A stretch of DNA of 64,000 nt from Pseudomonadota bacterium. Lineage in GTDB: Bacteria > Desulfobacterota > Desulfobulbia > Desulfobulbales > Desulfocapsaceae. How positions within the stretch are numbered: the first letter of the stretch is position 1; the number at the start of each line of letters is the position of its first letter. The DNA is taken from positions 62,001 through 126,000 of the forward strand of contig JAHJKP010000026.1 in NCBI GenBank assembly GCA_018821985.1. The letters are read 5' to 3'. Position numbers and translations under genes: made by a program. The notes beneath the pieces are model-generated. The model saw only the letters and a list, made by a program, of their open reading frames with translations. It was not told the origin of the DNA and did not search any database. Positions 1 to 64,000 of the stretch are shown piece after piece.

Positions 1-35
1 TACCCTTCACTATTTTTTTTCAACAGGACCCTAAA

Positions 36-1247
36 ATGAACTCTCCAATCATCACCCTGGCAGACAGAGTTATCAATATCAAGCCCTCTCCAACTCTGGC
101 TGTAAATGCAAAGGCCAAGGCACTGAAGGCTGCAGGTGCTGACATCCTGAACTTCAGCGTCGGTGAACCTGACTTTGACACCCCCCCCCATGTCTGTGAA
201 GCTGGGAAAAAGGCTATTGATGAAGGATTTACCAGATATACTGCTGTTCCCGGCATGCCCGAATTGCGCGAAGCCATCTGCCAACGCTTGCAGATAGACA
301 AAGGGCTCTCCTATGTGATGGAGGAGGTCCAGGTCGCTTGCGGCGGGAAGCATGGCCTCTACAACATGTTTCAGGCAGTGATCAATCCCGGAGATGAGGT
401 TCTCATCCCCACTCCCTACTGGGTTTCTTATCCACCCATGGTACAGTTGGCAGGCGGCACCCCGGTTCTGGTACCTCTTCTGGAACAGGACAATTTTGAT
501 CTCAACCCGGACATCCTCCATAAATACGCCACCAGCAAAACCCGGGCCATCATTATTAACTCACCCTCCAACCCCACAGGCTCAGTTTTCTCAATCGAAG
601 CCCTGCAGGCCATTGCCAAAATAGCCATGGAAAACGGCTGGCTGATCATAACCGACGACATCTATGACACCATCACCTATATGGACACAGCGCTTCCTCA
701 TATCCTGGAGGTGGACGACAGATTAAAGGAGCAGACCCTGATCCTGAACGGAGTCTCGAAATCCTTTGCCATGACAGGATGGCGGATTGGCTGGACTGCC
801 GGCCCGAAACATATCATAGCGGCCATGAACAAAATCCAGGGTCAATCCACATCCAATCCCTCATCCATTTCCCAGAAAGCCGCACTTGCCGCCGTCACTG
901 GCCCCCAGGATTTTCCGAAGACCATGCTCAAGGCGTTTCTTCCCAGACGGGACTTTTTTGTTGAAGACCTGCGCTCAATAGAAGGAGTAAGTTGCGTCAA
1001 TCCCAAAGGGGCCTTCTATGTCTTCCCCAATTTTTCCACATATTTTGGGAAAAGATTCAACGGCAAGGCCATTAACAATTCAGTGGATCTGGCCGACTAC
1101 TTCCTCGACGAGGCAAAAGTAGCCTCAGTACCAGGTGCCGCCTTCGGGGCCGACGATTTTGTCCGCTTCTCCTTTGCCACCTCCATGGATATCATCAAAG
1201 ATGGAATGGGAAGAATCAAGAAAGCACTAGCCAGCCTGGAAGGATAA
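36..1247 (+). CDS. Class I/II PLP aminotransferase, aspartate aminotransferase type
   Basis: The 403-residue protein is a fold-type I aminotransferase that would move an amino group between an amino acid (probably aspartate) and a 2-oxoacid in the cytoplasm. The PLP-lysine motif SKSFAMTGWRIGW lies near residue 240. The upstream SPSNPTG loop and DDIYD segment match the family, as does the length of about 400 residues. The start is supported by a weak purine stretch just upstream. It is monocistronic and converges with the LysR gene across a hairpin. Substrate range cannot be fixed from sequence; alanine or aromatic activity is possible. Confidence 0.9.
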   Translation: MNSPIITLADRVINIKPSPTLAVNAKAKALKAAGADILNFSVGEPDFDTPPHVCEAGKKAIDEGFTRYTAVPGMPELREAICQRLQIDKGLSYVMEEVQVACGGKHGLYNMFQAVINPGDEVLIPTPYWVSYPPMVQLAGGTPVLVPLLEQDNFDLNPDILHKYATSKTRAIIINSPSNPTGSVFSIEALQAIAKIAMENGWLIITDDIYDTITYMDTALPHILEVDDRLKEQTLILNGVSKSFAMTGWRIGWTAGPKHIIAAMNKIQGQSTSNPSSISQKAALAAVTGPQDFPKTMLKAFLPRRDFFVEDLRSIEGVSCVNPKGAFYVFPNFSTYFGKRFNGKAINNSVDLADYFLDEAKVASVPGAAFGADDFVRFSFATSMDIIKDGMGRIKKALASLEG

Positions 1248-1262
1248 AACGTAGACACAAAA

Positions 1263-1298
1263 AAACCGGTTGCAGAATAACTACCCTGCAACCGGTTT
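1263..1298. terminator. Hairpin between convergent genes
   Basis: A perfect 13-bp stem (1263-1275 with 1286-1298, AAACCGGTTGCAG arm) closes a 10-nt loop just after the aminotransferase stop. An A-run precedes it and short T-rich sequence follows, so it could end transcription from both sides. Confidence 0.75.
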
Positions 1299-1362
1299 GT
1301 TCCCCTTCACCAACAAATCTGTCCAGCTCGCCTTTCTGCCTGCAAGCTCTCCAACCAGCCGA

Positions 1363-2355
1363 TTATTTCTTTAAGCTCAACAACTGTTTACTCAGCAAGG
1401 ATTGTTTTGCCAACAATGACTGGAGCTTCCACGGCGAAGACAGACAGGCCCTGCTGGCGCTACAGGTGGACATCACATCACAGAAGGCGAGAAATTCTGC
1501 CAGGGCATCACTCATCACCTGACCTTTTCGAGAAATTATCTGCAGCTGACGATGCATGTCAACCCCTTCAACCTTCAGGCTTTTCAACCAACCATGTTCC
1601 ACCTCTCGACACACAGTCAACGACGAAAGACAGGCAATACCTACCCCTGATTCAACAGCCCGTTTAATTGCCTCAGGATGCCCCATCTCCATGATCACAG
1701 GAATCTGATCAAGATAAGCCTTCATTTTTTCACGAAAAATAGCAACAGTACCAGACCCCTCTTCCCGCATAATCCAGCGGGTATTTTTAAAATCCGTCTT
1801 CACATCAAAGACTTCATTGCCTGCAAGGGGATCGCTGGGACCTACCAGAATTACAAGTTCATCTTTAAACCACGGACGAATAATAGTATCGAGGGATTTT
1901 ACCGGTCCTTCAACAAAGCCGATATCAGCCTTGCCATCCTGAATAAGAGTTTCAGCATAACGGGTATGATGAACAAGCATGTTAATACCTACATGAGCAT
2001 GCATCCGTTTGAAGGCACCAATCAAATAAGGGAGGAGATAGTCACCAATGGTGGTACTGGCCACTATATTAAGATGCCCGGTAAGCTCATCATTCTTTTC
2101 AGACATGATACTCTCTACATTACTGACCTGACAAACAATCTCCTTGGCAAGGGGTAACAAATAGCGACCCCGCTCATTCAACAACAGACTGCGCCCATGA
2201 CGATCGAATAGCGGTCCGGCAAGTTGATTTTCCAGCTCAGCCAGTGCCATGCTCACAGCAGACTGAGTCACAAACAATTTTTTGCTCGCCTTGGTAACCT
2301 GGGCAGTCTCAGCTACTGCAATAAATATTTCCAATTGTCTCAAGGTGATAGACAT
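1363..2355 (-). CDS. LysR-family transcriptional regulator
   Basis: A 330-residue DNA-binding regulator. The N-terminal winged helix-turn-helix (about residues 3-62) reads LRQLEIFIAVAETAQVTKAS followed by VTQSAVSMALAELE, typical of LysR proteins. Residues of about 90-295 form the two-lobed effector domain. The tail is about 25 residues longer than usual and consists of imperfect LLxKQ repeats. The gene is transcribed away from the nuo operon, sharing a 266-bp intergenic region with several dyads, so it may control nuo; that link is inferred from position. The inducer is unknown. Confidence 0.9.
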   Translation of the reverse strand: MSITLRQLEIFIAVAETAQVTKASKKLFVTQSAVSMALAELENQLAGPLFDRHGRSLLLNERGRYLLPLAKEIVCQVSNVESIMSEKNDELTGHLNIVASTTIGDYLLPYLIGAFKRMHAHVGINMLVHHTRYAETLIQDGKADIGFVEGPVKSLDTIIRPWFKDELVILVGPSDPLAGNEVFDVKTDFKNTRWIMREEGSGTVAIFREKMKAYLDQIPVIMEMGHPEAIKRAVESGVGIACLSSLTVCREVEHGWLKSLKVEGVDMHRQLQIISRKGQVMSDALAEFLAFCDVMSTCSASRACLSSPWKLQSLLAKQSLLSKQLLSLKK

Positions 2356-2518
2356 CTCATTCTTCCTTATTCAATATTGCTGATAAAAATTATCTTTTTT
2401 TTAGATTAGGGATTTGTCACTTTATCACGTATATACTTTTTCTCAATAGTTTTCATGGATGTTCCACCTAATCAATAAATATTCCTATGAAATTAAATAA
2501 GTAGTCACTACCACCGAG

Positions 2519-2592
2519 ATGAATGACCATTCATTATTCAGTTGACAAGCTCTCAGTCCTTCATTATAAAGTCAGTCATTAATGAAGGACTG
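2519..2592 (+). promoter_or_regulatory. nuo operon promoter with nested operator-like dyads
   Basis: A sigma-70 promoter is visible: TTGACA at 2542-2547, a 17-nt spacer and TATAAA at 2565-2570, placing the start of transcription near 2577. A perfect 13-bp inverted repeat (2554-2566 with 2580-2592) covers the spacer, the -10 box and the start site. A second 7-bp dyad (ATGAATG, 2519-2525, with CATTCAT, 2528-2534) sits just upstream of the -35. The heptamer TTCATTA occurs at 2530 and 2560, and inverted at 2580. Placement suggests regulator binding. Confidence 0.75.
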
Positions 2593-2621
2593 ATTGTTCA
2601 ATCAACATCAGGAGCATGAAT

Positions 2622-3041
2622 ATGGAGTTTCAATTTTCAGACTTTCTTTACCGTGACAATGTCCTCTGGATCGCGGCCTTCACCTTGGGCGGACTCGCCT
2701 TTGCCTTAGGCCCCATTGCCATTGTTTACCTCCTCATGCCTCGCGGCACCCGCCAATTCGAAAACAAAAACAAGCAATTCATTGAATGCGGCATGCCACC
2801 CATTGGTGACAGCTGGGTGCGTTACGGCGTTGTCTTTTTTCTCTACGCCCTCATCTTTCTTGCCTTTGATGTGGATGTTCTTTTTCTTTTTCCGGTCGCC
2901 CTTGCTTACAACAACGAGATGTTTGCCTATAGGGATTTTGTAGAAATTGTAATCTTTGTCGGAATTTTATCGCTCGCAATCGTATACGCATGGATCAAGG
3001 GAGTATTCAAGTGGGAACGCAAAACGTACCTTCACCAGTAG
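2622..3041 (+). CDS. nuoA: NADH-quinone oxidoreductase subunit A
   Basis: A small membrane subunit of complex I, with three predicted membrane segments, at the junction between the peripheral and membrane arms. The ECGMPP motif after the first segment and the [10 protein letters not shown] motif in the second are family hallmarks. An ATG lies at 2616, but AGGAG (2610-2614) ends one base before it and is 7 bases from the ATG at 2622, so the latter is chosen. It is the first gene of the nuo operon and its end overlaps nuoB. Confidence 0.95.
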
Positions 3042-3529
3042 AAGCAGTACCTTCGTCACTCGTTCAGTTTGCCATCGCTGACAAACTGATCAATCTTGGC
3101 CGGGCAAATTCCTTATGGCCCCTTACCTTCGGCCTGGCATGTTGCGCCATTGAAATGATGGCAACAGGCTGCGCCAGGTTTGACATGTCACGCTTTGGAG
3201 CTGAAGTTTTTCGTCCCTCTCCCCGACAAAGTGATGTGATGATTGTGGCTGGTACCATATCAAAAAAAATGCAACCGGGCATTAAGACCCTCTACGATCA
3301 GATGCCTGAACCCAAATGGGTTATGGCTCTCGGCAACTGTGCGATATCAGGTGGTCCTTTTGCCTTTGAAGGACAATATGGCATAGTTCTGGGTGCCGAC
3401 CAGTTTTTACCGGTTGATGTCTATGTCCCTGGATGCCCTCCACGCCCGGAGGCACTCCTGCAGGGCATCATTGAACTTGAACATAAAATTTCCGGTTGGA
3501 AGAGATGGAAAGACCCTGAGGCTGTATAA
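3011..3529 (+). CDS. nuoB: NADH-quinone oxidoreductase subunit B (N2 cluster)
   Basis: Carries the terminal [4Fe-4S] cluster N2 that passes electrons to quinone. The ligands are visible: the adjacent Cys pair in [10 protein letters not shown], the Cys of LGNCAISGG and the Cys of VPGCPPRPE. An in-frame ATG at 2990 has no ribosome site, whereas GTG at 3011 follows AAGGGAG (2998-3004) at good spacing and is preferred, giving about 172 residues. The gene overlaps nuoA by some 30 bp, consistent with translational coupling. Confidence 0.95.
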
Positions 3530-3609
3530 ATTAATTACGTTTCAAGGCGCATTATACATAATAAAGTCATTCACTAAAACGCTTCATACTCCTTCGGAGC
3601 CACAGGATC

Positions 3610-4098
3610 ATGATATTAGAAACAACACAACAAGCACTGCAAGCACTCTTTGCCGGATCTGTTCCAGCAGATGAAGCTGAGGCTGGTACCCCCAGGGGTA
3701 ATGGTGTTCTCACTCGTGATTACAAAACCCATGGATACCATCTTGATGCACAGGTTGATGCAAATCAGCTTCTTGCAGCAGTCACCATCCTCGATGAAGG
3801 CGGATTTTTTATTGAAAGTATCACCGGGGTAGACTGGATCAAAGAAAACCAGCTGGAAGTCATCTATGATTTTTCCCGTTACGATTTTGACGCCTGCCGA
3901 GTGGTTATCCGCACCAGAGTACCTCGCGACAAACCGGTAGTCCCCACCATTTCCACAATATACGCCGGAGCAAACTGGCATGAACGGGAGACCCACGATT
4001 TTTTTGGTATCAAATTTGCGGGTCACCCCCACCTCGTTCCCCTGCTCCTTCCTGACGATGCAGATTTCCATCCACTCTTAAAGGATTTCAAGGCATGA
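3610..4098 (+). CDS. nuoC: NADH-quinone oxidoreductase subunit C
   Basis: The 30-kDa-type hydrophilic subunit of the quinone-reducing module, 162 residues. The signature WHERETHDFFGI (about residues 122-133) followed by LPDD is diagnostic. It is a separate gene, not fused to nuoD as in enterobacteria. An 80-bp spacer separates it from nuoB, with GGAG upstream of the ATG, and its stop overlaps the nuoD start by 4 bp. Confidence 0.95.
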   Translation: MILETTQQALQALFAGSVPADEAEAGTPRGNGVLTRDYKTHGYHLDAQVDANQLLAAVTILDEGGFFIESITGVDWIKENQLEVIYDFSRYDFDACRVVIRTRVPRDKPVVPTISTIYAGANWHERETHDFFGIKFAGHPHLVPLLLPDDADFHPLLKDFKA

Positions 4099-5213
4099 GC
4101 GCTCCAATTCAACTCCGACCGGACGAAACATTCCTCCTGAATGTAGGGCCACAGCATCCAGCAACCCACGGTGTCCTCAGGGTTAAAATGCAAATGGATG
4201 GTGAATATATTGTCAAGGCAGAAACCGTCCTTGGCTATGTTCACCGCATGCACGAAAAAATGGGAGAGAACAGGACTTATGCTCAGTATCTTCCCAACTT
4301 AAGCCGTCTGGATTACCTTGGCGCCTTGGGTTATACCCATGGCCATGTCCTGGCTGTAGAGCGCGCTGCAGGGATTGAGGTCCCGGAACGTGCTGAGTAT
4401 ATCCGGGCCATCACTGTTGAACTCAACCGAGTGGCATCTCACCTCTTCTGGTTCGGCGCCTTTGTCATGGACCTTGGCGGCTTCAGTCCTCTCATGTACG
4501 CCATTCAGGATCGTGAACATATTCTCGACATGCTGGAGGCCGTAACCGGTGCTCGCCTAACCTATTGCTATTACCGATTTGGTGGCCTCTACAATGATGT
4601 AGATGATGATTTTATTGAGGCAGCCAAACGTTTTATCCCCCGGATGCGCAAATCACTCAAAAAATATGACGCCCTGGTGTCTGGGAACGTCATCTTCCGA
4701 AATCGACTGGAAGGAATCGCCCCTGTTTCAGCTGAGATGTGCCGCAAATACGGAGCCACCGGCCCGGTTGCCAGAGGCTCTGGAATAAACTTCGATGTGC
4801 GTAAGAATGAGCCCTATTCCGTCTATCCTGAGTTTGAATTTGACGTTCCGGTATATCACGAATGTGATTCTTTGGCCCGTTACAAGGTGCGAATGGATGA
4901 GATGGAACAATCACTGCGGATCATTGAACAGGGATTGGAAAAATTACCCGACGGCCCCATCATGGCTGAGAAGAAACCAAAAACCATCAAACTTCCAGTC
5001 GGTGATTACTATCAGGCAGTGGAAACCGCACGCGGCAGTTTTGGCATCAGAATCGTCAGTGATGGTGATAAAAATGCCTACAGGCTGAAACTGCGCTCAC
5101 CTACATATTCAAATATGCACCTCTTTGATGAAGCATGTGAAGGGATGTTGATAATGGATGCCCTTGCATTTATGGGAAGTCTGGACCTCGTAATACCAGA
5201 AATTGACAGGTAA
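4095..5213 (+). CDS. nuoD: NADH-quinone oxidoreductase subunit D
   Basis: The 49-kDa-type subunit that forms the quinone cavity with NuoB, 372 residues and cytoplasmic. It begins with the LNVGPQHPATHGVLR segment holding the quinone-site His region. RGSFGI and SPTYSNMHL near the C terminus are also conserved in the family. It is translationally coupled to nuoC through an ATGA overlap. The C terminus ends with the usual DLVIPEIDR. Confidence 0.96.
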   Translation: MSAPIQLRPDETFLLNVGPQHPATHGVLRVKMQMDGEYIVKAETVLGYVHRMHEKMGENRTYAQYLPNLSRLDYLGALGYTHGHVLAVERAAGIEVPERAEYIRAITVELNRVASHLFWFGAFVMDLGGFSPLMYAIQDREHILDMLEAVTGARLTYCYYRFGGLYNDVDDDFIEAAKRFIPRMRKSLKKYDALVSGNVIFRNRLEGIAPVSAEMCRKYGATGPVARGSGINFDVRKNEPYSVYPEFEFDVPVYHECDSLARYKVRMDEMEQSLRIIEQGLEKLPDGPIMAEKKPKTIKLPVGDYYQAVETARGSFGIRIVSDGDKNAYRLKLRSPTYSNMHLFDEACEGMLIMDALAFMGSLDLVIPEIDR

Positions 5214-5287
5214 TTTCATTTCTTAATCAGAAAAATGAACGTAAAAACTAGCCATTTGATTGAGAAGTGGAATAAGGGAGAAGCTCA

Positions 5288-6274
5288 ATGAGTTTAACAT
5301 TATTAAATGTCATAGTCGCTGTGGTGATAGCCATCGCCTTTGCCGCTGCCAATGCCGCCTATCTGGTCTGGGCTGAGCGCAGAGGAGCAGCCCGAATTCA
5401 GCGCCGCCCAGGTCCAAATATCAATGGTCCCTTCGGACTTCTGCAGCCACCTCTTGACGGCATCAAACTGATGACCAAACAGTTGATGATCCCAGGCGGT
5501 GCTGACAAAATTCTGTTTATGGTTGCACCTGTACTGGCCATGGCCCCGGCCATCATGAGTTTTGTCACCATTCCCTTCAGCGAAGGAATCGCCGCCCATA
5601 ATATGGAGCTTGGTGTCCTTGTAATCTTCGCCTTTGCCTCCATGGGAGCCATGGCCATTCTCTTTGCCGGCTGGGGATCACGCAACAAATATTCGGTCAT
5701 GGCATCGGTCAGGGCAGTATCACAGAATGTCTCCTACGAAATTCCCATGCTGATCACAGCCATCACCGTGGTCATGACAACTGGATCAATGGATCTTAAA
5801 GCAATCAGCATGGCCCAGTCCGGTGGCTTCTGGCACTGGAACATCTTTCCCTCCCTGCACAGTCCTTTAATGCCCATTTCTTTTATCATATTTTTCATCT
5901 GTTCACTGGCAGAAACAAATCGTGCCCCTTTTGATCTTGGAGAGGCTGAGAGTGAGCTTGTAGCCGGCTTCCACACCGAGTACGGCAGTATGGGTTTTGG
6001 ACTCTTCTTCATGGGGGAATATGCAAATATTGTCATCGGTGCCAGCCTGACAACTATCCTTTTTCTGGGAGGATGGGATTGTCCTTTTGGTATGTTTCCA
6101 GGCGTATGGTGGTTCCTGCTTAAAATCTACCTGCTGATTGCCACATTTATCTGGATTCGCTGGACTTTTCCACGAACAACCATTTATGGACTGCTTAATC
6201 TGTCCTGGAAAATACTTATTCCTATATCTCTGTTCAACCTGCTTCTCACAGCAGGATTACTGAAGGTGTTCTAA
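5288..6274 (+). CDS. nuoH: NADH-quinone oxidoreductase subunit H
   Basis: A membrane subunit of 328 residues with about eight helices that connects the quinone site to the proton-pumping arm. Visible motifs are ERRGAARIQRRPGPN after the first helix and the acidic loop AETNRAPFDLGEAESELVAG, both highly conserved in NuoH. GGAG precedes the ATG by 7 bases. It is followed by nuoI after one base, so the two are co-translated. Confidence 0.96.
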   Translation: MSLTLLNVIVAVVIAIAFAAANAAYLVWAERRGAARIQRRPGPNINGPFGLLQPPLDGIKLMTKQLMIPGGADKILFMVAPVLAMAPAIMSFVTIPFSEGIAAHNMELGVLVIFAFASMGAMAILFAGWGSRNKYSVMASVRAVSQNVSYEIPMLITAITVVMTTGSMDLKAISMAQSGGFWHWNIFPSLHSPLMPISFIIFFICSLAETNRAPFDLGEAESELVAGFHTEYGSMGFGLFFMGEYANIVIGASLTTILFLGGWDCPFGMFPGVWWFLLKIYLLIATFIWIRWTFPRTTIYGLLNLSWKILIPISLFNLLLTAGLLKVF

Positions 6275-6275
6275 C

Positions 6276-6734
6276 ATGGGCGGTTATTTCAGCGATATAT
6301 TTTATGGTAGTAAAAGTCTGCTCATTGGAATGGGTATAACCTTTCGGGAATTTTTCAAACCAACTGTAACTGTCCAATATCCTTATCAGACTATCAAGAT
6401 GTCTGCACGATTTCGTGGACATATCGAGCTCATTGCCGATGAAGAGGGGAAACCAAAATGTGTCGCCTGTGGGATGTGCCAGCGCGCCTGTCCATCAGGG
6501 TGTATCAGCTTGGACTCTGTCTCTGTGGATATCGAAGTTGACGGAAAAGTAAAAAAGAAAAAGGTTTTAAGCAAATACGATCTTGATTTTACAAAATGCT
6601 CCCTGTGTGGTCAATGTGTTGAAAATTGCAACTTTGGCGCCATTGATTTTTCAAAAGAATATAATCTTGCGTCTACTCGCAAGGAAGATTTCCACTTTAA
6701 TCTTCTTAAACGGTTGGAGGAGAGAAACGCATGA
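6276..6734 (+). CDS. nuoI: NADH-quinone oxidoreductase subunit I (ferredoxin-like)
   Basis: A peripheral-arm subunit of 152 residues with two [4Fe-4S] clusters (N6a/N6b type). The motifs are CVACGMCQRACP and CSLCGQCVENCN; the second ends in Asn instead of the common Pro. The N-terminal amphipathic region (TFREFFKPTVTVQYP) docks on the membrane. Because NuoE, F and G are not encoded here, NuoI is the likely entry point for an external ferredoxin-type donor (inference). It overlaps nuoJ by 4 bp. Confidence 0.95.
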   Translation: MGGYFSDIFYGSKSLLIGMGITFREFFKPTVTVQYPYQTIKMSARFRGHIELIADEEGKPKCVACGMCQRACPSGCISLDSVSVDIEVDGKVKKKKVLSKYDLDFTKCSLCGQCVENCNFGAIDFSKEYNLASTRKEDFHFNLLKRLEERNA

Positions 6735-7279
6735 ACCCTTCCATGGCCATAACAGAAGCGCCAGGGCTGTTCACCGCTGACGGCCTGACTGGTCTGATCT
6801 TTCTTATAATGATGGCAGTAACCCTGATTGGTGGGATAATTGCCTGTTCTGCAGAAAGACTCGTACGCTCGGTAGCAGGACTTATTGTCTGTTTTATCGG
6901 AGTAGCCGCCTTGTATTACTTCCTGAACTCACCCTTTGTAGCTTTGATGCAAATGCTCATCTATGTGGGAGCTGTCTGTATCACCATTGCTTTTGCTATC
7001 ATGCTCGCCGCACCTGAGGAAAATAGAAAAAATGGGCCAGCGGGACCACTTTCAGGGCCACTCGCATTTATTACCGCCGGTATTGTTACCATTGGCTTGA
7101 TCGTTATGGCGATGCGAGCAAAGTTCACCTCGCTTCCTAAGGTCAATGGCGGAACAGTGAAAGAAATGGGGATTCAATTTCTAACCAGCTATTCCATGGT
7201 CTTTGAGCTCATATCCATTGTTCTGCTGATTGCAATCATTGGAGCACTGGTTATCGCCCGGGCTGGGAGGAGCAAATAA
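6731..7279 (+). CDS. nuoJ: NADH-quinone oxidoreductase subunit J
   Basis: A membrane subunit of 182 residues with five predicted helices. The LMQMLIYVGAVCITIAFAIM segment is the TM3 region that carries the pi-bulge involved in coupling in complex I. GGAGGAG lies upstream of the chosen ATG, which overlaps the nuoI stop. Its own stop shares one base with the nuoK start. Confidence 0.94.
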   Translation: MNPSMAITEAPGLFTADGLTGLIFLIMMAVTLIGGIIACSAERLVRSVAGLIVCFIGVAALYYFLNSPFVALMQMLIYVGAVCITIAFAIMLAAPEENRKNGPAGPLSGPLAFITAGIVTIGLIVMAMRAKFTSLPKVNGGTVKEMGIQFLTSYSMVFELISIVLLIAIIGALVIARAGRSK

Positions 7280-7605
7280 TGTCATTTCTTACTCTATACA
7301 ACAATCTGAATACCTTTCTGTATCTGGCAGCCATGTTATTCGGCATGGGAGTCTATGGGATTGTGAGCCATCGTACACTCATTGGTATGCTTATCTCGTC
7401 TGAACTTATACTTGCCGCTGCTTCCATTAATTTTATGGCCTTTAACAGATTTACCGCACCCGACCCCACAGTGGGACAAGTTTTCACCCTGTTTATTATG
7501 GCCATAGCCGCAGCCGAAGCAGCCATCGGTCTCAGTATTATTATCGCAGTATATCGAAACTATAAATCAGTCGACACTGAAGATCTGGTCGAACTTAACG
7601 GTTAG
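7279..7605 (+). CDS. nuoK: NADH-quinone oxidoreductase subunit K
   Basis: A three-helix membrane subunit of 108 residues, homologous to MrpC. Two conserved membrane glutamates are visible, one in SSELILAA and one in AAAEAAIG, corresponding to the Glu pair of the E-channel. The ribosome site GGGAGGAG is inside the end of nuoJ, and the start overlaps the nuoJ stop by one base. Confidence 0.95.
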   Translation: MSFLTLYNNLNTFLYLAAMLFGMGVYGIVSHRTLIGMLISSELILAAASINFMAFNRFTAPDPTVGQVFTLFIMAIAAAEAAIGLSIIIAVYRNYKSVDTEDLVELNG

Positions 7606-7622
7606 GAAAAGGAACATCTGTC

Positions 7623-9104
7623 ATGGATATAACAACGGTCAGTTCCGCTAAACTTCTGGTAACTCTCCTCGTGCCGCTCGTTGGTACTCTGGGAGTCATG
7701 TTTATGGGGAAAAATGAAGACATCAGGGAAGGTGTTTCATCTGTTGCCTCAATCATCCTGTTTTTACTTGTCGCCTCAATGATCCCGACAGTACTTTCAG
7801 GGAAGATGCTTATCTTCCACATGTTCAGCATCCTTCCCGGAGTTACTGTCGCCCTGCGGGCCGACGCCATGTCCATGATCTTCGCCTTAGTGGCATCTTC
7901 ACTTTGGACTATCGCTGTCTTCTACTCCATGGGATATATGAGGGCCCACAACGAGCATGCGCAGACCAGATTCAATGCCTGTTTTGCTTTGGCTATCTTT
8001 GGGGCAATCGGGGTTGCCTTCTCTGACAACCTTTTTACCCTTTATCTCTTTTATGAGATTGTATCGATCTGCACCTATCCCTTGGTTGCCCATCATCAGG
8101 ACACAGAAGGGTACAATGGCGCCCGTAAATACATTGTCTATCTGACAACCACCGCCAAGGCATTTCTGTTGCCCGCCCTGATACTGATCTATGTCCTGAC
8201 CGGCACCCTTGATTTTGCCCCCAATATCTCAACAGGCATATTTCCACCGGACGTCAACCATGGTCTGGTGATCATGCTCTACGTTTTCTGTCTCTTCGGT
8301 TTTGCCAAAAATGGGATCATGCCTTTTCATCACTGGCTGCCAGGTGCCATGGTCGCCCCCACTCCCGTTTCCGCCCTGCTCCATGCCGTGGCCGTTGTCA
8401 AGGTTGGTGTTTTTTGCACCACGCGAGTCATGCTCTACGTCTTCGGCGTAGATACCATGCATGCCTTGAATCTTGGAATTCCCACTGCCTACTTTGTCGG
8501 ATTTACCGTGATCATGGCTTCAGTCCTTGCCCTGTCCAAAAACAACCTCAAAGAGCGACTGGCCTATTCAACCATCAGCCAGCTCTCCTATATCATCATG
8601 GGTGTGGCACTCCTCACCCCGGCAGGCATTGATGGCGGTCTGATCCATATTGTCAATCATGCCTTTGCTAAGATCACTCTCTTCTTTTGCGCAGGCGCTA
8701 TTTACATTGCCGCGCATAAAAAAGATATCTCGGATATGGGAGGACTTGGCAAGACTATGCCTTTTACCTTCGGGGCCTTTGCCATCGCCTCACTCTCCAT
8801 GATTGGCGCCCCACCAGTCGGCGGATTTGTCACCAAATGGAATCTGCTGGTGGGATCAATTCAGGCTCACCAGATGGGGATACTGCTCATTCTTATCGCC
8901 AGCACCATGCTCAATGTCGGATATTTCGCACCCATTACCATTAAGGCCTTTTTCGGCAAACGCCCTGAAGGTGAAACGTTCCAAGGTATCAAAGAGGCGC
9001 CATTGTCCATGCTGATCCCCATTCTTATTGCATGTACAGTCTCCGTCCTTCTTGGTATCTTTCCAAACTTTATGATGCAATTTGTTAAGGTGGTGACAGG
9101 ATGA
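7623..9104 (+). CDS. NuoL/MrpD-like antiporter subunit, first copy
   Basis: A membrane protein of 493 residues with about 14 helices, in the place normally held by NuoL. Pump residues are present: Glu145 in LFYEIVSIC, Lys229 in GFAKNGIMPFHHW, Lys260 in AVVKVGVF and a late Lys in GGFVTKWNLL. The APTPVSALLHA stretch resembles NuoL. The length is short for NuoL, which carries a long lateral helix, so this protein lacks that extension. It overlaps the next small gene by 4 bp. It may equally be called an MrpD-like subunit; the exact subfamily is not settled here. Confidence 0.85.
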   Translation: MDITTVSSAKLLVTLLVPLVGTLGVMFMGKNEDIREGVSSVASIILFLLVASMIPTVLSGKMLIFHMFSILPGVTVALRADAMSMIFALVASSLWTIAVFYSMGYMRAHNEHAQTRFNACFALAIFGAIGVAFSDNLFTLYLFYEIVSICTYPLVAHHQDTEGYNGARKYIVYLTTTAKAFLLPALILIYVLTGTLDFAPNISTGIFPPDVNHGLVIMLYVFCLFGFAKNGIMPFHHWLPGAMVAPTPVSALLHAVAVVKVGVFCTTRVMLYVFGVDTMHALNLGIPTAYFVGFTVIMASVLALSKNNLKERLAYSTISQLSYIIMGVALLTPAGIDGGLIHIVNHAFAKITLFFCAGAIYIAAHKKDISDMGGLGKTMPFTFGAFAIASLSMIGAPPVGGFVTKWNLLVGSIQAHQMGILLILIASTMLNVGYFAPITIKAFFGKRPEGETFQGIKEAPLSMLIPILIACTVSVLLGIFPNFMMQFVKVVTG

Positions 9105-9352
9105 TTGTCAATTTTATCGATTATCTACGAGACCGGTTAGAAACGGTTAAATATTGCTGCTATGGTGGAATTGCCCTCATAGTAATCTGGAGCCTTACAG
9201 TTGATACCAGCCATGCGCACACATGGGCTGAAAAGATGATACCAGGATTCTGGTCTCTCTTTGGACTGGGATCCTGTGCAGTCGTCATTATGGTGGCAAG
9301 GGTACTCGGCAGAAGCGGGATCATGACCCGGGAGGATTATTATGACAACTAA
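9101..9352 (+). CDS. Small two-helix membrane protein within the nuo operon
   Basis: An 83-residue protein I do not recognise. Two hydrophobic segments (about 20-33 and 48-65) are separated by a His/Trp-containing loop, and a charged tail ends REDYYDN. Its start overlaps the stop of the preceding antiporter-like gene (ATGA), and its end overlaps the next antiporter-like gene by 11 bp. Such coupling suggests a structural or assembly role in the membrane arm. A remnant of a split larger subunit is another possibility. Confidence 0.75.
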   Translation: MIVNFIDYLRDRLETVKYCCYGGIALIVIWSLTVDTSHAHTWAEKMIPGFWSLFGLGSCAVVIMVARVLGRSGIMTREDYYDN

Positions 9353-11129
9353 TTTTTTCCATCCGGCCCTTATCATGATCATAGGGGCGCTTCTCTTGCC
9401 CTTGGTCAGAGGACCATTCAGAAAGCCCTATCTCTTTCTGATTCCATTATTGACCTTTCTGGATGTGCTCTATCTGAGTCAGCATCCCGGCACCTATGGT
9501 GTGCTCCAATTTCTGGACTGGGAGATCACATTTGGCCGGGTTGACCGTCTTTCCATGATTTTTGGTTTTATCATGTCACTGATGGCCATTATCGGCACCA
9601 TCTACGGCATGCATGTGGAAGACGAATGGCAGCACATTGCTGCCTGGTTTTATGTAGCAGGCTCGCTGGGTGTCATCTACTGTGGAGATTTCTTGGTGTT
9701 GTTCCTTTTTTGGGAGATGATGGCCTTTGCCTCCACCTTTCTTATCTGGTTCAAAAAGGATCCTGAATCTCTGGCGGCAGGGTATCGATATATTCTCGTC
9801 CATACGTTTGGCGGGGTTATTCTCCTGCTGGGTTTTGTCCTCAGATATCAGGCCACCGGCGACCTTTCCTTCGTCCAGTTGAATGTTCAGAATCCTGAAT
9901 TGTACACTTGGCTTATCATGATTGGACTGATGCTGAATGCCGCAGTTCCACCACTTCACTCCTGGTTACCGGATGCCTATAGCAAGGCTACCGTTACCGG
10001 TTCTGTCTTCATGTGTGCTTTCACAACCAAGACAGCTATCTACACTCTGGCCAGAAGTTGCGCCGGATTTGATGTGCTTATTGTGCTTGGGGTTGTCATG
10101 GCCATATACGGTATCATTTACGCGATCATGGAAAATGATGTCCGAAAACTTCTGGGCTGGGAGATTATCTCACAGGTTGGCTATATGGTAACAGGCGTCG
10201 GCATTGGTACGGCTCTTGCCATTAATGGCACCTGTGCTCATGCCTTTGCTCATATTCTCTATAAAGGACTGCTCTTTATGGCAGCAGGTGCAGTCATTCA
10301 TTCCACTGGTAAATCGAAATTTACCGAGCTTGGCGGACTCTATAAAAAGATGCCTGTCACTTTTATCTTTCTAGTCATTGGGGGAATATCCGTTTCCGCC
10401 TTCCCCTTCCTGTCCGGATTTGTCTCCAAATCAATGATCATCAGTGCCAGCTTTGAATCACACATCCTCTGGGCCGGTTTTCTTCTTACCGTAGTTTCTG
10501 CCGGCACCTTTCTGGTGGCTGGGCTCAGACTTCCCTATCTCCTCTTTTTTAGTGAGAACAAATGCAGTACTGAGACGTGGGATAAGGCTGAGGATCCACC
10601 ATGGAATATGCAACTTGCCATGGCTGTCGCTGGATTTTTATGTATCTTCATCGGTTCTTATCTTCCCTTTCTCTATGGAATGCTTCCCAACACTGAAGTT
10701 GTGTATCATCCATATGGAGCCTATCACCTAAGCGAAACTTTACAGATTCTTGCACTTACCGCTCTGGGATTTTTTCTGTTGCGCAAACACATTAGAGCCA
10801 GAGAAACCATCAGCCTTGATCTGGACTGGTTCTACCGGAAAGGAGGGCAGTGTTTTCTCTGGACGGTTACCAATCCCATACAGTGGTTTGATACCGCATT
10901 CAGTAAGGCATATAGAGTTGTCGGTTTGAATAGCCTGATGACTACTTCACAATTCTGGTCATGGTTTGACTGGAATGGAATTGACGGCGTGGTTGATGGA
11001 ACGGCCCGTTGTGTACGCGCCATTGGCCGGCGTGTCAGTCTGGTTCTCCAGCGCGGTCAGATTCAGCAGACAATATATTATACGGTAACATTTGCCGCCG
11101 TTATTCTTGTAGCTTACGTCTGGCTATAA
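9342..11129 (+). CDS. NuoL/MrpD-like antiporter subunit, second copy
   Basis: A 595-residue membrane protein. Glu125 (FLFWEMMAFAS), Lys230 (FTTKTAIY) and the late Lys in SGFVSKSMI are conserved. The TM7 lysine found in the other three antiporter-type subunits of this operon is Asn199 here (LNAAVPPLHSWLP). After the core, about 110 residues (from DLDWFYRKGG on) resemble the NuoL C-terminal region with a final hydrophobic helix, so this copy may provide the lateral helix. GGGAGGA precedes the ATG. Its function as a proton channel is uncertain. Confidence 0.85.
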   Translation: MTTNFFHPALIMIIGALLLPLVRGPFRKPYLFLIPLLTFLDVLYLSQHPGTYGVLQFLDWEITFGRVDRLSMIFGFIMSLMAIIGTIYGMHVEDEWQHIAAWFYVAGSLGVIYCGDFLVLFLFWEMMAFASTFLIWFKKDPESLAAGYRYILVHTFGGVILLLGFVLRYQATGDLSFVQLNVQNPELYTWLIMIGLMLNAAVPPLHSWLPDAYSKATVTGSVFMCAFTTKTAIYTLARSCAGFDVLIVLGVVMAIYGIIYAIMENDVRKLLGWEIISQVGYMVTGVGIGTALAINGTCAHAFAHILYKGLLFMAAGAVIHSTGKSKFTELGGLYKKMPVTFIFLVIGGISVSAFPFLSGFVSKSMIISASFESHILWAGFLLTVVSAGTFLVAGLRLPYLLFFSENKCSTETWDKAEDPPWNMQLAMAVAGFLCIFIGSYLPFLYGMLPNTEVVYHPYGAYHLSETLQILALTALGFFLLRKHIRARETISLDLDWFYRKGGQCFLWTVTNPIQWFDTAFSKAYRVVGLNSLMTTSQFWSWFDWNGIDGVVDGTARCVRAIGRRVSLVLQRGQIQQTIYYTVTFAAVILVAYVWL

Positions 11130-11155
11130 ACCACTGATTTTGAGGACCACCAGGA

Positions 11156-12682
11156 ATGGATCAACTACTTATTAATCCAAATTATCCACATATTCTGAGC
11201 ACCCTTGTTTTTTTGCCCCTGGCAGGAGCCTTATTACTGCTTTTTGTAAAAAATGAGTTTTTTGCCCGCTATTGGGCGCTTGGCATAACAGCTCTTACAG
11301 CCATACTTTCTATTCCGCTTGTCAGCGCTTTTGACACCACTTCATCAAAGTTTCAATTCGTAGAACAGTACAAGTGGGTTGATTCACTCAATATTCAGTA
11401 TGTTATAGGGGTAGATGGTATATCTATCCTGCTGGTGATGTTGACGACCTTCATCATGCCCCTCTGTGTCCTGGCTTCATGGAGCTATATCAAGACTCGC
11501 GTTCAAACCTTCATGATCTGTTTGATGATCATGGAAACAGCTATGCTCGGTGTCTTCATGGCTTTAGATTTTGTTTTGTTCTACATTCTCTGGGAGGCTA
11601 TGCTGATTCCCATGTATCTGCTCATCGGGATCTGGGGTGGTCCTCGAAAAATTTACGCATCGATCAAGTTTTTCCTCTACACCCTGGCGGGTTCCATCAT
11701 GCTGCTTGTTGGAATCATCTGGCTTTACAAGACGAATAACTACTCTTTTTTTATCCCGGACATGATGTGGAAAAATTATTCATTGACCGCCCAGATATAT
11801 CTTTTTTTCGCCTTCTTTCTTGCCTTTGCCATCAAGGTTCCCATGTTTCCCTTTCATACATGGTTACCAGCTGCGCATGTTGAGGCGCCAACAGCCGGTT
11901 CTGTTATCCTGGCCTCAGTTCTCTTGAAGATGGGCACTTATGGTTTTCTCCGCTTTGCCTTGCCCATAACACCAGAGGCTACCACCCTGCTCATGCCTTA
12001 TGTGCTCTGGCTGTCGATTGCAGGCATCATCTATGGAGGGTTCACCGCCCTGGCCCAGCAAGACATGAAAAAACTGATTGCCTATTCCTCTGTTGGCCAT
12101 ATGGGATTTGTCACCCTGGGAATATTTGTCATGAACATTGAAGGAATGGAAGGTTCAATCCTGCAGATGATTAACCATGGCATTACCACTGGTGCCCTGT
12201 TCCTTTGCGTGGGAATGATCTATGAAAGGACTCACAGTCGGGAACTGCGTTCAGCCACCGGTGTTGGCAAGTACATGCCAATCTATGTCACCTTTCTGGC
12301 CTTTTTCTCCCTCTCATCTTTTGGTTTCCCAGGAACCAACAGTTTTGTCGGTGAGTTTATGATTCTGGCCGGCACATTCAAGCACAATATATCCCTTGCC
12401 CTGGCTGCCATCCCTGGTGCTGTTCTTGCCGCAGCCTACATGTTGCGCATGCTGCAGAAGATTGTCTGGGGGGGAACAGATAATCCAGATCAATCGTGGC
12501 TTAATGATTTAAATCTACGTGAGATTATAACCTTATGTCCATTCCTCTTTTTTGTTTTCTGGATAGGACTCGGACCTCAGCCATTCATTGATCTTATACA
12601 CATCAGTGTTGTAAATCTCCTTGATCAGTTTCATGCGCATCAAGGTCAGGCAGTTGCTGCCGCAGAATTAATTCTTCATTAA
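11156..12682 (+). CDS. nuoM: NADH-quinone oxidoreductase subunit M
   Basis: An antiporter-like proton-pumping subunit of 508 residues with about 14 helices. Visible signatures are the TM5 Glu in LWEAMLIPMYLLIG, the TM7 Lys in FAIKVPMFPFHTWLP, the next Lys in SVLLKMGTYG and the late Glu in NSFVGEFMIL, which distinguishes NuoM from NuoL and NuoN. The AGGA ribosome site is close to the ATG. A 34-bp spacer leads to nuoN. Confidence 0.95.
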   Translation: MDQLLINPNYPHILSTLVFLPLAGALLLLFVKNEFFARYWALGITALTAILSIPLVSAFDTTSSKFQFVEQYKWVDSLNIQYVIGVDGISILLVMLTTFIMPLCVLASWSYIKTRVQTFMICLMIMETAMLGVFMALDFVLFYILWEAMLIPMYLLIGIWGGPRKIYASIKFFLYTLAGSIMLLVGIIWLYKTNNYSFFIPDMMWKNYSLTAQIYLFFAFFLAFAIKVPMFPFHTWLPAAHVEAPTAGSVILASVLLKMGTYGFLRFALPITPEATTLLMPYVLWLSIAGIIYGGFTALAQQDMKKLIAYSSVGHMGFVTLGIFVMNIEGMEGSILQMINHGITTGALFLCVGMIYERTHSRELRSATGVGKYMPIYVTFLAFFSLSSFGFPGTNSFVGEFMILAGTFKHNISLALAAIPGAVLAAAYMLRMLQKIVWGGTDNPDQSWLNDLNLREIITLCPFLFFVFWIGLGPQPFIDLIHISVVNLLDQFHAHQGQAVAAAELILH

Positions 12683-12716
12683 TTGAATTTAATAAATAAC
12701 GACCTAGGGTATACAC

Positions 12717-14129
12717 ATGCAATTTCTACCTGAATTAACACTGTTGGGAGCGGGTCTTGTCATCTTTTTGGTCAGTCTTGGAAAGACTAATGCCGACAAA
12801 ATAAAAACTGTTGCTATTTGCCTGGGAGCTGCAGTATTTGTGGCAACGCTTGTGAGCTTTAGAGCACAAGGGCACCTCTTTTATGACTCTTACAAGATAG
12901 ACCTTTACTCGCAGGTTTTTAAGTGCTTGATTGCCGGTGCCATGTTCGTGGTTCTTATTCTGGGACGGAAGCTGAAAGATATAAAAAATTCTGTCCATCC
13001 AGAATACTATCTTTTTCTCTTTATAAGTGTCCTCGGGCTCATGATGCTGGTTTCCAGCGTTGAGCTGCTGGCTATTTTTGTGGCCCTTGAGCTCTCATCC
13101 TTTGCCGTCTATATCATGGTTCCCATGCGTGATGATTCTGGTAACTACCGGTTTCAGATGGAAGCCGGCATCAAATATCTGCTTTTTGGGGTCACCGCAA
13201 CCGGCTTCATGCTCTTTGGTATGAGTTATATGTTTGGCCTGACTGGATCAACTCAGCTTCCAGTAGTAATGGAAAAACTTTCATATATGTATGATCAACC
13301 AGCAGCTATTATAGCAATAATGATGGTACTGGCTGGATTTTTCTACAAACTGGCCCTATTTCCTTTTCATTTTTGGGTACCGGATGTCTATGAAGGCGCA
13401 TCCAACGAGACGACTGCCTTTATCGCCTCTGTCCCCAAACTGGCGGCAGTTGCCTTGCTTATCCGAATTGTAAGCATGGTTAACGGTGAAGGGCAGATTA
13501 TTGTCAATATCCTGATGGTATGCGCTGTTCTTTCTATGTTTTATGGTAATCTTTCAGCCCTAGTTCAGACCGATGTCAAACGGATGCTTGGATTTTCAGG
13601 CATCGCCCATGCAGGTTTTGTTCTCTTAGGTATATTAACCTTTCAACTCAGTGGCTATGCCAATGCACTTTACTATATTATTGGCTATGTCGTCATGAAC
13701 CTGGCCTGTTTCCTGGTTATTTGTTCAATTTCGAATAATGGCGAGAATGTCCAGATTTGTGATTTAAATGGGCTACATAAACGTTCACCATTACTGGCGA
13801 TCACCCTCGCTGTAGCTCTTTTTGCCCTCGCCGGCATCCCTCCTTTTGTCGGTTTCATGGGTAAATTCATGCTCCTTACTGGTGCCCTGAAACAAGGTTA
13901 TCTCTTTTTGGTTATCTTGGCGGCCATCAATACGGCAATTGCAATATTTTATTATCTATCTGTGGTACGTGTTACCTTCTGCAGTGATCCTGACAATAAT
14001 AATCCCGTTATTAGTGGTATTTTTACCAATACAACATCAATTGTTCTACTCCTCATTATTGTAATCATGGGCGTAGCGCCACAAGGTTTTATTAATTTTG
14101 CCACATCAGCGGTTCAATCAATTATGTAA
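12717..14129 (+). CDS. nuoN: NADH-quinone oxidoreductase subunit N
   Basis: The third canonical antiporter-like subunit, 470 residues. Key residues are the Glu of VALELSSFAVYI, the Lys of FFYKLALFPFHFWVP, the Lys of ASVPKLAAVALL and the Lys of GFMGKFMLLTG. It closes the operon and is followed by two hairpins. With A-D, H-K, M and the two extra subunits it makes a full membrane arm plus quinone module, without an NADH module. Confidence 0.95.
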   Translation: MQFLPELTLLGAGLVIFLVSLGKTNADKIKTVAICLGAAVFVATLVSFRAQGHLFYDSYKIDLYSQVFKCLIAGAMFVVLILGRKLKDIKNSVHPEYYLFLFISVLGLMMLVSSVELLAIFVALELSSFAVYIMVPMRDDSGNYRFQMEAGIKYLLFGVTATGFMLFGMSYMFGLTGSTQLPVVMEKLSYMYDQPAAIIAIMMVLAGFFYKLALFPFHFWVPDVYEGASNETTAFIASVPKLAAVALLIRIVSMVNGEGQIIVNILMVCAVLSMFYGNLSALVQTDVKRMLGFSGIAHAGFVLLGILTFQLSGYANALYYIIGYVVMNLACFLVICSISNNGENVQICDLNGLHKRSPLLAITLAVALFALAGIPPFVGFMGKFMLLTGALKQGYLFLVILAAINTAIAIFYYLSVVRVTFCSDPDNNNPVISGIFTNTTSIVLLLIIVIMGVAPQGFINFATSAVQSIM

Positions 14130-14136
14130 TAATGCC

Positions 14137-14196
14137 AGCAAAAAATGTAACATCTGAGCATGTTGAAAACATACGAATAAAGTTACATTTTTTGCT
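14137..14196 (+). terminator. nuo operon hairpin
   Basis: A 15-bp perfect stem (14137-14151 with 14182-14196) starts 8 bp after the nuoN stop. Its 30-nt loop contains a smaller ATGTT/AACAT hairpin. A six-T stretch lies inside the right arm, so termination or mRNA 3' protection is plausible. Confidence 0.6.
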
Positions 14197-14220
14197 ACAA
14201 GAGACACAGTTCATCTCCTA

Positions 14221-14270
14221 AAAATTAAAAAAAAAGCTCTTGTTCAAAGATGAACAAAAGCTTTTTTTTT
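14221..14270. terminator. Bidirectional intrinsic terminator
   Basis: A 12-bp stem with one mismatch (14235-14246 with 14251-14262) is flanked by an A-run on the left and nine T on the right. It can end nuo transcripts and the opposing PxxKW gene. Confidence 0.85.
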
Positions 14271-14291
14271 TGGGGGGGTATAAAAAAATAA

Positions 14292-14543
14292 TTACTTTTT
14301 TCCTTTTGCAGATGCCCTCTTGGCAGCCTTCAAAGGATTAACACGAATAGTAACTAAATTAATTTCTGGCTTAGCATGTGTTGCAAAGTTACAAATTCCA
14401 ATACGCCACTTCGCTTCAGGCTGCATATAAGTCTTACAAAACTGTACCCCTGCTTCTTCCACAATCCTGCCACAACCAATACATTTATCAATTACAGACT
14501 TAAAATTTCTTTCACTATAACTTTTCACAGCTTGATTCTGCAT
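14292..14543 (-). CDS. PxxKW-family cysteine-rich small protein
   Basis: An 83-residue protein with a Cys cluster: CIGCG near residue 21, then a Cys in VQFCKTY and one in GICNFATH. The YMQPEAKW segment supplies the PxxKW signature by which a small cysteine-rich family of delta-type sulfate reducers is named. Metal binding is likely but the role is unknown. The C terminus is Lys-rich (KAAKRASAKGKK). CCTCC on the plus strand just beyond the start gives a GGAGG ribosome site. It is transcribed alone, towards nuoN. Confidence 0.8.
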   Translation of the reverse strand: MQNQAVKSYSERNFKSVIDKCIGCGRIVEEAGVQFCKTYMQPEAKWRIGICNFATHAKPEINLVTIRVNPLKAAKRASAKGKK

Positions 14544-14864
14544 CCTACCCTCCTGAATTCTCGAACAACTTTACAATCATATCAGATTTAATAAAAATAA
14601 AAATTATAAGCAAAGACATGATTAATATCAAAAAATTTCATACTAACAAAACACCTTACTTTTCTCAAGCAAAAAATACCAGGTACCATTTCAACTACTC
14701 TTCATAATGAAAACATTAAAAAAAAAAAACAACCTCTCATCGCTACTTCCTTGTATTCAGCAACTTCTTGAGATAGAATGCATCATATATTTGCTTAGGT
14801 ATAATTCAATTATCTTAATTTACACGGAATATAATCAATATAGTACGTCAAGAGGGAAGAGACT
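14544..14864. other. AT-rich divergent intergenic region
   Basis: These 321 bp separate the PxxKW gene from the PilC-type gene and are strongly AT-rich. A TATAAT hexamer lies at 14800-14805, upstream of the PilC gene, but no -35 box is found at a good distance. The 14714-14731 stretch is mostly A. No gene is supported. Confidence 0.5.
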
Positions 14865-16073
14865 ATGCCAGCTTATGTGTGGAAAGGAGTTAATTCACAA
14901 GGTGTCAAACGTAAAGGCGAAGTAGAATCTCCCGACCAAGCCGCTGCATTAGCCCATGTCAAACGTCTTCGTATCCAAGATATTGTTATAAAAGAAAAAC
15001 CTAAAGATCTATTCGAAAACATTGCATTTTTCAAACCAAAAGTAACTGGTAAGGATATTGTAGTCTTCACCCGCCAGCTATCCACTATGATTGATGCCGG
15101 ATTACCTCTCATTCAAAGTCTTGAAATCTTAGCAAAACAACAGGAAAACTCAACATTTAAAAACGTTCTTATTGCTATCAAAAGAGATGTGGAAACCGGA
15201 ACTACCATCGCCGATGCCATGAGAAAACATCCTACAGTGTTTGACAATCTTTTTGCCAACATGGTGGAAGCTGGAGAGACAGGCGGCATCCTTGACACAA
15301 TTCTTGGACGACTTGCCGGATTCAAAGAAAAATCAATGGCCCTGCAAAAAAAAATTAAAGGGGCAATGACTTACCCCACCATATGTCTCGCCATCTCCTT
15401 TCTTATTCTTGGAATAATTCTCATATTTGTTATTCCTGTCTTCCAGGAAATGTTTTCGAGTATGGATGCAGCCCTCCCACTCCCCACTCAAATAGTTGTA
15501 CAAATGAGTAATTATTTAAAATCAAATTTTCTTTTTATTTTCATGGGAATCTTTGCTATTATTTATGCTGTAAAAAAAATATACAAAACTGAAAAAGGTC
15601 AACTCAAAATTGATGGTATGCTTTTACGTGCACCAGTTGTTGGTCCGTTAATTAGAAAAGTAGCCGTTGCCAAATTTACACGAACCTTGAGCACTATGCT
15701 CCAGAGCGGTGTACCCATACTCGACGCACTTCAAGTAGTTGCCAGGACCTCTGGGAATAAAGTTATCGAAGGGGCTGTTTTCAGAGTCGCAGAAAGTATC
15801 AGCGAAGGTCGGCCTATTGCCGAACCCTTAGAAGAAAGCGGCGTTTTCCCAAACATGGTGGTTCAGATGATTAATGTTGGTGAATCAGTTGGTGCCTTAG
15901 ATTCCATGCTTGCCAAGATTGCCGATTTTTATGACGAAGAAGTTGATCAGGCCGTCAATAATCTCACATCCATGATTGAACCCTTTATGATGGTTTTTTT
16001 AGGAGGGATGATAGGTGGCATAGTCGTTGCCATGTACTTGCCTATTTTTAAAATTGCTGGAGCAGTTGGTTAA
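14865..16073 (+). CDS. PilC/GspF-type inner-membrane platform protein
   Basis: A 402-residue polytopic protein of the type IV pilus/type II secretion platform family. The N-terminal MPAYVWKGVNSQG segment is typical, followed by two T2SSF domains (about 70-190 and 273-395). In each a conserved pattern recurs: FTRQLSTMIDAGLPL in the first, FTRTLSTMLQSGVPI in the second. Membrane helices follow at about 170-195, 222-240 and 375-395. A GAGGGAAGAG ribosome site precedes the start. No pilB, pilT or pilin gene is adjacent, so its partners must be elsewhere. Confidence 0.9.
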   Translation: MPAYVWKGVNSQGVKRKGEVESPDQAAALAHVKRLRIQDIVIKEKPKDLFENIAFFKPKVTGKDIVVFTRQLSTMIDAGLPLIQSLEILAKQQENSTFKNVLIAIKRDVETGTTIADAMRKHPTVFDNLFANMVEAGETGGILDTILGRLAGFKEKSMALQKKIKGAMTYPTICLAISFLILGIILIFVIPVFQEMFSSMDAALPLPTQIVVQMSNYLKSNFLFIFMGIFAIIYAVKKIYKTEKGQLKIDGMLLRAPVVGPLIRKVAVAKFTRTLSTMLQSGVPILDALQVVARTSGNKVIEGAVFRVAESISEGRPIAEPLEESGVFPNMVVQMINVGESVGALDSMLAKIADFYDEEVDQAVNNLTSMIEPFMMVFLGGMIGGIVVAMYLPIFKIAGAVG

Positions 16074-16175
16074 CATTCAGCAATTGATCCAAAAATCAAT
16101 ACCCCATTTTTATATTTTATTTTTAAGGCTTATTATAAAAAATTTTAACAAGTATTTTTATTAATGGAGATCAAC

Positions 16176-16463
16176 ATGACCCTTACAAAAGCAGAATTAG
16201 TGCAACAAGTTTACAAAACCCATACTACACTCAGTAAAACCCAAGCAACGGAATCCGTAGAGGCCTTTCTTCGTATCTCCAAAAATACACTAATCAATGG
16301 AGCAGATTTACTCCTGAGTGGTTTTGGGAAATTTAATGTCAAAGACAAAAACTCTAGAAGAGGTCGTAACCCTCAAACTGGTGATGAGCTTACCCTTGAT
16401 GCTCGCAGAGTTATTACCTTTAAGCCCTCCGGAATCCTTCGTGATAAGATAAATAATAGTTAA
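16176..16463 (+). CDS. IHF alpha/HU-family DNA-bending protein
   Basis: A nucleoid-associated DNA-bending protein of about 95 residues. The N terminus MTLTKAELVQQVY and the beta-arm SRRGRNPQTGDELTLDARRV with FKPSGILRDKIN match IHF-alpha better than HU. An upstream in-frame ATG at 16164 overlaps the ribosome site TGGAG (16165-16169), so the ATG at 16176 is taken. It follows the PilC gene by about 100 bp and may be independently transcribed. Confidence 0.88.
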   Translation: MTLTKAELVQQVYKTHTTLSKTQATESVEAFLRISKNTLINGADLLLSGFGKFNVKDKNSRRGRNPQTGDELTLDARRVITFKPSGILRDKINNS

Positions 16464-16502
16464 AGATCTTTCGGTCTTTGACACCTTTCACACTCTCTCG
16501 CT

Positions 16503-16555
16503 CAGCGACTTAACTCACCTTGACTTAATATAGATATCGGTATGTTGAGTCGCTG
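16503..16555. repeat. Hairpin between IHF-like and ParB-like genes
   Basis: Twelve base pairs (16503-16514 with 16544-16555, one G-T pair) around CAGCGACT/AGTCGCTG close a 29-nt loop. No T-run follows immediately, so a terminator is only one option. Confidence 0.45.
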
Positions 16556-16619
16556 ATTTCACACACTCATTCATTTTTTTAACCTCTCAAATCTTTCTTC
16601 CACAGCCTGACACTTATCC

Positions 16620-17561
16620 ATGGCCTCCTATCCTTCATTTAAAGATATTTCCCTGAATTCCATTCGCATCACACCACTCTACAACATTCACCCTTTTCTC
16701 GATGACTCAGCGCCTCCTGAACTCAAACAATCATTTGAGGAGTCTGGTATTCTGCACCCTCCCATTGTTCAACAGGTTCAAGATGGAACTTTTGATCTAA
16801 TCTGTGGCCGTAAACGTCTCCATGCACTCAAACATCATTTCAAGAAAAAAAGCGCTCCCTGTCTGATTATTCCACCTGTTTCAGATCCTTATACCTTTTT
16901 TCTCTATATCCTGACCGATCAACAAGTCAATGGGCCACTCTCTCCTATAGAAACAGCCTTTTTCCTCAAATATTGTCTGGAGAAGATAGACGAGAAAGTA
17001 ATCATAAATTTTTTCCTCCCTCGCTTAGGATATAAACAGCAGGCTACTATTCTCCACCAGCTTATCAGCCTCTCAATACTTGACGAAAGCATACAACTGC
17101 AGATTCATCACGGCTTCATCAGTGACAAAATTGCTTTTGAATTTCTGGAACTGCCCCTTGAGGATAGATCATCTCTCTCATCCCTGTTTGAACTGTTACA
17201 TCCAGGTACAGGAAAGCAAAAAAGAATACTACTGCTGAGTCGTGAAATAGCCCAACGTTCCCAACAATCAATTACAACTCTTTTTGCAGAACAGGAATTT
17301 CAGTTCATTATTGAGCATAATGAAATGAATGCACCACAAAAAACCCATAATATTCTTGAACTGCTGCAAAAGAAATTTTATCCTCAAAGCAGTGACGCAG
17401 AACAAATTTTTAAAGACAGGGTAAGAAGTCTCAACCTTCCTCAAGGTTATGAGCTCATACATACCCTTAATTTTGAGAAAGATGCGGTATATCTTACTGT
17501 GAGTTTCCCAAATCTGGGAAGTTTTGAAAAAGCCTGGAGAAAAAAACTATTCGTGGAATAA
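16620..17561 (+). CDS. ParB/Srx-fold N-terminal domain protein (orphan)
   Basis: A 313-residue protein. The first 90 residues resemble ParB: IRITPLYNIHP, LKQSFEESGILHPPIV and the CTP-pocket-like LICGRKRLHALK. Residues of about 100-190 contain ParB-like helical segments (SPIETAFFLKYCLE and the following helices). No parA, parS cluster or replication gene is close, and the chromosomal parB usually lies beside gidB, so this is probably a paralogue with a regulatory or unknown role. No convincing ribosome site precedes the ATG. Confidence 0.75.
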   Translation: MASYPSFKDISLNSIRITPLYNIHPFLDDSAPPELKQSFEESGILHPPIVQQVQDGTFDLICGRKRLHALKHHFKKKSAPCLIIPPVSDPYTFFLYILTDQQVNGPLSPIETAFFLKYCLEKIDEKVIINFFLPRLGYKQQATILHQLISLSILDESIQLQIHHGFISDKIAFEFLELPLEDRSSLSSLFELLHPGTGKQKRILLLSREIAQRSQQSITTLFAEQEFQFIIEHNEMNAPQKTHNILELLQKKFYPQSSDAEQIFKDRVRSLNLPQGYELIHTLNFEKDAVYLTVSFPNLGSFEKAWRKKLFVE

Positions 17562-17610
17562 GATTTAGAATTGAAAATAAAAAAACATTGTAATCAAATT
17601 GATAAAGGAC

Positions 17611-18732
17611 TCAGGAGGAACGATGGTGGATATCCCCTTCAATCATTATATCCTCACCGAGTCGCATATAACGAACATTCTGTAAGCGAAGGGCATCATC
17701 ACAACCGGATATATCTACACCCTCAACAACCGGAGAGCCAGAACTTCCGGCAAAGATGGGGGCAATAAAAAGATTCACATGATCTATCAGTTGCTGACTC
17801 AAAAAAGAACCATGAACAGTCGCCCCTCCTTCGACAAGCAGCGATGTAATCCCTGCTCGGGCAAGAAGCGTTAGCATCTCACGAAGATCAACCCTACCAT
17901 CAGTGCCACATTTAATTTGGTGAATAACAACCTTCCCTGTGTTACTGAACCTTTTTATTTTATCAGGATTCACCTCCGATCCGCAAAATATCCAGGTTGG
18001 GGCCGTTGAATCGAGATGAAGCAGTCGAGCAGCCTCTGAGATAGTCAAATGAGTATCCAGAATGACACGGAGGGGATCCTTCCCCTTGCCATGTGGCAAA
18101 CGAGTGGTAAGGGAGGGGTCATCCACCATGACCGTTTGCCTCCCCACCAAGATCGCATCCACACGATCACGCAGAGAATGAGCTTTACGCAATGAGTCTG
18201 GCCCTGTTATCCAACCACTCTGATTCGGCTGATAACTGATGCGTCCATCAAGACTTATCCCTGCCTTCATCACGACCCAGGGCAAACCTTGGGTGATATA
18301 TTTAATAAAAGGACGATTAAGCAGACGACATTCTGCTGCCAGGATACCACTGAGCACCTCTACACCCTGACTTTGCAGAAAACTAATACCACCACCATCA
18401 ACCAGTGGATTGGGATCTTCCATTCCAACCACCACCCTCCTGATACCACTGGCTACTATCGTCTTGGTGCAGGGTGGCGTGCGTCCAGTATGATTACAGG
18501 GCTCCAGAGTTACATAAAGGGTGGCACCACTGGCCAATGCCCCAGCCTTGCGCAAGGCATGTATTTCCGCATGAGGAGTTCCTGCCTTTTTATGATAGCC
18601 CTTGGCAATTACCGTCTGATCACGGACAACAACTGCTCCCACACAGGGGTTAGGAGAGGTACGGCCCACCCCTTTACGCGCCTCTTTGAGAGCCAGACCC
18701 ATATAATAATAATCTTGCTCAGATGCCAGCAC
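17611..18732 (-). CDS. ribD: Bifunctional riboflavin biosynthesis deaminase/reductase
   Basis: A 373-residue cytoplasmic enzyme catalysing the second and third steps of riboflavin synthesis from GTP. The N-terminal deaminase domain carries the zinc ligands HAEIHAL and PCNHTGRTPPC. The reductase domain starts at about residue 150 (MKAGISLDGRI) and includes LVEGGATVHGSF. The start is GTG, immediately after the nrdR stop, with AAAGAGG 5 bases upstream. It ends the glyA-nrdR-ribD operon; other rib genes are not in the window. Confidence 0.95.
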   Translation of the reverse strand: MLASEQDYYYMGLALKEARKGVGRTSPNPCVGAVVVRDQTVIAKGYHKKAGTPHAEIHALRKAGALASGATLYVTLEPCNHTGRTPPCTKTIVASGIRRVVVGMEDPNPLVDGGGISFLQSQGVEVLSGILAAECRLLNRPFIKYITQGLPWVVMKAGISLDGRISYQPNQSGWITGPDSLRKAHSLRDRVDAILVGRQTVMVDDPSLTTRLPHGKGKDPLRVILDTHLTISEAARLLHLDSTAPTWIFCGSEVNPDKIKRFSNTGKVVIHQIKCGTDGRVDLREMLTLLARAGITSLLVEGGATVHGSFLSQQLIDHVNLFIAPIFAGSSGSPVVEGVDISGCDDALRLQNVRYMRLGEDIMIEGDIHHRSS

Positions 18733-19203
18733 TTACGCCTCTTTGGTATCTCTGGCATCAACCAGGGTTTTTAACTCATCGACAAACTCACTGACATCTT
18801 TAAACTGTCGATAGACTGAGGCAAAACGGACATAGGCAACCTCATCAAGATCTGGAAGATCCTCCATCACCCACTCACCAATGACCTCAGATGAAACCTC
18901 CTTTGACCCCAGGTCCTGGAGTTTTTTTTCGATTTCATCAACAAAGGCATCGATATCATCACAACTTACAGGTCTTTTTTCACAGGCCTTTTCAAGACCG
19001 ACAACCATTTTCTGACGATCCCAGGATTCACGCCGCCCATCTTTCTTTACCAATACCGGCATCATCACTTCCAACCGCTCATAAGTGGTAAAACGCTGGT
19101 TACAGGCCAGACAAGAGCGGCGCCGCCTGGTAATGGTACTCTCTTTATTCAAACGAGAATCAATAACCTTGTTATCAAGGTGACCACAATAAGGACACTT
19201 CAT
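18733..19203 (-). CDS. nrdR: Transcriptional repressor of ribonucleotide reductase genes
   Basis: A 156-residue zinc/ATP-cone repressor that senses ATP/dATP and shuts down nrd transcription. The N-terminal zinc ribbon is CPYCGHLDNKVIDSR with CLACNQRFTTYER, and the ATP-cone (about residues 49-139) follows. It lies between glyA and ribD, a common arrangement in this phylum. Its likely target nrdJ is at the right end of the window; the nrdJ promoter is outside. Confidence 0.96.
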   Translation of the reverse strand: MKCPYCGHLDNKVIDSRLNKESTITRRRRSCLACNQRFTTYERLEVMMPVLVKKDGRRESWDRQKMVVGLEKACEKRPVSCDDIDAFVDEIEKKLQDLGSKEVSSEVIGEWVMEDLPDLDEVAYVRFASVYRQFKDVSEFVDELKTLVDARDTKEA

Positions 19204-19215
19204 AGTTTCACCGGA

Positions 19216-20463
19216 TTATACGGGGTCAACAATGTCGGACAAAGGGAATTTGGCGCACAGCTCACGTACTTCCTGACGCACCTGAGCGATTGTCTGCTGG
19301 TCACGTTGAGTGATAACGCGTTCAATCCAGTCGGCAACGAGCAACATCTCCGGGACTTTTAACCCTCGGGTGGTTACCGTTGGTGTTCCTATACGCACAC
19401 CGCTGGTCACAAACCTGGGCTTGGTGTCGAAGGGAATCGCGTTCTTATTCACGGTAAGCCCCCCCTGCTCAAGAAGCTCCTCCGCCTCTTTGCCGGTGAT
19501 ATCCTTATTTGTCAAATCGACAAGGAAAAGATGGTTATCGGTACCGCCAGAGACCAGTCTGAATTTTTTGGCAATCAGGGCTGCGGCAAGAGCCTTGGCA
19601 TTTTCCACAACCTGAACTTGATCTGCCTTAAATGCCTCCCCCATGGCCTCCTTGAAGCCAACAGCCTTGGCAGCAATCACATGCATCAATGGCCCGCCCT
19701 GTATTCCAGGAAAGATATGACTGTTAAGTACCTTGCCCCATTTTTCCTGGGCCAGGATCAACCCGCCCCGGGGACCACGCAAGGTCTTATGAGTCGTTGT
19801 TGTCACAAAATCCGCATAGGGAACAGGAGAAGGGTGTACCCCAGCTGCAACAAGACCCGCGATATGAGCCATATCCACCATAAACAAGGCACCGATCTCA
19901 TCGGCTATTCTCCTGAATCCGGCAAAATCGATAAATCGGGAATAAGCACTGGCACCGGCCACGATCATCTTCGGCTTGTTTTCAAAGGCAAATTGTTCAA
20001 CTTTTTCCATGTTAATTTGTTCCGTATCACGGTCAACACCATAGGAAATAAAGTTAAACAGCTGCCCGGAAAAGTTAACACCGCTGCCATGGGTCAGGTG
20101 ACCACCATGGGCAAGGTCCATTCCTAGTACCTTATCCCCTGGTTTCAGGGTGGCAAAATAAACGGCCATATTGGCCTGAGACCCGGAATGAGGCTGGACA
20201 TTAGCATATTCAGCGCCAAATATTTCTTTGGCCCGGGAGATGGCCAATGTTTCCACCTGATCGGCGTAATCACAACCTCCGTAATATCGCTTCTGCGGAT
20301 AACCCTCGGCATATTTATTGGTAAATATCGAGCCTTGGGCCTCAAGAACTGCCTGTGATGCTATATTCTCAGAGGCAATCAACTCCAACTGATTGTTTTG
20401 TCGCTCATATTCAAGCTTAATACTATTATAAATTTCAGGATCTGTTTTTTGCAATGCTTTCAT
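19216..20463 (-). CDS. glyA: Serine hydroxymethyltransferase
   Basis: A PLP enzyme interconverting serine and glycine with tetrahydrofolate, about 415 residues. The PLP lysine lies in [14 protein letters not shown], and [14 protein letters not shown] near the N terminus is also characteristic. An in-frame TTG at 20496 has no ribosome site; the ATG at 20463 ([10 protein letters not shown]) follows AAAAGGT at good spacing and is preferred. It leads the glyA-nrdR-ribD unit, separated from rpiB by a terminator. Confidence 0.96.
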
Positions 20464-20559
20464 AGCAGAATTACCTTTTGCTTTTCCAGTTGACAAGCAA
20501 CCGGATTTCTTTTCATGGACAGACGAAACCGTCGTTCAAAAACTGACCTTACAACAATC

Positions 20560-20604
20560 ATTATAACAAAATAATATTGTTATGGATGGTAAAAACGGCA
20601 TAAG
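20560..20604 (-). promoter_or_regulatory. Putative glyA promoter region with dyad and repeat motif
   Basis: On the minus strand TATAAT is at 20565-20560, a possible -10 for glyA, without a good -35. It overlaps the dyad ATAACAA (20563-20569)/TTGTTAT (20577-20583). AACGGCATAAG at 20594-20604 matches the dispersed motif seen at 42464 and 52502. Confidence 0.4.
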
Positions 20605-20659
20605 AAACCGTTACAACTAACCAGGAGTGTAAAAACTAATTTGTAACAAATCATAAAAC

Positions 20660-20692
20660 AAAAAAACCGGCATTTAATATTCACAATGCCGG
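20660..20692 (-). terminator. Intrinsic terminator after rpiB
   Basis: Read on the minus strand, an 8-bp stem CCGGCATT/AATGCCGG (20692-20685 with 20674-20667) is followed by a run of T. It lies 33 bp after the rpiB stop and ends the large fab operon. Confidence 0.85.
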
Positions 20693-20724
20693 CCAGTACT
20701 CCTTTTATTCAAAAACCGTCTGCG

Positions 20725-21156
20725 TCAACATTTACTGTATAGTTCAATACGACCCAGATGGCGCCCACCACTGAACTCCTCCGCCAACCAGATCCGCACA
20801 ATATCCTCAGCTACGCCATGACCAATAACCCTTTCCCCCATACAAAGCACATTGGCATTATTATGTTCACGACTCATACGGGCAGTATAGTGATCATGAC
20901 AAAGGGCAGCACGCACATGCGCATACCGATTGGCAGCCATGGACATGCCAAGACCCGTTCCACAGATCAGGATACCACGATCGACAATACCGGCATCAAC
21001 CTTTTCACAGACCAGTCTGGCCAGATCAGGATAATCAACAGAGGCAGTAGAATAACAACCCAGATCTTGAACTTCATGCCCCAATTCATCCACCAGTATG
21101 CGAACCATCTCTTTCAGGTGAAAGCCTCCATGATCTGCGCCAATTGCTATCTTCAC
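20725..21156 (-). CDS. rpiB: Ribose 5-phosphate isomerase B
   Basis: Interconverts ribose 5-phosphate and ribulose 5-phosphate, 143 residues. The start is GTG at 21156 (VKIAIGADHGGFH), matching the family N terminus, with GGAG 8 bases upstream; a longer ATG-initiated version would add 14 residues of no known family similarity. ICGTGLGMSMAANR and the HDHYTARMSREHNNANV segment hold the active-site Cys and His. It closes the operon after fabF and is followed by a terminator. Confidence 0.93.
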   Translation of the reverse strand: MKIAIGADHGGFHLKEMVRILVDELGHEVQDLGCYSTASVDYPDLARLVCEKVDAGIVDRGILICGTGLGMSMAANRYAHVRAALCHDHYTARMSREHNNANVLCMGERVIGHGVAEDIVRIWLAEEFSGGRHLGRIELYSKC

Positions 21157-21194
21157 ATCCAACTCCAGTAACAGGTCTTTTCCTTGCCTATTTA

Positions 21195-22439
21195 TCAATC
21201 ATTATAGCGCTGCATTACAATGACACCGTTGGTGCCGCCAAATCCAAAGGAATTGGAAACAGCCGCCCGGATCTCCATCTTTCTGGCCTGATTCGGCACA
21301 TAATCAAGATCACATTCAGGACTTGCTTCCTTTAAATTCATAGTCGGCGGTGCGATCTGTCCCCGAATACTGAGAGCCGTAAAGGCCGCTTCAATCCCGC
21401 CGGCCGCTCCCAGCATATGGCCGGTCATCGATTTTGTAGAACTGATGGCAAGCTTTCTGGCATGTTCGCCAAATACCGTTTTAATGGCCTGGGTTTCACA
21501 ACGATCATTTAACGGGGTGGAAGTCCCATGGGCATTAATGTAATCGATATCTTCAGGAGACAGACCCGCATCCTGAAGGGCCATGCGCATACAGCGCGCC
21601 GCACCTTCACCGTTTTCAGGTGGAGCGGCGATATGATAAGCGTCACTGCTGGCTCCATAGCCGGTTATTTCCGCATAGATCGTAGCACCTCGTTTCAGGG
21701 CATGCTCCAATTCTTCAATAATGAGCATCCCTGAACCCTCGGACATGACAAAGCCATCCCGATCTTTATCAAAAGGCCGGGATGCCTGTTCTGGTGCATC
21801 ATTACGCGTGGAAAGCGCTTTCATGGCACTGAACCCGCCAACGCCAAGGGGACAGATTACAGACTCAGTACCACCAGTGATCACCATATCGCAGCTGCCA
21901 TACATTATAGAGCGATATGCCTCACCCACCGCATGAGTCCCTGCTGCACAGGCAGTTGAAAGGGCAAGGTTAGGACCTTTCGCTCCCAGTTGCATGGAGA
22001 TATGGCCAGAAGGCATATTAGGAATAGCCATGGGAATAAAAAAAGGGGAAATCCTCTTTGAACCACGCTCAAGACAGTTTAAATGATTCTGCTCAATGGT
22101 CGGCAGCCCCCCCATGCCACAGCCGGTAATAACCCCTACCCGCTGACAATTGGCCTCATCGATAATTGCGCCACTGTCTTCAAACGCCATCCGGGCAGCA
22201 GCAATAGCATACTGCACAAATAGGTCAAGATGCTTGGCAAGTTTTTTCTCAATAAAATCTTCTACCTGAAAGTCCTTTACCTCTGCTGCAATCTTTACCG
22301 CATAATCACTGGTATCAAAGCGGGTGATAAGGCCGACACCACTGGTTCCGGCACAGATATTCCCCCAGGTTTTTTGTGTCCCAGTGCCAAGCGGTGTTAC
22401 CAGTCCAACTCCTGTAACCACAACTCTACGCTTTGCCAT
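21195..22439 (-). CDS. fabF: Beta-ketoacyl-ACP synthase II
   Basis: Condenses malonyl-ACP with growing acyl-ACP, about 414 residues. The catalytic Cys164 is in STACAAGTHA, with His in NAHGTSTPLND and Lys/His in STKSMTGHMLGAAG. The start is the ATG at 22439 (MAKRRVVVTGVG), preceded by GAGGGGAG; an in-frame upstream ATG would add 19 atypical residues. It follows acpP after 81 bp in the fab operon. Confidence 0.96.
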   Translation of the reverse strand: MAKRRVVVTGVGLVTPLGTGTQKTWGNICAGTSGVGLITRFDTSDYAVKIAAEVKDFQVEDFIEKKLAKHLDLFVQYAIAAARMAFEDSGAIIDEANCQRVGVITGCGMGGLPTIEQNHLNCLERGSKRISPFFIPMAIPNMPSGHISMQLGAKGPNLALSTACAAGTHAVGEAYRSIMYGSCDMVITGGTESVICPLGVGGFSAMKALSTRNDAPEQASRPFDKDRDGFVMSEGSGMLIIEELEHALKRGATIYAEITGYGASSDAYHIAAPPENGEGAARCMRMALQDAGLSPEDIDYINAHGTSTPLNDRCETQAIKTVFGEHARKLAISSTKSMTGHMLGAAGGIEAAFTALSIRGQIAPPTMNLKEASPECDLDYVPNQARKMEIRAAVSNSFGFGGTNGVIVMQRYND

Positions 22440-22520
22440 GTAAACTCCCCTCAGGCCATCAGATTCGTTTCTCAAAAACACAAGAGGCTCTCGCATTCAA
22501 CGAAAACCCCATTTTTCAAA

Positions 22521-22751
22521 TTATTTGAGCTTATTGATATAATCAATGGCATTTTGAACTGTATTGATTTTCTCGGCATCTTCATCGGGAATCTCAACAT
22601 CAAAAGCCTCTTCCATGGCCATAATCAACTCCACAAGATCCAGAGAATCAGCGCCAAGATCATCCACAAATGAGGCGTTGGGAACTACTTTATCTTTTTC
22701 TACACTCAACTGCTCAACAATAATATCGACCATCTGTTGATCTATCGCCAT
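22521..22751 (-). CDS. acpP: Acyl carrier protein
   Basis: A 76-residue acidic carrier of fatty acyl chains. The phosphopantetheine site is Ser36 in [29 protein letters not shown] precedes the ATG. It sits between fabG and fabF as in most bacteria. Confidence 0.97.
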
Positions 22752-22846
22752 TTTTTTCTCCCATTTTTTTATACGTTAATAAAAACAAAAAATACAATCC
22801 AGAAAATCAATTCACAACTTCAGGGGAACCTTCCCCCCTACTCTTT

Positions 22847-23590
22847 CTACATATACATACCACCATTAACATGCAATACCTGTCCTGTAACATAACGACC
22901 ATCATTGCCAAGCAAATAAGCAACTGCTCCGGCAACGTCTTCAGGTGTGCCCAATGCAGCCAAGGGAATCTCCATTTTGATCTTTTCCTGAATTTCCTCA
23001 GACAAAGAACTGGTCATGTCTGTCACAATATAACCAGGAGCAACCCCATTCACTGTAATATTCCTCGAGGCAAACTCCCTGGCCATTGACTTGGTCAGCC
23101 CCACAAGTCCTGCCTTAGCTGCAGCATAATTTATCTGGCCGGCATTTCCAGAAAAGCCAATAACTGAAGTAATATTGATAATCCGACCCCATTTATTCTT
23201 CATCATTGACCGAGATGCGGCCTTGGCACAGAGGAAGGCACCTTTCAAGTTAGTATCAAGCACCAGATCCCAATCAGACTCTTTCATTCTGGCCATCAAT
23301 CCATCCCTGGTGATCCCCGCGTTATTAACAAGGACATCAAGAGATCCAGCCTCTGTAACTATCTGCTTGAGGGCGTCTTGTACCTGTTCACTCTCTGCTA
23401 CATTAAAACATATTATATCCGCGCGTCCACCTGCGTCCTGAATCATCTGTTTGGTTTCTTCGGCCGCTGTGGGGTTCGACACATAATTAATGTACACATG
23501 GGCGCCCAGAGCACTGACACGTTGGCATATGGCACGCCCTATACCACGACTTCCACCAGTCACTAGTGCTGTTTTTCCTGTAAGGCTCAT
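22847..23590 (-). CDS. fabG: 3-oxoacyl-ACP reductase
   Basis: An NADPH-dependent short-chain dehydrogenase that reduces 3-oxoacyl-ACP, 247 residues. The nucleotide motif is TGGSRGIG (residues 11-18), then NNAG, and the catalytic Ser142, Tyr155 and Lys159 are present (NYAAAKAG). The ATG overlaps the etfA stop by 4 bp (ATGA), so translation is coupled to the ETF genes. It is the second reductive component of this operon besides the acyl-CoA dehydrogenase/ETF set. Confidence 0.95.
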
Positions 23591-24780
23591 GACTTACGAC
23601 GCTCCTCAATTTGCGTAAGAAGTTTGGGTACGATCTCAAAGAGATCTCCTACCAGACCAAAATCAGCCACATCAAAGATCGGGGCATCCTTGTCCCTATT
23701 AATGGCAACAATGGTCTCTGCCGACTGCATGCCAGCCACGTGCTGCACTGCCCCGGATATGCCACAAGCAATGTACAGCTTCGGCGCCACAGTCTTCCCG
23801 GTCTGCCCAACCTGATGAGGATAACCGATCCAGCCGGCATCTACAACTGCCCGGGTTGCGGCAATCGCGCCACCTAGTGACTCAGCAAGCTCTCGCATCA
23901 GAGTAAAGCCCTTGGCACTGTCAAGTCCACGTCCCCCTGCAACCAGGATATCAGATTCCTGGATATTCACATTATCCTCTTCCGAAACCACGGATTCAAT
24001 GACCCGTACCCGGGTTGCAAGTTGCTCAGGCATTGGTTTCACTTCAACGATGTTTCCCTGTCGTTCACCATCAAAGGTAAGCGCCTGCATAACCTTAGGG
24101 CGCACTGTGGACATCTGAGGCCTTGAGTTCGGACAGACAATAGTCGCCATGATATTGCCGCCAAAGGCAGGTCGTGTCTGCAGCAGGGCGCCATCCTCCT
24201 CGCGGATGGCAAGCTGGGTACAATCAGCAGTAAGGCCAGCACCGAGTGTTGTGGCAACACCCGGAATAAAGGAACGGCCAATAGCAGTCGCCCCGGCCAG
24301 AACAATCTCCGGTTTATTTTGCTGGATAAGAGCGGTCATGATCGCGCCATATGCCTCATCGGTAAAATGGGCAAGCGCCGGATCATCAATCCGGTACACC
24401 GTATCGGCTCCATGAGCTATAAGTTGCCGTGCCGTTTCCCCGGTTTCAGAGCCAATCAGGACGGCGGACAAAGGTACATTACGGGTATCGGCCAATCTGC
24501 GGCCTATGCCCAACAGTTCCAGGGATACTGGAGCCAAGGCCCCTCGTCTGAATTCACAATAGACCCAGACCCCTGACCAGCTGGCAAGGTCCAGGGGGGC
24601 GCTTTTTTCCGCCCCTTCAATCTTCAAGGCACCAGGATCACATGTTTCAACGCACGTTCCGCAGAGAGTACACCCGTCACCCACCACGGCACAGCCATCA
24701 ACAATGGTAATGGCACCAAAGGGACAGGCGCTCTCACAATTACCGCAACCGATACACACGTCCTTATCTATAATCAACAT
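23587..24780 (-). CDS. etfA: Electron transfer flavoprotein alpha subunit with N-terminal ferredoxin domain
   Basis: A 397-residue protein. Residues 1-60 form a 2[4Fe-4S] ferredoxin domain ([12 protein letters not shown] and [14 protein letters not shown]). The ETF alpha domain follows, with the FAD-binding C-terminal part starting near VAGGRGLDS and including GQTGKTV and [13 protein letters not shown] alpha proteins with such a domain are known from CarE and LctC. It pairs with etfB just upstream and would take electrons from, or deliver them to, the adjacent acyl-CoA dehydrogenase. The direction, and whether it bifurcates, is undetermined. Confidence 0.93.
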
Positions 24781-24800
24781 TTCGTTTTCTCCAGACTGAA

Positions 24801-25580
24801 TTATAGATAAGGTTGCAAACTATCAACAAGCTGTCCGATCTGCTCATCAAGGCTTCCAGTAAAAACGGCCCGCTGACACCTTGCCTCCGGAGGAAAGACC
24901 TTTACAACCTGAGTTGGAGAACCAGGAAGACCAATACAGGCAGGATCAGCACCAATATCGGCCGCCGTCAACTTTCTGATCTCCAGCTTTTTGGCACGCA
25001 TTTTCCCTTTTAGAGACGGAACCCGGGGCTCGTTAATATCCTTAACCATCGTCAGTAAGGCCGGGTAATCAAGCGCCAGGACATCATAACCATCATCCAT
25101 CATCCGTTCCAGAACCAGCCCGCTATCCGTTGCTTGGCGCACCTTCTGCACACAGGTCACATACGGGATCTGCAGACGCATGGCAAGTCCTGGACCGACC
25201 TGAGCCGTATCACCATCAATTGCCTGTTTTCCACATAAAAGAAGATCAAAGGCGCCAATAACATTGACCGCCTTGGCCAGGGTATAGGAAGTGGCCCAGG
25301 TATCGGCACCGGCAAAGGCCCGATCCGAGACCAGCACTGCATGATCAGCTCCACAGGAGATAGCCTGCCTGAGGACTTCTTCCGCCTGAGGCGGCCCCAT
25401 ACTCAGAACCGTAACCTCACCACCCAAAAGCTCTTTTAACCTCACAGCCTCTTCCACCGCATGCTGATCATAAGGATTCATGATCGACTGCACACCTTCG
25501 CGGGCCAGGGTATTCGTTTTGGGATCCAGACGAACGTCCTTGGCATCAGGCACCTGTTTAATACAGACAATGATCTTCAT
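24801..25580 (-). CDS. etfB: Electron transfer flavoprotein beta subunit
   Basis: About 259 residues. The N terminus MKIIVCIKQVPDAKDVRLD and the CGKQAIDGDTAQVGPGLA segment are ETF beta hallmarks. GTG at 25589 is an alternative start three codons upstream. It heads the etfB-etfA pair and follows the acyl-CoA dehydrogenase gene after about 20 bp. The second nucleotide bound (AMP or FAD) is the point that would separate a simple from a bifurcating ETF and cannot be decided by eye. Confidence 0.93.
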   Translation of the reverse strand: MKIIVCIKQVPDAKDVRLDPKTNTLAREGVQSIMNPYDQHAVEEAVRLKELLGGEVTVLSMGPPQAEEVLRQAISCGADHAVLVSDRAFAGADTWATSYTLAKAVNVIGAFDLLLCGKQAIDGDTAQVGPGLAMRLQIPYVTCVQKVRQATDSGLVLERMMDDGYDVLALDYPALLTMVKDINEPRVPSLKGKMRAKKLEIRKLTAADIGADPACIGLPGSPTQVVKVFPPEARCQRAVFTGSLDEQIGQLVDSLQPYL

Positions 25581-25601
25581 ACCATCCACTTACCCAGCCG
25601 T

Positions 25602-26756
25602 TCAGGCACGGGTATACTCCTTGTTCAGTTCCTGTCCAACCACATTACGCTGAATCTGATTGGTACCTTCATATATCTGCAGGATTTTGGCATCCCGCAT
25701 CATCTTCTCCACAGGATATTCACGCATATAGCCATAGCCACCCATCACCTGCACGGCGTCAGTGGCGACCTTCATGGCCATATCAGTGGCAAAGACCTTG
25801 CACATGGATGAGACCTTGGACATATTATTGGGATGAGCATCGATATGTCTGGCCGCACCATAGACCAGGGCCCGCGCCGCCTCAAGTTGAATAGCCATAT
25901 CGGCAAGCATATGCTGAACAGCCTGGAAGGCCATGATGGGCTTGCCGAACTGGACACGCTGTTTGGCATAACTGGCAGCCTCATCGAGGGCCCCCTGCGC
26001 CAACCCCAAACCCAACGCGGCAATCCCTGGCCTGGAAGAATCAAGGGTCTTCATGACGGTTATAAAGCCGGTTCCTTTGCGACCGATCAATCGATCTTTG
26101 GGGATTCGACAATCTTTAAAAATAAGTTCGGTAGTGGATGATGCCCTGATCCCCATCTTCTTCTCTTTCGGGCCACAACTAAAACCTGGATCACCCTCTT
26201 CAACCACCAACATGGATGCGCCACGCGCTCCCTTGCTCCGGTCGGTGATGGCCACCACCGTATAAATTTGAGCCTCACCGCCATTGGTGATCCATTGTTT
26301 GGTGCCGTTTAAGACCCACTCATCACCATCCAGTACCGCAGTTGTCTGAATGCCTGAGGCATCAGAGCCGGCATTGGCCTCAGTCAAACCAAAGGCAGCA
26401 AATTTCTTTCCGCTAGCCACATCCGGAAGATACTTTTCACGCATCTCTTGAGATCCGGCAATAAGAATAGGATAGATGCCAAGCGAACTTGCAGCAAAGG
26501 CGGTACCCACACCAATACAGCCACGCCCCAACTGTTCCAGGGCCAGAACAATATCAAGACAACCTCCGCCGAAGCCCCCGTATTCTTCAGGGATAGGGAC
26601 CCCAAAGAGGTCTGCCCGAGCCATCTCACCAAGTATTGCCCGCGGGAATTCATCCTTCTCATCAAGCTCAGCCCGCTGCGGAATAATTCGCTCATCCGTA
26701 ATCTGACGAGCTATCTCCACAATCATCTCTTGTTCTTCAGATAAAAAATAATCCAA
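25602..26756 (-). CDS. Acyl-CoA dehydrogenase family flavoprotein
   Basis: A 384-residue FAD enzyme of the short/medium-chain acyl-CoA dehydrogenase family. AFGLTEANAGSDASG and WITNGG bind FAD and substrate. The catalytic base is Glu363 in QIYEGTNQIQRN. It is placed between fabH and etfB in a fatty-acid biosynthesis operon, where fabD or fabI might be expected. It could run as an enoyl-thioester reductase with ETF or handle CoA thioesters for recycling or priming; butyryl-CoA dehydrogenase is the nearest general label. Confidence 0.9.
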   Translation of the reverse strand: MDYFLSEEQEMIVEIARQITDERIIPQRAELDEKDEFPRAILGEMARADLFGVPIPEEYGGFGGGCLDIVLALEQLGRGCIGVGTAFAASSLGIYPILIAGSQEMREKYLPDVASGKKFAAFGLTEANAGSDASGIQTTAVLDGDEWVLNGTKQWITNGGEAQIYTVVAITDRSKGARGASMLVVEEGDPGFSCGPKEKKMGIRASSTTELIFKDCRIPKDRLIGRKGTGFITVMKTLDSSRPGIAALGLGLAQGALDEAASYAKQRVQFGKPIMAFQAVQHMLADMAIQLEAARALVYGAARHIDAHPNNMSKVSSMCKVFATDMAMKVATDAVQVMGGYGYMREYPVEKMMRDAKILQIYEGTNQIQRNVVGQELNKEYTRA

Positions 26757-26866
26757 TCTTGTCTCCTCCTGAGAAGCCGTTCATAAAAGGTTGCTCAGAT
26801 CAATCTCTTACGAAAACTTAGGCCATTCCCGTTAGTTCAAGATCAATATAATTTTCGAACAATTGC

Positions 26867-27841
26867 TTACCACCTGACCAGAGTTGCTCCCCAGGTAAAA
26901 CCACCACCAAAAGAACAAAACAAAATGATATCACCGGCTTGCACCATAGACGCCCGATTTGCTTCATCAAGGGCGATGGGGATGGAAGCTGCTGACGTAT
27001 TACCATATTTTTGCACATTTATGAAAACTTTTTCTACACCGATTCCTAGACGTTCAACCAACTTATTCAAGATACGGATATTAGCCTGATGCGGAATGAC
27101 CAAGCTGATGGCATCAAGGGCTATCTGTTCTTGGTCTAAAAGCGCCAACACAGCCTCTTCCATGGCCTTGACCGCATACTTAAAGACTTCACGGCCCTCC
27201 ATAACGATATGAGCACCGGAACTTGCGGACTGCAACAGTTCCGGATTACAACTGGCAGCAGTGTGCATATGGAGCAAGCTCCAAAGCTTTCCATCCGAAA
27301 ACAACTTGGCCCCGATCACCCCGCGACTCCCCTCGACATGCCCAAGGACAACGGCTCCAGCACCATCACCAAAAAGGATACAGGTATTTCGATCCTCCCA
27401 GTTCGTACGACTGGAAAGGGTTTCTGCTCCGATCACTAAAATTTTCTTACTCGGATCGGCCTGGATATATTTATCAGCCAGATCTAGAGCATAAACAAAT
27501 CCTGAACAGGCAGCGTTGATATCGAAAGCAAAAGCCCTGCCAGCGCCAATCTCTTTCTGCACGAAACAGGCACAAGAAGGCATAAGCATGTGAGAAGAAA
27601 TGGTCGCAACAATGACAAGATCAATCTCAGTGGCAGAAAGCTCAGCCATCTGCAAGGCCTTTACCGCAGCTCTGGCAGCCAATAGATAGGTTTCATCACC
27701 CTTACCACCAATACAACGCGTACTGATCCCGGTTCTGGTCCTTATCCACTCATCACTGGTATCAACAATCTTCTCCAAGTCCTGATTGCTGACAACCCGC
27801 TCAGGCAGATATGACCCTGTCCCAAGAATCGCCGTGCCCAT
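26867..27841 (-). CDS. fabH: Beta-ketoacyl-ACP synthase III
   Basis: Starts fatty-acid synthesis by condensing an acyl-CoA primer with malonyl-ACP, 324 residues. The catalytic triad is Cys112 (AACSGFVYALD), His251 (IPHQANIRIL) and Asn281 (YGNTSAASIPIA), with GGGFTWGA at the C terminus. Its start shares one base with the plsX stop. The next gene, the acyl-CoA dehydrogenase, begins 110 bp downstream. Confidence 0.96.
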   Translation of the reverse strand: MGTAILGTGSYLPERVVSNQDLEKIVDTSDEWIRTRTGISTRCIGGKGDETYLLAARAAVKALQMAELSATEIDLVIVATISSHMLMPSCACFVQKEIGAGRAFAFDINAACSGFVYALDLADKYIQADPSKKILVIGAETLSSRTNWEDRNTCILFGDGAGAVVLGHVEGSRGVIGAKLFSDGKLWSLLHMHTAASCNPELLQSASSGAHIVMEGREVFKYAVKAMEEAVLALLDQEQIALDAISLVIPHQANIRILNKLVERLGIGVEKVFINVQKYGNTSAASIPIALDEANRASMVQAGDIILFCSFGGGFTWGATLVRW

Positions 27842-28863
27842 CAGACCACAGCCTCTTCATCCTGAGCGATTTCAGCAAGACCTGCTGCGATTCTCTGATT
27901 GACTTGCTTTTCTACCATCTTGGCAGCTTCCAGGATTGCATTCTTAATAGCCTCAGCGCTGGATTTACCATGACAGATAATGCCAATACCATTGATACCC
28001 AAAAGGGGCGCGCCACCATATTCTGCATAATCGACACGCTTGGCAAAGGAACGAAAGGCGGGACGGGCAAGAAAATATCCGATTTTAGCAGCAGTTGACT
28101 TCATGATTTCGTCTTTCAACATCTGCATAGCCGCCCCAGCCAGACCTTCGCTGAGCTTCAGGCAGATATTGCCGACAAAACCATCACAGACAATAACATC
28201 AACATTGCCTTGAAACACATCTCGCCCCTCGACATTTCCCACAAAATTCAGGGAACTGGCAGCAAGCCGGGCGTAGGTCTCTTTAACAAGGGTATTCCCC
28301 TTCCCAACTTCTTCGCCAATGCTGAGGATACCAATACGGGGACGATCTATATCGAATATATGGGAAAAGGCAGAGGCCATGACCGCAAATTGAAAAAGAT
28401 GCTGGGGGCGACAATCAACATTGGCCCCAACATCCATCATGACGACCGGCTTTTTCAAGGTGGGAAAGATGCTGGCTATTCCTGGCCGGGACACATGCTC
28501 CATCCGGCCAAGCTTTCGTACAGCGGCAGCCATTGTTGCCCCGGAATTACCCGCACTGACAGCTGCATCAGCCTGCCCTTGACGCACAAGATCGAAGGCA
28601 ACCAGAACCGAGGCGTCTTTTTTCTTGCGGATAGCGTCGACAGGCGACTCACTCATCTCAACCACCTCAGCGGCATGGACAATCTGGATACGTTGCAACA
28701 ATCCAGTATCGCCAGACCTCAATCGGTCAAGATGAGCCTGCAGAACCTGCCGGTTACCAACCAGGGTTACTTGCAGATCGGTCTGTTTTACGGCAAGCAA
28801 TGCCCCGTCAATCAGTTCCTCGGGGCCATGGTCTCCGCCCATGGCATCCAGGGCAATCCGCAC
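27841..28863 (-). CDS. plsX: Phosphate acyltransferase PlsX
   Basis: Makes acyl-phosphate from acyl-ACP for phospholipid synthesis, 340 residues. The N-terminal RIALDAMGGDHGP motif is diagnostic, with VSAGNSGATMAA and DVGANVDCRPQHL following. The start is GTG (28863), 8 bp after rpmF. The order rpmF-plsX-fabH is widespread and links ribosome and lipid synthesis. Confidence 0.95.
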   Translation of the reverse strand: MRIALDAMGGDHGPEELIDGALLAVKQTDLQVTLVGNRQVLQAHLDRLRSGDTGLLQRIQIVHAAEVVEMSESPVDAIRKKKDASVLVAFDLVRQGQADAAVSAGNSGATMAAAVRKLGRMEHVSRPGIASIFPTLKKPVVMMDVGANVDCRPQHLFQFAVMASAFSHIFDIDRPRIGILSIGEEVGKGNTLVKETYARLAASSLNFVGNVEGRDVFQGNVDVIVCDGFVGNICLKLSEGLAGAAMQMLKDEIMKSTAAKIGYFLARPAFRSFAKRVDYAEYGGAPLLGINGIGIICHGKSSAEAIKNAILEAAKMVEKQVNQRIAAGLAEIAQDEEAVV

Positions 28864-28871
28864 AATTGGGC

Positions 28872-29060
28872 CTATTCTATATCAATATCAAGACTAACAA
28901 CCGTACGACCCTTGTATTTTCCACAACTTGGGCACAGACGATGTGGCTGTTTTGGCGCACCGCACTCGGCACAGGTAGACATACCTGGCGCACTCAGTGC
29001 ATCATGCGACCTTCTTTTACGGGTACGAGAGTGAGAATGTCGTCTCTTGGGTAATGCCAT
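28872..29060 (-). CDS. rpmF: 50S ribosomal protein L32
   Basis: A 62-residue zinc-ribbon ribosomal protein. It begins MALPKRRHSHSRTRKRRSHD and contains CAECGAPKQPHRLCPSCGKYKGR, the four-Cys form. GGAGGATATT precedes the ATG at 29060; a longer reading upstream has no support. It leads the fab operon. The usual upstream yceD (DUF177) gene is not present. Confidence 0.96.
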   Translation of the reverse strand: MALPKRRHSHSRTRKRRSHDALSAPGMSTCAECGAPKQPHRLCPSCGKYKGRTVVSLDIDIE

Positions 29061-29408
29061 AATATCCTCCAGTAAAAAACAAAATATGTTTTTCAGGGTA
29101 AATTGAGATAAAGTTACACATATTGTAACAAAGATAAGCTGCTGAATTACTACATAAAACCACAACGCTCCAAGATTGAAAGTGAATATTACAGCTAATA
29201 ACTTTTATTCACATCAGCTTTTTTAATCCAAGAAATTTCAACGAAGAACGCAGATAAAGGACATAAAAATAAACAATTTTTTCAAGAATGGCCAGAAAAA
29301 AAAGCAGGCCCAAGCACTTTGTCAGAGAAGAGCTATCAACGCCATGACAAATCTACAGTTCCCAACAGGCAAGAAGTTAAACAAAATCTGCCTTGCAAAA
29401 AAACCTCT
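29061..29408. other. Intergenic region upstream of rpmF
   Basis: The 348 bp contain the dyad GTTACA (29113-29118)/TGTAAC (29124-29129) about 55 bp upstream of the rpmF start, a possible operator for the fab operon. No strong promoter hexamers or T-tailed hairpin for the opposite-side operon were found. No coding sequence is supported. Confidence 0.45.
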
Positions 29409-29885
29409 CTACAGCACATGCGCCAGGCGTTCAGCTGTTTTCTCCAGCCGCAAACTGCTGATCAACAACAAGTGCTTCAAAAGCTTGATAACCAGTTGCG
29501 AGTCAGTGCGTTCCAGAGCCTCCAGCTCATGACACCCTAAACGAAAAAGATGCGATTGTTCAATGGCTCTGACGCTTACACCATGGATATGACCTGACAG
29601 GAGCCCGGCCTCGCCCACGATGGCCCCTGGTTCCAAGATAGCTACAACCTGCATCTTGCGATGAAACCCTGTTTTTTTTTGGACCGACAACCGCCCCTGA
29701 GCCAGAAAAAAGACCTCATCGGCAGGGTCGCCAACCTCAAAGAGAAACGTATCCTGCTCAAAAGTCCTTTCGGTTACCACAGACGCAAACCGCTTCTGCT
29801 CTGCTGCACCAAGAAAAGCAAAAACATCCGCACAACTTTTCTGTTCTGACCCTGCAAGATGCCCTGAGAGAAGTGGATTATTCAA
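29409..29885 (-). CDS. Cyclic-nucleotide-binding-domain protein without DNA-binding domain
   Basis: A 158-residue protein with one cNMP-binding beta-barrel (about 25-130: FLFEVGDPADEVFFLAQGRLSV, GAIVGEAGLLSG, RAIEQSHLFRL). There is no C-terminal helix-turn-helix, so it is not a Crp-type regulator but may sense a ligand or act with a partner. The gene overlaps mlaC by 8 bp, ending an ileS-lspA-fabD-mlaA-mlaC unit. Whether a nucleotide binds is uncertain, because the canonical phosphate-binding Arg is not evident. Confidence 0.8.
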   Translation of the reverse strand: MNNPLLSGHLAGSEQKSCADVFAFLGAAEQKRFASVVTERTFEQDTFLFEVGDPADEVFFLAQGRLSVQKKTGFHRKMQVVAILEPGAIVGEAGLLSGHIHGVSVRAIEQSHLFRLGCHELEALERTDSQLVIKLLKHLLLISSLRLEKTAERLAHVL

Positions 29886-30477
29886 AAGTGCTGTTTTTTT
29901 CCTCCAGAAGCTTTACCAGCCCGTCAAACTTGTCGCGACGAAGGATTGACTTGAACTGTTCCATATAGTTGCGAACCAGGCTCACCCCTTCGATATTGAT
30001 ATCGTAGACCACCCACCGATCTTCTTTTTTAATCATGACATAATCGACAGGGATCAACTGGCCATTATTTTCAATTTGAGTCGAGACAATCGCCCTGTCT
30101 TCCTTCTGCCGTTCTCCAATATACTGAATCTCCTGGCCTGAATAACTCTCAAATTTACCGATATAGGCATTTTCAAGCAGTTTAGTAAACAGCTCCTGGA
30201 AATGGTCCTGTTTTTCTGGCGGCAAACCCTTCCATTCCCTCCCAAGTACCCGCTTGGACATCTCACGAAAATCAAAGCCCTGGGTCACATGGCCCATAAT
30301 CTTGGCACGTCGCTCTATCTTATGCTCTTCCCCCTTCAATCCAGAGTCAAGCAGGATGTCTATCAACGCTTTTAATGTGGGTTTTAACTGCTCTGTGGGC
30401 CCAGAGATCGCCAGGGCAGAGGAGCCAGACCAGAGAGAGCAACAAAACAGTATCAACAACGCGTAAATGAATTTCAT
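29878..30477 (-). CDS. mlaC: MlaC-family phospholipid-transport periplasmic protein
   Basis: About 199 residues with a signal peptide (MKFIYALLILFCC...SALA). It belongs to the MlaC/Ttg2D family that shuttles phospholipids across the periplasm between MlaA and the MlaFEDB transporter. FDFREMSKRVLGREWKGL and YDINIEGVSLVRNYM are family-typical. An in-frame upstream start would add 11 residues before the signal peptide and is not favoured. MlaFED genes are not here. Confidence 0.88.
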   Translation of the reverse strand: MKFIYALLILFCCSLWSGSSALAISGPTEQLKPTLKALIDILLDSGLKGEEHKIERRAKIMGHVTQGFDFREMSKRVLGREWKGLPPEKQDHFQELFTKLLENAYIGKFESYSGQEIQYIGERQKEDRAIVSTQIENNGQLIPVDYVMIKKEDRWVVYDINIEGVSLVRNYMEQFKSILRRDKFDGLVKLLEEKNSTFE

Positions 30478-30529
30478 AATTTTTATCTTCTTTAGATTTC
30501 CAGGTACCATTTTTCCTCACAACTCCTGA

Positions 30530-31315
30530 TCAGAACTCATTGATTATATCATTTTGCACTTCCTTATCCAACACCTTGTTCCGCCTATACTCAAGATACA
30601 CCTGCCGCATGGAGATATAAGGATCCAGAGAGTATCTTTTCATATCTTCATACAGATCCGGATTCAGAGACAACATATTCACCTTGTCAGCAGAATAATA
30701 GGCAGCCCCATCCAGATAAGTAGTGCCGACATAAGTGGCCGGATGGACGACAACGTTGCCGGCAAAACCAAGCGTATCCCGTACAGTCATAGGCCCAATA
30801 AGCGGCAGACAGAGATACAGCCCCTCACCCAGCCCCCAGACCCCCAAAGTCTGACCAAAATCTTCAGGCTTGGGTTCAAGTCCAAATGAACGCAAGGCCG
30901 GATCACCTAGGCCCAAAACCCCCACAGTAGAGTTAATCAAAAACCGTGAAAGATCAATAGACGCATCTGCTAACTTGCCCTGTAACAGATTATTCACCAC
31001 ATGCACCGGAGCCGCAACGTTATCAAAAAAATTACCGAAACACTGTCGAAAATCGATGGGCACCACTGCCATATAAACATTATTGACCGGTTTCAAGATC
31101 CAAAAATAGAGTTTGTCATTCACCTGAAAGAAAATCCTATTCATGGACTCCAAAGGGTCAGAGGACTCCTCCTCTTCAAAGAATGCGTCAATTTCTTCAT
31201 TCTCATTATCAATCGATAGACCAACACCTTCTGCGTCCTCGGCCAGAGCACCCCGCACAGGGGCAACCATAAGTACCAGAAACAAGAATATAATGAACAT
31301 TTTTTTTTGCTTCAT
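30530..31315 (-). CDS. mlaA: MlaA/VacJ-family outer-membrane lipid asymmetry protein
   Basis: About 261 residues. DPLESMNRIFFQVND and NNLLQGKLADASIDLSRF with STVGVLGLGDPA define MlaA. It would remove phospholipids from the outer leaflet of the outer membrane and hand them to MlaC, encoded next. The N-terminal signal sequence ends APVRGALAED without the lipobox Cys usual for this family. The first ATG (31327) and the one at 31315 are both possible; GGATGGA fits the latter. Confidence 0.9.
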   Translation of the reverse strand: MKQKKMFIIFLFLVLMVAPVRGALAEDAEGVGLSIDNENEEIDAFFEEEESSDPLESMNRIFFQVNDKLYFWILKPVNNVYMAVVPIDFRQCFGNFFDNVAAPVHVVNNLLQGKLADASIDLSRFLINSTVGVLGLGDPALRSFGLEPKPEDFGQTLGVWGLGEGLYLCLPLIGPMTVRDTLGFAGNVVVHPATYVGTTYLDGAAYYSADKVNMLSLNPDLYEDMKRYSLDPYISMRQVYLEYRRNKVLDKEVQNDIINEF

Positions 31316-31341
31316 AGTGTGATCCATCCTTGCTGACAAAA

Positions 31342-32292
31342 TTAATTCATACCTATCTGTTCAAGACATTGGGCCAGACTGTCAGGGCTATCAAGCTGCA
31401 GAGCCTGATAGACATAGCCTTTAGGGGCAATTTTGCGCATCATCCCTTTCAACACGGTCTTGGGACCCACCTCGATAAAGGTATCGACTCCCTGTTCGAT
31501 CATGGCCTGGATGAGCTCGAGCCAGCGAACTCTGGAGGCAATCTGTCTGGCCATTATTTCTCGAATCATAGTGGGTTCCTCTTCCGTTGCCGCCAGGATA
31601 TTAAAATAAACAGGAATCTGCGGACGATTAAATTCCACCTCTGCCATAAATGTGGCAAAATCAGGAACGGCATCCGCCACCAGTGGACTATGATTGGCCA
31701 CACTGACTGCCAAAGGAATAATTCTTGCGCCCCGCTCCGCGGCAATGGCCCCAACAGCATCCAGTGCCGCCACCTCCCCTGAGATCACGATCTGCTGCTC
31801 GGTGTTGTGATTGGCGACGGTGGCCACCCCAGCGCCCACACACTGGGCAATAATCCCCTCAATCTCCACGACATTCAAGCCAAGAACGGCCCACATGGCA
31901 CCTGGATGTTTCTGCCCCTCTCGCTCCATCAGCATGCCACGCCTGGCCACAAGACGCATTGTATCCTCGACACTAAGCACACCGGCAGCACAGAGGGCTG
32001 AATACTCCCCCAGACTGTGCCCGGCAAAACAACTGGCAACAACCTTCTCTCCCCAGGCATTTTTCAGCGCCTGCCAGCAGATAAGATTGGTCACGGTGAT
32101 GGCTGGCTGCAGATGTACGGCCCTGGTCAATTCCTCCATGGGCCCTTCGATGCAGAGCTGGCGCAAAGGAAAATCACACACGCCCTCGGCCTGTTCCATG
32201 ATGGCCGCACAATCGGGCTCTGCCTCAATAAACTCACGTCCCATACCCAGATACTGGGACCCCTGGCCAGGAAAAAGAACTGCTATTTTCAT
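31342..32292 (-). CDS. fabD: Malonyl-CoA:ACP transacylase
   Basis: Loads malonyl groups onto ACP, 316 residues. The nucleophile Ser is in AGHSLGEYSAL, the partner His in SVANHSPLV, and FPGQGSQYLGMG is the N-terminal oxyanion motif. It is separated from the main fab operon and lies between lspA and mlaA, about 5 kb downstream of the usual position beside fabH. Confidence 0.95.
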   Translation of the reverse strand: MKIAVLFPGQGSQYLGMGREFIEAEPDCAAIMEQAEGVCDFPLRQLCIEGPMEELTRAVHLQPAITVTNLICWQALKNAWGEKVVASCFAGHSLGEYSALCAAGVLSVEDTMRLVARRGMLMEREGQKHPGAMWAVLGLNVVEIEGIIAQCVGAGVATVANHNTEQQIVISGEVAALDAVGAIAAERGARIIPLAVSVANHSPLVADAVPDFATFMAEVEFNRPQIPVYFNILAATEEEPTMIREIMARQIASRVRWLELIQAMIEQGVDTFIEVGPKTVLKGMMRKIAPKGYVYQALQLDSPDSLAQCLEQIGMN

Positions 32293-32334
32293 CTCAACAC
32301 CTTTACTCTAGACACCTTGATACTACCTGATTCC

Positions 32335-32820
32335 TCAACCTGCACTTTTCAATCTTCCTTTTTCTTCCAATATATTGGCGATAAAAAAAAGCACCACCCC
32401 AATAGTGATCGCTGAATCGGCGACATTAAAGGCCGGCCAGTGATGCGCCCCGATATAGACGTCAAGAAAATCAACCACGGAACCATGCCTGACACGATCT
32501 ATCAGATTGCCGAGAGCACCACCGCCAATCAGTGGCAGGCTTATTGAATAGAGCCTGTGAGCATACCGCATTCGAGACCAGGCAATGACAATAACCACCA
32601 GGGCCACAGCCCCAAGCATCAAAAATAGATAATGTCGCCATGCCCCAGTCTGTCCGGCCAGGAAACCAAAGGCAGCACCCTTGTTCGTCAAATAAGTGAA
32701 ACTGAAAAAGCCGGGGATAATCTCCAGGGATTCATACAATGAAAACGATCTCAGAATCCACAGCTTGGTCAACTGATCTCCGACCACCACGGCAAACACT
32801 ATTGCCAGAAAACGTGTCAT
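32335..32820 (-). CDS. lspA: Lipoprotein signal peptidase
   Basis: An inner-membrane aspartyl protease that cleaves prolipoproteins after lipidation, 161 residues with four helices. The catalytic pair is Asp117 (VVDFLDV) and Asp135 (FNVADSAITIG), and GGGALGNLIDR is also typical. It starts directly at the end of ileS, the common ileS-lspA pair. Confidence 0.96.
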   Translation of the reverse strand: MTRFLAIVFAVVVGDQLTKLWILRSFSLYESLEIIPGFFSFTYLTNKGAAFGFLAGQTGAWRHYLFLMLGAVALVVIVIAWSRMRYAHRLYSISLPLIGGGALGNLIDRVRHGSVVDFLDVYIGAHHWPAFNVADSAITIGVVLFFIANILEEKGRLKSAG

Positions 32821-35646
32821 TTATACTGACTCCCCCAGCTCCATCTCCACCACCACCGTTGCACAGCGGCCGCAGAGCTGTGGGTGCAGCTGATTCTGCC
32901 CCACGCTGCTTGAACGAATCCAGCAGCGCTCGCATTTCTCTCCTGTGGCCTGCCGCACGGCCACAGACAGACCTGCCAGCTCTTTGCTCACATAAGGAGT
33001 GAGACCAAGGAAGACAAAGTCATCACAGGGAGTCAGCTCAGAGACAATGCAAACATTCTTGATGGTCTGCCACTCCTGATGGATAAAATCAGCCCATTCA
33101 CCGCCGATCTGGAGCAGCACCTCTGCCTCAAGGGGATGACCGATCACCTTTTCCCGACGTGCTCCTTCCAGGGCCTTGGTGATCTCTGAACGGACCATGA
33201 CCAGTTTTTCCCACCTGCCCTCCAACTCGCCATCGCGCCTTTCCGGATGCAGTGATGGAAACTCCACAAAAAAGACACTCTGATCTAGAGGCGCATCCGG
33301 AGCAAGATTATAGAGAGACTCCCAGGATTCGGCCGCGGTAAAGCTGAGCACCGGGGTCATGAGACGAAGCAGACCATCCAGAATCTCGTGAAGCACCGTT
33401 TGGGCCGCACGGCGCGCAAGCGACTTCGTAGCGGAACAATAAAGCCGGTCCTTGAGAATATCCAGATAAAAGGCACTCATGGTCAGGCCGCAGAAATAAT
33501 TGAGACCCTGATGGATCGAATGGAATTCAAAGCGTTCGTAAGCCGCTGTCACCCGCCCTTTGAGATCCTCAAAACGGGCCAGGGCCCAGCGATCGATCTC
33601 CGGCAGGTCAGCATAGGCGACACAGTCCTCCTCAGGATCAAAATCAAAGAGATTTCCCAGCATATAGCGGATGGTATTGCGGATCTTCCGATAGGCATCG
33701 GCCACCTGTTTCAGGATCTCATCCGAGACCTTGACATCATCACGGTAATCCTCGCTGGAAACCCAGAGACGCAGGATCTCGGCGCCGAATTTATCAATCA
33801 CCTCCTGGGGAGCCACCACGTTGCCAATGGACTTGGACATCTTCTTGCCCTTGCCGTCGACCACATAACCATGGGTCAGAACCCCCTTGAACGGGGCCCG
33901 TCCCCGGGTTCCAACCGAGGTGAGCAGAGAGGACTGAAACCAGCCGCGGTGCTGATCGCTGCCTTCAAGATAGAGATCGGCAGGAGAGCGCAGCTCTTCC
34001 CGCTTTTCACAGACCGCCGCATGGCTGGTACCGGAATCAAACCAGACGTCCAGGATATCCTCTTCCTTGGTAAAATGGGTGGAACCGCATTTAGCGCAAC
34101 CAGTACCGGGTTCGAGAAAATCCTCCACCCCGTGGCGAAACCAGGCATCAGCCCCTTCCTTCTTGAAAAGGAGATCAATCCGTTCAACCAGCGCCTCACT
34201 CTTGACGACCTCTCCGCACTCCTTGCAGCTGAGCACGGTGATCGGTACGCCCCAGGTGCGCTGACGGGAGAGACACCAGTCCGGTCTGTTTGCAACCATG
34301 GACTGAATCCGCTGCATCCCCCAGGCCGGAGTCCACTCCACCTTTTTAATCTCGGCTAGGGCCTTGGCGCGCAGGTCATTCTGCTCCAGGGAGATAAACC
34401 ACTGGGGCGTGGCCCGGTACATCACCGGTTTCTTGCAACGCCAGCAGTGGGGATAACTATGGGTAATGGCGGACTCATGGAGCAAAACACCTGACTCCTG
34501 CATATCCCCAGTGATCACCTTGTTGACTGCCGGCACCTGCTGGCCCTGATATTTTCCGGCTTCTGCGGTATAACAGCCCTCACTGTCAACCGGCGACAGG
34601 ACCTCCAGGCCATAGCGCAACCCGGTCAGGTAATCGTCGGCACCATGACCTGGGGCCGTATGGACACAACCGGTACCGGCCTCGGCAGTCACGTAGTCGG
34701 CAAGGACCATCAGGGAATTACGATCCAGGAATGGATGACGACAATTCCTGCGCTCCAGCCCGCGCGCCGAAAAGATCGCAACAATGGCATAATCAGTTAT
34801 GCCAAGATCGGCCATCACCTTGTCCACCAGATCCTGGGCCAGAATCAGTATTTCACCCTCAACTTTCACGGCGGCATAGACAAAATCCGGATGAAAGGCC
34901 ACTGCCAGATTGGCCGGCAGGGTCCAGGGAGTCGTGGTCCAGATAACCACCGAGACCTTGGAAGCAGCCAGTGCCGGATCAATATCCGAGAGATCGTCCA
35001 CTACAGGGAATTTTACATAGATGGAAGGCGAGGTGTGATCATAATATTCAACCTCGGCCTCTGCCAAGGCGGTGGTGCAGGTTGAGCACCAGAATACCGG
35101 CTTCTTGTTGCGGATCACCGCGCCCGAAAGCAGAAAACGGTTAAACTCCCTGGCAATCACCGCCTCATATTCATAGTTCATGGTCAGATAGGGTCTGTCC
35201 CAGTCACCGAGTACACCCAGGCGTTTAAACTCGGCCTTCTGGGTCTTGACCCATTTTTCCGCATATTTGCGGCAGGCACCCCGCTTGGAGAGCTTGGGGA
35301 TCTCTTTTTTCTTGTCACCCAACTCCTTGTCCACATTGTGCTCAATGGGCAGGCCATGACAGTCCCAACCTGGGATATAAGGAGCCCTAAAACCAGCCAT
35401 ACGACGGGATTTCAGGATAATATCCTTTAATATTTTATTAAAAGCAGTTCCCAGATGAATATGACCGTTGGCATAGGGAGGACCGTCATGCAGCACATAA
35501 AGGGGCTTATCCCGTCCCAGCTCCTGTAACTGTCCGTACAGGTCTTCCTTTTCCCAGCGCTTCAACAAGAGGGGCTCCTTCTGGGACAGATTGGCCTTCA
35601 TATTGAATTTGGTCTGGGGAAGATTCAGGGTATCCCTGTAATCCAT
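32821..35646 (-). CDS. ileS: Isoleucyl-tRNA synthetase
   Basis: A 941-residue class Ia synthetase that charges tRNA-Ile. The HIGH motif is HIHLG at residues 62-66, KMSKS is in GKKMSKSIGN, and the C-terminal zinc finger CERCWIR with CGRCATVV is present. The WDCHGLPIE motif is also conserved. It heads the ileS-lspA-fabD-mla unit. No T-box leader was seen. Confidence 0.97.
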   Translation of the reverse strand: MDYRDTLNLPQTKFNMKANLSQKEPLLLKRWEKEDLYGQLQELGRDKPLYVLHDGPPYANGHIHLGTAFNKILKDIILKSRRMAGFRAPYIPGWDCHGLPIEHNVDKELGDKKKEIPKLSKRGACRKYAEKWVKTQKAEFKRLGVLGDWDRPYLTMNYEYEAVIAREFNRFLLSGAVIRNKKPVFWCSTCTTALAEAEVEYYDHTSPSIYVKFPVVDDLSDIDPALAASKVSVVIWTTTPWTLPANLAVAFHPDFVYAAVKVEGEILILAQDLVDKVMADLGITDYAIVAIFSARGLERRNCRHPFLDRNSLMVLADYVTAEAGTGCVHTAPGHGADDYLTGLRYGLEVLSPVDSEGCYTAEAGKYQGQQVPAVNKVITGDMQESGVLLHESAITHSYPHCWRCKKPVMYRATPQWFISLEQNDLRAKALAEIKKVEWTPAWGMQRIQSMVANRPDWCLSRQRTWGVPITVLSCKECGEVVKSEALVERIDLLFKKEGADAWFRHGVEDFLEPGTGCAKCGSTHFTKEEDILDVWFDSGTSHAAVCEKREELRSPADLYLEGSDQHRGWFQSSLLTSVGTRGRAPFKGVLTHGYVVDGKGKKMSKSIGNVVAPQEVIDKFGAEILRLWVSSEDYRDDVKVSDEILKQVADAYRKIRNTIRYMLGNLFDFDPEEDCVAYADLPEIDRWALARFEDLKGRVTAAYERFEFHSIHQGLNYFCGLTMSAFYLDILKDRLYCSATKSLARRAAQTVLHEILDGLLRLMTPVLSFTAAESWESLYNLAPDAPLDQSVFFVEFPSLHPERRDGELEGRWEKLVMVRSEITKALEGARREKVIGHPLEAEVLLQIGGEWADFIHQEWQTIKNVCIVSELTPCDDFVFLGLTPYVSKELAGLSVAVRQATGEKCERCWIRSSSVGQNQLHPQLCGRCATVVVEMELGESV

Positions 35647-35938
35647 GGTATTCTCCTTTTTTCAGCAAGGCACGGCTCGTGAACAAATTAAAGTTACGGT
35701 ACAATAAACAAGGAACAGACTAACTTTTGGCAATGTACTCCCCCTGTTCCTTCTTTTCATATAAAACTTACAAAAATACCAACTGCGTATCAAGTTGCAA
35801 GGGGAAAGTAGGCCATGGTCAAAATCAGGTCATTTAACTGCAGAGCAAAAAAGTCTAAAAACCGTAACGAAATAGTCAGAAATATAATTGGTGTCCTGCT
35901 ACAACTCCTAAGAATCAACAGCCACAAGCACCTTTAAT

Positions 35939-35967
35939 TTGACATAAAGTGTGGTCTTCATTATATG
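35939..35967 (+). promoter_or_regulatory. Promoter for the CooC-ftsEX operon
   Basis: TTGACA at 35939-35944, a 17-nt spacer and TATATG at 35962-35967 form a good sigma-70 promoter. It lies about 160 bp upstream of the first gene, giving a long leader that contains the repeat at 35991-36034. Confidence 0.65.
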
Positions 35968-35990
35968 AAAGAGAGATTTAAGGTATTATT

Positions 35991-36034
35991 CAAAAACAAC
36001 ATTGACATTAAAATGGCGGGAACGGCTTAAGGAG
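35991..36034 (+). repeat. Dispersed intergenic repeat, copy A
   Basis: A CAAAAACAAC block ends at 36000 and AATGGCGGGAACGGCTTAAGG follows, with CGGCTTAA starting 23 bases after the A-rich block. The same layout occurs at 42423-42478 and, more degraded, at 58834-58884. Confidence 0.5.
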
Positions 36035-36126
36035 TGGTAGAGGAATAACCAGAAGTTCATATCCTTTTACAGTTCACCAGTCTTTCCAACTCTTTTTCCT
36101 GAGCACAGACACAATCGAGACAGAAG

Positions 36127-36900
36127 ATGACAAAAGTAATAGCCATGGCTGGTAAAGGTGGAACCGGCAAAACAACTACATCCGCCCTGCTGACCAGATA
36201 CCTCCTGCAGAAAAAGATGACCCCTCTCCTTCTAGTCGACGCAGACGCCAACGCCAACCTGAACGAGCTGCTCGGCATGGAGGTGGGCCTCACCCTGGGC
36301 AAGATCAGAAAAGAGCTGAAAGGGGAGCTACCGCCTAACATGAGCCGCGACCAGTTCATGGAACTGAAAATCCACCAGGCCCTGATCGAAGAAATCGGTT
36401 TTGATCTCCTGGTCATGGGCCAACCGGACGGTCCTGGCTGCTACTGCGCCGCCAACCAGTATCTGGCCATGACCATGGACAAACTGGCGGAGAACTATCG
36501 CTATATCATCGTCGATAATGAGGCCGGCATGGAACATCTGAGCCGGATGAATCTACGCACCATCGACTACCTCTTTATCACCTCCGATCCCTCAGCACGA
36601 GGTATTCTGACCGCCAAGCGCATCTCAGATATCACCACCCCCTTGGGACTGGATGTTAAACATCAATACCTGTTGATCAATCGCGCGCCCCAACCTGTGC
36701 CAAGCCTACTCCAGGAAAAGATTAATGCAGCAATTATGGAAACAGGCATGACCTTGGGCGGCATCATCCCAACCAGTAACGACCTGATTCATCAGGAATT
36801 GAGTGGTGAATCATACCTCAAACTGAGCGATGACACCGAGATCATTCAAACCACAACCGCTCTTTTTGATACAATCTTTGCAATGGAAAACAGGCAATGA
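36127..36900 (+). CDS. CooC/AcsF-type ATPase
   Basis: A 257-residue MinD/ParA-fold ATPase. The deviant Walker A KGGTGKTTT lies at residues 10-18, and LLLVDADANANL follows. The CxC pair Cys105/Cys107 (DGPGCYCAANQYL) is the feature of CooC proteins, which insert nickel into CO dehydrogenase. No CO dehydrogenase gene is in the window; instead the gene precedes ftsE by about 40 bp in what looks like one operon. A nickel role is therefore family knowledge only, and a different client is possible. Confidence 0.85.
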   Translation: MTKVIAMAGKGGTGKTTTSALLTRYLLQKKMTPLLLVDADANANLNELLGMEVGLTLGKIRKELKGELPPNMSRDQFMELKIHQALIEEIGFDLLVMGQPDGPGCYCAANQYLAMTMDKLAENYRYIIVDNEAGMEHLSRMNLRTIDYLFITSDPSARGILTAKRISDITTPLGLDVKHQYLLINRAPQPVPSLLQEKINAAIMETGMTLGGIIPTSNDLIHQELSGESYLKLSDDTEIIQTTTALFDTIFAMENRQ

Positions 36901-36940
36901 TCTGCTTTCAATTGCTCATCGCTCCCCACAAATAAACGCC

Positions 36941-37648
36941 ATGACCGAAGCCACTGTTTCCTCCCGCACCGCCATGATCGAAGTGATCAAGGTCTCCAAG
37001 AGCTATCCGCCAAATGTGACGGCACTGACCGATATCTCTGTCTCCATTGCCGGTGGAGAGATGTTCTTCCTCATCGGCAGGAGCGGCGCGGGCAAGACCA
37101 CCCTGCTCAAATTACTCTCCAACATGGACAAACCCAGCACGGGACTGATTGAGGTCGCGGGCATGAACATCCACCAGGTCACCGGCAACAAACTGGCAAA
37201 GCTGCGGCAGAAAGTGGGAATGGCCTACCAGGATTTCCGGCTGCTCACCGACCGGACAGTGGCGGAAAATATCGCTATCTCCATGGAGGTCTCCTACAAA
37301 AAACCACAGATCATCCGCAGCCGGGTCAGGAACCTGCTCGCCCAACTGCAGCTCGAAGATAAATACGATATCCTGACCGGCGACCTCTCCCGTGGGGAAC
37401 AACAGCGCGTGGCCCTGGCCAGAGCGGTTGCCAATTCCCCCACTCTGATCCTGGTCGATGAACCAACCGGTAACCTGGATGCTACCAGCACTGCCCAGGT
37501 CATGGAACTGCTGACCAGATGCAGCAATTCCGGCGCCACCATCGTCATCGCCACTCATGACGAAACCCTCTACCGCCACTCCACCCATCGTGTCATGAAA
37601 CTCCATTACGGGAAACTAGCATCACTGACCAGAGGTGACGAGATATGA
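36941..37648 (+). CDS. ftsE: Cell-division ABC transporter ATPase FtsE
   Basis: The cytoplasmic ATPase that, with FtsX, signals through EnvC-like proteins to septal amidases. Walker A is GRSGAGKTTL, Walker B is LILVDEPTGNLD, and the Q-loop is AYQDFRLL. The signature reads LSRGEQQRVALARA, with Arg in place of the usual first Gly. The ATG at 36941 is chosen; one at 36974 (MIEVIKVSKSYP) is also plausible, and earlier in-frame codons overlap the upstream gene. It overlaps ftsX by 4 bp. Confidence 0.92.
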   Translation: MTEATVSSRTAMIEVIKVSKSYPPNVTALTDISVSIAGGEMFFLIGRSGAGKTTLLKLLSNMDKPSTGLIEVAGMNIHQVTGNKLAKLRQKVGMAYQDFRLLTDRTVAENIAISMEVSYKKPQIIRSRVRNLLAQLQLEDKYDILTGDLSRGEQQRVALARAVANSPTLILVDEPTGNLDATSTAQVMELLTRCSNSGATIVIATHDETLYRHSTHRVMKLHYGKLASLTRGDEI

Positions 37649-38535
37649 ATTTCTGGTTTTCCGTCTTCCGGCAGACAGGACGTAACCTGCGACAGACATG
37701 GACAACCCAGTTCATGACCTGCCTGACGGTCAGCCTCTCTGTGCTTATTTTTTCTTTTTTTTATCTGATCTACCTCAACATGCTGAACGCCGGAGACAAG
37801 GTAAGCGATGACCTGCGCCTTGTCGTCTATTTAGAAGAAGAGCCCGGTCCTGAGATGCAGGAACAACTTCGCCTCAAGATCACCCAGTTCGACCAGGTGC
37901 AGGAAATAAAATTTATCTCCAAGGCAGAAGCCTACACACGTTTTGCCAGTGAGCTTGGCGACGACAACCGTGATGTCCTCACCGACATGCCCACCGACTT
38001 CCTGCCCGCCTCAATAGAGGTGACTCCCTTGAGGAGTCTGCGCAGTCTCAGCCAGATCAAGCTCTTTTCTGAATACCTGGCCACAATACCTGGCAGCCAG
38101 AAGGTGCAATACGGCCAGAAATGGGTGGAGCGTTTTTACTATTTCACCCAACTGCTCTCCATTGTCGTGCTCCTCAGCGGCTTCCTGCTCATTCTGACCG
38201 CCACCTTCATGGTTGCATCCACCATCCGCCTGACCATCTTCGGCCGACAGGAAGAGCTGGAGCTCCTGAAACTGGTTGGTGCGACTAACAACTACATCCG
38301 CACCCCCTTTCTCCTGGAAGGAATACTCCTGGGCCTCATAGGCTCCCTTCTGGGTCTGGCCTCACTTTACACACTTTTTCAATGGACATTACGCCATTTC
38401 TCGGGAGCAGGTTTTCTTGATCTCTTCACCTTCACCTTTTTTCCGCCGGGAATCATCTGTACCATTGTTATTTTATCCATTGTTCTCTGCACCGCAGGCA
38501 GCTACACATCCATGCAAAAGTTCTTGCGTATCTGA
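37645..38535 (+). CDS. ftsX: Cell-division membrane protein FtsX
   Basis: A 296-residue permease-like protein with four membrane helices (about 20-48, 168-195, 222-250, 262-290). A periplasmic domain lies after the first helix (VVYLEEEPGPEMQEQLR). EELELLKLVGATNNYIRTPF in the cytoplasmic loop is the FtsX signature. It partners FtsE and, through the periplasmic domain, the EnvC-like protein encoded next. Confidence 0.94.
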   Translation: MNFWFSVFRQTGRNLRQTWTTQFMTCLTVSLSVLIFSFFYLIYLNMLNAGDKVSDDLRLVVYLEEEPGPEMQEQLRLKITQFDQVQEIKFISKAEAYTRFASELGDDNRDVLTDMPTDFLPASIEVTPLRSLRSLSQIKLFSEYLATIPGSQKVQYGQKWVERFYYFTQLLSIVVLLSGFLLILTATFMVASTIRLTIFGRQEELELLKLVGATNNYIRTPFLLEGILLGLIGSLLGLASLYTLFQWTLRHFSGAGFLDLFTFTFFPPGIICTIVILSIVLCTAGSYTSMQKFLRI

Positions 38536-38554
38536 CGCCTTCCTAGAATCCAGG

Positions 38555-39811
38555 ATGAAGACAACCCAAACTGCCAATAACTGCTGTTCCTCCAGCCAGG
38601 TATTACGCCAAGGAATAAAATCATTTTATTGTTCTGTCATCCTCAGCCTTGCGCTCCTGAGTTTTCTCACTGCAGGGGGAGCCAAGGCCACAGACTTGAA
38701 GGCTGAGAAAGAGGCCATTGAACACAAGATCGAAAGCCAGAGCATCTCAATCAGTCAATTACAACAAGGACTGAAACGCCAACAGGAACAAATTCTTGAA
38801 GCCATAAATCAGGAAAGGAATCTGCTGACCGAGCTTGAAGCCATTGACATGAACCTTCTGGAAAAGATTGCCAGACTGCATACCCTGGAAGACTCCATGA
38901 CCACTCAGCAGGAACTGATCACTGCCAAGGAAAGAGAGATAAATACCATCCAGGTTGAAAAACAAAAGGCCCAGACTCACCTACAGAAACGAATCACGGC
39001 CTACTACAAAACAGGAAAGATCGGAGTGATCAATGTGGCCTTTTCGGCTGACACCTTGCCGAAGCTGCTCAGTATCCACGACTCTTTCAGTTCTTTGATC
39101 CAGTATGACCAGGACATCATGCAGCAATATCGAAAAACCATTGAAGAGCTGGAACAGACAAAGAAGGCCCTGACCCTGGAAAAAAATCTGCTCACCAACT
39201 TTATCAACCAGGCCAGCCAGGAGAAAGAAGCTATCCAGCAGACCCGCCAGGAAAAAAATGAGCTGCTGGCCCAGATTCGCACCCAGACAAAACTACATGA
39301 GCAGGCATCACAAGAGATTGAGAAGGCAGCCGGAGACTTATCGGCCCAGCTTGCAGTCATGAAAGAGAAAAAAGCGATCCTCAGCCAGGGATTTCTCATG
39401 AACAAGGGCAAGCTACCGGCTCCGGTGAGCGGAAGAGTGCTTACCCTTTATGGACAATCCACGAAAAACAAGATGGGAGTTGAAGGTGTATCTGCCGGTA
39501 TTGCCATTGAGGCCCCTGATGGCACAAAGGTCAAAGCGATATTTGAGGGCACCATCCTCTACGCCGGCTATCTTCGCGGATACGGCAATACAATCATCAT
39601 CGACCATGGATTCCAATATTATACCGTTGTCTCCAGAATAGAAAAACTCTTGAAAGAAGAAGGCGATATGGTTAAGGCAGGAGAGGACATTGGGGTTATG
39701 GGTGAGACAGCCACCCTGGTGGATGAAGGGTTGTACTTTGAAATCCGCCATGCCGCTGAGACAGAGGACCCACTGTTCTGGCTGGACAAAAATAAACTTT
39801 CCCTCCCCTGA
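38555..39811 (+). CDS. envC: EnvC-like murein hydrolase activator
   Basis: About 418 residues: a signal peptide (ends near GGAKAT), a long coiled coil (about 50-290), then a LytM/M23-like domain (about 300-418). The LytM zinc ligands appear lost: the first His/Asp region reads KNKMGVEGVSAGIA, and the usual His of the final motif is absent in the SRIEKLL region, while YGNTIIIDHG and GLYFEIRH persist. That fits EnvC, which activates amidases without being an enzyme. An earlier in-frame start overlaps ftsX and is not favoured. Confidence 0.88.
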   Translation: MKTTQTANNCCSSSQVLRQGIKSFYCSVILSLALLSFLTAGGAKATDLKAEKEAIEHKIESQSISISQLQQGLKRQQEQILEAINQERNLLTELEAIDMNLLEKIARLHTLEDSMTTQQELITAKEREINTIQVEKQKAQTHLQKRITAYYKTGKIGVINVAFSADTLPKLLSIHDSFSSLIQYDQDIMQQYRKTIEELEQTKKALTLEKNLLTNFINQASQEKEAIQQTRQEKNELLAQIRTQTKLHEQASQEIEKAAGDLSAQLAVMKEKKAILSQGFLMNKGKLPAPVSGRVLTLYGQSTKNKMGVEGVSAGIAIEAPDGTKVKAIFEGTILYAGYLRGYGNTIIIDHGFQYYTVVSRIEKLLKEEGDMVKAGEDIGVMGETATLVDEGLYFEIRHAAETEDPLFWLDKNKLSLP

Positions 39812-39941
39812 CACAGCACATTTAAATGATTATTATTCATATAATTAAAACGGACCCTACTACCCTGAATTATGACAATAAATTTTAAATCAGTGCCAGA
39901 CGTACAACTAAACCTTAAAACATATTTTTAAAAAAAACGAT

Positions 39942-41354
39942 ATGCACCGACCAATCAGCTCTCTGCTCCGTTATGGAATCCTGACCCTTCTCACCTTCTG
40001 CCTGCCCCTTCAGATCCATGCCGAGATCTCAGAGGGAGAACGGCAGTCCACCTACCAGCAGCTTGAGACTTTTGCCAATGTCTTGAGCATCCTGCAAGAA
40101 AATTATGTGGATGAGATTGATGCCAGGAAGGTTATGGAAGGAGCCATCAGCGGCATGCTGCTCTCCCTGGACCCTCATTCATCCTATCTCAAGCCTGAAG
40201 ATTTTAAGGAATTGCAGGAAGAGACAGAAGGAAGCTTCAGCGGCATCGGCATAGAGGTTTCCATTGAGGAGGGGATTCTCACCGTGGTTTCTCCTATTGA
40301 AGAGACTCCGGCAGACCGGGCCGGCCTGAAGGCAAAAGACCTGATCATCAAGATCGATGGCGAACCTACCCAAAGTATGAGCCCCATGGATGCCATCAAA
40401 AAATTACGGGGGCCGGAAGGGACAAAAGTCATCCTTGCCATTCATCGTGAAGGCTGGGAAGAGCTGAAGGATTTTACCCTGACCCGTGCCACCATTCCCT
40501 TACACAGCGTCAAAGACAACTTCCTGGAGCCGGGACTGGCCTATATCCGCATCACCAATTTCCAGAGCCAGACCACAAAAGAGGTCAAAGAGGCTTTGCA
40601 GAAACTTCAGAAAGAACACCCTATAAACGGACTGATTCTTGACCTGCGCAACAATCCCGGTGGCCTGCTCGATCAGGCTGTCTCAGTCACGGATATCTTC
40701 CTGGATGAAGGGCTGGTGGTCTATACTAAAGGACGGGTCAGAGAACAGAACATGACTTTCCAGGCCCACAGCAATGGCGGTAAAAACCTTTTTCCCCTGG
40801 TCGTTCTCGTCAATGAAGGCTCAGCCAGCGCCTCCGAGATCGTGACCGGCGCCATTCAGGATCACAAACGAGGCATTATTGTCGGAGTCAAAACCTTTGG
40901 CAAAGGCTCTGTGCAGACCATCCTGCCCCTGCCGGAAGGAGCAGGCCTGCGGATGACCACTGCCCGTTACTATACCCCCAACGGCCGCTCCATTCAGGCC
41001 ACCGGAATCACTCCGGATGTTGTGGTTCCCTTTGTCTCAAGCGATGACACAGGCAAGAAAAGCAAAGCGCCTGTTGCCTTAAAAGAGGCTGACCTGAAAA
41101 ACCATATTCCCAATCCGAATCAGGCTCAGGAACCAGATCAGACTTCTGCGCCCCAAACAGAACAAGAGCTGCCCCCCATCCTCCTGAATGAGCCGGATAA
41201 CACTGAGAAACCAGCCAGCGATTCCGAGATCCGGTTGGGAAATGATAACCAGCTTCGCTCAGCCCTGAACATCTTGAAAAGTCTGAAAATTTATTCCACG
41301 GCTAACAATAAAAAGGTACCTGCACAGGAGGGCCCCGTCCCGATAAAGGAATAA
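39942..41354 (+). CDS. C-terminal processing serine protease (S41 family)
   Basis: A 470-residue exported protease with an N-terminal signal sequence ending near QIHA. A PDZ domain spans about 90-170 (FSGIGIEVSIEEGILTV). The catalytic Ser lies in NEGSASASEIVTGA and the Lys in KTFGKGSVQTI. It cleaves periplasmic substrates from the C terminus. The last 100 residues are Pro/Glu-rich and probably disordered. It follows the EnvC-like gene, consistent with control of peptidoglycan hydrolases. Confidence 0.93.
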   Translation: MHRPISSLLRYGILTLLTFCLPLQIHAEISEGERQSTYQQLETFANVLSILQENYVDEIDARKVMEGAISGMLLSLDPHSSYLKPEDFKELQEETEGSFSGIGIEVSIEEGILTVVSPIEETPADRAGLKAKDLIIKIDGEPTQSMSPMDAIKKLRGPEGTKVILAIHREGWEELKDFTLTRATIPLHSVKDNFLEPGLAYIRITNFQSQTTKEVKEALQKLQKEHPINGLILDLRNNPGGLLDQAVSVTDIFLDEGLVVYTKGRVREQNMTFQAHSNGGKNLFPLVVLVNEGSASASEIVTGAIQDHKRGIIVGVKTFGKGSVQTILPLPEGAGLRMTTARYYTPNGRSIQATGITPDVVVPFVSSDDTGKKSKAPVALKEADLKNHIPNPNQAQEPDQTSAPQTEQELPPILLNEPDNTEKPASDSEIRLGNDNQLRSALNILKSLKIYSTANNKKVPAQEGPVPIKE

Positions 41355-41377
41355 TGCCATCCAGGGCCCCTCAGCCA

Positions 41378-42292
41378 TCAGAAGCCCAATTCCTTCAAAA
41401 AGTTCTCGTCATGGGACCAGTTTTTCCGCACCTTGACCCAGAGCTTTAACAGCACCTTCTGATCCAGCAGTTTTTCGATATCCTTACGGGCGGCAATGCC
41501 GATGCTCTTCAGCTTCAGGCCGCCCTTGCCGATAACAATCCCCTTCTGTGATGTCCGCTCCAGCACGATGGTGGCATGGATCGTGATCAGCCCTTTCACT
41601 GGGTCTTCCTTGAACGATTCAATGAGCACGGCCGAGGAGTAAGGCACCTCCTCGCCCGTGAGCAGAAACACCTTCTCCCTGATAATCTCCGCCACCAGAA
41701 AACGCTCCGTGGCATCAGTGGGGATATCCTCAGGATAATAGCGCGGCCCGATGGGCAAAACCTGCAGCAGTTCGGCCAGCAAGCGATCCGTCCCGTCACC
41801 ATGGAGTGCGGAGATGGGAATGACCGCATGAAAAGGAAAAATCTCGGAATAGGCCTGGATCAGGGCCAGCAGCTTTTCCTTGTTCAGCAGATCGACCTTG
41901 TTCAAGACCAGGATCACCGGACAGCTGACCTGCTCCATATATCCGGCCAGCTCCTGCCCCTTCTCCTTCTTCAAGCGATCCGGCAGAGGCAGGGAGACAT
42001 CAATCATGTAGATCACCGCATCCACCCCATGAAGACTGTCCAGAGCAATGCGCACCATCTCCTGATTCAATGGCTCACGGGCCTTATGCAGACCGGGGGT
42101 ATCAAGGAGGACGATCTGATAGCCCTCAGCATTGACAATCCCCAGGATCCGGTTGCGGGTGGTCTGCGGCTTGGGGGTGACGATGGATATCTTCTGCTCC
42201 AGCAGAGCATTCATCAAGGTTGACTTGCCGGCATTGGGAGGGCCGACAATGGCCACCATCCCGGAACGTATTGGTTTATCATCCAAGTTCAT
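41378..42292 (-). CDS. era: GTPase Era
   Basis: A GTPase that helps 30S ribosome maturation, about 304 residues. G1 is GPPNAGKST, G3 is DTPGLHK, G4 is NKVD, and a KH domain follows (GLITIHATIV and KGIVIGKGGLKLKSIG). Two adjacent ATG codons are available; the second (42292) is written here. The gene converges with the S41 protease gene and stands apart from its other common neighbours (rnc, recO). Confidence 0.95.
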   Translation of the reverse strand: MNLDDKPIRSGMVAIVGPPNAGKSTLMNALLEQKISIVTPKPQTTRNRILGIVNAEGYQIVLLDTPGLHKAREPLNQEMVRIALDSLHGVDAVIYMIDVSLPLPDRLKKEKGQELAGYMEQVSCPVILVLNKVDLLNKEKLLALIQAYSEIFPFHAVIPISALHGDGTDRLLAELLQVLPIGPRYYPEDIPTDATERFLVAEIIREKVFLLTGEEVPYSSAVLIESFKEDPVKGLITIHATIVLERTSQKGIVIGKGGLKLKSIGIAARKDIEKLLDQKVLLKLWVKVRKNWSHDENFLKELGF

Positions 42293-42422
42293 CATAACGA
42301 ACTAATTCTCCCATCAACAATAAAGTTAGCGCCCAGAGCGAATAAAAGTGTTCAAAACAACAAACAATACTATAAAGTATCTGGTTCACTTCGTCATTCG
42401 CTTATCACTTTTGGCAAACAAT

Positions 42423-42478
42423 TAAGCAGTTGTAAAAAATAACATGGCCAATGGAATGGCCGGAGCGGCATAAGGGGC
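42423..42478 (+). repeat. Dispersed intergenic repeat, copy B
   Basis: TAAGCAGTTGTAAAAAATAAC (42423-42443) is followed after 22 bases by CGGCATAAGG (from 42466), inside AATGGCCGGAGCGGCATAAGG. The first block recurs at 58834 with one inserted C, and the second resembles 36012-36034. It lies 93 bp upstream of the next start codon, the same distance as copy A. Confidence 0.55.
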
Positions 42479-42570
42479 AGTCAATAAATTTGTATCAAAG
42501 ATCAAGTCAGCTCTTAACGGCCCCGAAACTCTGGACATTCACCATTCAACTTTCACTATTCAACGTTCTC

Positions 42571-44574
42571 ATGACAACAACAGGAAAAATCATCGAATAT
42601 CTGGACGGCGGCAAGTTTATCTGCGCCTTTGTCACCGAGGCCCAGGAGAAACGGCTGCGGCTGATTAATCAAACTGGGCGTGAAATCAACCTGCCCCTCT
42701 CTCGAGTACTGCATATCTCTAAACGTACCCATTCCATGACTGGTGACCGGGAAGAAATGCTCAGACAACTGCAGGAGGCCGCAGACAAACGCAAGTCTTT
42801 AGTGGAGACGATCAATCTTGAGGAGATCTGGGAACTGACAGCGGACGAGGAAACAGCAGCCTTTGAGCCGCTCTTTCTGGCGGAACTGGCCTTTGGCTCT
42901 GAGGCGGACGACAACATGGTGGCAGCATTTATCCGCAGCGTCTTCTCCGACCGATTATACTTCAAGTTCCGGGAAGCAGAGATCCACGCCCACACCAGGG
43001 AACAGGTCGAACAGCTCCGCCTCCAGCACGAAAAGGAGCAGAGTAAACAGGACCTGCTGAGCAATGGCGCCTTAGCCATATCCAGGCTGATGCAGGATGA
43101 AGAAATCGACGCCGGCCTCAAACCCGTCCTTGATCAGTGCCTGTCGGTACTTCAGGACTTCTATCTCTTTGCAGGAGATGCCCCCCAGGCCGCCATGGCC
43201 CGGGAGCTGCTCAAGATGGCAAACCTTCATGATCCCCATGCCCCCTTTCATCTCCTGGTAAAGGCCGGCATCTGGGAGCCCAACGAAAACATCCCCCTGC
43301 TCCGCCAGGAGATTCCCACCACCTTTTCGCTAGCCGCCAGACAGCAGGCCGAGATGCTCCTGCAACAGGGAACATCTGATCTGTTCAGCGATCTGGGCCG
43401 GATTGATCTCACCGCCTTGCAGCCCATGACCATTGATGGCCCTACCACTCTCGACTATGATGACGCCCTGTCCATTACGGAAGAGGATGGCAATTATCTG
43501 GTGGGCGTCCATATCTCCGATGTCGCCCATTATGTCAAACCGGAAGATCCGCTCTTTCAGGAGGCCATGCACCGTGGCACCTCCCTCTATTTTCCGGAAG
43601 GACAGATCCCCATGCTGCCCCGCCATCTCTCCCAGGGGATCTGCAGTCTGATCCAGGATGAGATCCGGGCCACCATCAGCCTGATGATCCTGCTGTCACC
43701 GGAGGCAGAGGTGCTGCGGGTGCGGATCAAGCCTTCCATCATCAAAGTGGCCAGACGTCTCACCTACGAAGAGGCCGACCAGTTGATCGAAAGAAACGAT
43801 TGGGAGCTGCAGACCTTGAACATGCTGCGCATCAAACTGCGCGAGAAACGAGTGGCGGCAGGCGCCCTCCTCCTCCCCTTTCCCGATGTGAATATTTCGG
43901 TCAATGGCAACAACACGGTCCAGGTCACCCTGAGCGACACCGACACCCCGGCCCGCACCCTGGTCTCCGAGATGATGATCCTGGCCAATACCGAGGCGGC
44001 CCGATTTGTTGCCGATCGGATGGCACCAGGACTTTTCCGCGCCCAGGGCCCGCCCCGGAAACGATTGGTGCATGGCCAGGACAACGACCTCTTTCTCAAC
44101 AGCCTGCAACGCAAGCAGCTCTCCCGCGGCGAGCTGCTGACCGAGGCCAAGGCCCACAGCGGACTCGGGGTTGGACAGTACACCACCATCACCTCACCGA
44201 TCAGAAGGCTCCTTGATCTGCTGATGCAGCACCAGCTCCACTCCCTGATCAGACGTGAGGATCTGCGCTTCAATGAAAAGATGTGCAAGGACTTCACCGC
44301 CGTCATCAGCCGGACGCTGTCTTCCGCCAATGCGGTCAAGCAGCAGCGTCATCGCTACTGGCTTCTCAAATACCTTGAGGCCAGAAAAGGGACCAGCATG
44401 AATGCCCTGGTCCTTGATGCCACCCCCAGACGGATCTTCCTCCTGCTCACCGACATCCTGCTGGATATTGACATCCCGGCCCCCGCCGGCCAGATCCCGG
44501 AACCGGGTGCCATGGTGCAGGTAAAAATAGCCAAGGTGGACGCCCTCGATAACAACGTCCGCTTTGAATGGTAG
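42571..44574 (+). CDS. RNase II/RNase R family exoribonuclease
   Basis: A 667-residue 3'-5' exoribonuclease. The RNB catalytic domain begins near residue 300 with TIDGPTTLDYDDALSI, whose Asp cluster binds the metal, and continues with GVHISDVAHYV and TSPIRRLLDLLMQ. The N-terminal 290 residues carry no obvious cold-shock repeats, and the C-terminal S1 part is short, so it differs from classical RNase R. The ATG at 42571 (MTTTGKIIEYL) is preferred over one 40 codons upstream that lies in the repeat. Confidence 0.88.
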   Translation: MTTTGKIIEYLDGGKFICAFVTEAQEKRLRLINQTGREINLPLSRVLHISKRTHSMTGDREEMLRQLQEAADKRKSLVETINLEEIWELTADEETAAFEPLFLAELAFGSEADDNMVAAFIRSVFSDRLYFKFREAEIHAHTREQVEQLRLQHEKEQSKQDLLSNGALAISRLMQDEEIDAGLKPVLDQCLSVLQDFYLFAGDAPQAAMARELLKMANLHDPHAPFHLLVKAGIWEPNENIPLLRQEIPTTFSLAARQQAEMLLQQGTSDLFSDLGRIDLTALQPMTIDGPTTLDYDDALSITEEDGNYLVGVHISDVAHYVKPEDPLFQEAMHRGTSLYFPEGQIPMLPRHLSQGICSLIQDEIRATISLMILLSPEAEVLRVRIKPSIIKVARRLTYEEADQLIERNDWELQTLNMLRIKLREKRVAAGALLLPFPDVNISVNGNNTVQVTLSDTDTPARTLVSEMMILANTEAARFVADRMAPGLFRAQGPPRKRLVHGQDNDLFLNSLQRKQLSRGELLTEAKAHSGLGVGQYTTITSPIRRLLDLLMQHQLHSLIRREDLRFNEKMCKDFTAVISRTLSSANAVKQQRHRYWLLKYLEARKGTSMNALVLDATPRRIFLLLTDILLDIDIPAPAGQIPEPGAMVQVKIAKVDALDNNVRFEW

Positions 44575-44651
44575 GAGATTGGAATAGTTGCCATCTTCCA
44601 TTAACACTGAGAGAGTTTTACAATAATAAAATCAAATAGAATTCCATAACT

Positions 44652-45335
44652 ATGCGCCATCAAGGGAAAATAACAAATTGGAAAGACGACCGAGGTTTTG
44701 GATTCATTTCCCCTAACAATGGTGACAGCCATCAAGTATTCGTTCACATCAAGTCTTTTGCCAACCAACAAAAAAGGCCTATCGGGAACGAAATCGTAAC
44801 CTACACGCTCAAGACCGATGCCAAAGGTCGATCACAGGCCGTTAATGTCTTATTTGACGGAGATCATGTCTTGTTGCCTATTGTATCATGGAGTAGCAAC
44901 GTTCTCCCCATATTGACAGATACCTTTTCCCTCCTACTATCAGTTGCCTTTCTCGTCTTTGTGGCATGGACAGCTTTTACCGGTAAGTTACCGGCTGCTA
45001 TCTTTGGACTTTATTTCATTGCCAGTGCCATCACATTTTTCATCTATGCACTCGACAAATCAGCCGCAAAAAACGATCAATGGCGAACTCAAGAGAGCAC
45101 CTTACACTTTTTCGCATTGGCCGGTGGATGGCCGGGTGCTTTGGCCGCACAAAAGCTACTTCGTCACAAGTCCAAAAAACGGTCTTTTCAAATAGTGTTT
45201 TGGACTACCATGGGTCTTAATTGCGTTACGCTCGAATGCTGGATATTGACGTCCTCAAGTACAGGAGAGCTTCGTTCCCTTCTTGGTACGACATGGTGGG
45301 TGATAAAAGGAATAGTGTTAAATCTTCACCTTTAA
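44652..45335 (+). CDS. Cold-shock domain/DUF1294 membrane protein
   Basis: A 227-residue fusion. Residues 1-70 form a cold-shock domain (GKITNWKDDRGFGFISPN, QVFVHIKSF). Then come two or three hydrophobic helices (about 88-130) and a DUF1294 region (DKSAAKNDQWRTQESTLHF, GGWPGALAAQKLLRHKSKK). The fusion architecture is known but its role is not. The gene is richer in A and T than the ribonuclease gene before it. Confidence 0.88.
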   Translation: MRHQGKITNWKDDRGFGFISPNNGDSHQVFVHIKSFANQQKRPIGNEIVTYTLKTDAKGRSQAVNVLFDGDHVLLPIVSWSSNVLPILTDTFSLLLSVAFLVFVAWTAFTGKLPAAIFGLYFIASAITFFIYALDKSAAKNDQWRTQESTLHFFALAGGWPGALAAQKLLRHKSKKRSFQIVFWTTMGLNCVTLECWILTSSSTGELRSLLGTTWWVIKGIVLNLHL

Positions 45336-45346
45336 GGGAAAAGAAA

Positions 45347-45419
45347 GGGGGAGAAGTATTATTCGAATAGATACAAATGGCAGCTCCTTACTCTTGACAA
45401 GAGTAGCAGTTTCTCCCCC
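45347..45419. repeat. Structured intergenic element
   Basis: A 9-bp outer stem GGGGGAGAA (45347-45355)/TTCTCCCCC (45411-45419) encloses a 7-bp inner hairpin TACTCTT/AAGAGTA (45389-45405). It begins about 10 bp after the DUF1294 gene and may be a terminator or a small structured RNA. Confidence 0.4.
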
Positions 45420-45533
45420 ATTAGCACATAATTAGACCGTTACATATTCAAATTCCTGGTGTAGTTTATTATTAACAAAAGATACAAAAAACACTTAACT
45501 CCTTATCTTCTTACAGTTTTTCGCTATATCCGC

Positions 45534-46229
45534 ATGAAAACCCCGACACCAACCTTAACAAAAACAAACATCTCATCCTCTCTGCTCTGCTCTGGCATAG
45601 GAATCTTGCTCCTGCTCACCACCCCAGCCTCTGGTGCCGAACCTATGAAAACAGCAATTGGTGACTTTGCGGCTGAGGGCCTGAAAGGGTGGGAGGAAAA
45701 GAGCTTTTCCGGTAAGACCGATTATCAGATTGTCACGGTGGGAACGGAGACAGTCATCAAGGCCACCAGCCAGGCGGCAGCATCCGGCCTGTTCAAAAAG
45801 CAGCGCATCGATCTGCAACAAACCCCCTATCTGAACTGGCGCTGGCGCGTTGACAAACCCCTGCAGGCACTCAATGAACAGACAAAATCAGGCGATGACT
45901 ATGGGGCGCGGATCTATGTGGTCGTTGACGGAGGACTGTTCTTCTGGAAGACCAAGGCCATCAATTATGTCTGGGCCTCCGCCTCGCCTAAAGGAAAGAG
46001 CTGGCCCAATGCCTTTGCCGGCAAAAGTGCCATGATGTTGGCCCTCCGTTCATCCACCGACACGCCGGCAAACTGGTATCAGGAAAAACGCAATGTCGCT
46101 GCCGACCTCAGGGAGTTCTTTGGCACAGAGATCAGATACATCGATGCCATAGCCATCATGACCGACACCGACAACAGCGGCCAGCAGACAAGCGCCTATT
46201 ATGGCGACATCTTTTTCTCCAGCGACTGA
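45534..46229 (+). CDS. DUF3047-family exported protein
   Basis: A 231-residue protein with a signal peptide (ends near ASGAEP). NWRWRVDKPLQALNEQTKSGDDYGARIYVV and INYVWASASPKG are characteristic of the DUF3047 family, whose function is unknown. It would be periplasmic. It stands alone between two intergenic regions of 200-250 bp. Confidence 0.88.
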   Translation: MKTPTPTLTKTNISSSLLCSGIGILLLLTTPASGAEPMKTAIGDFAAEGLKGWEEKSFSGKTDYQIVTVGTETVIKATSQAAASGLFKKQRIDLQQTPYLNWRWRVDKPLQALNEQTKSGDDYGARIYVVVDGGLFFWKTKAINYVWASASPKGKSWPNAFAGKSAMMLALRSSTDTPANWYQEKRNVAADLREFFGTEIRYIDAIAIMTDTDNSGQQTSAYYGDIFFSSD

Positions 46230-46478
46230 TGTAAGGCTTTTTTATACAAAAAACAGTTACTATCGATCAAGATACTATGATGAAAGAACAGGGGCAAACT
46301 TTTTCCCCCTGCAAAGAATACTGCCGAGGATCACGATATGTCAAAAAACAACGTATCTTCCCGCTTCCTTTCTTCTATGTTTGAAGATATATTATTATCT
46401 GTTTTTATCAAGGAAGGAGACAATATCCTGCTTTTTTACATCACGATCTGAGATCTTGCATTTCCCGGAGAAAACCAC

Positions 46479-48122
46479 ATGAAAATTCAGCAGCTACTTC
46501 CTGTTTTTTTGGTCTTGGTTGGGGCGTCCTTTCTTCTGGCCGCAATCAACTTAGGGCTCAAAATGTTTGTCAACCTGCCGATGGTTTTTATCAAACGTTG
46601 GAAGGTGCTCATAGGCTTCATGTTTTTCTTTTTTCTTGGCTATCTCAGTTTTATCGCCATCCTCGTAATCCGGCTGCCTTTACCCGTGGAACTGGTGACA
46701 GGGGTGGTTTTTCTTGGTGGAGCGATCTTTGTCTTTCTCATACTGAACCTGACAAAACAAACCATCGCCAACCTCAGCAAGAGCGAACAACAACTACAGG
46801 AGGCCAATGAAACTCTGGAAACTCGGGTAATAGAGCGGACCCGGGAACTGGAAAAAACCATGGCCAGCCTGAAGACAGAAACAGTCCGGCGCCAGCAGGA
46901 CGCAGAGCTCTTGGCCATCCTCAATACGGAACTGAATCAGATCCTGGATACTACAGCCACCGCCATTCTGGTCATTAACCCTGATTTTACCGTTCGCCGT
47001 GCCAACTCCACCTTCTATGAGATGTTTCAATACAATCAGGAAGAGGTAATCAATAATAAATGTTACCAGTGTTTTCGAGAACCTCCCCCCCTGGAAGAAC
47101 AGGAGGCCGTTCATATTGCCTTGAACCAAGGCATCCCCTATCAGAAAGAAACCATTCGGAAAAGCAAGAATGGCAAAGAAATCCATTGCCTACTCACCGT
47201 GGCGCCCTTTTTTGATATCAACTCTAAGATTATCGGCGTCATAGAAGACCTGCGGGATATCTCCGACCGAATCGCATCTGAAAAAGAAAAACAAAAACTA
47301 CAAATCCAATTATTAAAAATCTCCAAATTGGAATCGGTGGGGCAACTTTCCGCCGGTATTTCCCATGAGATCAATACCCCTGCTCAATTTATCTCAAACA
47401 ATATCGCGTTCCTTCACGATGCCTTTTCCGATATTCAGCAAATCATGAAAGAGACATGCACCCTATTGGCCTCCATACCCGATGCCACTGCTGCGGGAAG
47501 CGCGTACGAGCCCCTGATAAAGGCCATGGAAAAGGCGGATTGGGATTATCTGACAACCGAAATTCCAGCCTCTTTGGAACAAACAAAGGTTGGACTGGAA
47601 CGGATCATCTCTATAGTTCAAGCGATGAAGGAGTTCTCACATCCTCGGTCCAATGAACTGGTGCCGTATAACCTGAACACTATTATCAAGAATACCTTGA
47701 TAATCTCCCAGAATGAATGGAAGCATGTAGCCGAAATCGAGACCAATCTGGACGAGAGCCTGACGAATGTTCCCTGTCACACTGAGGAGCTTGGACAGGC
47801 CTTTCTCAACATCCTGATCAATGCTGCCCAGGCTATAAAGGCGTCAAACAAACAAGAAGAGAAAGGACACATCACCATCAGTTCTTCCCGGGAGGCAAGA
47901 TCCGCCGTAGTCCGCATCCATGATAGCGGTGGAGGCATGAGCGAGAAAGTTAAAGACCGGGCCTTTGATCCTTTTTTCACCACAAAGGAAGTGGGACAGG
48001 GCTCTGGCCAGGGTCTGGCTATTGCCCATGATGTGATAGTTAACAAGCATAAGGGAATAATCGATATTGAAAGCAGCCCCGGCAACGGTACCACTATTAT
48101 TATGTCCCTGCCCCTGACATGA
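46479..48122 (+). CDS. PAS-domain sensor histidine kinase, 3' end at an IS boundary
   Basis: A 547-residue kinase with three N-terminal membrane helices (about 8-28, 45-65, 70-90), a coiled coil (95-150) and a PAS domain (150-270). The phospho-acceptor is His296 (GISHEINTPAQF), and the ATPase domain ends with GGGMSEKVKDRAFDPFFTTKE and GQGLAIAHDV. GGAGAAAACCAC precedes the ATG. No response regulator is adjacent, so it is an orphan. The stop codon TGA (48120-48122) is the terminus of the following IS element, so the last few original residues may be lost. Confidence 0.9.
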   Translation: MKIQQLLPVFLVLVGASFLLAAINLGLKMFVNLPMVFIKRWKVLIGFMFFFFLGYLSFIAILVIRLPLPVELVTGVVFLGGAIFVFLILNLTKQTIANLSKSEQQLQEANETLETRVIERTRELEKTMASLKTETVRRQQDAELLAILNTELNQILDTTATAILVINPDFTVRRANSTFYEMFQYNQEEVINNKCYQCFREPPPLEEQEAVHIALNQGIPYQKETIRKSKNGKEIHCLLTVAPFFDINSKIIGVIEDLRDISDRIASEKEKQKLQIQLLKISKLESVGQLSAGISHEINTPAQFISNNIAFLHDAFSDIQQIMKETCTLLASIPDATAAGSAYEPLIKAMEKADWDYLTTEIPASLEQTKVGLERIISIVQAMKEFSHPRSNELVPYNLNTIIKNTLIISQNEWKHVAEIETNLDESLTNVPCHTEELGQAFLNILINAAQAIKASNKQEEKGHITISSSREARSAVVRIHDSGGGMSEKVKDRAFDPFFTTKEVGQGSGQGLAIAHDVIVNKHKGIIDIESSPGNGTTIIMSLPLT

Positions 48123-48125
48123 GCC

Positions 48126-48600
48126 TCACCCACAATCTGGACATGCCAATCTTAGAAATTTCGGGTTTCCGATGTGCTGTTCCCGGAACTGCTCCGGGGT
48201 CAAATTGCCCAACGATGAGTGTGGGCGAAATCCATTGTAATCTCGTCGCCAAGCTTCAACTTTTTTCTTGGCGTCGTCAAGCGATAAAAACCAGTTAGAT
48301 TTGAGACCTTCATCACGGAAGCTTCCGTTGAACGACTCTATAAGTGCATTGTCTGTTGGTTTTCCTGGCCTGGAGAAGTCCAAGGTCACTCCGTTTTCAT
48401 AAGCCCAGTTGTCCAGATCTTTGGAAATAAACTCTGGTCCGTTATCTACCTGAATCCTTTCAGGGTAACGGTTATTGAAGAGGCGTAGCCGCTCCATAAC
48501 CTGAACCACCCCCTGTCCCTCCATCACCGCGCAGGCCCTGCGGGTGCCAACACGGTACGCAATTTCAAGGCTATCAACCAAACGCCTTTTTTTAGCTGGG
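48126..48600 (-). pseudogene. IS3-family transposase OrfB, internally deleted
   Basis: The product keeps the start region (KKRRLVDSLEIAYRVGTRRA) and then jumps to the late integrase core: IQVDNGPEF with the second Asp, GKPTDNALIESFNGSFRDE with the Glu, and FRPHSSLGNLTPEQF. About 120 residues between them, including the first catalytic Asp, are missing but the frame is kept. It cannot be an active transposase. It would normally be made with OrfA by frameshifting. Confidence 0.85.
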
Positions 48601-48601
48601 G

Positions 48602-48868
48602 TCAGAACTTTTTTGCAAGGACATCCTGAAGCATATGTTTGTCGAGGCTTAGGTCGGCTACCAACTTTTTGAGCTGTCGATTCTCCTCTTCCCGTTGCTT
48701 CAAACGTCGCAACTCGCTGACCCCAAGCCCACCATACTTTTTCTTCCAGATGTAAAAGGTGGCATCAGAAATACCCATCTTCCGACAGACCTCTGCCACC
48801 TTTGTACCCGTTTCTGCCTGCCTAAGCGCAAATGCAATCTGCTCATCTGTAAATTTTGATGTTTTCAT
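48602..48868 (-). CDS. IS3-family transposase OrfA
   Basis: An 88-residue helix-turn-helix protein: KFTDEQIAFALRQAETGTKV, GISDATFYIWKKKYGG and a leucine-zipper-like C terminus (LRRLKQREEENRQLKKLV). It looks intact and may still bind the element ends, but the catalytic partner is broken. Confidence 0.9.
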   Translation of the reverse strand: MKTSKFTDEQIAFALRQAETGTKVAEVCRKMGISDATFYIWKKKYGGLGVSELRRLKQREEENRQLKKLVADLSLDKHMLQDVLAKKF

Positions 48869-49059
48869 GGCAAAACGTCTCCTCCTTTAGGGAATCATTT
48901 TGCCCGAATTCTCTAGTTTTGGCTTGTCCAATTTATCGGGAGGAGGTCACAATCCTCGGAAAAACGGATCAACGAAATAAACATACTTTTCAAAACCCAG
49001 GCCCGACTTTTTCTCCAAACTGACAACAATAGAGTCTTCTTGCCCGTAAACAGAAAAGG

Positions 49060-50340
49060 TCAATGCATCAACTTGTATTGCAATATATACGTCGCTATAC
49101 CGCACATATACCCGACTAGGGCCAGTGGTCCAATACGATAGGCATACCAGAAGAACTCGATTTTTTCGAGGCCCATTGCTGCCACTCCCGCTGCCGAACC
49201 AATAATCAGAATCGACCCGCCAGTCCCAGCACAATAGGCCATGAACGACCAGACAAAAGAATCCGGCGGGAACTGGGCCAAAGGATACATCCCCATGGAC
49301 GCGGCCACCAGCGGAATATTATCAACAATAGAGGAGACAAGACCGATAATGATAACAATAATAGACTGATTGCCCACTTTGAAATCCAGCCACTGGGCCA
49401 GAGATGGCAGCATACCATTGGCGGAAAGGGTTGCCACGGCAAGCAGAATACCAATAAAAAAAACCACCGATGCCATATCAATACGCCTGAGAGCCTTCGC
49501 CAAGGTGAAGTTTTCCTTCACCTCCGCCGATTTGTTACGATGCAGAAGATCACCCACCAGCCAGAGCACGCCCAGTGCCAGCAAAATACCAAGATAGGGA
49601 GGGAGATGGGTAACAGACTTGAAAATCGGTACAAAAAGCAGCGAGCCCATCCCCATAAAGAACATGACTGATTTTTCAAACCGGGTAGTCTTGGCACTTC
49701 CCTGTTCAACCCTGTCGGGAGCCACTACACTGCCTCGCAGAAGGGAAGAAGCCATGATAAGGGGAACAATCATACTGACCATGGAGGCCAGAAAGGTCGT
49801 CTTCATGATATTGACCGTGGTGATTTGACCACCAATCCAGAGCATGGTAGTGGTCACATCACCGATCGGACTCCAGGCACCGCCGGCATTAGCAGCAATA
49901 ACGATCATACCGGCAAAGAAGAGGCGTTGGCTATGATTCTTGAGCAGACGCTTCATCAGGGCAATCATCACGATGGTGGTTGTCATATTGTCCAGAATGG
50001 AAGAGAGAAAAAAAGCGATAAAGGCGATAACCCAAAGCAAAGTCGACAACCTGGTGGCCTTGATACGCGAGGTAATCACCTCGAAGCCGCCATGGGAGTC
50101 GGTTACTTCAACAATAGTCATAGCGCTGATCAGAAAAAAGACAATCCCCGCAGTTTCAGCAAGTTTTTCCGTGAGCTGATTCACGACCTCATGCACTCCC
50201 AGTGGACTGGCAAATGAATAGAGGGTCCACATCAGACCGGCAGCAATGAGTGCTATGGCGGATTTGCTGATTTTAATGGGATGCTCAAGGGCTATTATCG
50301 CATAGCAGCAGATAAAGACAACGGCAATCATGGTCATCAT
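49060..50340 (-). CDS. nhaD: Sodium/proton antiporter NhaD
   Basis: A 426-residue inner-membrane antiporter with about 12 helices. FLSSILDNMTTTIVMIALMK, ANAGGAWSPIGDVTTTMLW and SSIVDNIPLVAASMGMYP are NhaD/ArsB-type transport motifs with conserved Asp/Asn residues. It would export Na+ in exchange for H+. AAGGAG lies about 10 bases from the ATG. It is monocistronic and lies beside the IS element. Confidence 0.93.
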   Translation of the reverse strand: MMTMIAVVFICCYAIIALEHPIKISKSAIALIAAGLMWTLYSFASPLGVHEVVNQLTEKLAETAGIVFFLISAMTIVEVTDSHGGFEVITSRIKATRLSTLLWVIAFIAFFLSSILDNMTTTIVMIALMKRLLKNHSQRLFFAGMIVIAANAGGAWSPIGDVTTTMLWIGGQITTVNIMKTTFLASMVSMIVPLIMASSLLRGSVVAPDRVEQGSAKTTRFEKSVMFFMGMGSLLFVPIFKSVTHLPPYLGILLALGVLWLVGDLLHRNKSAEVKENFTLAKALRRIDMASVVFFIGILLAVATLSANGMLPSLAQWLDFKVGNQSIIVIIIGLVSSIVDNIPLVAASMGMYPLAQFPPDSFVWSFMAYCAGTGGSILIIGSAAGVAAMGLEKIEFFWYAYRIGPLALVGYMCGIATYILQYKLMH

Positions 50341-50735
50341 GGATTCATATCTCCTTGTTAATATGGGCTGTGAAATAAAAGAAACATTGCCTCAACACTC
50401 AGTGCCCATCTTAACAGTAAAGCCAACAAATATTTTACTTGCAAATGGTTGCGCCAATGTTTGAAGAAAGAGAGAACTCTCTAGTCTCGATAATAGTGTG
50501 GAAAATAAAAAAAAACAAAAGAATCTATTCGTGGGTCGAAAAAAGATCTAATATCAAAACCAAGCGCCCTGTCATTCAGGCAAGCAACCCACCACGTAAA
50601 GCACAAGATGGCGAAGGATCTCTTCTTTTCCCATTGCTTTCCTGGCAAAAAGGCCTATTGTATTTTTTCTTCTTTTCTAAAATTATACCTTGCACCAACT
50701 CCAGGACAGCAGACAACAACACCTATTAAAATATC
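50341..50735. other. Divergent intergenic region nhaD/prfC
   Basis: These 395 bp separate nhaD from prfC. A weak promoter candidate for prfC is TTGTAT (50658-50663) with ATTATA 18 bases later. A reading frame at 50439-50729 has biased, low-complexity composition and no ribosome site; it is not taken as a gene. Confidence 0.4.
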
Positions 50736-52325
50736 ATGAGTAAACAACTTGAGCAGGAAGTAGCCAAACGACGAACCTTCGGCATCATCAGCCATCCAGA
50801 CGCCGGAAAGACAACCTTGACCGAAAAGCTCCTCCTCTTTGGCGGTGCTATCAATCTGGCTGGGGCCGTCAAATCACGCAAGGTGGCACGGCATGCGACC
50901 AGTGACTGGATGGCCATCGAACAGGAGCGCGGCATCTCGGTCACCACCTCCGTGATGAAATTCACCTACCGCGATTACGAGGTCAATCTGCTCGATACTC
51001 CCGGCCATCAGGATTTCTCCGAGGATACCTACCGGGTGCTCACCGCCGTTGATTCGGCGATCATGGTCATCGACAACGCCAAAGGGGTTGAGGCCCAGAC
51101 CGAGAAACTGATGGAGGTGTGCCGCATGCGCAACACGCCGCTGATCACCTTCATCAACAAACTGGATCGGGAGGGGATGGAGCCGCTGGACATCCTGGCC
51201 GAGATCGAAGAAAAACTGCAGATCGAATGTGCCCCCATGTCCTGGCCCATAGGCATGGGCAAGACCTTCAAGGGTGTCTATAACCTCTATCGCAAGCAGC
51301 TCCACCTGTTCACCCCAGGTCAGGAATCCCGTGGTCAGAAGGGAATAACCATCGACTCCCTGGATGACCCACGCCTTGACCAACTGGTGGGGGGACATCA
51401 GGCCGATGAACTGCGCACCGACCTTGAGCTCCTGGCCGGGGCGGCTAACCCCTTTGAGTATGACCAGTTCATGAAGGCCAATCAGACTCCGGTCTTCTTT
51501 GGCAGCGCCGTCAACAACTTCGGCGTGCAGGAACTGCTTGACGCCTTTGTGGAAATGGCCCCTGCTCCCGGACCACGGGCTGCTATAACCCGCGATGTGG
51601 AACCCACGGAGGAAGATTTTTCCGGTTTCGTGTTCAAGATCCAGGCCAACATGAACCCGGCCCATCGCGACCGCATCGCCTTTTTTCGGATCTGTTCCGG
51701 GAAATTCACCCGCGGCATGAAGGTGCGCCATCACCGCCTGAACAAAGAGATCACCCTGGCCAATGCCACCATCTTCATGGCCCAGGACCGGGCCAATGTG
51801 GAAGAGGCCTGGCCTGGGGACATCATCGGCCTGCACAACCATGGCACCATCAAGATCGGCGACACCTTTACCCCCAAGGAGCCGCTCAAATTCACCGGCA
51901 TTCCCAACTTCGCCCCTGAACACTTCCGCCGGGTATTACTAAAAAATCCCCTGAAGATGAAGCAGCTCCAGAAAGGATTAATTCAGCTGGCAGAAGAAGG
52001 GGCAGTCCAGGTATTCCGTCCGCTCATCGGCGCTGACTATATCATGGGCGCGGTAGGCGTTCTTCAGTTTGAAGTCACCATGGCCCGGTTGAAAAATGAG
52101 TATGGTGTGGATGCTGTTTATGAACCGGTCAGCTATCAGGCCGCACGCTGGGTGAGCTGCGCAGACCCTAAAAAATTGGCGGAGTTTGAAAGAAAAAATC
52201 AGGCGGCACTAGCCCGGGATGCGGAAGGATTTCTGACCTATCTGGCCCAGAATGAGTGGATGCTGAACTTTTTTATGGAAAAATGGCCAGCCATTGAGTT
52301 CCATAAGACGAGGGAGAATATTTAG
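50736..52325 (+). CDS. prfC: Peptide chain release factor 3
   Basis: A translational GTPase that removes RF1/RF2 after termination, 529 residues. G1 is [15 protein letters not shown], the switch region [11 protein letters not shown] follows, then [14 protein letters not shown] and NKLDRE. RF3-specific GVLQFEV and [12 protein letters not shown] lie near the C terminus. It begins [20 protein letters not shown] long hairpin starts inside its stop codon. Confidence 0.96.
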
Positions 52326-52377
52326 GAGCAGTTACCGAACAGCCGGTGCTGTTCCGGCTGTTCGGTTTACTGCTCCT
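52324..52377 (+). terminator. Long hairpin overlapping the prfC stop
   Basis: The arms 52324-52346 and 52354-52377 pair over 23 bp with one bulge, around a 7-nt loop. There is no T-run after it, so it could be a terminator, a 3' stabilising structure, or part of the palindromic block that follows. Confidence 0.6.
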
Positions 52378-52512
52378 TATGCCGTTTATCAGCGAATAAT
52401 CGTCTTTTCGATGATTCGCTGATAAACGGCCAGTGCTTGCAACGACCAACTACCTTTATACAAATCCTAGCAAATAATCGTCTTTTCGATTATTCGGCAA
52501 CAACGGCATAAG
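52376..52512. repeat. Palindromic repeat block
   Basis: Bounded by the inverted pair CTTATGCCGTT (52376-52386) and AACGGCATAAG (52502-52512). Inside, a 22-bp stem with one mismatch (52381-52402 with 52409-52430) and an 8-bp stem AATAATCG/CGATTATT (52473-52480 with 52487-52494) share the same TCTTTT loop. The layout resembles a composite REP-type or small non-autonomous element. Confidence 0.65.
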
Positions 52513-52535
52513 ATCGCTGAGAACCAACCAGTTCC

Positions 52536-52841
52536 TTATGTCGTCGCCGCTTCCTCTTCTTCATCATCAACAAAAACAAGGGCCTGTCCTTCAGAGAGGG
52601 CCGTTGCCACCTTCTTTCTGGCTGTGGTGATAATCCGCTGAATAGTTCCGCGCGATACCCCCATGAACTGCCCAGCCTCTTCCTGAGTTAATCCGTCACG
52701 ATCACAAAGCCTCAGCGCTTCCAGCTCATCACGATACAGTTCTACCCGATCAAGTTTACTTAAAGGGGTGCCGGTTGGTTTAAAGGCCCGGCCGCAGAAA
52801 TTCCCCTGACAATGTCGTATTTTTTTGGGACGTGGAGACAT
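52536..52841 (-). CDS. DUF134-family predicted DNA-binding protein
   Basis: A 101-residue protein with an N-terminal segment RPKKIRHCQGNFCGRAFKPTG and a sigma-factor-like helix-turn-helix (LTQEEAGQFMGVSRGTIQRI, about 51-72). This family commonly sits beside NifX/NifB-like iron-molybdenum cofactor proteins, as it does here. The tail is acidic (DDEEEEA). The regulated genes are unknown. Confidence 0.9.
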   Translation of the reverse strand: MSPRPKKIRHCQGNFCGRAFKPTGTPLSKLDRVELYRDELEALRLCDRDGLTQEEAGQFMGVSRGTIQRIITTARKKVATALSEGQALVFVDDEEEEAATT

Positions 52842-53033
52842 GTTTTTTTATCTTACTGTTAAAAGAAGCGGTTATAGTCAAATAATATCATCACCTGGAT
52901 GAACGAAAAAGAACACTCATTCACAAACGTCTCCTAAACAAATATGGCAGCATGCATGCGTTTCAACACACAGACTGCCATCACTAATTCATTCTTTTTA
53001 TACTGCAGATGAGAAAAAAAATCAAATATTCAA

Positions 53034-53423
53034 TCAATGATGGCAATTACTGCCACCCCCGCAGACCTGATCCGCATGCATCATTGGCAATTTACCCGCC
53101 ACAAAATGTTCAATAACTGCCGCCGCATCGGGGATACTGTTCCGGTCAGCCCAGTAAACATCAATACCCACCTTATTAAACCCCCGCAAGGGGTTAGCAC
53201 CCATACCGCCAACAACAATGACATTCACATTGGCGGTATTGAGGGCATTCACCGGGACCATGCACCCACCTGCCCCATGCTCAGGTGTCGGAATCATTTC
53301 CACCATCTTGATATTTTTATCGTCATCCAATTCAACAACAGTAAAGACATCACAATGGCCAAAATGTTCTGAGCGACTGGCCTGCATGCCTCCTGGATTA
53401 TTTGTCGGAATAGCTATACGCAT
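53034..53423 (-). CDS. NifX/NifB-type cofactor-binding domain protein
   Basis: A 129-residue dinitrogenase iron-molybdenum cofactor-like protein: RIAIPTNNPGGMQASRSEHF at the start, HGAGGCMVPVNAL and VVGGMGANPLRGF in the middle. The C-terminal GGGSNCHH could bind metal. No nitrogenase gene is near, and many anaerobes carry such proteins without nitrogenase. It is upstream of the DUF134 gene, separated by 190 bp. Confidence 0.9.
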   Translation of the reverse strand: MRIAIPTNNPGGMQASRSEHFGHCDVFTVVELDDDKNIKMVEMIPTPEHGAGGCMVPVNALNTANVNVIVVGGMGANPLRGFNKVGIDVYWADRNSIPDAAAVIEHFVAGKLPMMHADQVCGGGSNCHH

Positions 53424-53530
53424 TTTTTATTTCTCCTTAATTAACCGGGACTCCCGGACTTTTAAAAATTATAACTAATTAACCGCCCCCTTCCCTACTC
53501 TCCAGATGGGCGAACATTAAAACAGAAAAT

Positions 53531-54031
53531 TTATACACTGAGCCTAACGGTCAAAACAGGCATGGGGCTTTTCTTCACAACCCCTCGAGCAACACTACCA
53601 AGAAGCATGTCATCAATCATACTATGACCATGTGTCCCAAGAACGACCAAATCAAATCCACCCTCTTTTGCCGTCCGCACAATCTGTTCCACAGGATGCC
53701 CAATCTTTATTATTATATTGGGCTGCACTGAACAGCCCTCAAATTCACTCCCGGCCTCCCTGCAGAGATCAAAAATACGTTCAGTCACTGCCTTTCTGCT
53801 TTCCGCAAGCCCTTCGTCGTAAAAGCTGTTCAACTTCTCTTGACTGAAATGACTGACCAGATCATACCCCATTCCGGCGGACATCTCCTCCACCAAGTCA
53901 GGGATCACATTGACAACAGTCAATTCAGCCCCATACTCATGGGCCAGACTGAGCGCATAGCGCGCCGCCTTCTTAGCAGTTTTAGAGAGGTCTGTTGCAT
54001 ACAATATTTTTTCAAACAAGGATTGTTTCAT
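53531..54031 (-). CDS. Universal stress protein (UspA family)
   Basis: About 166 residues with a UspA fold. KILYATDLSKTAKKAARYAL opens the domain, and the ATP-binding signature GTHGHSMIDDMLLGSVARGVV lies near the end. The start at 54031 has GGAGGCG correctly spaced; an upstream in-frame ATG is not favoured. The gene follows the SBF/ACR3-family transporter on the same strand and may be co-expressed with it. Confidence 0.9.
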   Translation of the reverse strand: MKQSLFEKILYATDLSKTAKKAARYALSLAHEYGAELTVVNVIPDLVEEMSAGMGYDLVSHFSQEKLNSFYDEGLAESRKAVTERIFDLCREAGSEFEGCSVQPNIIIKIGHPVEQIVRTAKEGGFDLVVLGTHGHSMIDDMLLGSVARGVVKKSPMPVLTVRLSV

Positions 54032-54129
54032 ATCGCCTCCACTGGCTATTTTCACACGCCGACATCTTTCTTCCTATCAGGGAAAATCCGACAGATGAGA
54101 TAAACACATAAAACACCACAAACTTCAGC

Positions 54130-55128
54130 TCACTGTTCAACAGGGACCGGACCGAAAAAATAATCTGTAAACTTGACATACCATGCAGCTGCCTGCACCT
54201 GAATGATGTAAGCGACAGCAATAACCAGGGCGGCATCCGCTCCTTGAGCCCCAAAGGCATTAATGGACAGAGCAAGGGCAATGGAGAGATTCCGCATCAC
54301 CGTCCCATAAACCAGGGCTATGGCATCTCCACGTGAAAAAAACATCCTGCCGGCAATGGTACCAATAATGAAATTTGCCGCATACAACAGCAGCAAGGGT
54401 TGCAGTATCCGCAAGAGCACTGCCGGATCCTGCGATAATTGCTGGGCCTTCAAGGCAATGGCAACAAAGACAATGCCAAGCACCCCAAGCGTTGACAGGG
54501 AAGGAAAACGTGGCGCCCAGGTCTTCTTGAATTCCAGCTGGCCATATTTCTTCAGAAAATAAGAGCGGGTCATATAGCCAAGTACCATGGGAATAAAAAC
54601 AATGTAGCCAATCTGTTTGACTACCAGAATCATATCCATATCCACCTTGGCCCCCATAAGCATCTTGACATACAACGGTGTTGCCAGAGAACCCAGAGTC
54701 AAACCAATGACCGTCATATTGATGGCCGCCCCCATATTACCCTTGGCAAAACCGGTCCAGGAGATGGTCATACCGCTGGTAGGCAGCAATGACGCCAGCA
54801 ACAATCCCAGAGCCATATAATGATTATCAGGAAAAAAGTAGAGCCCAAGCCCATAGGCCAGAAAAGGGACAAGACAAAAATTTATGGCCTGGGTCAGGGC
54901 TTGCAATTTAACATTCTTGATTCCGTCCTTGAGATGCTTGACATTAAGGGTCACCATCATCGGATAGACCATTAAAAAAGTCAGCGGCAGAATCAGCGCC
55001 TTGAGCGATTTCACTGTTTCCTGATTAACAGCTTTGCCAAAAAGAAAACCCAGGCCCATCATTACCGGAATGGCCCAGATAAGTTTTTTATTGATTGAAA
55101 GAAGAAATTTCCACATGAAAGCCCTCAC
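54130..55128 (-). CDS. Bile acid:sodium symporter/ACR3-family transporter
   Basis: A 332-residue inner-membrane protein with about ten helices. LLASLLPTSGMTISWTGFAKGN and RNLSIALALSINAFGA fit the SBF superfamily, which includes ACR3 arsenite exporters. A GNMGAAINMTVIGLTLGSL stretch is also typical. No arsR or arsC is adjacent, so the substrate is open. The DUF302 protein gene is 50 bp upstream and may be in the same unit. Confidence 0.82.
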   Translation of the reverse strand: MRAFMWKFLLSINKKLIWAIPVMMGLGFLFGKAVNQETVKSLKALILPLTFLMVYPMMVTLNVKHLKDGIKNVKLQALTQAINFCLVPFLAYGLGLYFFPDNHYMALGLLLASLLPTSGMTISWTGFAKGNMGAAINMTVIGLTLGSLATPLYVKMLMGAKVDMDMILVVKQIGYIVFIPMVLGYMTRSYFLKKYGQLEFKKTWAPRFPSLSTLGVLGIVFVAIALKAQQLSQDPAVLLRILQPLLLLYAANFIIGTIAGRMFFSRGDAIALVYGTVMRNLSIALALSINAFGAQGADAALVIAVAYIIQVQAAAWYVKFTDYFFGPVPVEQ

Positions 55129-55178
55129 TGCAAGAATTCAACGGACAACTACATAAGTCATCCCCGGATGAAAATCCG

Positions 55179-55595
55179 TCATGTTGCCTCATCAATCATC
55201 GACCTGATCTTAGCAAAGGTCTCCGCCAGGGATTCCGGAAACTTGGCATCACCAGGAACCATTTCAGCAATATCGGCTGCACTGTAACTCATATAGCGAA
55301 TCTGCGTCTTTCCCTCTTTGGAAAAAACCATAACAAATTTGGGCATGAGGATCGCCCGCTCAGGGTTAGCAGTAAGACTTTTATCCGCCTTGGTGGGCTT
55401 ACAGACCTGCATCATGTGCAGGTCAAAATCATCGGAAACGACTCCACCGTGCGCCCTGAATGTTTTTTTCATATCCATACTGTCGTGGTTGTTCACGACA
55501 AAGGCATACTTTCCACAAACTGCTGCAAAATCACTGGCAAACTGGGCGACACCTTTAGTGGTCTCAGCCTGATACAAGTTCTCATTTCTGTTCAT
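55179..55595 (-). CDS. DUF302-family protein
   Basis: About 138 residues, with the DUF302 core (FAAVCGKYAFVVNNHDSMDM, VCKPTKADKSLTANPERAIL, MPKFVMVFSKEGKTQIRYM). The function is unknown; such proteins often occur in sulfur oxidisers and reducers. The ATG at 55595 has AGAGG properly spaced; a longer in-frame start adds 24 residues without support. A Cys pair in the core could bind a ligand. Confidence 0.82.
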   Translation of the reverse strand: MNRNENLYQAETTKGVAQFASDFAAVCGKYAFVVNNHDSMDMKKTFRAHGGVVSDDFDLHMMQVCKPTKADKSLTANPERAILMPKFVMVFSKEGKTQIRYMSYSAADIAEMVPGDAKFPESLAETFAKIRSMIDEAT

Positions 55596-55953
55596 GTTTT
55601 TCCTCTTTACTCTTAACGTTCCATATTTTTCCGACACAAGGAATACCCTTCCGCCAGCTCCTCTCATCGCAAAAACGCAAAAATACTAATGAACATATGC
55701 ACAAAGTAATAAAACTCTCTCTCTCTGTCAAGACAAATTACTACCATCTACTCTTATACAGCCGAGGAATCTTTATATCCGGCACAAAGAAATCATGCCT
55801 GTCAAAAAACATTTTCAGAACAAACCGTGACATATAGGACAATATCAGGTAAGTTTTTCATTTAAAAAAATTCCGTATCATCCATATGATTTCAGAAGAA
55901 ATTCAACCTTGCAATGTATTGTAAATCCACCTTATCATTTTTTTCTCATCCCT
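55596..55953. other. Divergent intergenic region DUF302/DUF4390
   Basis: These 358 bp are AT-rich. On the minus strand TTGACA at 55731-55726 with TACTTT after 17 bases is a weak promoter candidate for the DUF302 gene. No gene, hairpin terminator or repeat was recognised. Confidence 0.35.
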
Positions 55954-56529
55954 ATGCACCGTAAACTATTCTTCTTTCTTCTCCCCCTGGCTCTGCTATT
56001 TCTGTTCCAGACTGCTCACGCCCAGGCCAGCGAAGACGGAGATGTCCATTTCTCTGACCTTATCATTACCACCTCAAAGACCCATCTTCTTCTTTTTGGC
56101 ATCATCAACAATGGCGTCACCGATGAAATGTTACAAGGCTTGCATAATGGTATCCCTATCCAGTTCACCTTTCTGGTCGAGCTTAACAAGACAGAAAAAA
56201 ACTGGCCTGACCTGCAACTTGTCTCCATGCAATTTCGACACATCCTCACCTACGACACCCTGCAGGAAAATTACAGGGTTGAGACAAATGAAAAAAATCA
56301 AAAAATCGAATCATTCTCAAAACTCAGCGACGCCCTGAAGGCCATGAATGAGATCAACGGGTTATTGGTTATTGAACTGTCCCAGCTCATCCCAGACAGC
56401 TCATATCAACTACGACTCAAGGCAACGCTTTACGAAAAGACTCTCCCCATGAAACTTCATTACATTGTCCCCTTTGTCTCATGGTGGAATGTGGAAACTG
56501 ATTGGCACACCATTGAATTCACCTATTAA
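55954..56529 (+). CDS. DUF4390-family protein
   Basis: About 191 residues with a signal peptide (MHRKLFFFLLPLALLFLF...AHAQ). The body (NNGVTDEMLQGLHNGIPIQF, VPFVSWWNVETDWHTIEF) matches the DUF4390 family, which is usually upstream of an NtrY-like kinase, as here. It is presumably periplasmic and could act as an input partner (inference). The ATG at 55954 begins a standard signal peptide and is preferred to one 15 codons upstream. Confidence 0.85.
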   Translation: MHRKLFFFLLPLALLFLFQTAHAQASEDGDVHFSDLIITTSKTHLLLFGIINNGVTDEMLQGLHNGIPIQFTFLVELNKTEKNWPDLQLVSMQFRHILTYDTLQENYRVETNEKNQKIESFSKLSDALKAMNEINGLLVIELSQLIPDSSYQLRLKATLYEKTLPMKLHYIVPFVSWWNVETDWHTIEFTY

Positions 56530-56550
56530 ACAGGCAACAACCTTGTGCGC

Positions 56551-58836
56551 ATGGACAGATTAGCACAAAACAGCCCGCAACCGGACCCAACTTCTGAAAA
56601 ACCTGCCCTGAACCCGGCCCAGCGTCTCCAGAAAAGAAGACTTATCCGCTTGGTCATCTTGTCCTGCCTCTGCCTTATTCCTCTTTTGACCTGGCTGGAA
56701 AAAAATCTTTTCACCAACGACATTACGCTACCCATCAACAGCAACATTCTGCTCTTTGGCATCATCAATCTCAATGTGCTGCTGGCCCTGCTCATGTTTT
56801 TTCTGGTCTTGCGCAATCTGGCAGAACTCCTCTTTGAAAGCCGTCAGAAATTTCTCGGCTTCAAGCTGAAAACAAAGCTGGTAACATCTTTCATCTGTCT
56901 CTCGCTGGTCCCCTCCGCCTTGCTTTTTTTCGTAGCCCTGCAATTTATCTCCACCAGCATGGACTACTGGTTTAACACCAATATCGAAAATTCCTTACAG
57001 GAATCATTGGAACTTGCAAAATCAGTACTTCAGGAACGAAAAGAACAGGTAACAAAAGAAAGTGATTTCATTGAAAAACTTCTTTCCAGGGAGGCAATAA
57101 CCCCCGACGATGCCGAAGCCATCCAGAAAATGCTGGAAAACATAATCACTTCTCATTTCACTGATGGCCCAGACAGTCTTACCTTGATTACTGATGATCT
57201 GCATTTGGAAATCACTGCTTCCATGCCGGTATTGACAGGCCAGACACTACCGACAATCCCGCTTAGCACTCTTCACGAAGCACAGAGTAAAAAAGAGAAG
57301 ATTGTCCTCGTCCAGGAATTCGCACAAGGAGACCTGATACGTTGCGTTGCCGAGATCCCCATAGTTCATCTCCCATCCCAAAAATCAATTCTGGTCACCA
57401 CACGATTCATCAAAAGTGAACAAAAAGAGCGAATGACCCTTATCACTCAGGGCATTGAGGACTACCGTCAGCTCAAATACATGAAGAAACCCTTCAAGTT
57501 CTGGCTCCTTGCACTTCTGCTCATCGTAACCCTGCTCATCGTTTTTGCCGCAATCTGGTTTGGTTTTTATATTGCAAAAGGAATTACCGGTCCCATTGAT
57601 AAACTGGCCGCCGCCACAAGAAGGGTTGCCGGAGGAGATCTGGGTTTTGTTTTGGAGAAAAAAGCCGATGACGAAATGGGGCTTTTGGTGGATTCATTCA
57701 ACACAATGACCACCAACCTAAATATCAGCAATAGCAGACTGGAAGAGGTACACAAAGCCCTCCGGACAAGTTCTCAGGAGTCAGAACAGCGTCGGCGTTA
57801 CACTGAAATCATCCTTCAGAATGTTGCAGCCGGTGTCGTTTCACTGGATAATTCCGGCCGGATCACCACCATTAATCGCTTTGCTGAAAAGCTTCTGCAT
57901 ATAAACAAGGCCCTCTTTCTCAACCGTCACTACCAAGAGGCCCTGCTCAAAGGACATGCAGAGATTATCAGCGGCTTTATCAACGAATTGAACATCACCG
58001 GCAAGACATCCATTGAACAGCACCTGAAGCTCAGCATCCTCAAAGAAAAATTTTCATTACTGGTAAATTTTACCCGGTTGGCTGATGAGGAAGGCAACTC
58101 ACTGGGTTTTGTAATGGTCTTTGACAACCTGACCAAGCTGGAGAAAATGCAACGCATGGCTGCATGGCGCGAGGTTGCCAGACGCATCGCCCACGAAATA
58201 AAAAATCCACTCACTCCCATTCAGCTCTCGGCCCAACGGTTGCGAAGACGTTACCCTGACATTCTGAAAGAAGAAGACGGCATCTTTGATCAATGCACCC
58301 ACACCATTATCAACCAAGTGGATGAACTGAAACGGCTGGTCAGTGAATTTTCCCAATTTGCCAGGATGCCCAAAATCCAGCAAGCAGCAGCCGACCTCTG
58401 TAAGGTCACCAAAGAAACCCTTTTCCTCTACCAGGAGGCCCATAAAGAAATCGTCTTCACCTGCCGTGAAACAGAACCCATCCCCATCTTCAGTTTTGAC
58501 GCCGAACAGATCAAACGCTGCCTGATCAACCTTCTGGACAATGCTGTTGCAGTTTTATCTGATGGCGGTACAATAGATATTGTCCTTTCCTTAAACGACG
58601 AGAAGGAAAGCGTCTTTATAAAGATATCCGACAGTGGCCCGGGCATTCCAGAGGAAGACAAAACAAAACTTTTTGAACCCTATTTCTCCACCAAAAAAAC
58701 AGGGACAGGACTGGGATTGGCTATTGTCTCCACCATTGTTGCTGACCACAATGGCTACATCCGGGTACAGAATAACCTCCCCCATGGCTCAATCTTTATT
58801 ATTGAACTGCCCCTCTTTCAAAAAGAATGCAGCTAA
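56551..58836 (+). CDS. NtrY-like sensor histidine kinase
   Basis: About 761 residues. There are membrane helices near 30-50, 60-85, 105-130 and 310-335, with an extracytoplasmic region of about 180 residues between the third and fourth. HAMP follows (about 335-390), then PAS (about 420-520), the His-box ARRIAHEIKNPLTPIQLSAQ and an ATPase domain ending GTGLGLAIVSTIVADHNG. It would phosphorylate the NtrX-like regulator downstream. A GTG 6 bp upstream is an alternative start. Confidence 0.92.
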   Translation: MDRLAQNSPQPDPTSEKPALNPAQRLQKRRLIRLVILSCLCLIPLLTWLEKNLFTNDITLPINSNILLFGIINLNVLLALLMFFLVLRNLAELLFESRQKFLGFKLKTKLVTSFICLSLVPSALLFFVALQFISTSMDYWFNTNIENSLQESLELAKSVLQERKEQVTKESDFIEKLLSREAITPDDAEAIQKMLENIITSHFTDGPDSLTLITDDLHLEITASMPVLTGQTLPTIPLSTLHEAQSKKEKIVLVQEFAQGDLIRCVAEIPIVHLPSQKSILVTTRFIKSEQKERMTLITQGIEDYRQLKYMKKPFKFWLLALLLIVTLLIVFAAIWFGFYIAKGITGPIDKLAAATRRVAGGDLGFVLEKKADDEMGLLVDSFNTMTTNLNISNSRLEEVHKALRTSSQESEQRRRYTEIILQNVAAGVVSLDNSGRITTINRFAEKLLHINKALFLNRHYQEALLKGHAEIISGFINELNITGKTSIEQHLKLSILKEKFSLLVNFTRLADEEGNSLGFVMVFDNLTKLEKMQRMAAWREVARRIAHEIKNPLTPIQLSAQRLRRRYPDILKEEDGIFDQCTHTIINQVDELKRLVSEFSQFARMPKIQQAAADLCKVTKETLFLYQEAHKEIVFTCRETEPIPIFSFDAEQIKRCLINLLDNAVAVLSDGGTIDIVLSLNDEKESVFIKISDSGPGIPEEDKTKLFEPYFSTKKTGTGLGLAIVSTIVADHNGYIRVQNNLPHGSIFIIELPLFQKECS

Positions 58837-58884
58837 GCAGTTGTCAAAAAATAACTGTAACATTGCAGCACAGTAACGACATAA
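58834..58884 (+). repeat. Dispersed intergenic repeat, degraded copy C
   Basis: TAAGCAGTTGTCAAAAAATA (58834-58853, then AC) overlaps the NtrY stop codon and matches 42423-42443 except for one inserted C. CGACATAA starts 22 bases after the A-rich block, where copy B has CGGCATAA. Confidence 0.45.
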
Positions 58885-58981
58885 TTTGCTGTAATAACTA
58901 GATAAAAGTGTAATCATTATTTCTTAACGACCCCTAAGCAACAGATCATTTATTTTTTTCAAGAAACGAAAACAGGAAGAG

Positions 58982-60355
58982 ATGTCAAAACGAATTCTGA
59001 TCATAGACGATGAAGTCAGTATCCAGGAATCTCTTGCCGGTATCCTTCAGGACGAAGGTTTCACCCCTCTCTGTGCCTCTTCCGCCGAGGAAGGAATAGA
59101 ACTGCTGGAAGAAGAACAGGTCGATCTTGTCCTCCTTGACATCTGGATGGGGAAAAACATGGACGGAATGACCGCCCTTGGAAAAATCAAGGAACGTTTC
59201 CCGTTGCCGGTGATCATGATTTCCGGACACGGGACCATTGAAACTGCAGTCCAGGCAACCCGTAAAGGAGCCTTCGATTTCATCGAGAAACCACTTTCTT
59301 ACGACAAGATCATCCTCGCCATCAACAATGGCCTGCGCTTTGCTCAACTTGAGCAGGAAAATCTCCTGCTCAGGGAAAACAGCAGAAAACCGACTACACT
59401 TACAGGCAACACCGCAGTGATCAAAGCACTGCGTGCTCAGATCGAACGGGTTGCCCCGTCAGATGCCTGGGTACTGATCCGCGGCGCCCATGGCACTGGT
59501 AAAGAGATCGTAGCCCAGTCTATTCACCGGCTGTCCCAATCGCACAACAAACCCATGGTCGAGGTCAACTGTGCGGCAATCCCAGAAGAACTCATTGAAT
59601 CCGAGCTCTTTGGCCATGAGAAAGGCTCCTTTACCGGGGCTCATATCAGTAAACGGGGGAAATTTGATCAAGCCGACGGCGGCATCCTTTTCCTGGACGA
59701 AATCGGCGACATGAGTCTCAAGACCCAGGCCAAGATCCTCCGTATCCTTCAGGAACAGAAGTTCGAGCGAGTCGGCGGTCACAAAACCATCAGCGTCAAT
59801 GTGAGGGTGCTGGCAGCAACCAATAAAAACCTGGAAGAAGAGATAGAAAAGGGAAACTTCCGGGCCGACCTGTTCTGGCGTCTCAACGTGGTGCCCATCC
59901 AGGTTCCTCTCCTCCGCGACCGACTGGAGGACATTCCTCTGCTGGTACAGGAACTGGCTCAAGGACTGGCCGCCAAGGGTATGGGACAGAAAGAATTTAC
60001 AGATGGTGCCTACCAAACTTTGATGACCCACTCCTGGCCGGGAAACGTCAGGGAACTACGAAATTTTGTCGAACGGTTAATCATCATGTGCCCAGATCCC
60101 GTTATCAGCGAAAAGGAAATTCATCTTTTCTTGACTCCCGGCACAGCTGGTGAGACTACGCATGACCAGTCAGGTCTGCTCCCCTATCTTGCTGCTGATT
60201 TCAGAGAGGCTAAAAAGAGCTTTGAACGACATTATCTTCAGTTAAAGCTCAATGAAAACGACGGAAATATCTCCCAGACGGCTGAACAGATCGGTCTGGA
60301 ACGGAGCCATCTCCACAAAAAGCTTAAAAGCCTGTACATCATAGCTGAAGGTTAA
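58982..60355 (+). CDS. NtrX-like sigma-54-dependent response regulator
   Basis: A 457-residue activator. The receiver domain has phospho-acceptor Asp53 (LVLLDIWMG), a sigma-54 AAA+ domain (about 140-370) with Walker A GAHGTGKE (168-175), and the sigma-54 contact loop GSFTGA (215-220, Ser in place of Ala). Walker B is [12 protein letters not shown] Fis-type helix-turn-helix ends the protein ([20 protein letters not shown]). It is paired with the NtrY-like gene. Targets are not visible. Confidence 0.93.
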
Positions 60356-60443
60356 AAGACCTTTCAATAAACTACCTTTGACCAAGGATGAAACTTTCAG
60401 CTTCAATCTTATACTTAAAACCTTCCATTAAGGAGTTCACATC

Positions 60444-61424
60444 ATGGTTTTCCCTGAATATCGACCACGCCGACTGCGCAGAAACGAAACCTTCCGCTCG
60501 CTTATCCGTGAGACCCAGCTCTCTTCCTCCCAACTCATCTACCCTCTTTTTGTTATGCCCGGAAAAAATAAGCGGGAAGAGATCCCTTCCATGCCCGGTG
60601 TCTTCCGCCTCTCGGTAGATCAGCTGAAAAAAGAAGCAGAAGAGTGCCTGCAACTGGGAGTGCAGTCAGTAATTCTCTTTGGACTCCCGGAGAGAAAGGA
60701 TGCTGTCGGTTCCGGCGCCCATGCCAAGGATGGCATTATCCAACGGGCCATCAAAGAACTGAAAAACAAGGCCCCAGAGATGATGGTGACAACCGATGTC
60801 TGTCTCTGCGAATATACCGATCATGGCCACTGCGGCTGCCTGATCGGCAACACAGTGGACAATGACGCCACCCTTGAGATCCTGGCCAAGACAGCCCTCT
60901 CCCATGCCCAGGCCGGGGCTGACATGGTAGCTCCATCCGACATGATGGACGGCAGGGTAGCTGAGATTCGTGCGGCCCTCGATGAAAACAACTTCGACAT
61001 GATTCCCATCATGTCCTATGCCGTAAAATACGCCTCAGCCTTTTATGGCCCCTTTCGGGATGCCGCCAACTGTGCCCCGCAATTCGGCGATCGCCGCAGT
61101 TATCAAATGGACCCTGCCAATAGTCGTGAGGCCATGCGCGAGGCAACCCTCGATGTGGATGAGGGGGCGGATATCCTCATGGTCAAACCGGCCGTTGCCT
61201 ATCTTGATATCATTTCCAAACTCAGAGATGAATTTGACCTGCCCATAGCGGCCTACCACGTGAGCGGTGAATATGCGATGATCAAGGCTGCCGCAGAAAA
61301 AGGCTGGATAGACGGCGATAAAGTCATGGCCGAGACCCTGCTTTCCATTAAACGGGCCGGTGCCGATATCATTCTTACCTATTTTGCAAAAGATATGGCA
61401 AGGCTTCTACGCGACAAAAGATAA
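60444..61424 (+). CDS. hemB: Delta-aminolevulinic acid dehydratase (porphobilinogen synthase)
   Basis: Condenses two aminolevulinate molecules into porphobilinogen for haem and sirohaem, 326 residues. The Schiff-base Lys residues lie in [15 protein letters not shown] and [11 protein letters not shown]. The zinc-type Cys set [14 protein letters not shown] is present. AAGGAG precedes the ATG. The gene follows the NtrX-like gene by about 90 bp and ends at a strong terminator. Confidence 0.96.
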
Positions 61425-61438
61425 ATGCAACAAACACA

Positions 61439-61477
61439 AAAAAAGGGGATCACTCTTACGAGTAATCCCCTTTTTTT
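61439..61477. terminator. Intrinsic terminator after hemB
   Basis: GGGGAT (61445-61450) pairs with ATCCCC (61465-61470) and CACTC with GAGT around a short TTAC loop. A-run and T-run flanks allow function in both directions. Confidence 0.85.
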
Positions 61478-61505
61478 ATCGAAAAAAATAATTTAATCAC
61501 ACAGA

Positions 61506-61778
61506 TTACACCCTGATATTTATCCGTTTTTCCAAACTATTTTCCGCAACATTCTCACTCTCATTTGGCCCTGCTTTCCCCTGTTCAGCACTCTCACCTG
61601 CAGGAGGCACATTTTTGGCTATAGCCAGAGCCGCCGGCGAAAAAGATGTGCTATCTACAGCTCCTTGCTTATTGCTCGAGACATTATTTTCTTGAGCGGA
61701 AGTCCCTTCGCCAACAGAAGGACGCTGTATCCTTTCCGCCCCTGTAAGCGGCGTCATACCTGTCATTTGACCAACCAT
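61506..61778 (-). CDS. Small low-complexity hypothetical protein
   Basis: About 90 residues, not recognised. It starts MVGQMTGMTPLTGAERIQRP, is rich in Ser, Glu, Asn and Ala, lacks hydrophobic helices and looks disordered. AGGAGGTG just upstream of the ATG at 61778 supports real translation. It lies 16 bp after the VanZ-like gene on the same strand and ends near the hemB terminator. A regulatory or surface-associated role would be guesswork. Confidence 0.55.
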   Translation of the reverse strand: MVGQMTGMTPLTGAERIQRPSVGEGTSAQENNVSSNKQGAVDSTSFSPAALAIAKNVPPAGESAEQGKAGPNESENVAENSLEKRINIRV

Positions 61779-61793
61779 CAACACACCTCCTGT

Positions 61794-62273
61794 TTAATGC
61801 CAAGAAGAATCATTCTTAAATTTATTATGAATATAATATCTTTCCAGCTTCCTGGCAAGGGTCATATACCAGTATTCTAAATAAACACGAAACTTCCTGC
61901 TATTTATCCAGATCGCGCAGACCATTATCGCCCCGGCCAGATCAGCCAACAGATCCAGCCCGCTGACCGAGCGCTGCGGGATAAATGACTGATGGAACTC
62001 ATCACTCATTCCATAGAGCAGACAGAAAAAAACCGTTTTCAGGGCCACTTTAACAAGAGAAAGCTGTTTCGCCGAGCTGAAATACCACAAAACAGCCATG
62101 GCAAGCAGACCATAAATTCCCATGTGGCATATCTTATCCGCCCCGGGAAGGGGCGGCAAGTAAAGGGTATTACCAGCTTGATGGGAGAAAAAAAAGATAA
62201 TCCCCATCACAAGAAACATGGGGATTATGCGCAGAAAAAGAAGCAAGGGGATTCCGTCAGACTGATGGCCCAA
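61794..62273 (-). CDS. VanZ-like membrane protein
   Basis: A 159-residue protein with four predicted helices. Family motifs are KICHMGIYGLLAMAVLW and YGMSDEFHQSFIPQRSVSGLDLLADLAGA. The molecular function of the family is unknown despite the teicoplanin-resistance name. Its start lies inside the end of the SEC-C gene (17-bp overlap), so the two are translated together. Confidence 0.88.
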   Translation of the reverse strand: MGHQSDGIPLLLFLRIIPMFLVMGIIFFFSHQAGNTLYLPPLPGADKICHMGIYGLLAMAVLWYFSSAKQLSLVKVALKTVFFCLLYGMSDEFHQSFIPQRSVSGLDLLADLAGAIMVCAIWINSRKFRVYLEYWYMTLARKLERYYIHNKFKNDSSWH

Positions 62274-62790
62274 CCGGGTTTGATTTATCCTGCTTCAGAT
62301 GGACCATACCGAGCTGTTCTGCAGAGAATTTCTTTTTGATACGTTTCATTGCGGCATGAATCTCTTTGGTCGGATAACCAGTCAGCATCTGCACAGAACG
62401 ATCCGCATAGGCCTTGATCTCAAATTCCCGATTGTGAATGGCAAAAACATGACTCCAATTAATTTCAATGGTCTCAGGACTCTGATCAACAGGAACATCG
62501 AGTGCCACCCCACCCTTGGCCAACTGTACGCCATCGGAATCAGTGATTTCAAGCAGCCAGGCATCACCCGCAACCGTCGAGAAGAGAATAAAAACCCCAA
62601 GTTCCTTGATCTTCTGTTGTCCTTCAAACGCTGCCTTCTGAATCTGTTCAATCTCATGAACCAGGGAGACCTTAAAGGCCTGCTCCGGACTCCTGGGGAC
62701 AAGCCCAGCCTGCTGTTTCAACAAACAACAGTGTTTGAATTTTCTTCCGCTTCCGCAGAGACATTGTTCATTACGTCCTATTTTCCCCAT
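62257..62790 (-). CDS. SEC-C motif protein
   Basis: About 177 residues with an N-terminal zinc-binding SEC-C motif (MGKIGRNEQCLCGSGRKFKH followed by CC). The remainder (about 40-170) is a helix-strand domain without a recognised name (GDAWLLEITDSDGVQLAKGG). SEC-C tails occur in SecA and in many small proteins and bind zinc. A second ATG two codons upstream is possible. It overlaps the VanZ-like gene. Confidence 0.82.
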   Translation of the reverse strand: MGKIGRNEQCLCGSGRKFKHCCLLKQQAGLVPRSPEQAFKVSLVHEIEQIQKAAFEGQQKIKELGVFILFSTVAGDAWLLEITDSDGVQLAKGGVALDVPVDQSPETIEINWSHVFAIHNREFEIKAYADRSVQMLTGYPTKEIHAAMKRIKKKFSAEQLGMVHLKQDKSNPVGPSV

Positions 62791-62838
62791 TGCCACACCT
62801 TCCTGTCTGCCGACCTTAAAATACTTCTTTTTAAATTA

Positions 62839-64000
62839 TTACGAACACTTACTATAACCACACTGATGACAGGTCTCACAACCTTCTTCAAAAATCAGCT
62901 GACCGGAACATTCCGGACAGACACTGGCAAAACCATGATGAGTTCCTGCCATAAATGATTTAAAAAGTTTACTCAATTGCGCTGGCAGATCTAGCATATG
63001 TCCACTGGAACGGTCAAGCTGTTTAATGATCTCGCTGGCAGGGATATTGAAGCGCAGAGCCAGGGAGACCAGACGGCAGGTGGTGGTCCACATGGTTGAC
63101 TTATCTTTCAGATCAACACGATTATCAAAGGGAAACTTGGCAAAGACCTCCATGGGTTTCTCATTCTCATCAAAACAGACAATGATATAGACTGATTTCT
63201 GATCCTGATCCTTCAAACGGTAGCGCTTGGCATTCAAGGTGTCCGGCAGATTCCTTTTCACCATACCGTCACAGGATACCACTGCCAGCTGCTCGCTTTC
63301 AGCCGATCCCCCGGCATTCAAGACCTGCGAATCCCGGGAGCCATCGCGATAGACAGTCAGCCCCTTGCACCCCAGCTGAAAGCCAAGAAGATAGCACAAT
63401 TTCACCTCTTCACGGGTGGCGCTGTTGGGCAGATTAATGGTCTTGGAGATGGAGGAATCAACCCCGCTCTGCTGCAAGACACCCTGCATGCGGATATGAT
63501 CCTCAGGCCTGACATCCTGGGCTGTACGAAATACCTCTTGCCAATGTTCCGGGATCTCCTCATGGCCAATCACCGTGCCACTATCCGCCACCTTGCTCAT
63601 CAGCTCTTCCGAGAAAAAACCTTCCTCCCTGGCAATCTGCTCAAAATATTTATTGACCAGGATCAGTCGATCCCCGTCCATTACATGCTTGACCATGACA
63701 ATGGAGAAATAGGGTTCACAACCCGAGGCACAGTCGGCAATCATGGAGACAGTGCCTGTGGGCTGGATTGAGGTCAGGGCGGCATTCCGGCGGGCACCAT
63801 ATTTATTGACAGCAGGATCATAGGCCGGGAAAGCCCCTTTTTCCTCCGCCAGCTGCATGGAGCGTTCTTCGGCCGCATCACGGATAAACTGCATCACCTC
63901 GGAGGCCACGTTCCGTCCTTCTTCACTGCCATAGGGGATACCCATCTGAATCAGCATATCATGCAGCCCCATGATACCAAGACCGATCTTCCGAGTTTTT
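62839..64000 (-). CDS. nrdJ: Adenosylcobalamin-dependent ribonucleotide reductase, 3' part
   Basis: The frame runs off the right edge of the window; about 387 C-terminal residues are seen. NAALTSIQPTGTVSMIADCA and GCKGLTVYRDGSR are class II reductase signatures. The C-terminal Cys-rich tail (CPECSGQLIFEEGCETCHQC) may bind zinc and carries the redox Cys set. It makes dNTPs without oxygen, suiting an anaerobe, and is the probable target of NrdR encoded at 18733-19203. The start is not visible. Confidence 0.93.
   Translation of the reverse strand, partial: KTRKIGLGIMGLHDMLIQMGIPYGSEEGRNVASEVMQFIRDAAEERSMQLAEEKGAFPAYDPAVNKYGARRNAALTSIQPTGTVSMIADCASGCEPYFSIVMVKHVMDGDRLILVNKYFEQIAREEGFFSEELMSKVADSGTVIGHEEIPEHWQEVFRTAQDVRPEDHIRMQGVLQQSGVDSSISKTINLPNSATREEVKLCYLLGFQLGCKGLTVYRDGSRDSQVLNAGGSAESEQLAVVSCDGMVKRNLPDTLNAKRYRLKDQDQKSVYIIVCFDENEKPMEVFAKFPFDNRVDLKDKSTMWTTTCRLVSLALRFNIPASEIIKQLDRSSGHMLDLPAQLSKLFKSFMAGTHHGFASVCPECSGQLIFEEGCETCHQCGYSKCS

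Follow-up and report, generated by a model that had tools for sequence, protein, structure and literature searches.

A fatty-acid synthesis operon containing an acyl-CoA dehydrogenase and a bifurcating-type electron transfer flavoprotein, a probable enoyl-thioester reductase of anaerobic bacteria

In bacterial fatty-acid synthesis every elongation cycle closes with enoyl reduction, a known drug target for which few enzymes are known. In the window analysed here (a stretch of 64,000 nucleotides from contig JAHJKP010000026.1 of a Desulfocapsaceae genome assembly), genes for an acyl-CoA dehydrogenase (acd) and an electron transfer flavoprotein (ETF; etfB and etfA) lie between fabH and fabG, as the coordinates of the ORFs bear out, and no ORF of the cluster was seen to encode an enoyl-ACP reductase (ENR) of the FabI, FabK, FabL or FabV type. 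The original prediction, made from the sequence of this locus, was that the dehydrogenase runs in reverse and reduces enoyl thioesters with electrons from a ferredoxin-bearing ETF. The question raised is whether such a system supplies the last step of the cycle.

The genes are arranged on the minus strand in the order rpmF, plsX, fabH, acd, etfB, etfA, fabG, acpP, fabF, rpiB, glyA and nrdR (Table 1), where the names rpmF and plsX, and those of rpiB, glyA and nrdR downstream of fabF, are presumed from sequence and gene order. The rpmF gene adjoins the cluster in relatives too. The start codon of acd is a TTG at 26756, preceded by AGGAGGAG, and the intergenic gaps are 110 bases between fabH and acd, 12 between acd and etfB and 20 between etfB and etfA, while the ATGA overlap ascribed to etfA and fabG is present in the sequence. 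The fabD gene, described as having moved away, is located upstream, and its product scored slightly below the cut-off of TIGR00128 (259.5 bits, cut-off 260.9). Between fabD and rpmF (29878–31339) are two genes that we take from their sequence to resemble those for an MlaC-type protein and a VacJ/MlaA lipoprotein. Neither promoter-like sites (9 versus 10.6 in shuffles) nor terminator-like sites (8 versus 9.1 in shuffles) were in excess in the region.

Table 1. Genes of the fatty-acid synthesis cluster and the displaced fabD, with positions in the window
Gene	Position	Strand	Evidence and remarks
rpmF (name presumed)	28872..29165	-	ORF; first gene of fab cluster; later start codon possible
plsX (name presumed)	27841..28863	-	ORF; neighbour in relatives too
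fabH, beta-ketoacyl-ACP synthase III	26867..27841	-	TIGR00747, 398 bits (cut-off 292.1)
acd, acyl-CoA dehydrogenase family	25602..26756	-	PF00441, PF02770 and PF02771 over cut-off; Glu363
etfB, bifurcating type (putative)	24801..25589	-	best PDB match CarD 6fah_B, 246.2 bits
etfA, N-terminal ferredoxin domain	23587..24780	-	best PDB match CarE 6fah_A, 428.8 bits
fabG	22847..23590	-	TIGR01830, 326.9 bits (cut-off 297.75); ATGA overlap with etfA
acpP, acyl carrier protein	22521..22751	-	TIGR00517, 106.3 bits (cut-off 70.45)
fabF, beta-ketoacyl-ACP synthase II	21195..22496	-	TIGR03150, 658.7 bits (cut-off 493.75)
fabD, malonyl-CoA:ACP transacylase, displaced upstream	31342..32292	-	PF00698 over cut-off

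Judged by its sequence, the acd product (384 aa) clearly belongs to the acyl-CoA dehydrogenase (ACAD) family, with the N-terminal, middle and C-terminal domains all recognized. The catalytic Glu363 is intact, as had been claimed; it is located in the C-terminal domain within QIYEGTNQIQR and aligns with the Glu of Bcd. The best PDB match of Acd was Bcd of Clostridioides difficile (5ol2_C, 414.7 bits), with CarC matched less well (321 bits), and the closest relative among the best 80 matches was 92 % identical and came from a MAG labelled Desulfobulbaceae. EtfB contains RAFAG at 90, DGDTAQVGP at 125 and SPT at 224, while EtfA contains Arg203 and, twice in its N-terminal ferredoxin domain, CxxCxxCxxxC, so that the ETF is ferredoxin-bearing (4Fe-4S) as predicted. 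Features reported for bifurcating ETFs are DGDTAQVGP, RXFXG, SPT and an EtfA Arg to N5 of the b-FAD (PMC9232219), and all four are found in EtfB and EtfA of this locus. The match of EtfB to CarD (Table 1) compares with only 79–105 bits for canonical ETFs. Of 41 operon ETF sets, 39 have DGDTAQVGP, 37 have RXFXG, 33 have the Arg motif and 16 have SPT, and in 35 the first 65 residues of EtfA contain at least eight Cys. Best matches and motifs together suggest that EtfBA is a bifurcating-type ETF, for which NADH-dependent ferredoxin reduction is a predicted activity. Of the NCBIfam models, AcrC of clostridial acryloyl-CoA reductase (NF042972) was the top model for acd (428.4 bits) and AcrCBA was the top model for etfA (356.1 bits) and the second for etfB (227.8 bits, after NF040731 with 298.7 bits), but acd, etfA and etfB are all far below the curated values of 640, 600 and 475.

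The locus resembles two known systems. Bcd-EtfAB of C. difficile (5ol2), which reduces crotonyl-CoA with NADH while ferredoxin is reduced (PMC5691135), has the b-FAD motif and the EtfA Arg that are conserved here (PMC5691135, PMC9232219), but its EtfA is described as without the ferredoxin domain that is present in this EtfA (PMC9232219), and the genes studied here differ in being part of a type II fatty-acid synthesis (FAS II) operon. CarCDE of Acetobacterium woodii (6fah) provides the best matches of EtfA and EtfB, and CarE carries a ferredoxin domain with two clusters (PMC9232219), but its genomic setting is unlike the FAS II operon. By analogy with Bcd-EtfAB, Acd would be expected to run as a reductase. 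In the proposed mechanism, the b-FAD of EtfB would accept electrons from NADH and pass them via the shuttle FAD of EtfA to the FAD of Acd, which would then convert trans-2-enoyl-ACP (or -CoA) into an acyl thioester; as with Bcd-EtfAB and CarCDE, ferredoxin may receive half of the electrons by way of the ferredoxin domain of EtfA. We consider it likely that Acd-EtfBA serves these anaerobes as a FAS II enoyl-thioester reductase, probably driven by NADH and possibly coupled to ferredoxin, and that in the source genome a FabL would be a second such enzyme beside it.

This FabL was found when ENRs were sought across the whole source genome (3.34 Mb, 57 contigs, 99.85 % complete). Extended from the cluster to the genome, the absence of ENRs does not hold: an SDR on another contig (C18) scored 354.7 bits on the FabL equivalog NF005975, above the curated cut-off of 328, and its top PDB match was FabL of Bacillus subtilis (3oic, 280.6 bits; next 157). 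The original prediction had named a standard ENR, present and essential, as evidence against a reverse-running dehydrogenase, and a FabL over its curated cut-off comes close to that. It could mean that FabL is the housekeeping ENR here and that Acd-ETF has a side job, such as the recycling of unsaturated acyl thioesters or beta-oxidation under shared regulation, a reading that we regard as unlikely for reasons that emerge from the distribution of these genes in other genomes. A second SDR, on contig C57, matched FabI models first, with 158.1 bits against a cut-off of 370 (and below cut-off on each of the other 11 FabI models listed), and is a divergent FabI-like protein. The FabV catalytic domain PF12241 had no match in the source genome, and a match to PF12242, under cut-off and in an SDR region, was discarded. 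A FabK-like protein (contig C7, 81943–82854) scored 175.2 bits on TIGR03151, with a cut-off of 453.1. Its cysteines (C-x3-C-x3-C-x4-C) resemble those of FabX of Helicobacter pylori (C-x3-C-x3-C-x11-C), and its top solved relative was a FabK (135 bits), with FabX at 119 bits. On its four-Cys pattern it was set aside as a hidden ENR and taken as putatively FabX-like, a pattern match falling short of proof.

To place the locus among its relatives, a scan of genome contigs was used, and the best 80 Acd relatives of a longer list were classed as fab-linked where at least two fab genes were present on the same strand within 6 kb. Fab linkage was detected for 54 of these 80, under labels including Desulfobulbaceae, Syntrophaceae, Desulfobaccaceae, Nitrospirota, Margulisiibacteriota, Edwardsiibacteriota and Omnitrophota among others; at five loci (L070, L073, L074, L076 and L086) acd is 3' of fabF in the same operon rather than 5' of fabD or fabG. 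A quick tree of 154 Acd rows had linked and unlinked loci partly interleaved, with 15 label changes versus 30.1 in shuffles, some of the 'unlinked' labels being contig ends. The genomes of 50 of the 80 loci (40 picked by eye as fab-linked and 10 unlinked) comprised a first set, of which the two-gene rule keeps 38 of the 40 eye-picked loci and leaves L067 and L080 out of the linked count. The Acd clade of the window consisted of 28 tree rows and holds ten of the 38 linked loci, eight titled Desulfobulbaceae, Desulfobulbus, Desulfogranum or Desulfocapsa and two (L015 and L032) without a family name. FabL over cut-off was present in ten of the 50 genomes, and these were exactly the ten of this clade, a pattern that favours a housekeeping role for FabL in the group.

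The other ENRs were sparse in the first set, with FabI at 239.7 bits or more in three of the 50 genomes (G045 and the fab-linked G030, with 239.7 bits, and G032, with 254.4 bits), FabV in one (G013) and FabK-like proteins of at least 230 bits in seven. Among the fab-linked genomes outside the clade of the window, for which, as for the whole first set, completeness is not given, 19 of 28 were without a counted ENR. The same was true of eight of the ten unlinked genomes, so fab linkage does not mark ENR absence in this set. Divergent FabL-like SDRs were considered as overlooked ENRs and rejected for seven of the eight sub-cut-off best FabL matches that were scanned, six fitting FabG models best and one (L104, in G013) a glucose 1-dehydrogenase model with FabL second. 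The eighth, L107 of a Nitrospirae MAG (G015), matched no model but FabL at E≤1e-45, with a score of 206.6 bits (cut-off 328), and G015, counted among the 19, may therefore have a divergent FabL. Of 20 FabK-family proteins inspected, mostly weak matches, 19 (that of the source genome included) had the FabX-like four-Cys pattern, spaced C-x3-C-x3-C in 17 and C-x2-C-x3-C in two, and only L149 was without it; L161 matched FabX with 252 bits versus 128 bits for FabK.

A second set consisted of 148 genomes drawn evenly from the same phylum, with 90 % completeness requested and most of them drafts. Acd was found at E≤1e-130 in 77 of the 148, with a single match in each. FabI of at least 245 bits was detected in 19, and none of these 19 has Acd (Fisher, 2e-7); counted by family labels, which guards only partly against relatedness, 31 families with Acd and 13 with FabI out of about 70 did not overlap (P=3e-4). 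FabK-like proteins at E≤1e-65 were present in 57 genomes, 21 of them Acd-positive (Fisher, 0.004). FabL was found in eight genomes, four of the seven of the same order as the source (itself included) and four of family f16, at a search threshold of E≤1e-75 that would miss divergent forms such as L107. All eight are Acd-positive, which indicates that FabL does not exclude Acd, and the four same-order genomes are a further point in favour of FabL as the housekeeping enzyme. The single strong FabV match (in G169) was also in an Acd-positive genome, five weak matches of 21.9–24 bits having been dropped. No FabI, FabL, FabV or strong FabK was found in 47 of the 77 Acd genomes versus 21 of the 71 Acd-negative genomes. 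The latter proportion implies a sizeable false-negative floor of missed or unknown ENRs in the absence calls, which cover FabI, FabK, FabL and FabV; FabL2, FabI2 and FabMG are further ENR types described in PMC9260719. Eleven genomes including the source, five of them among the 47, have a divergent FabI-like protein of 150–190 bits that was not counted as FabI. Absences are weaker in genomes with many candidates, where just 13–16 were scored (G056 and G066, both with Acd, are examples from the FabI search); in the FabL search of G128, 16 of 22 were scored. In G061 (one contig) and G098, both of the same order as the source, the four ENR searches scored all candidates and found no FabL, strong FabI, FabV or strong FabK; yet the two genomes keep the operon, which argues against a side job beside FabL. 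A loose first look, short of a full ACAD census, found a single ACAD candidate in eight Acd genomes without a counted ENR. This fits a role in synthesis and argues against one in beta-oxidation.

The surroundings of Acd were then compared in the 76 census genomes with Acd other than the source. By the two-gene rule 69 of the 76 loci were located among fab genes, 41 with etfB and etfA and 28 without, which indicates that the gene arrangement is not due to chance. Three of the seven remaining loci end at contig ends but have rpmF upstream (G192, G069 and G090), and the other four, from one family (f27), have acd-etfB-etfA away from fab genes and an Acd 53–55 % identical to that of the window. 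As a side observation, each of the four f27 genomes (L297–L300) is a single contig of 1.6–1.8 Mb in which no counted ENR was found, and in L297 and L300 etfA encodes 335 aa, shorter than the product of the window by about a ferredoxin domain.

Across genomes, the position of Acd corresponds to a slot, rpmF-plsX-(fabH)-[X]-fabD, and the 1.5 kb flanks of ENR genes were examined for it at 30 FabK-like loci (one per genome, the best match; 12 in genomes with Acd and 18 in others), eight FabI loci and eight FabL loci. FabK was located between rpmF or plsX and fabD at four of the 18 Acd-negative FabK-like loci (G058, G078, G095 and G097), and FabI between fabH and fabD at one of the eight FabI loci (G089, Acd-negative); this is the position that Acd occupies in Acd genomes. 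The other 14 FabK-like and seven FabI loci were outside the slot, one (G133) with a fabG-like neighbour. No fab neighbours were found within 1.5 kb at any of the 12 FabK-like loci of Acd genomes or at any of the eight FabL loci, where the SDR itself accounts for the fabG matches. The five FabK and FabI cases are most simply read as non-orthologous displacement at one slot by enzymes that differ in protein family and would perform the same step. That the Acd slot is filled by FabK or FabI elsewhere, while FabL adjoins no other fab genes, counts against FabL as the housekeeping enzyme with Acd-ETF in a side job.

The same observations bear on a further explanation, that Acd-EtfAB makes primers: the acyl-CoA with which FabH starts chains would come from its reduction of crotonyl-CoA or a similarly short enoyl-CoA. 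The position of acd immediately 3' of fabH and the nearest solved relative of Acd, the C. difficile Bcd, agree with it, but it predicts neither the exclusion of FabI nor the slot common to FabK and FabI, and many clusters are without fabH beside acd by tblastn, which makes primer supply improbable. It is very doubtful that Acd dehydrogenates acyl-ACP on the way to unsaturated fatty acids, since, although the ACAD family usually runs as a dehydrogenase, the FabX-like candidate of the source genome is already present and the exclusion with FabI is left unexplained. A precedent in its favour is the ACP-bound backtracking dehydrogenase FabX described in H. pylori (PMC8626469).

The role of Acd-EtfBA as an enoyl-thioester reductase has as its direct basis gene content, synteny, motifs, the exclusion with strong FabI and the slot common to FabK and FabI; for Acd we infer a reductive direction, an ACP-bound substrate (or one carried by CoA) and bifurcation. 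The idea of a dehydrogenase running in reverse thus draws support from the FabI exclusion, the shared slot, the many Acd genomes in which no other ENR was found and the bifurcating-type ETF, and is weakened by the FabL of the source genome. More tentatively, it is possible that an ACAD with an electron-bifurcating ETF is a further kind of enoyl-ACP reductase, replacing FabI, FabK, FabL or FabV in many anaerobes of several phyla. If so, fatty-acid elongation itself would yield reduced ferredoxin and conserve energy, and membrane-lipid synthesis could become energy-conserving in organisms living on little energy; such a reductase would also supply a step that many anaerobic genomes seem to lack and account for the recurrent operon structure. 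The main text of a 2022 review of ENRs (PMC9260719) has no occurrence of 'acyl-CoA dehydrogenase', and no proposal of an ACAD as a FAS II ENR was found in titles and abstract openings of the open-licence literature. In Desulfovibrio vulgaris, DVU2064 is reported as an essential fatty-acid synthesis enzyme that might supply the enoyl-ACP reductase (PMC10102598).

Two other observations concern the proteins set aside in the source genome. The source genome has a FabX-like four-Cys protein, and so have nine of the ten first-set members of the Acd clade of the window (L009, L152, L154–L160 and L162 in all), G007 being without a match at E≤1e-30; by their sequence they are candidates for anaerobic unsaturated fatty-acid synthesis. 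The divergent FabI-like SDR was rejected as the housekeeping ENR, the copies of relatives being near a KAS III-like gene, and may still have an ENR role. This arrangement was seen in six relatives (G003, G005, G008, G009, G010 and G061), while no KAS III-like neighbours were seen in the source genome or G002. The KAS III-like genes of G003 and G061, the two scanned, matched NF006720, which we take to be the OleA group, and in G003 FabG-like and FabZ-like genes are located ahead of the divergent FabI. Some of the loci of these six relatives (L128, L131, L132, L134, L136 and L301) also have genes resembling fabZ and fabG, or one for a hydrolase similar to haloalkane dehalogenase. The group is possibly a hydrocarbon cluster, which would agree with the polyunsaturated hydrocarbons reported in a study of the fab clusters of Desulfotalea psychrophila; that study placed FabI in an unrelated cluster and does not contain the phrase 'electron transfer' (PMC2649909).
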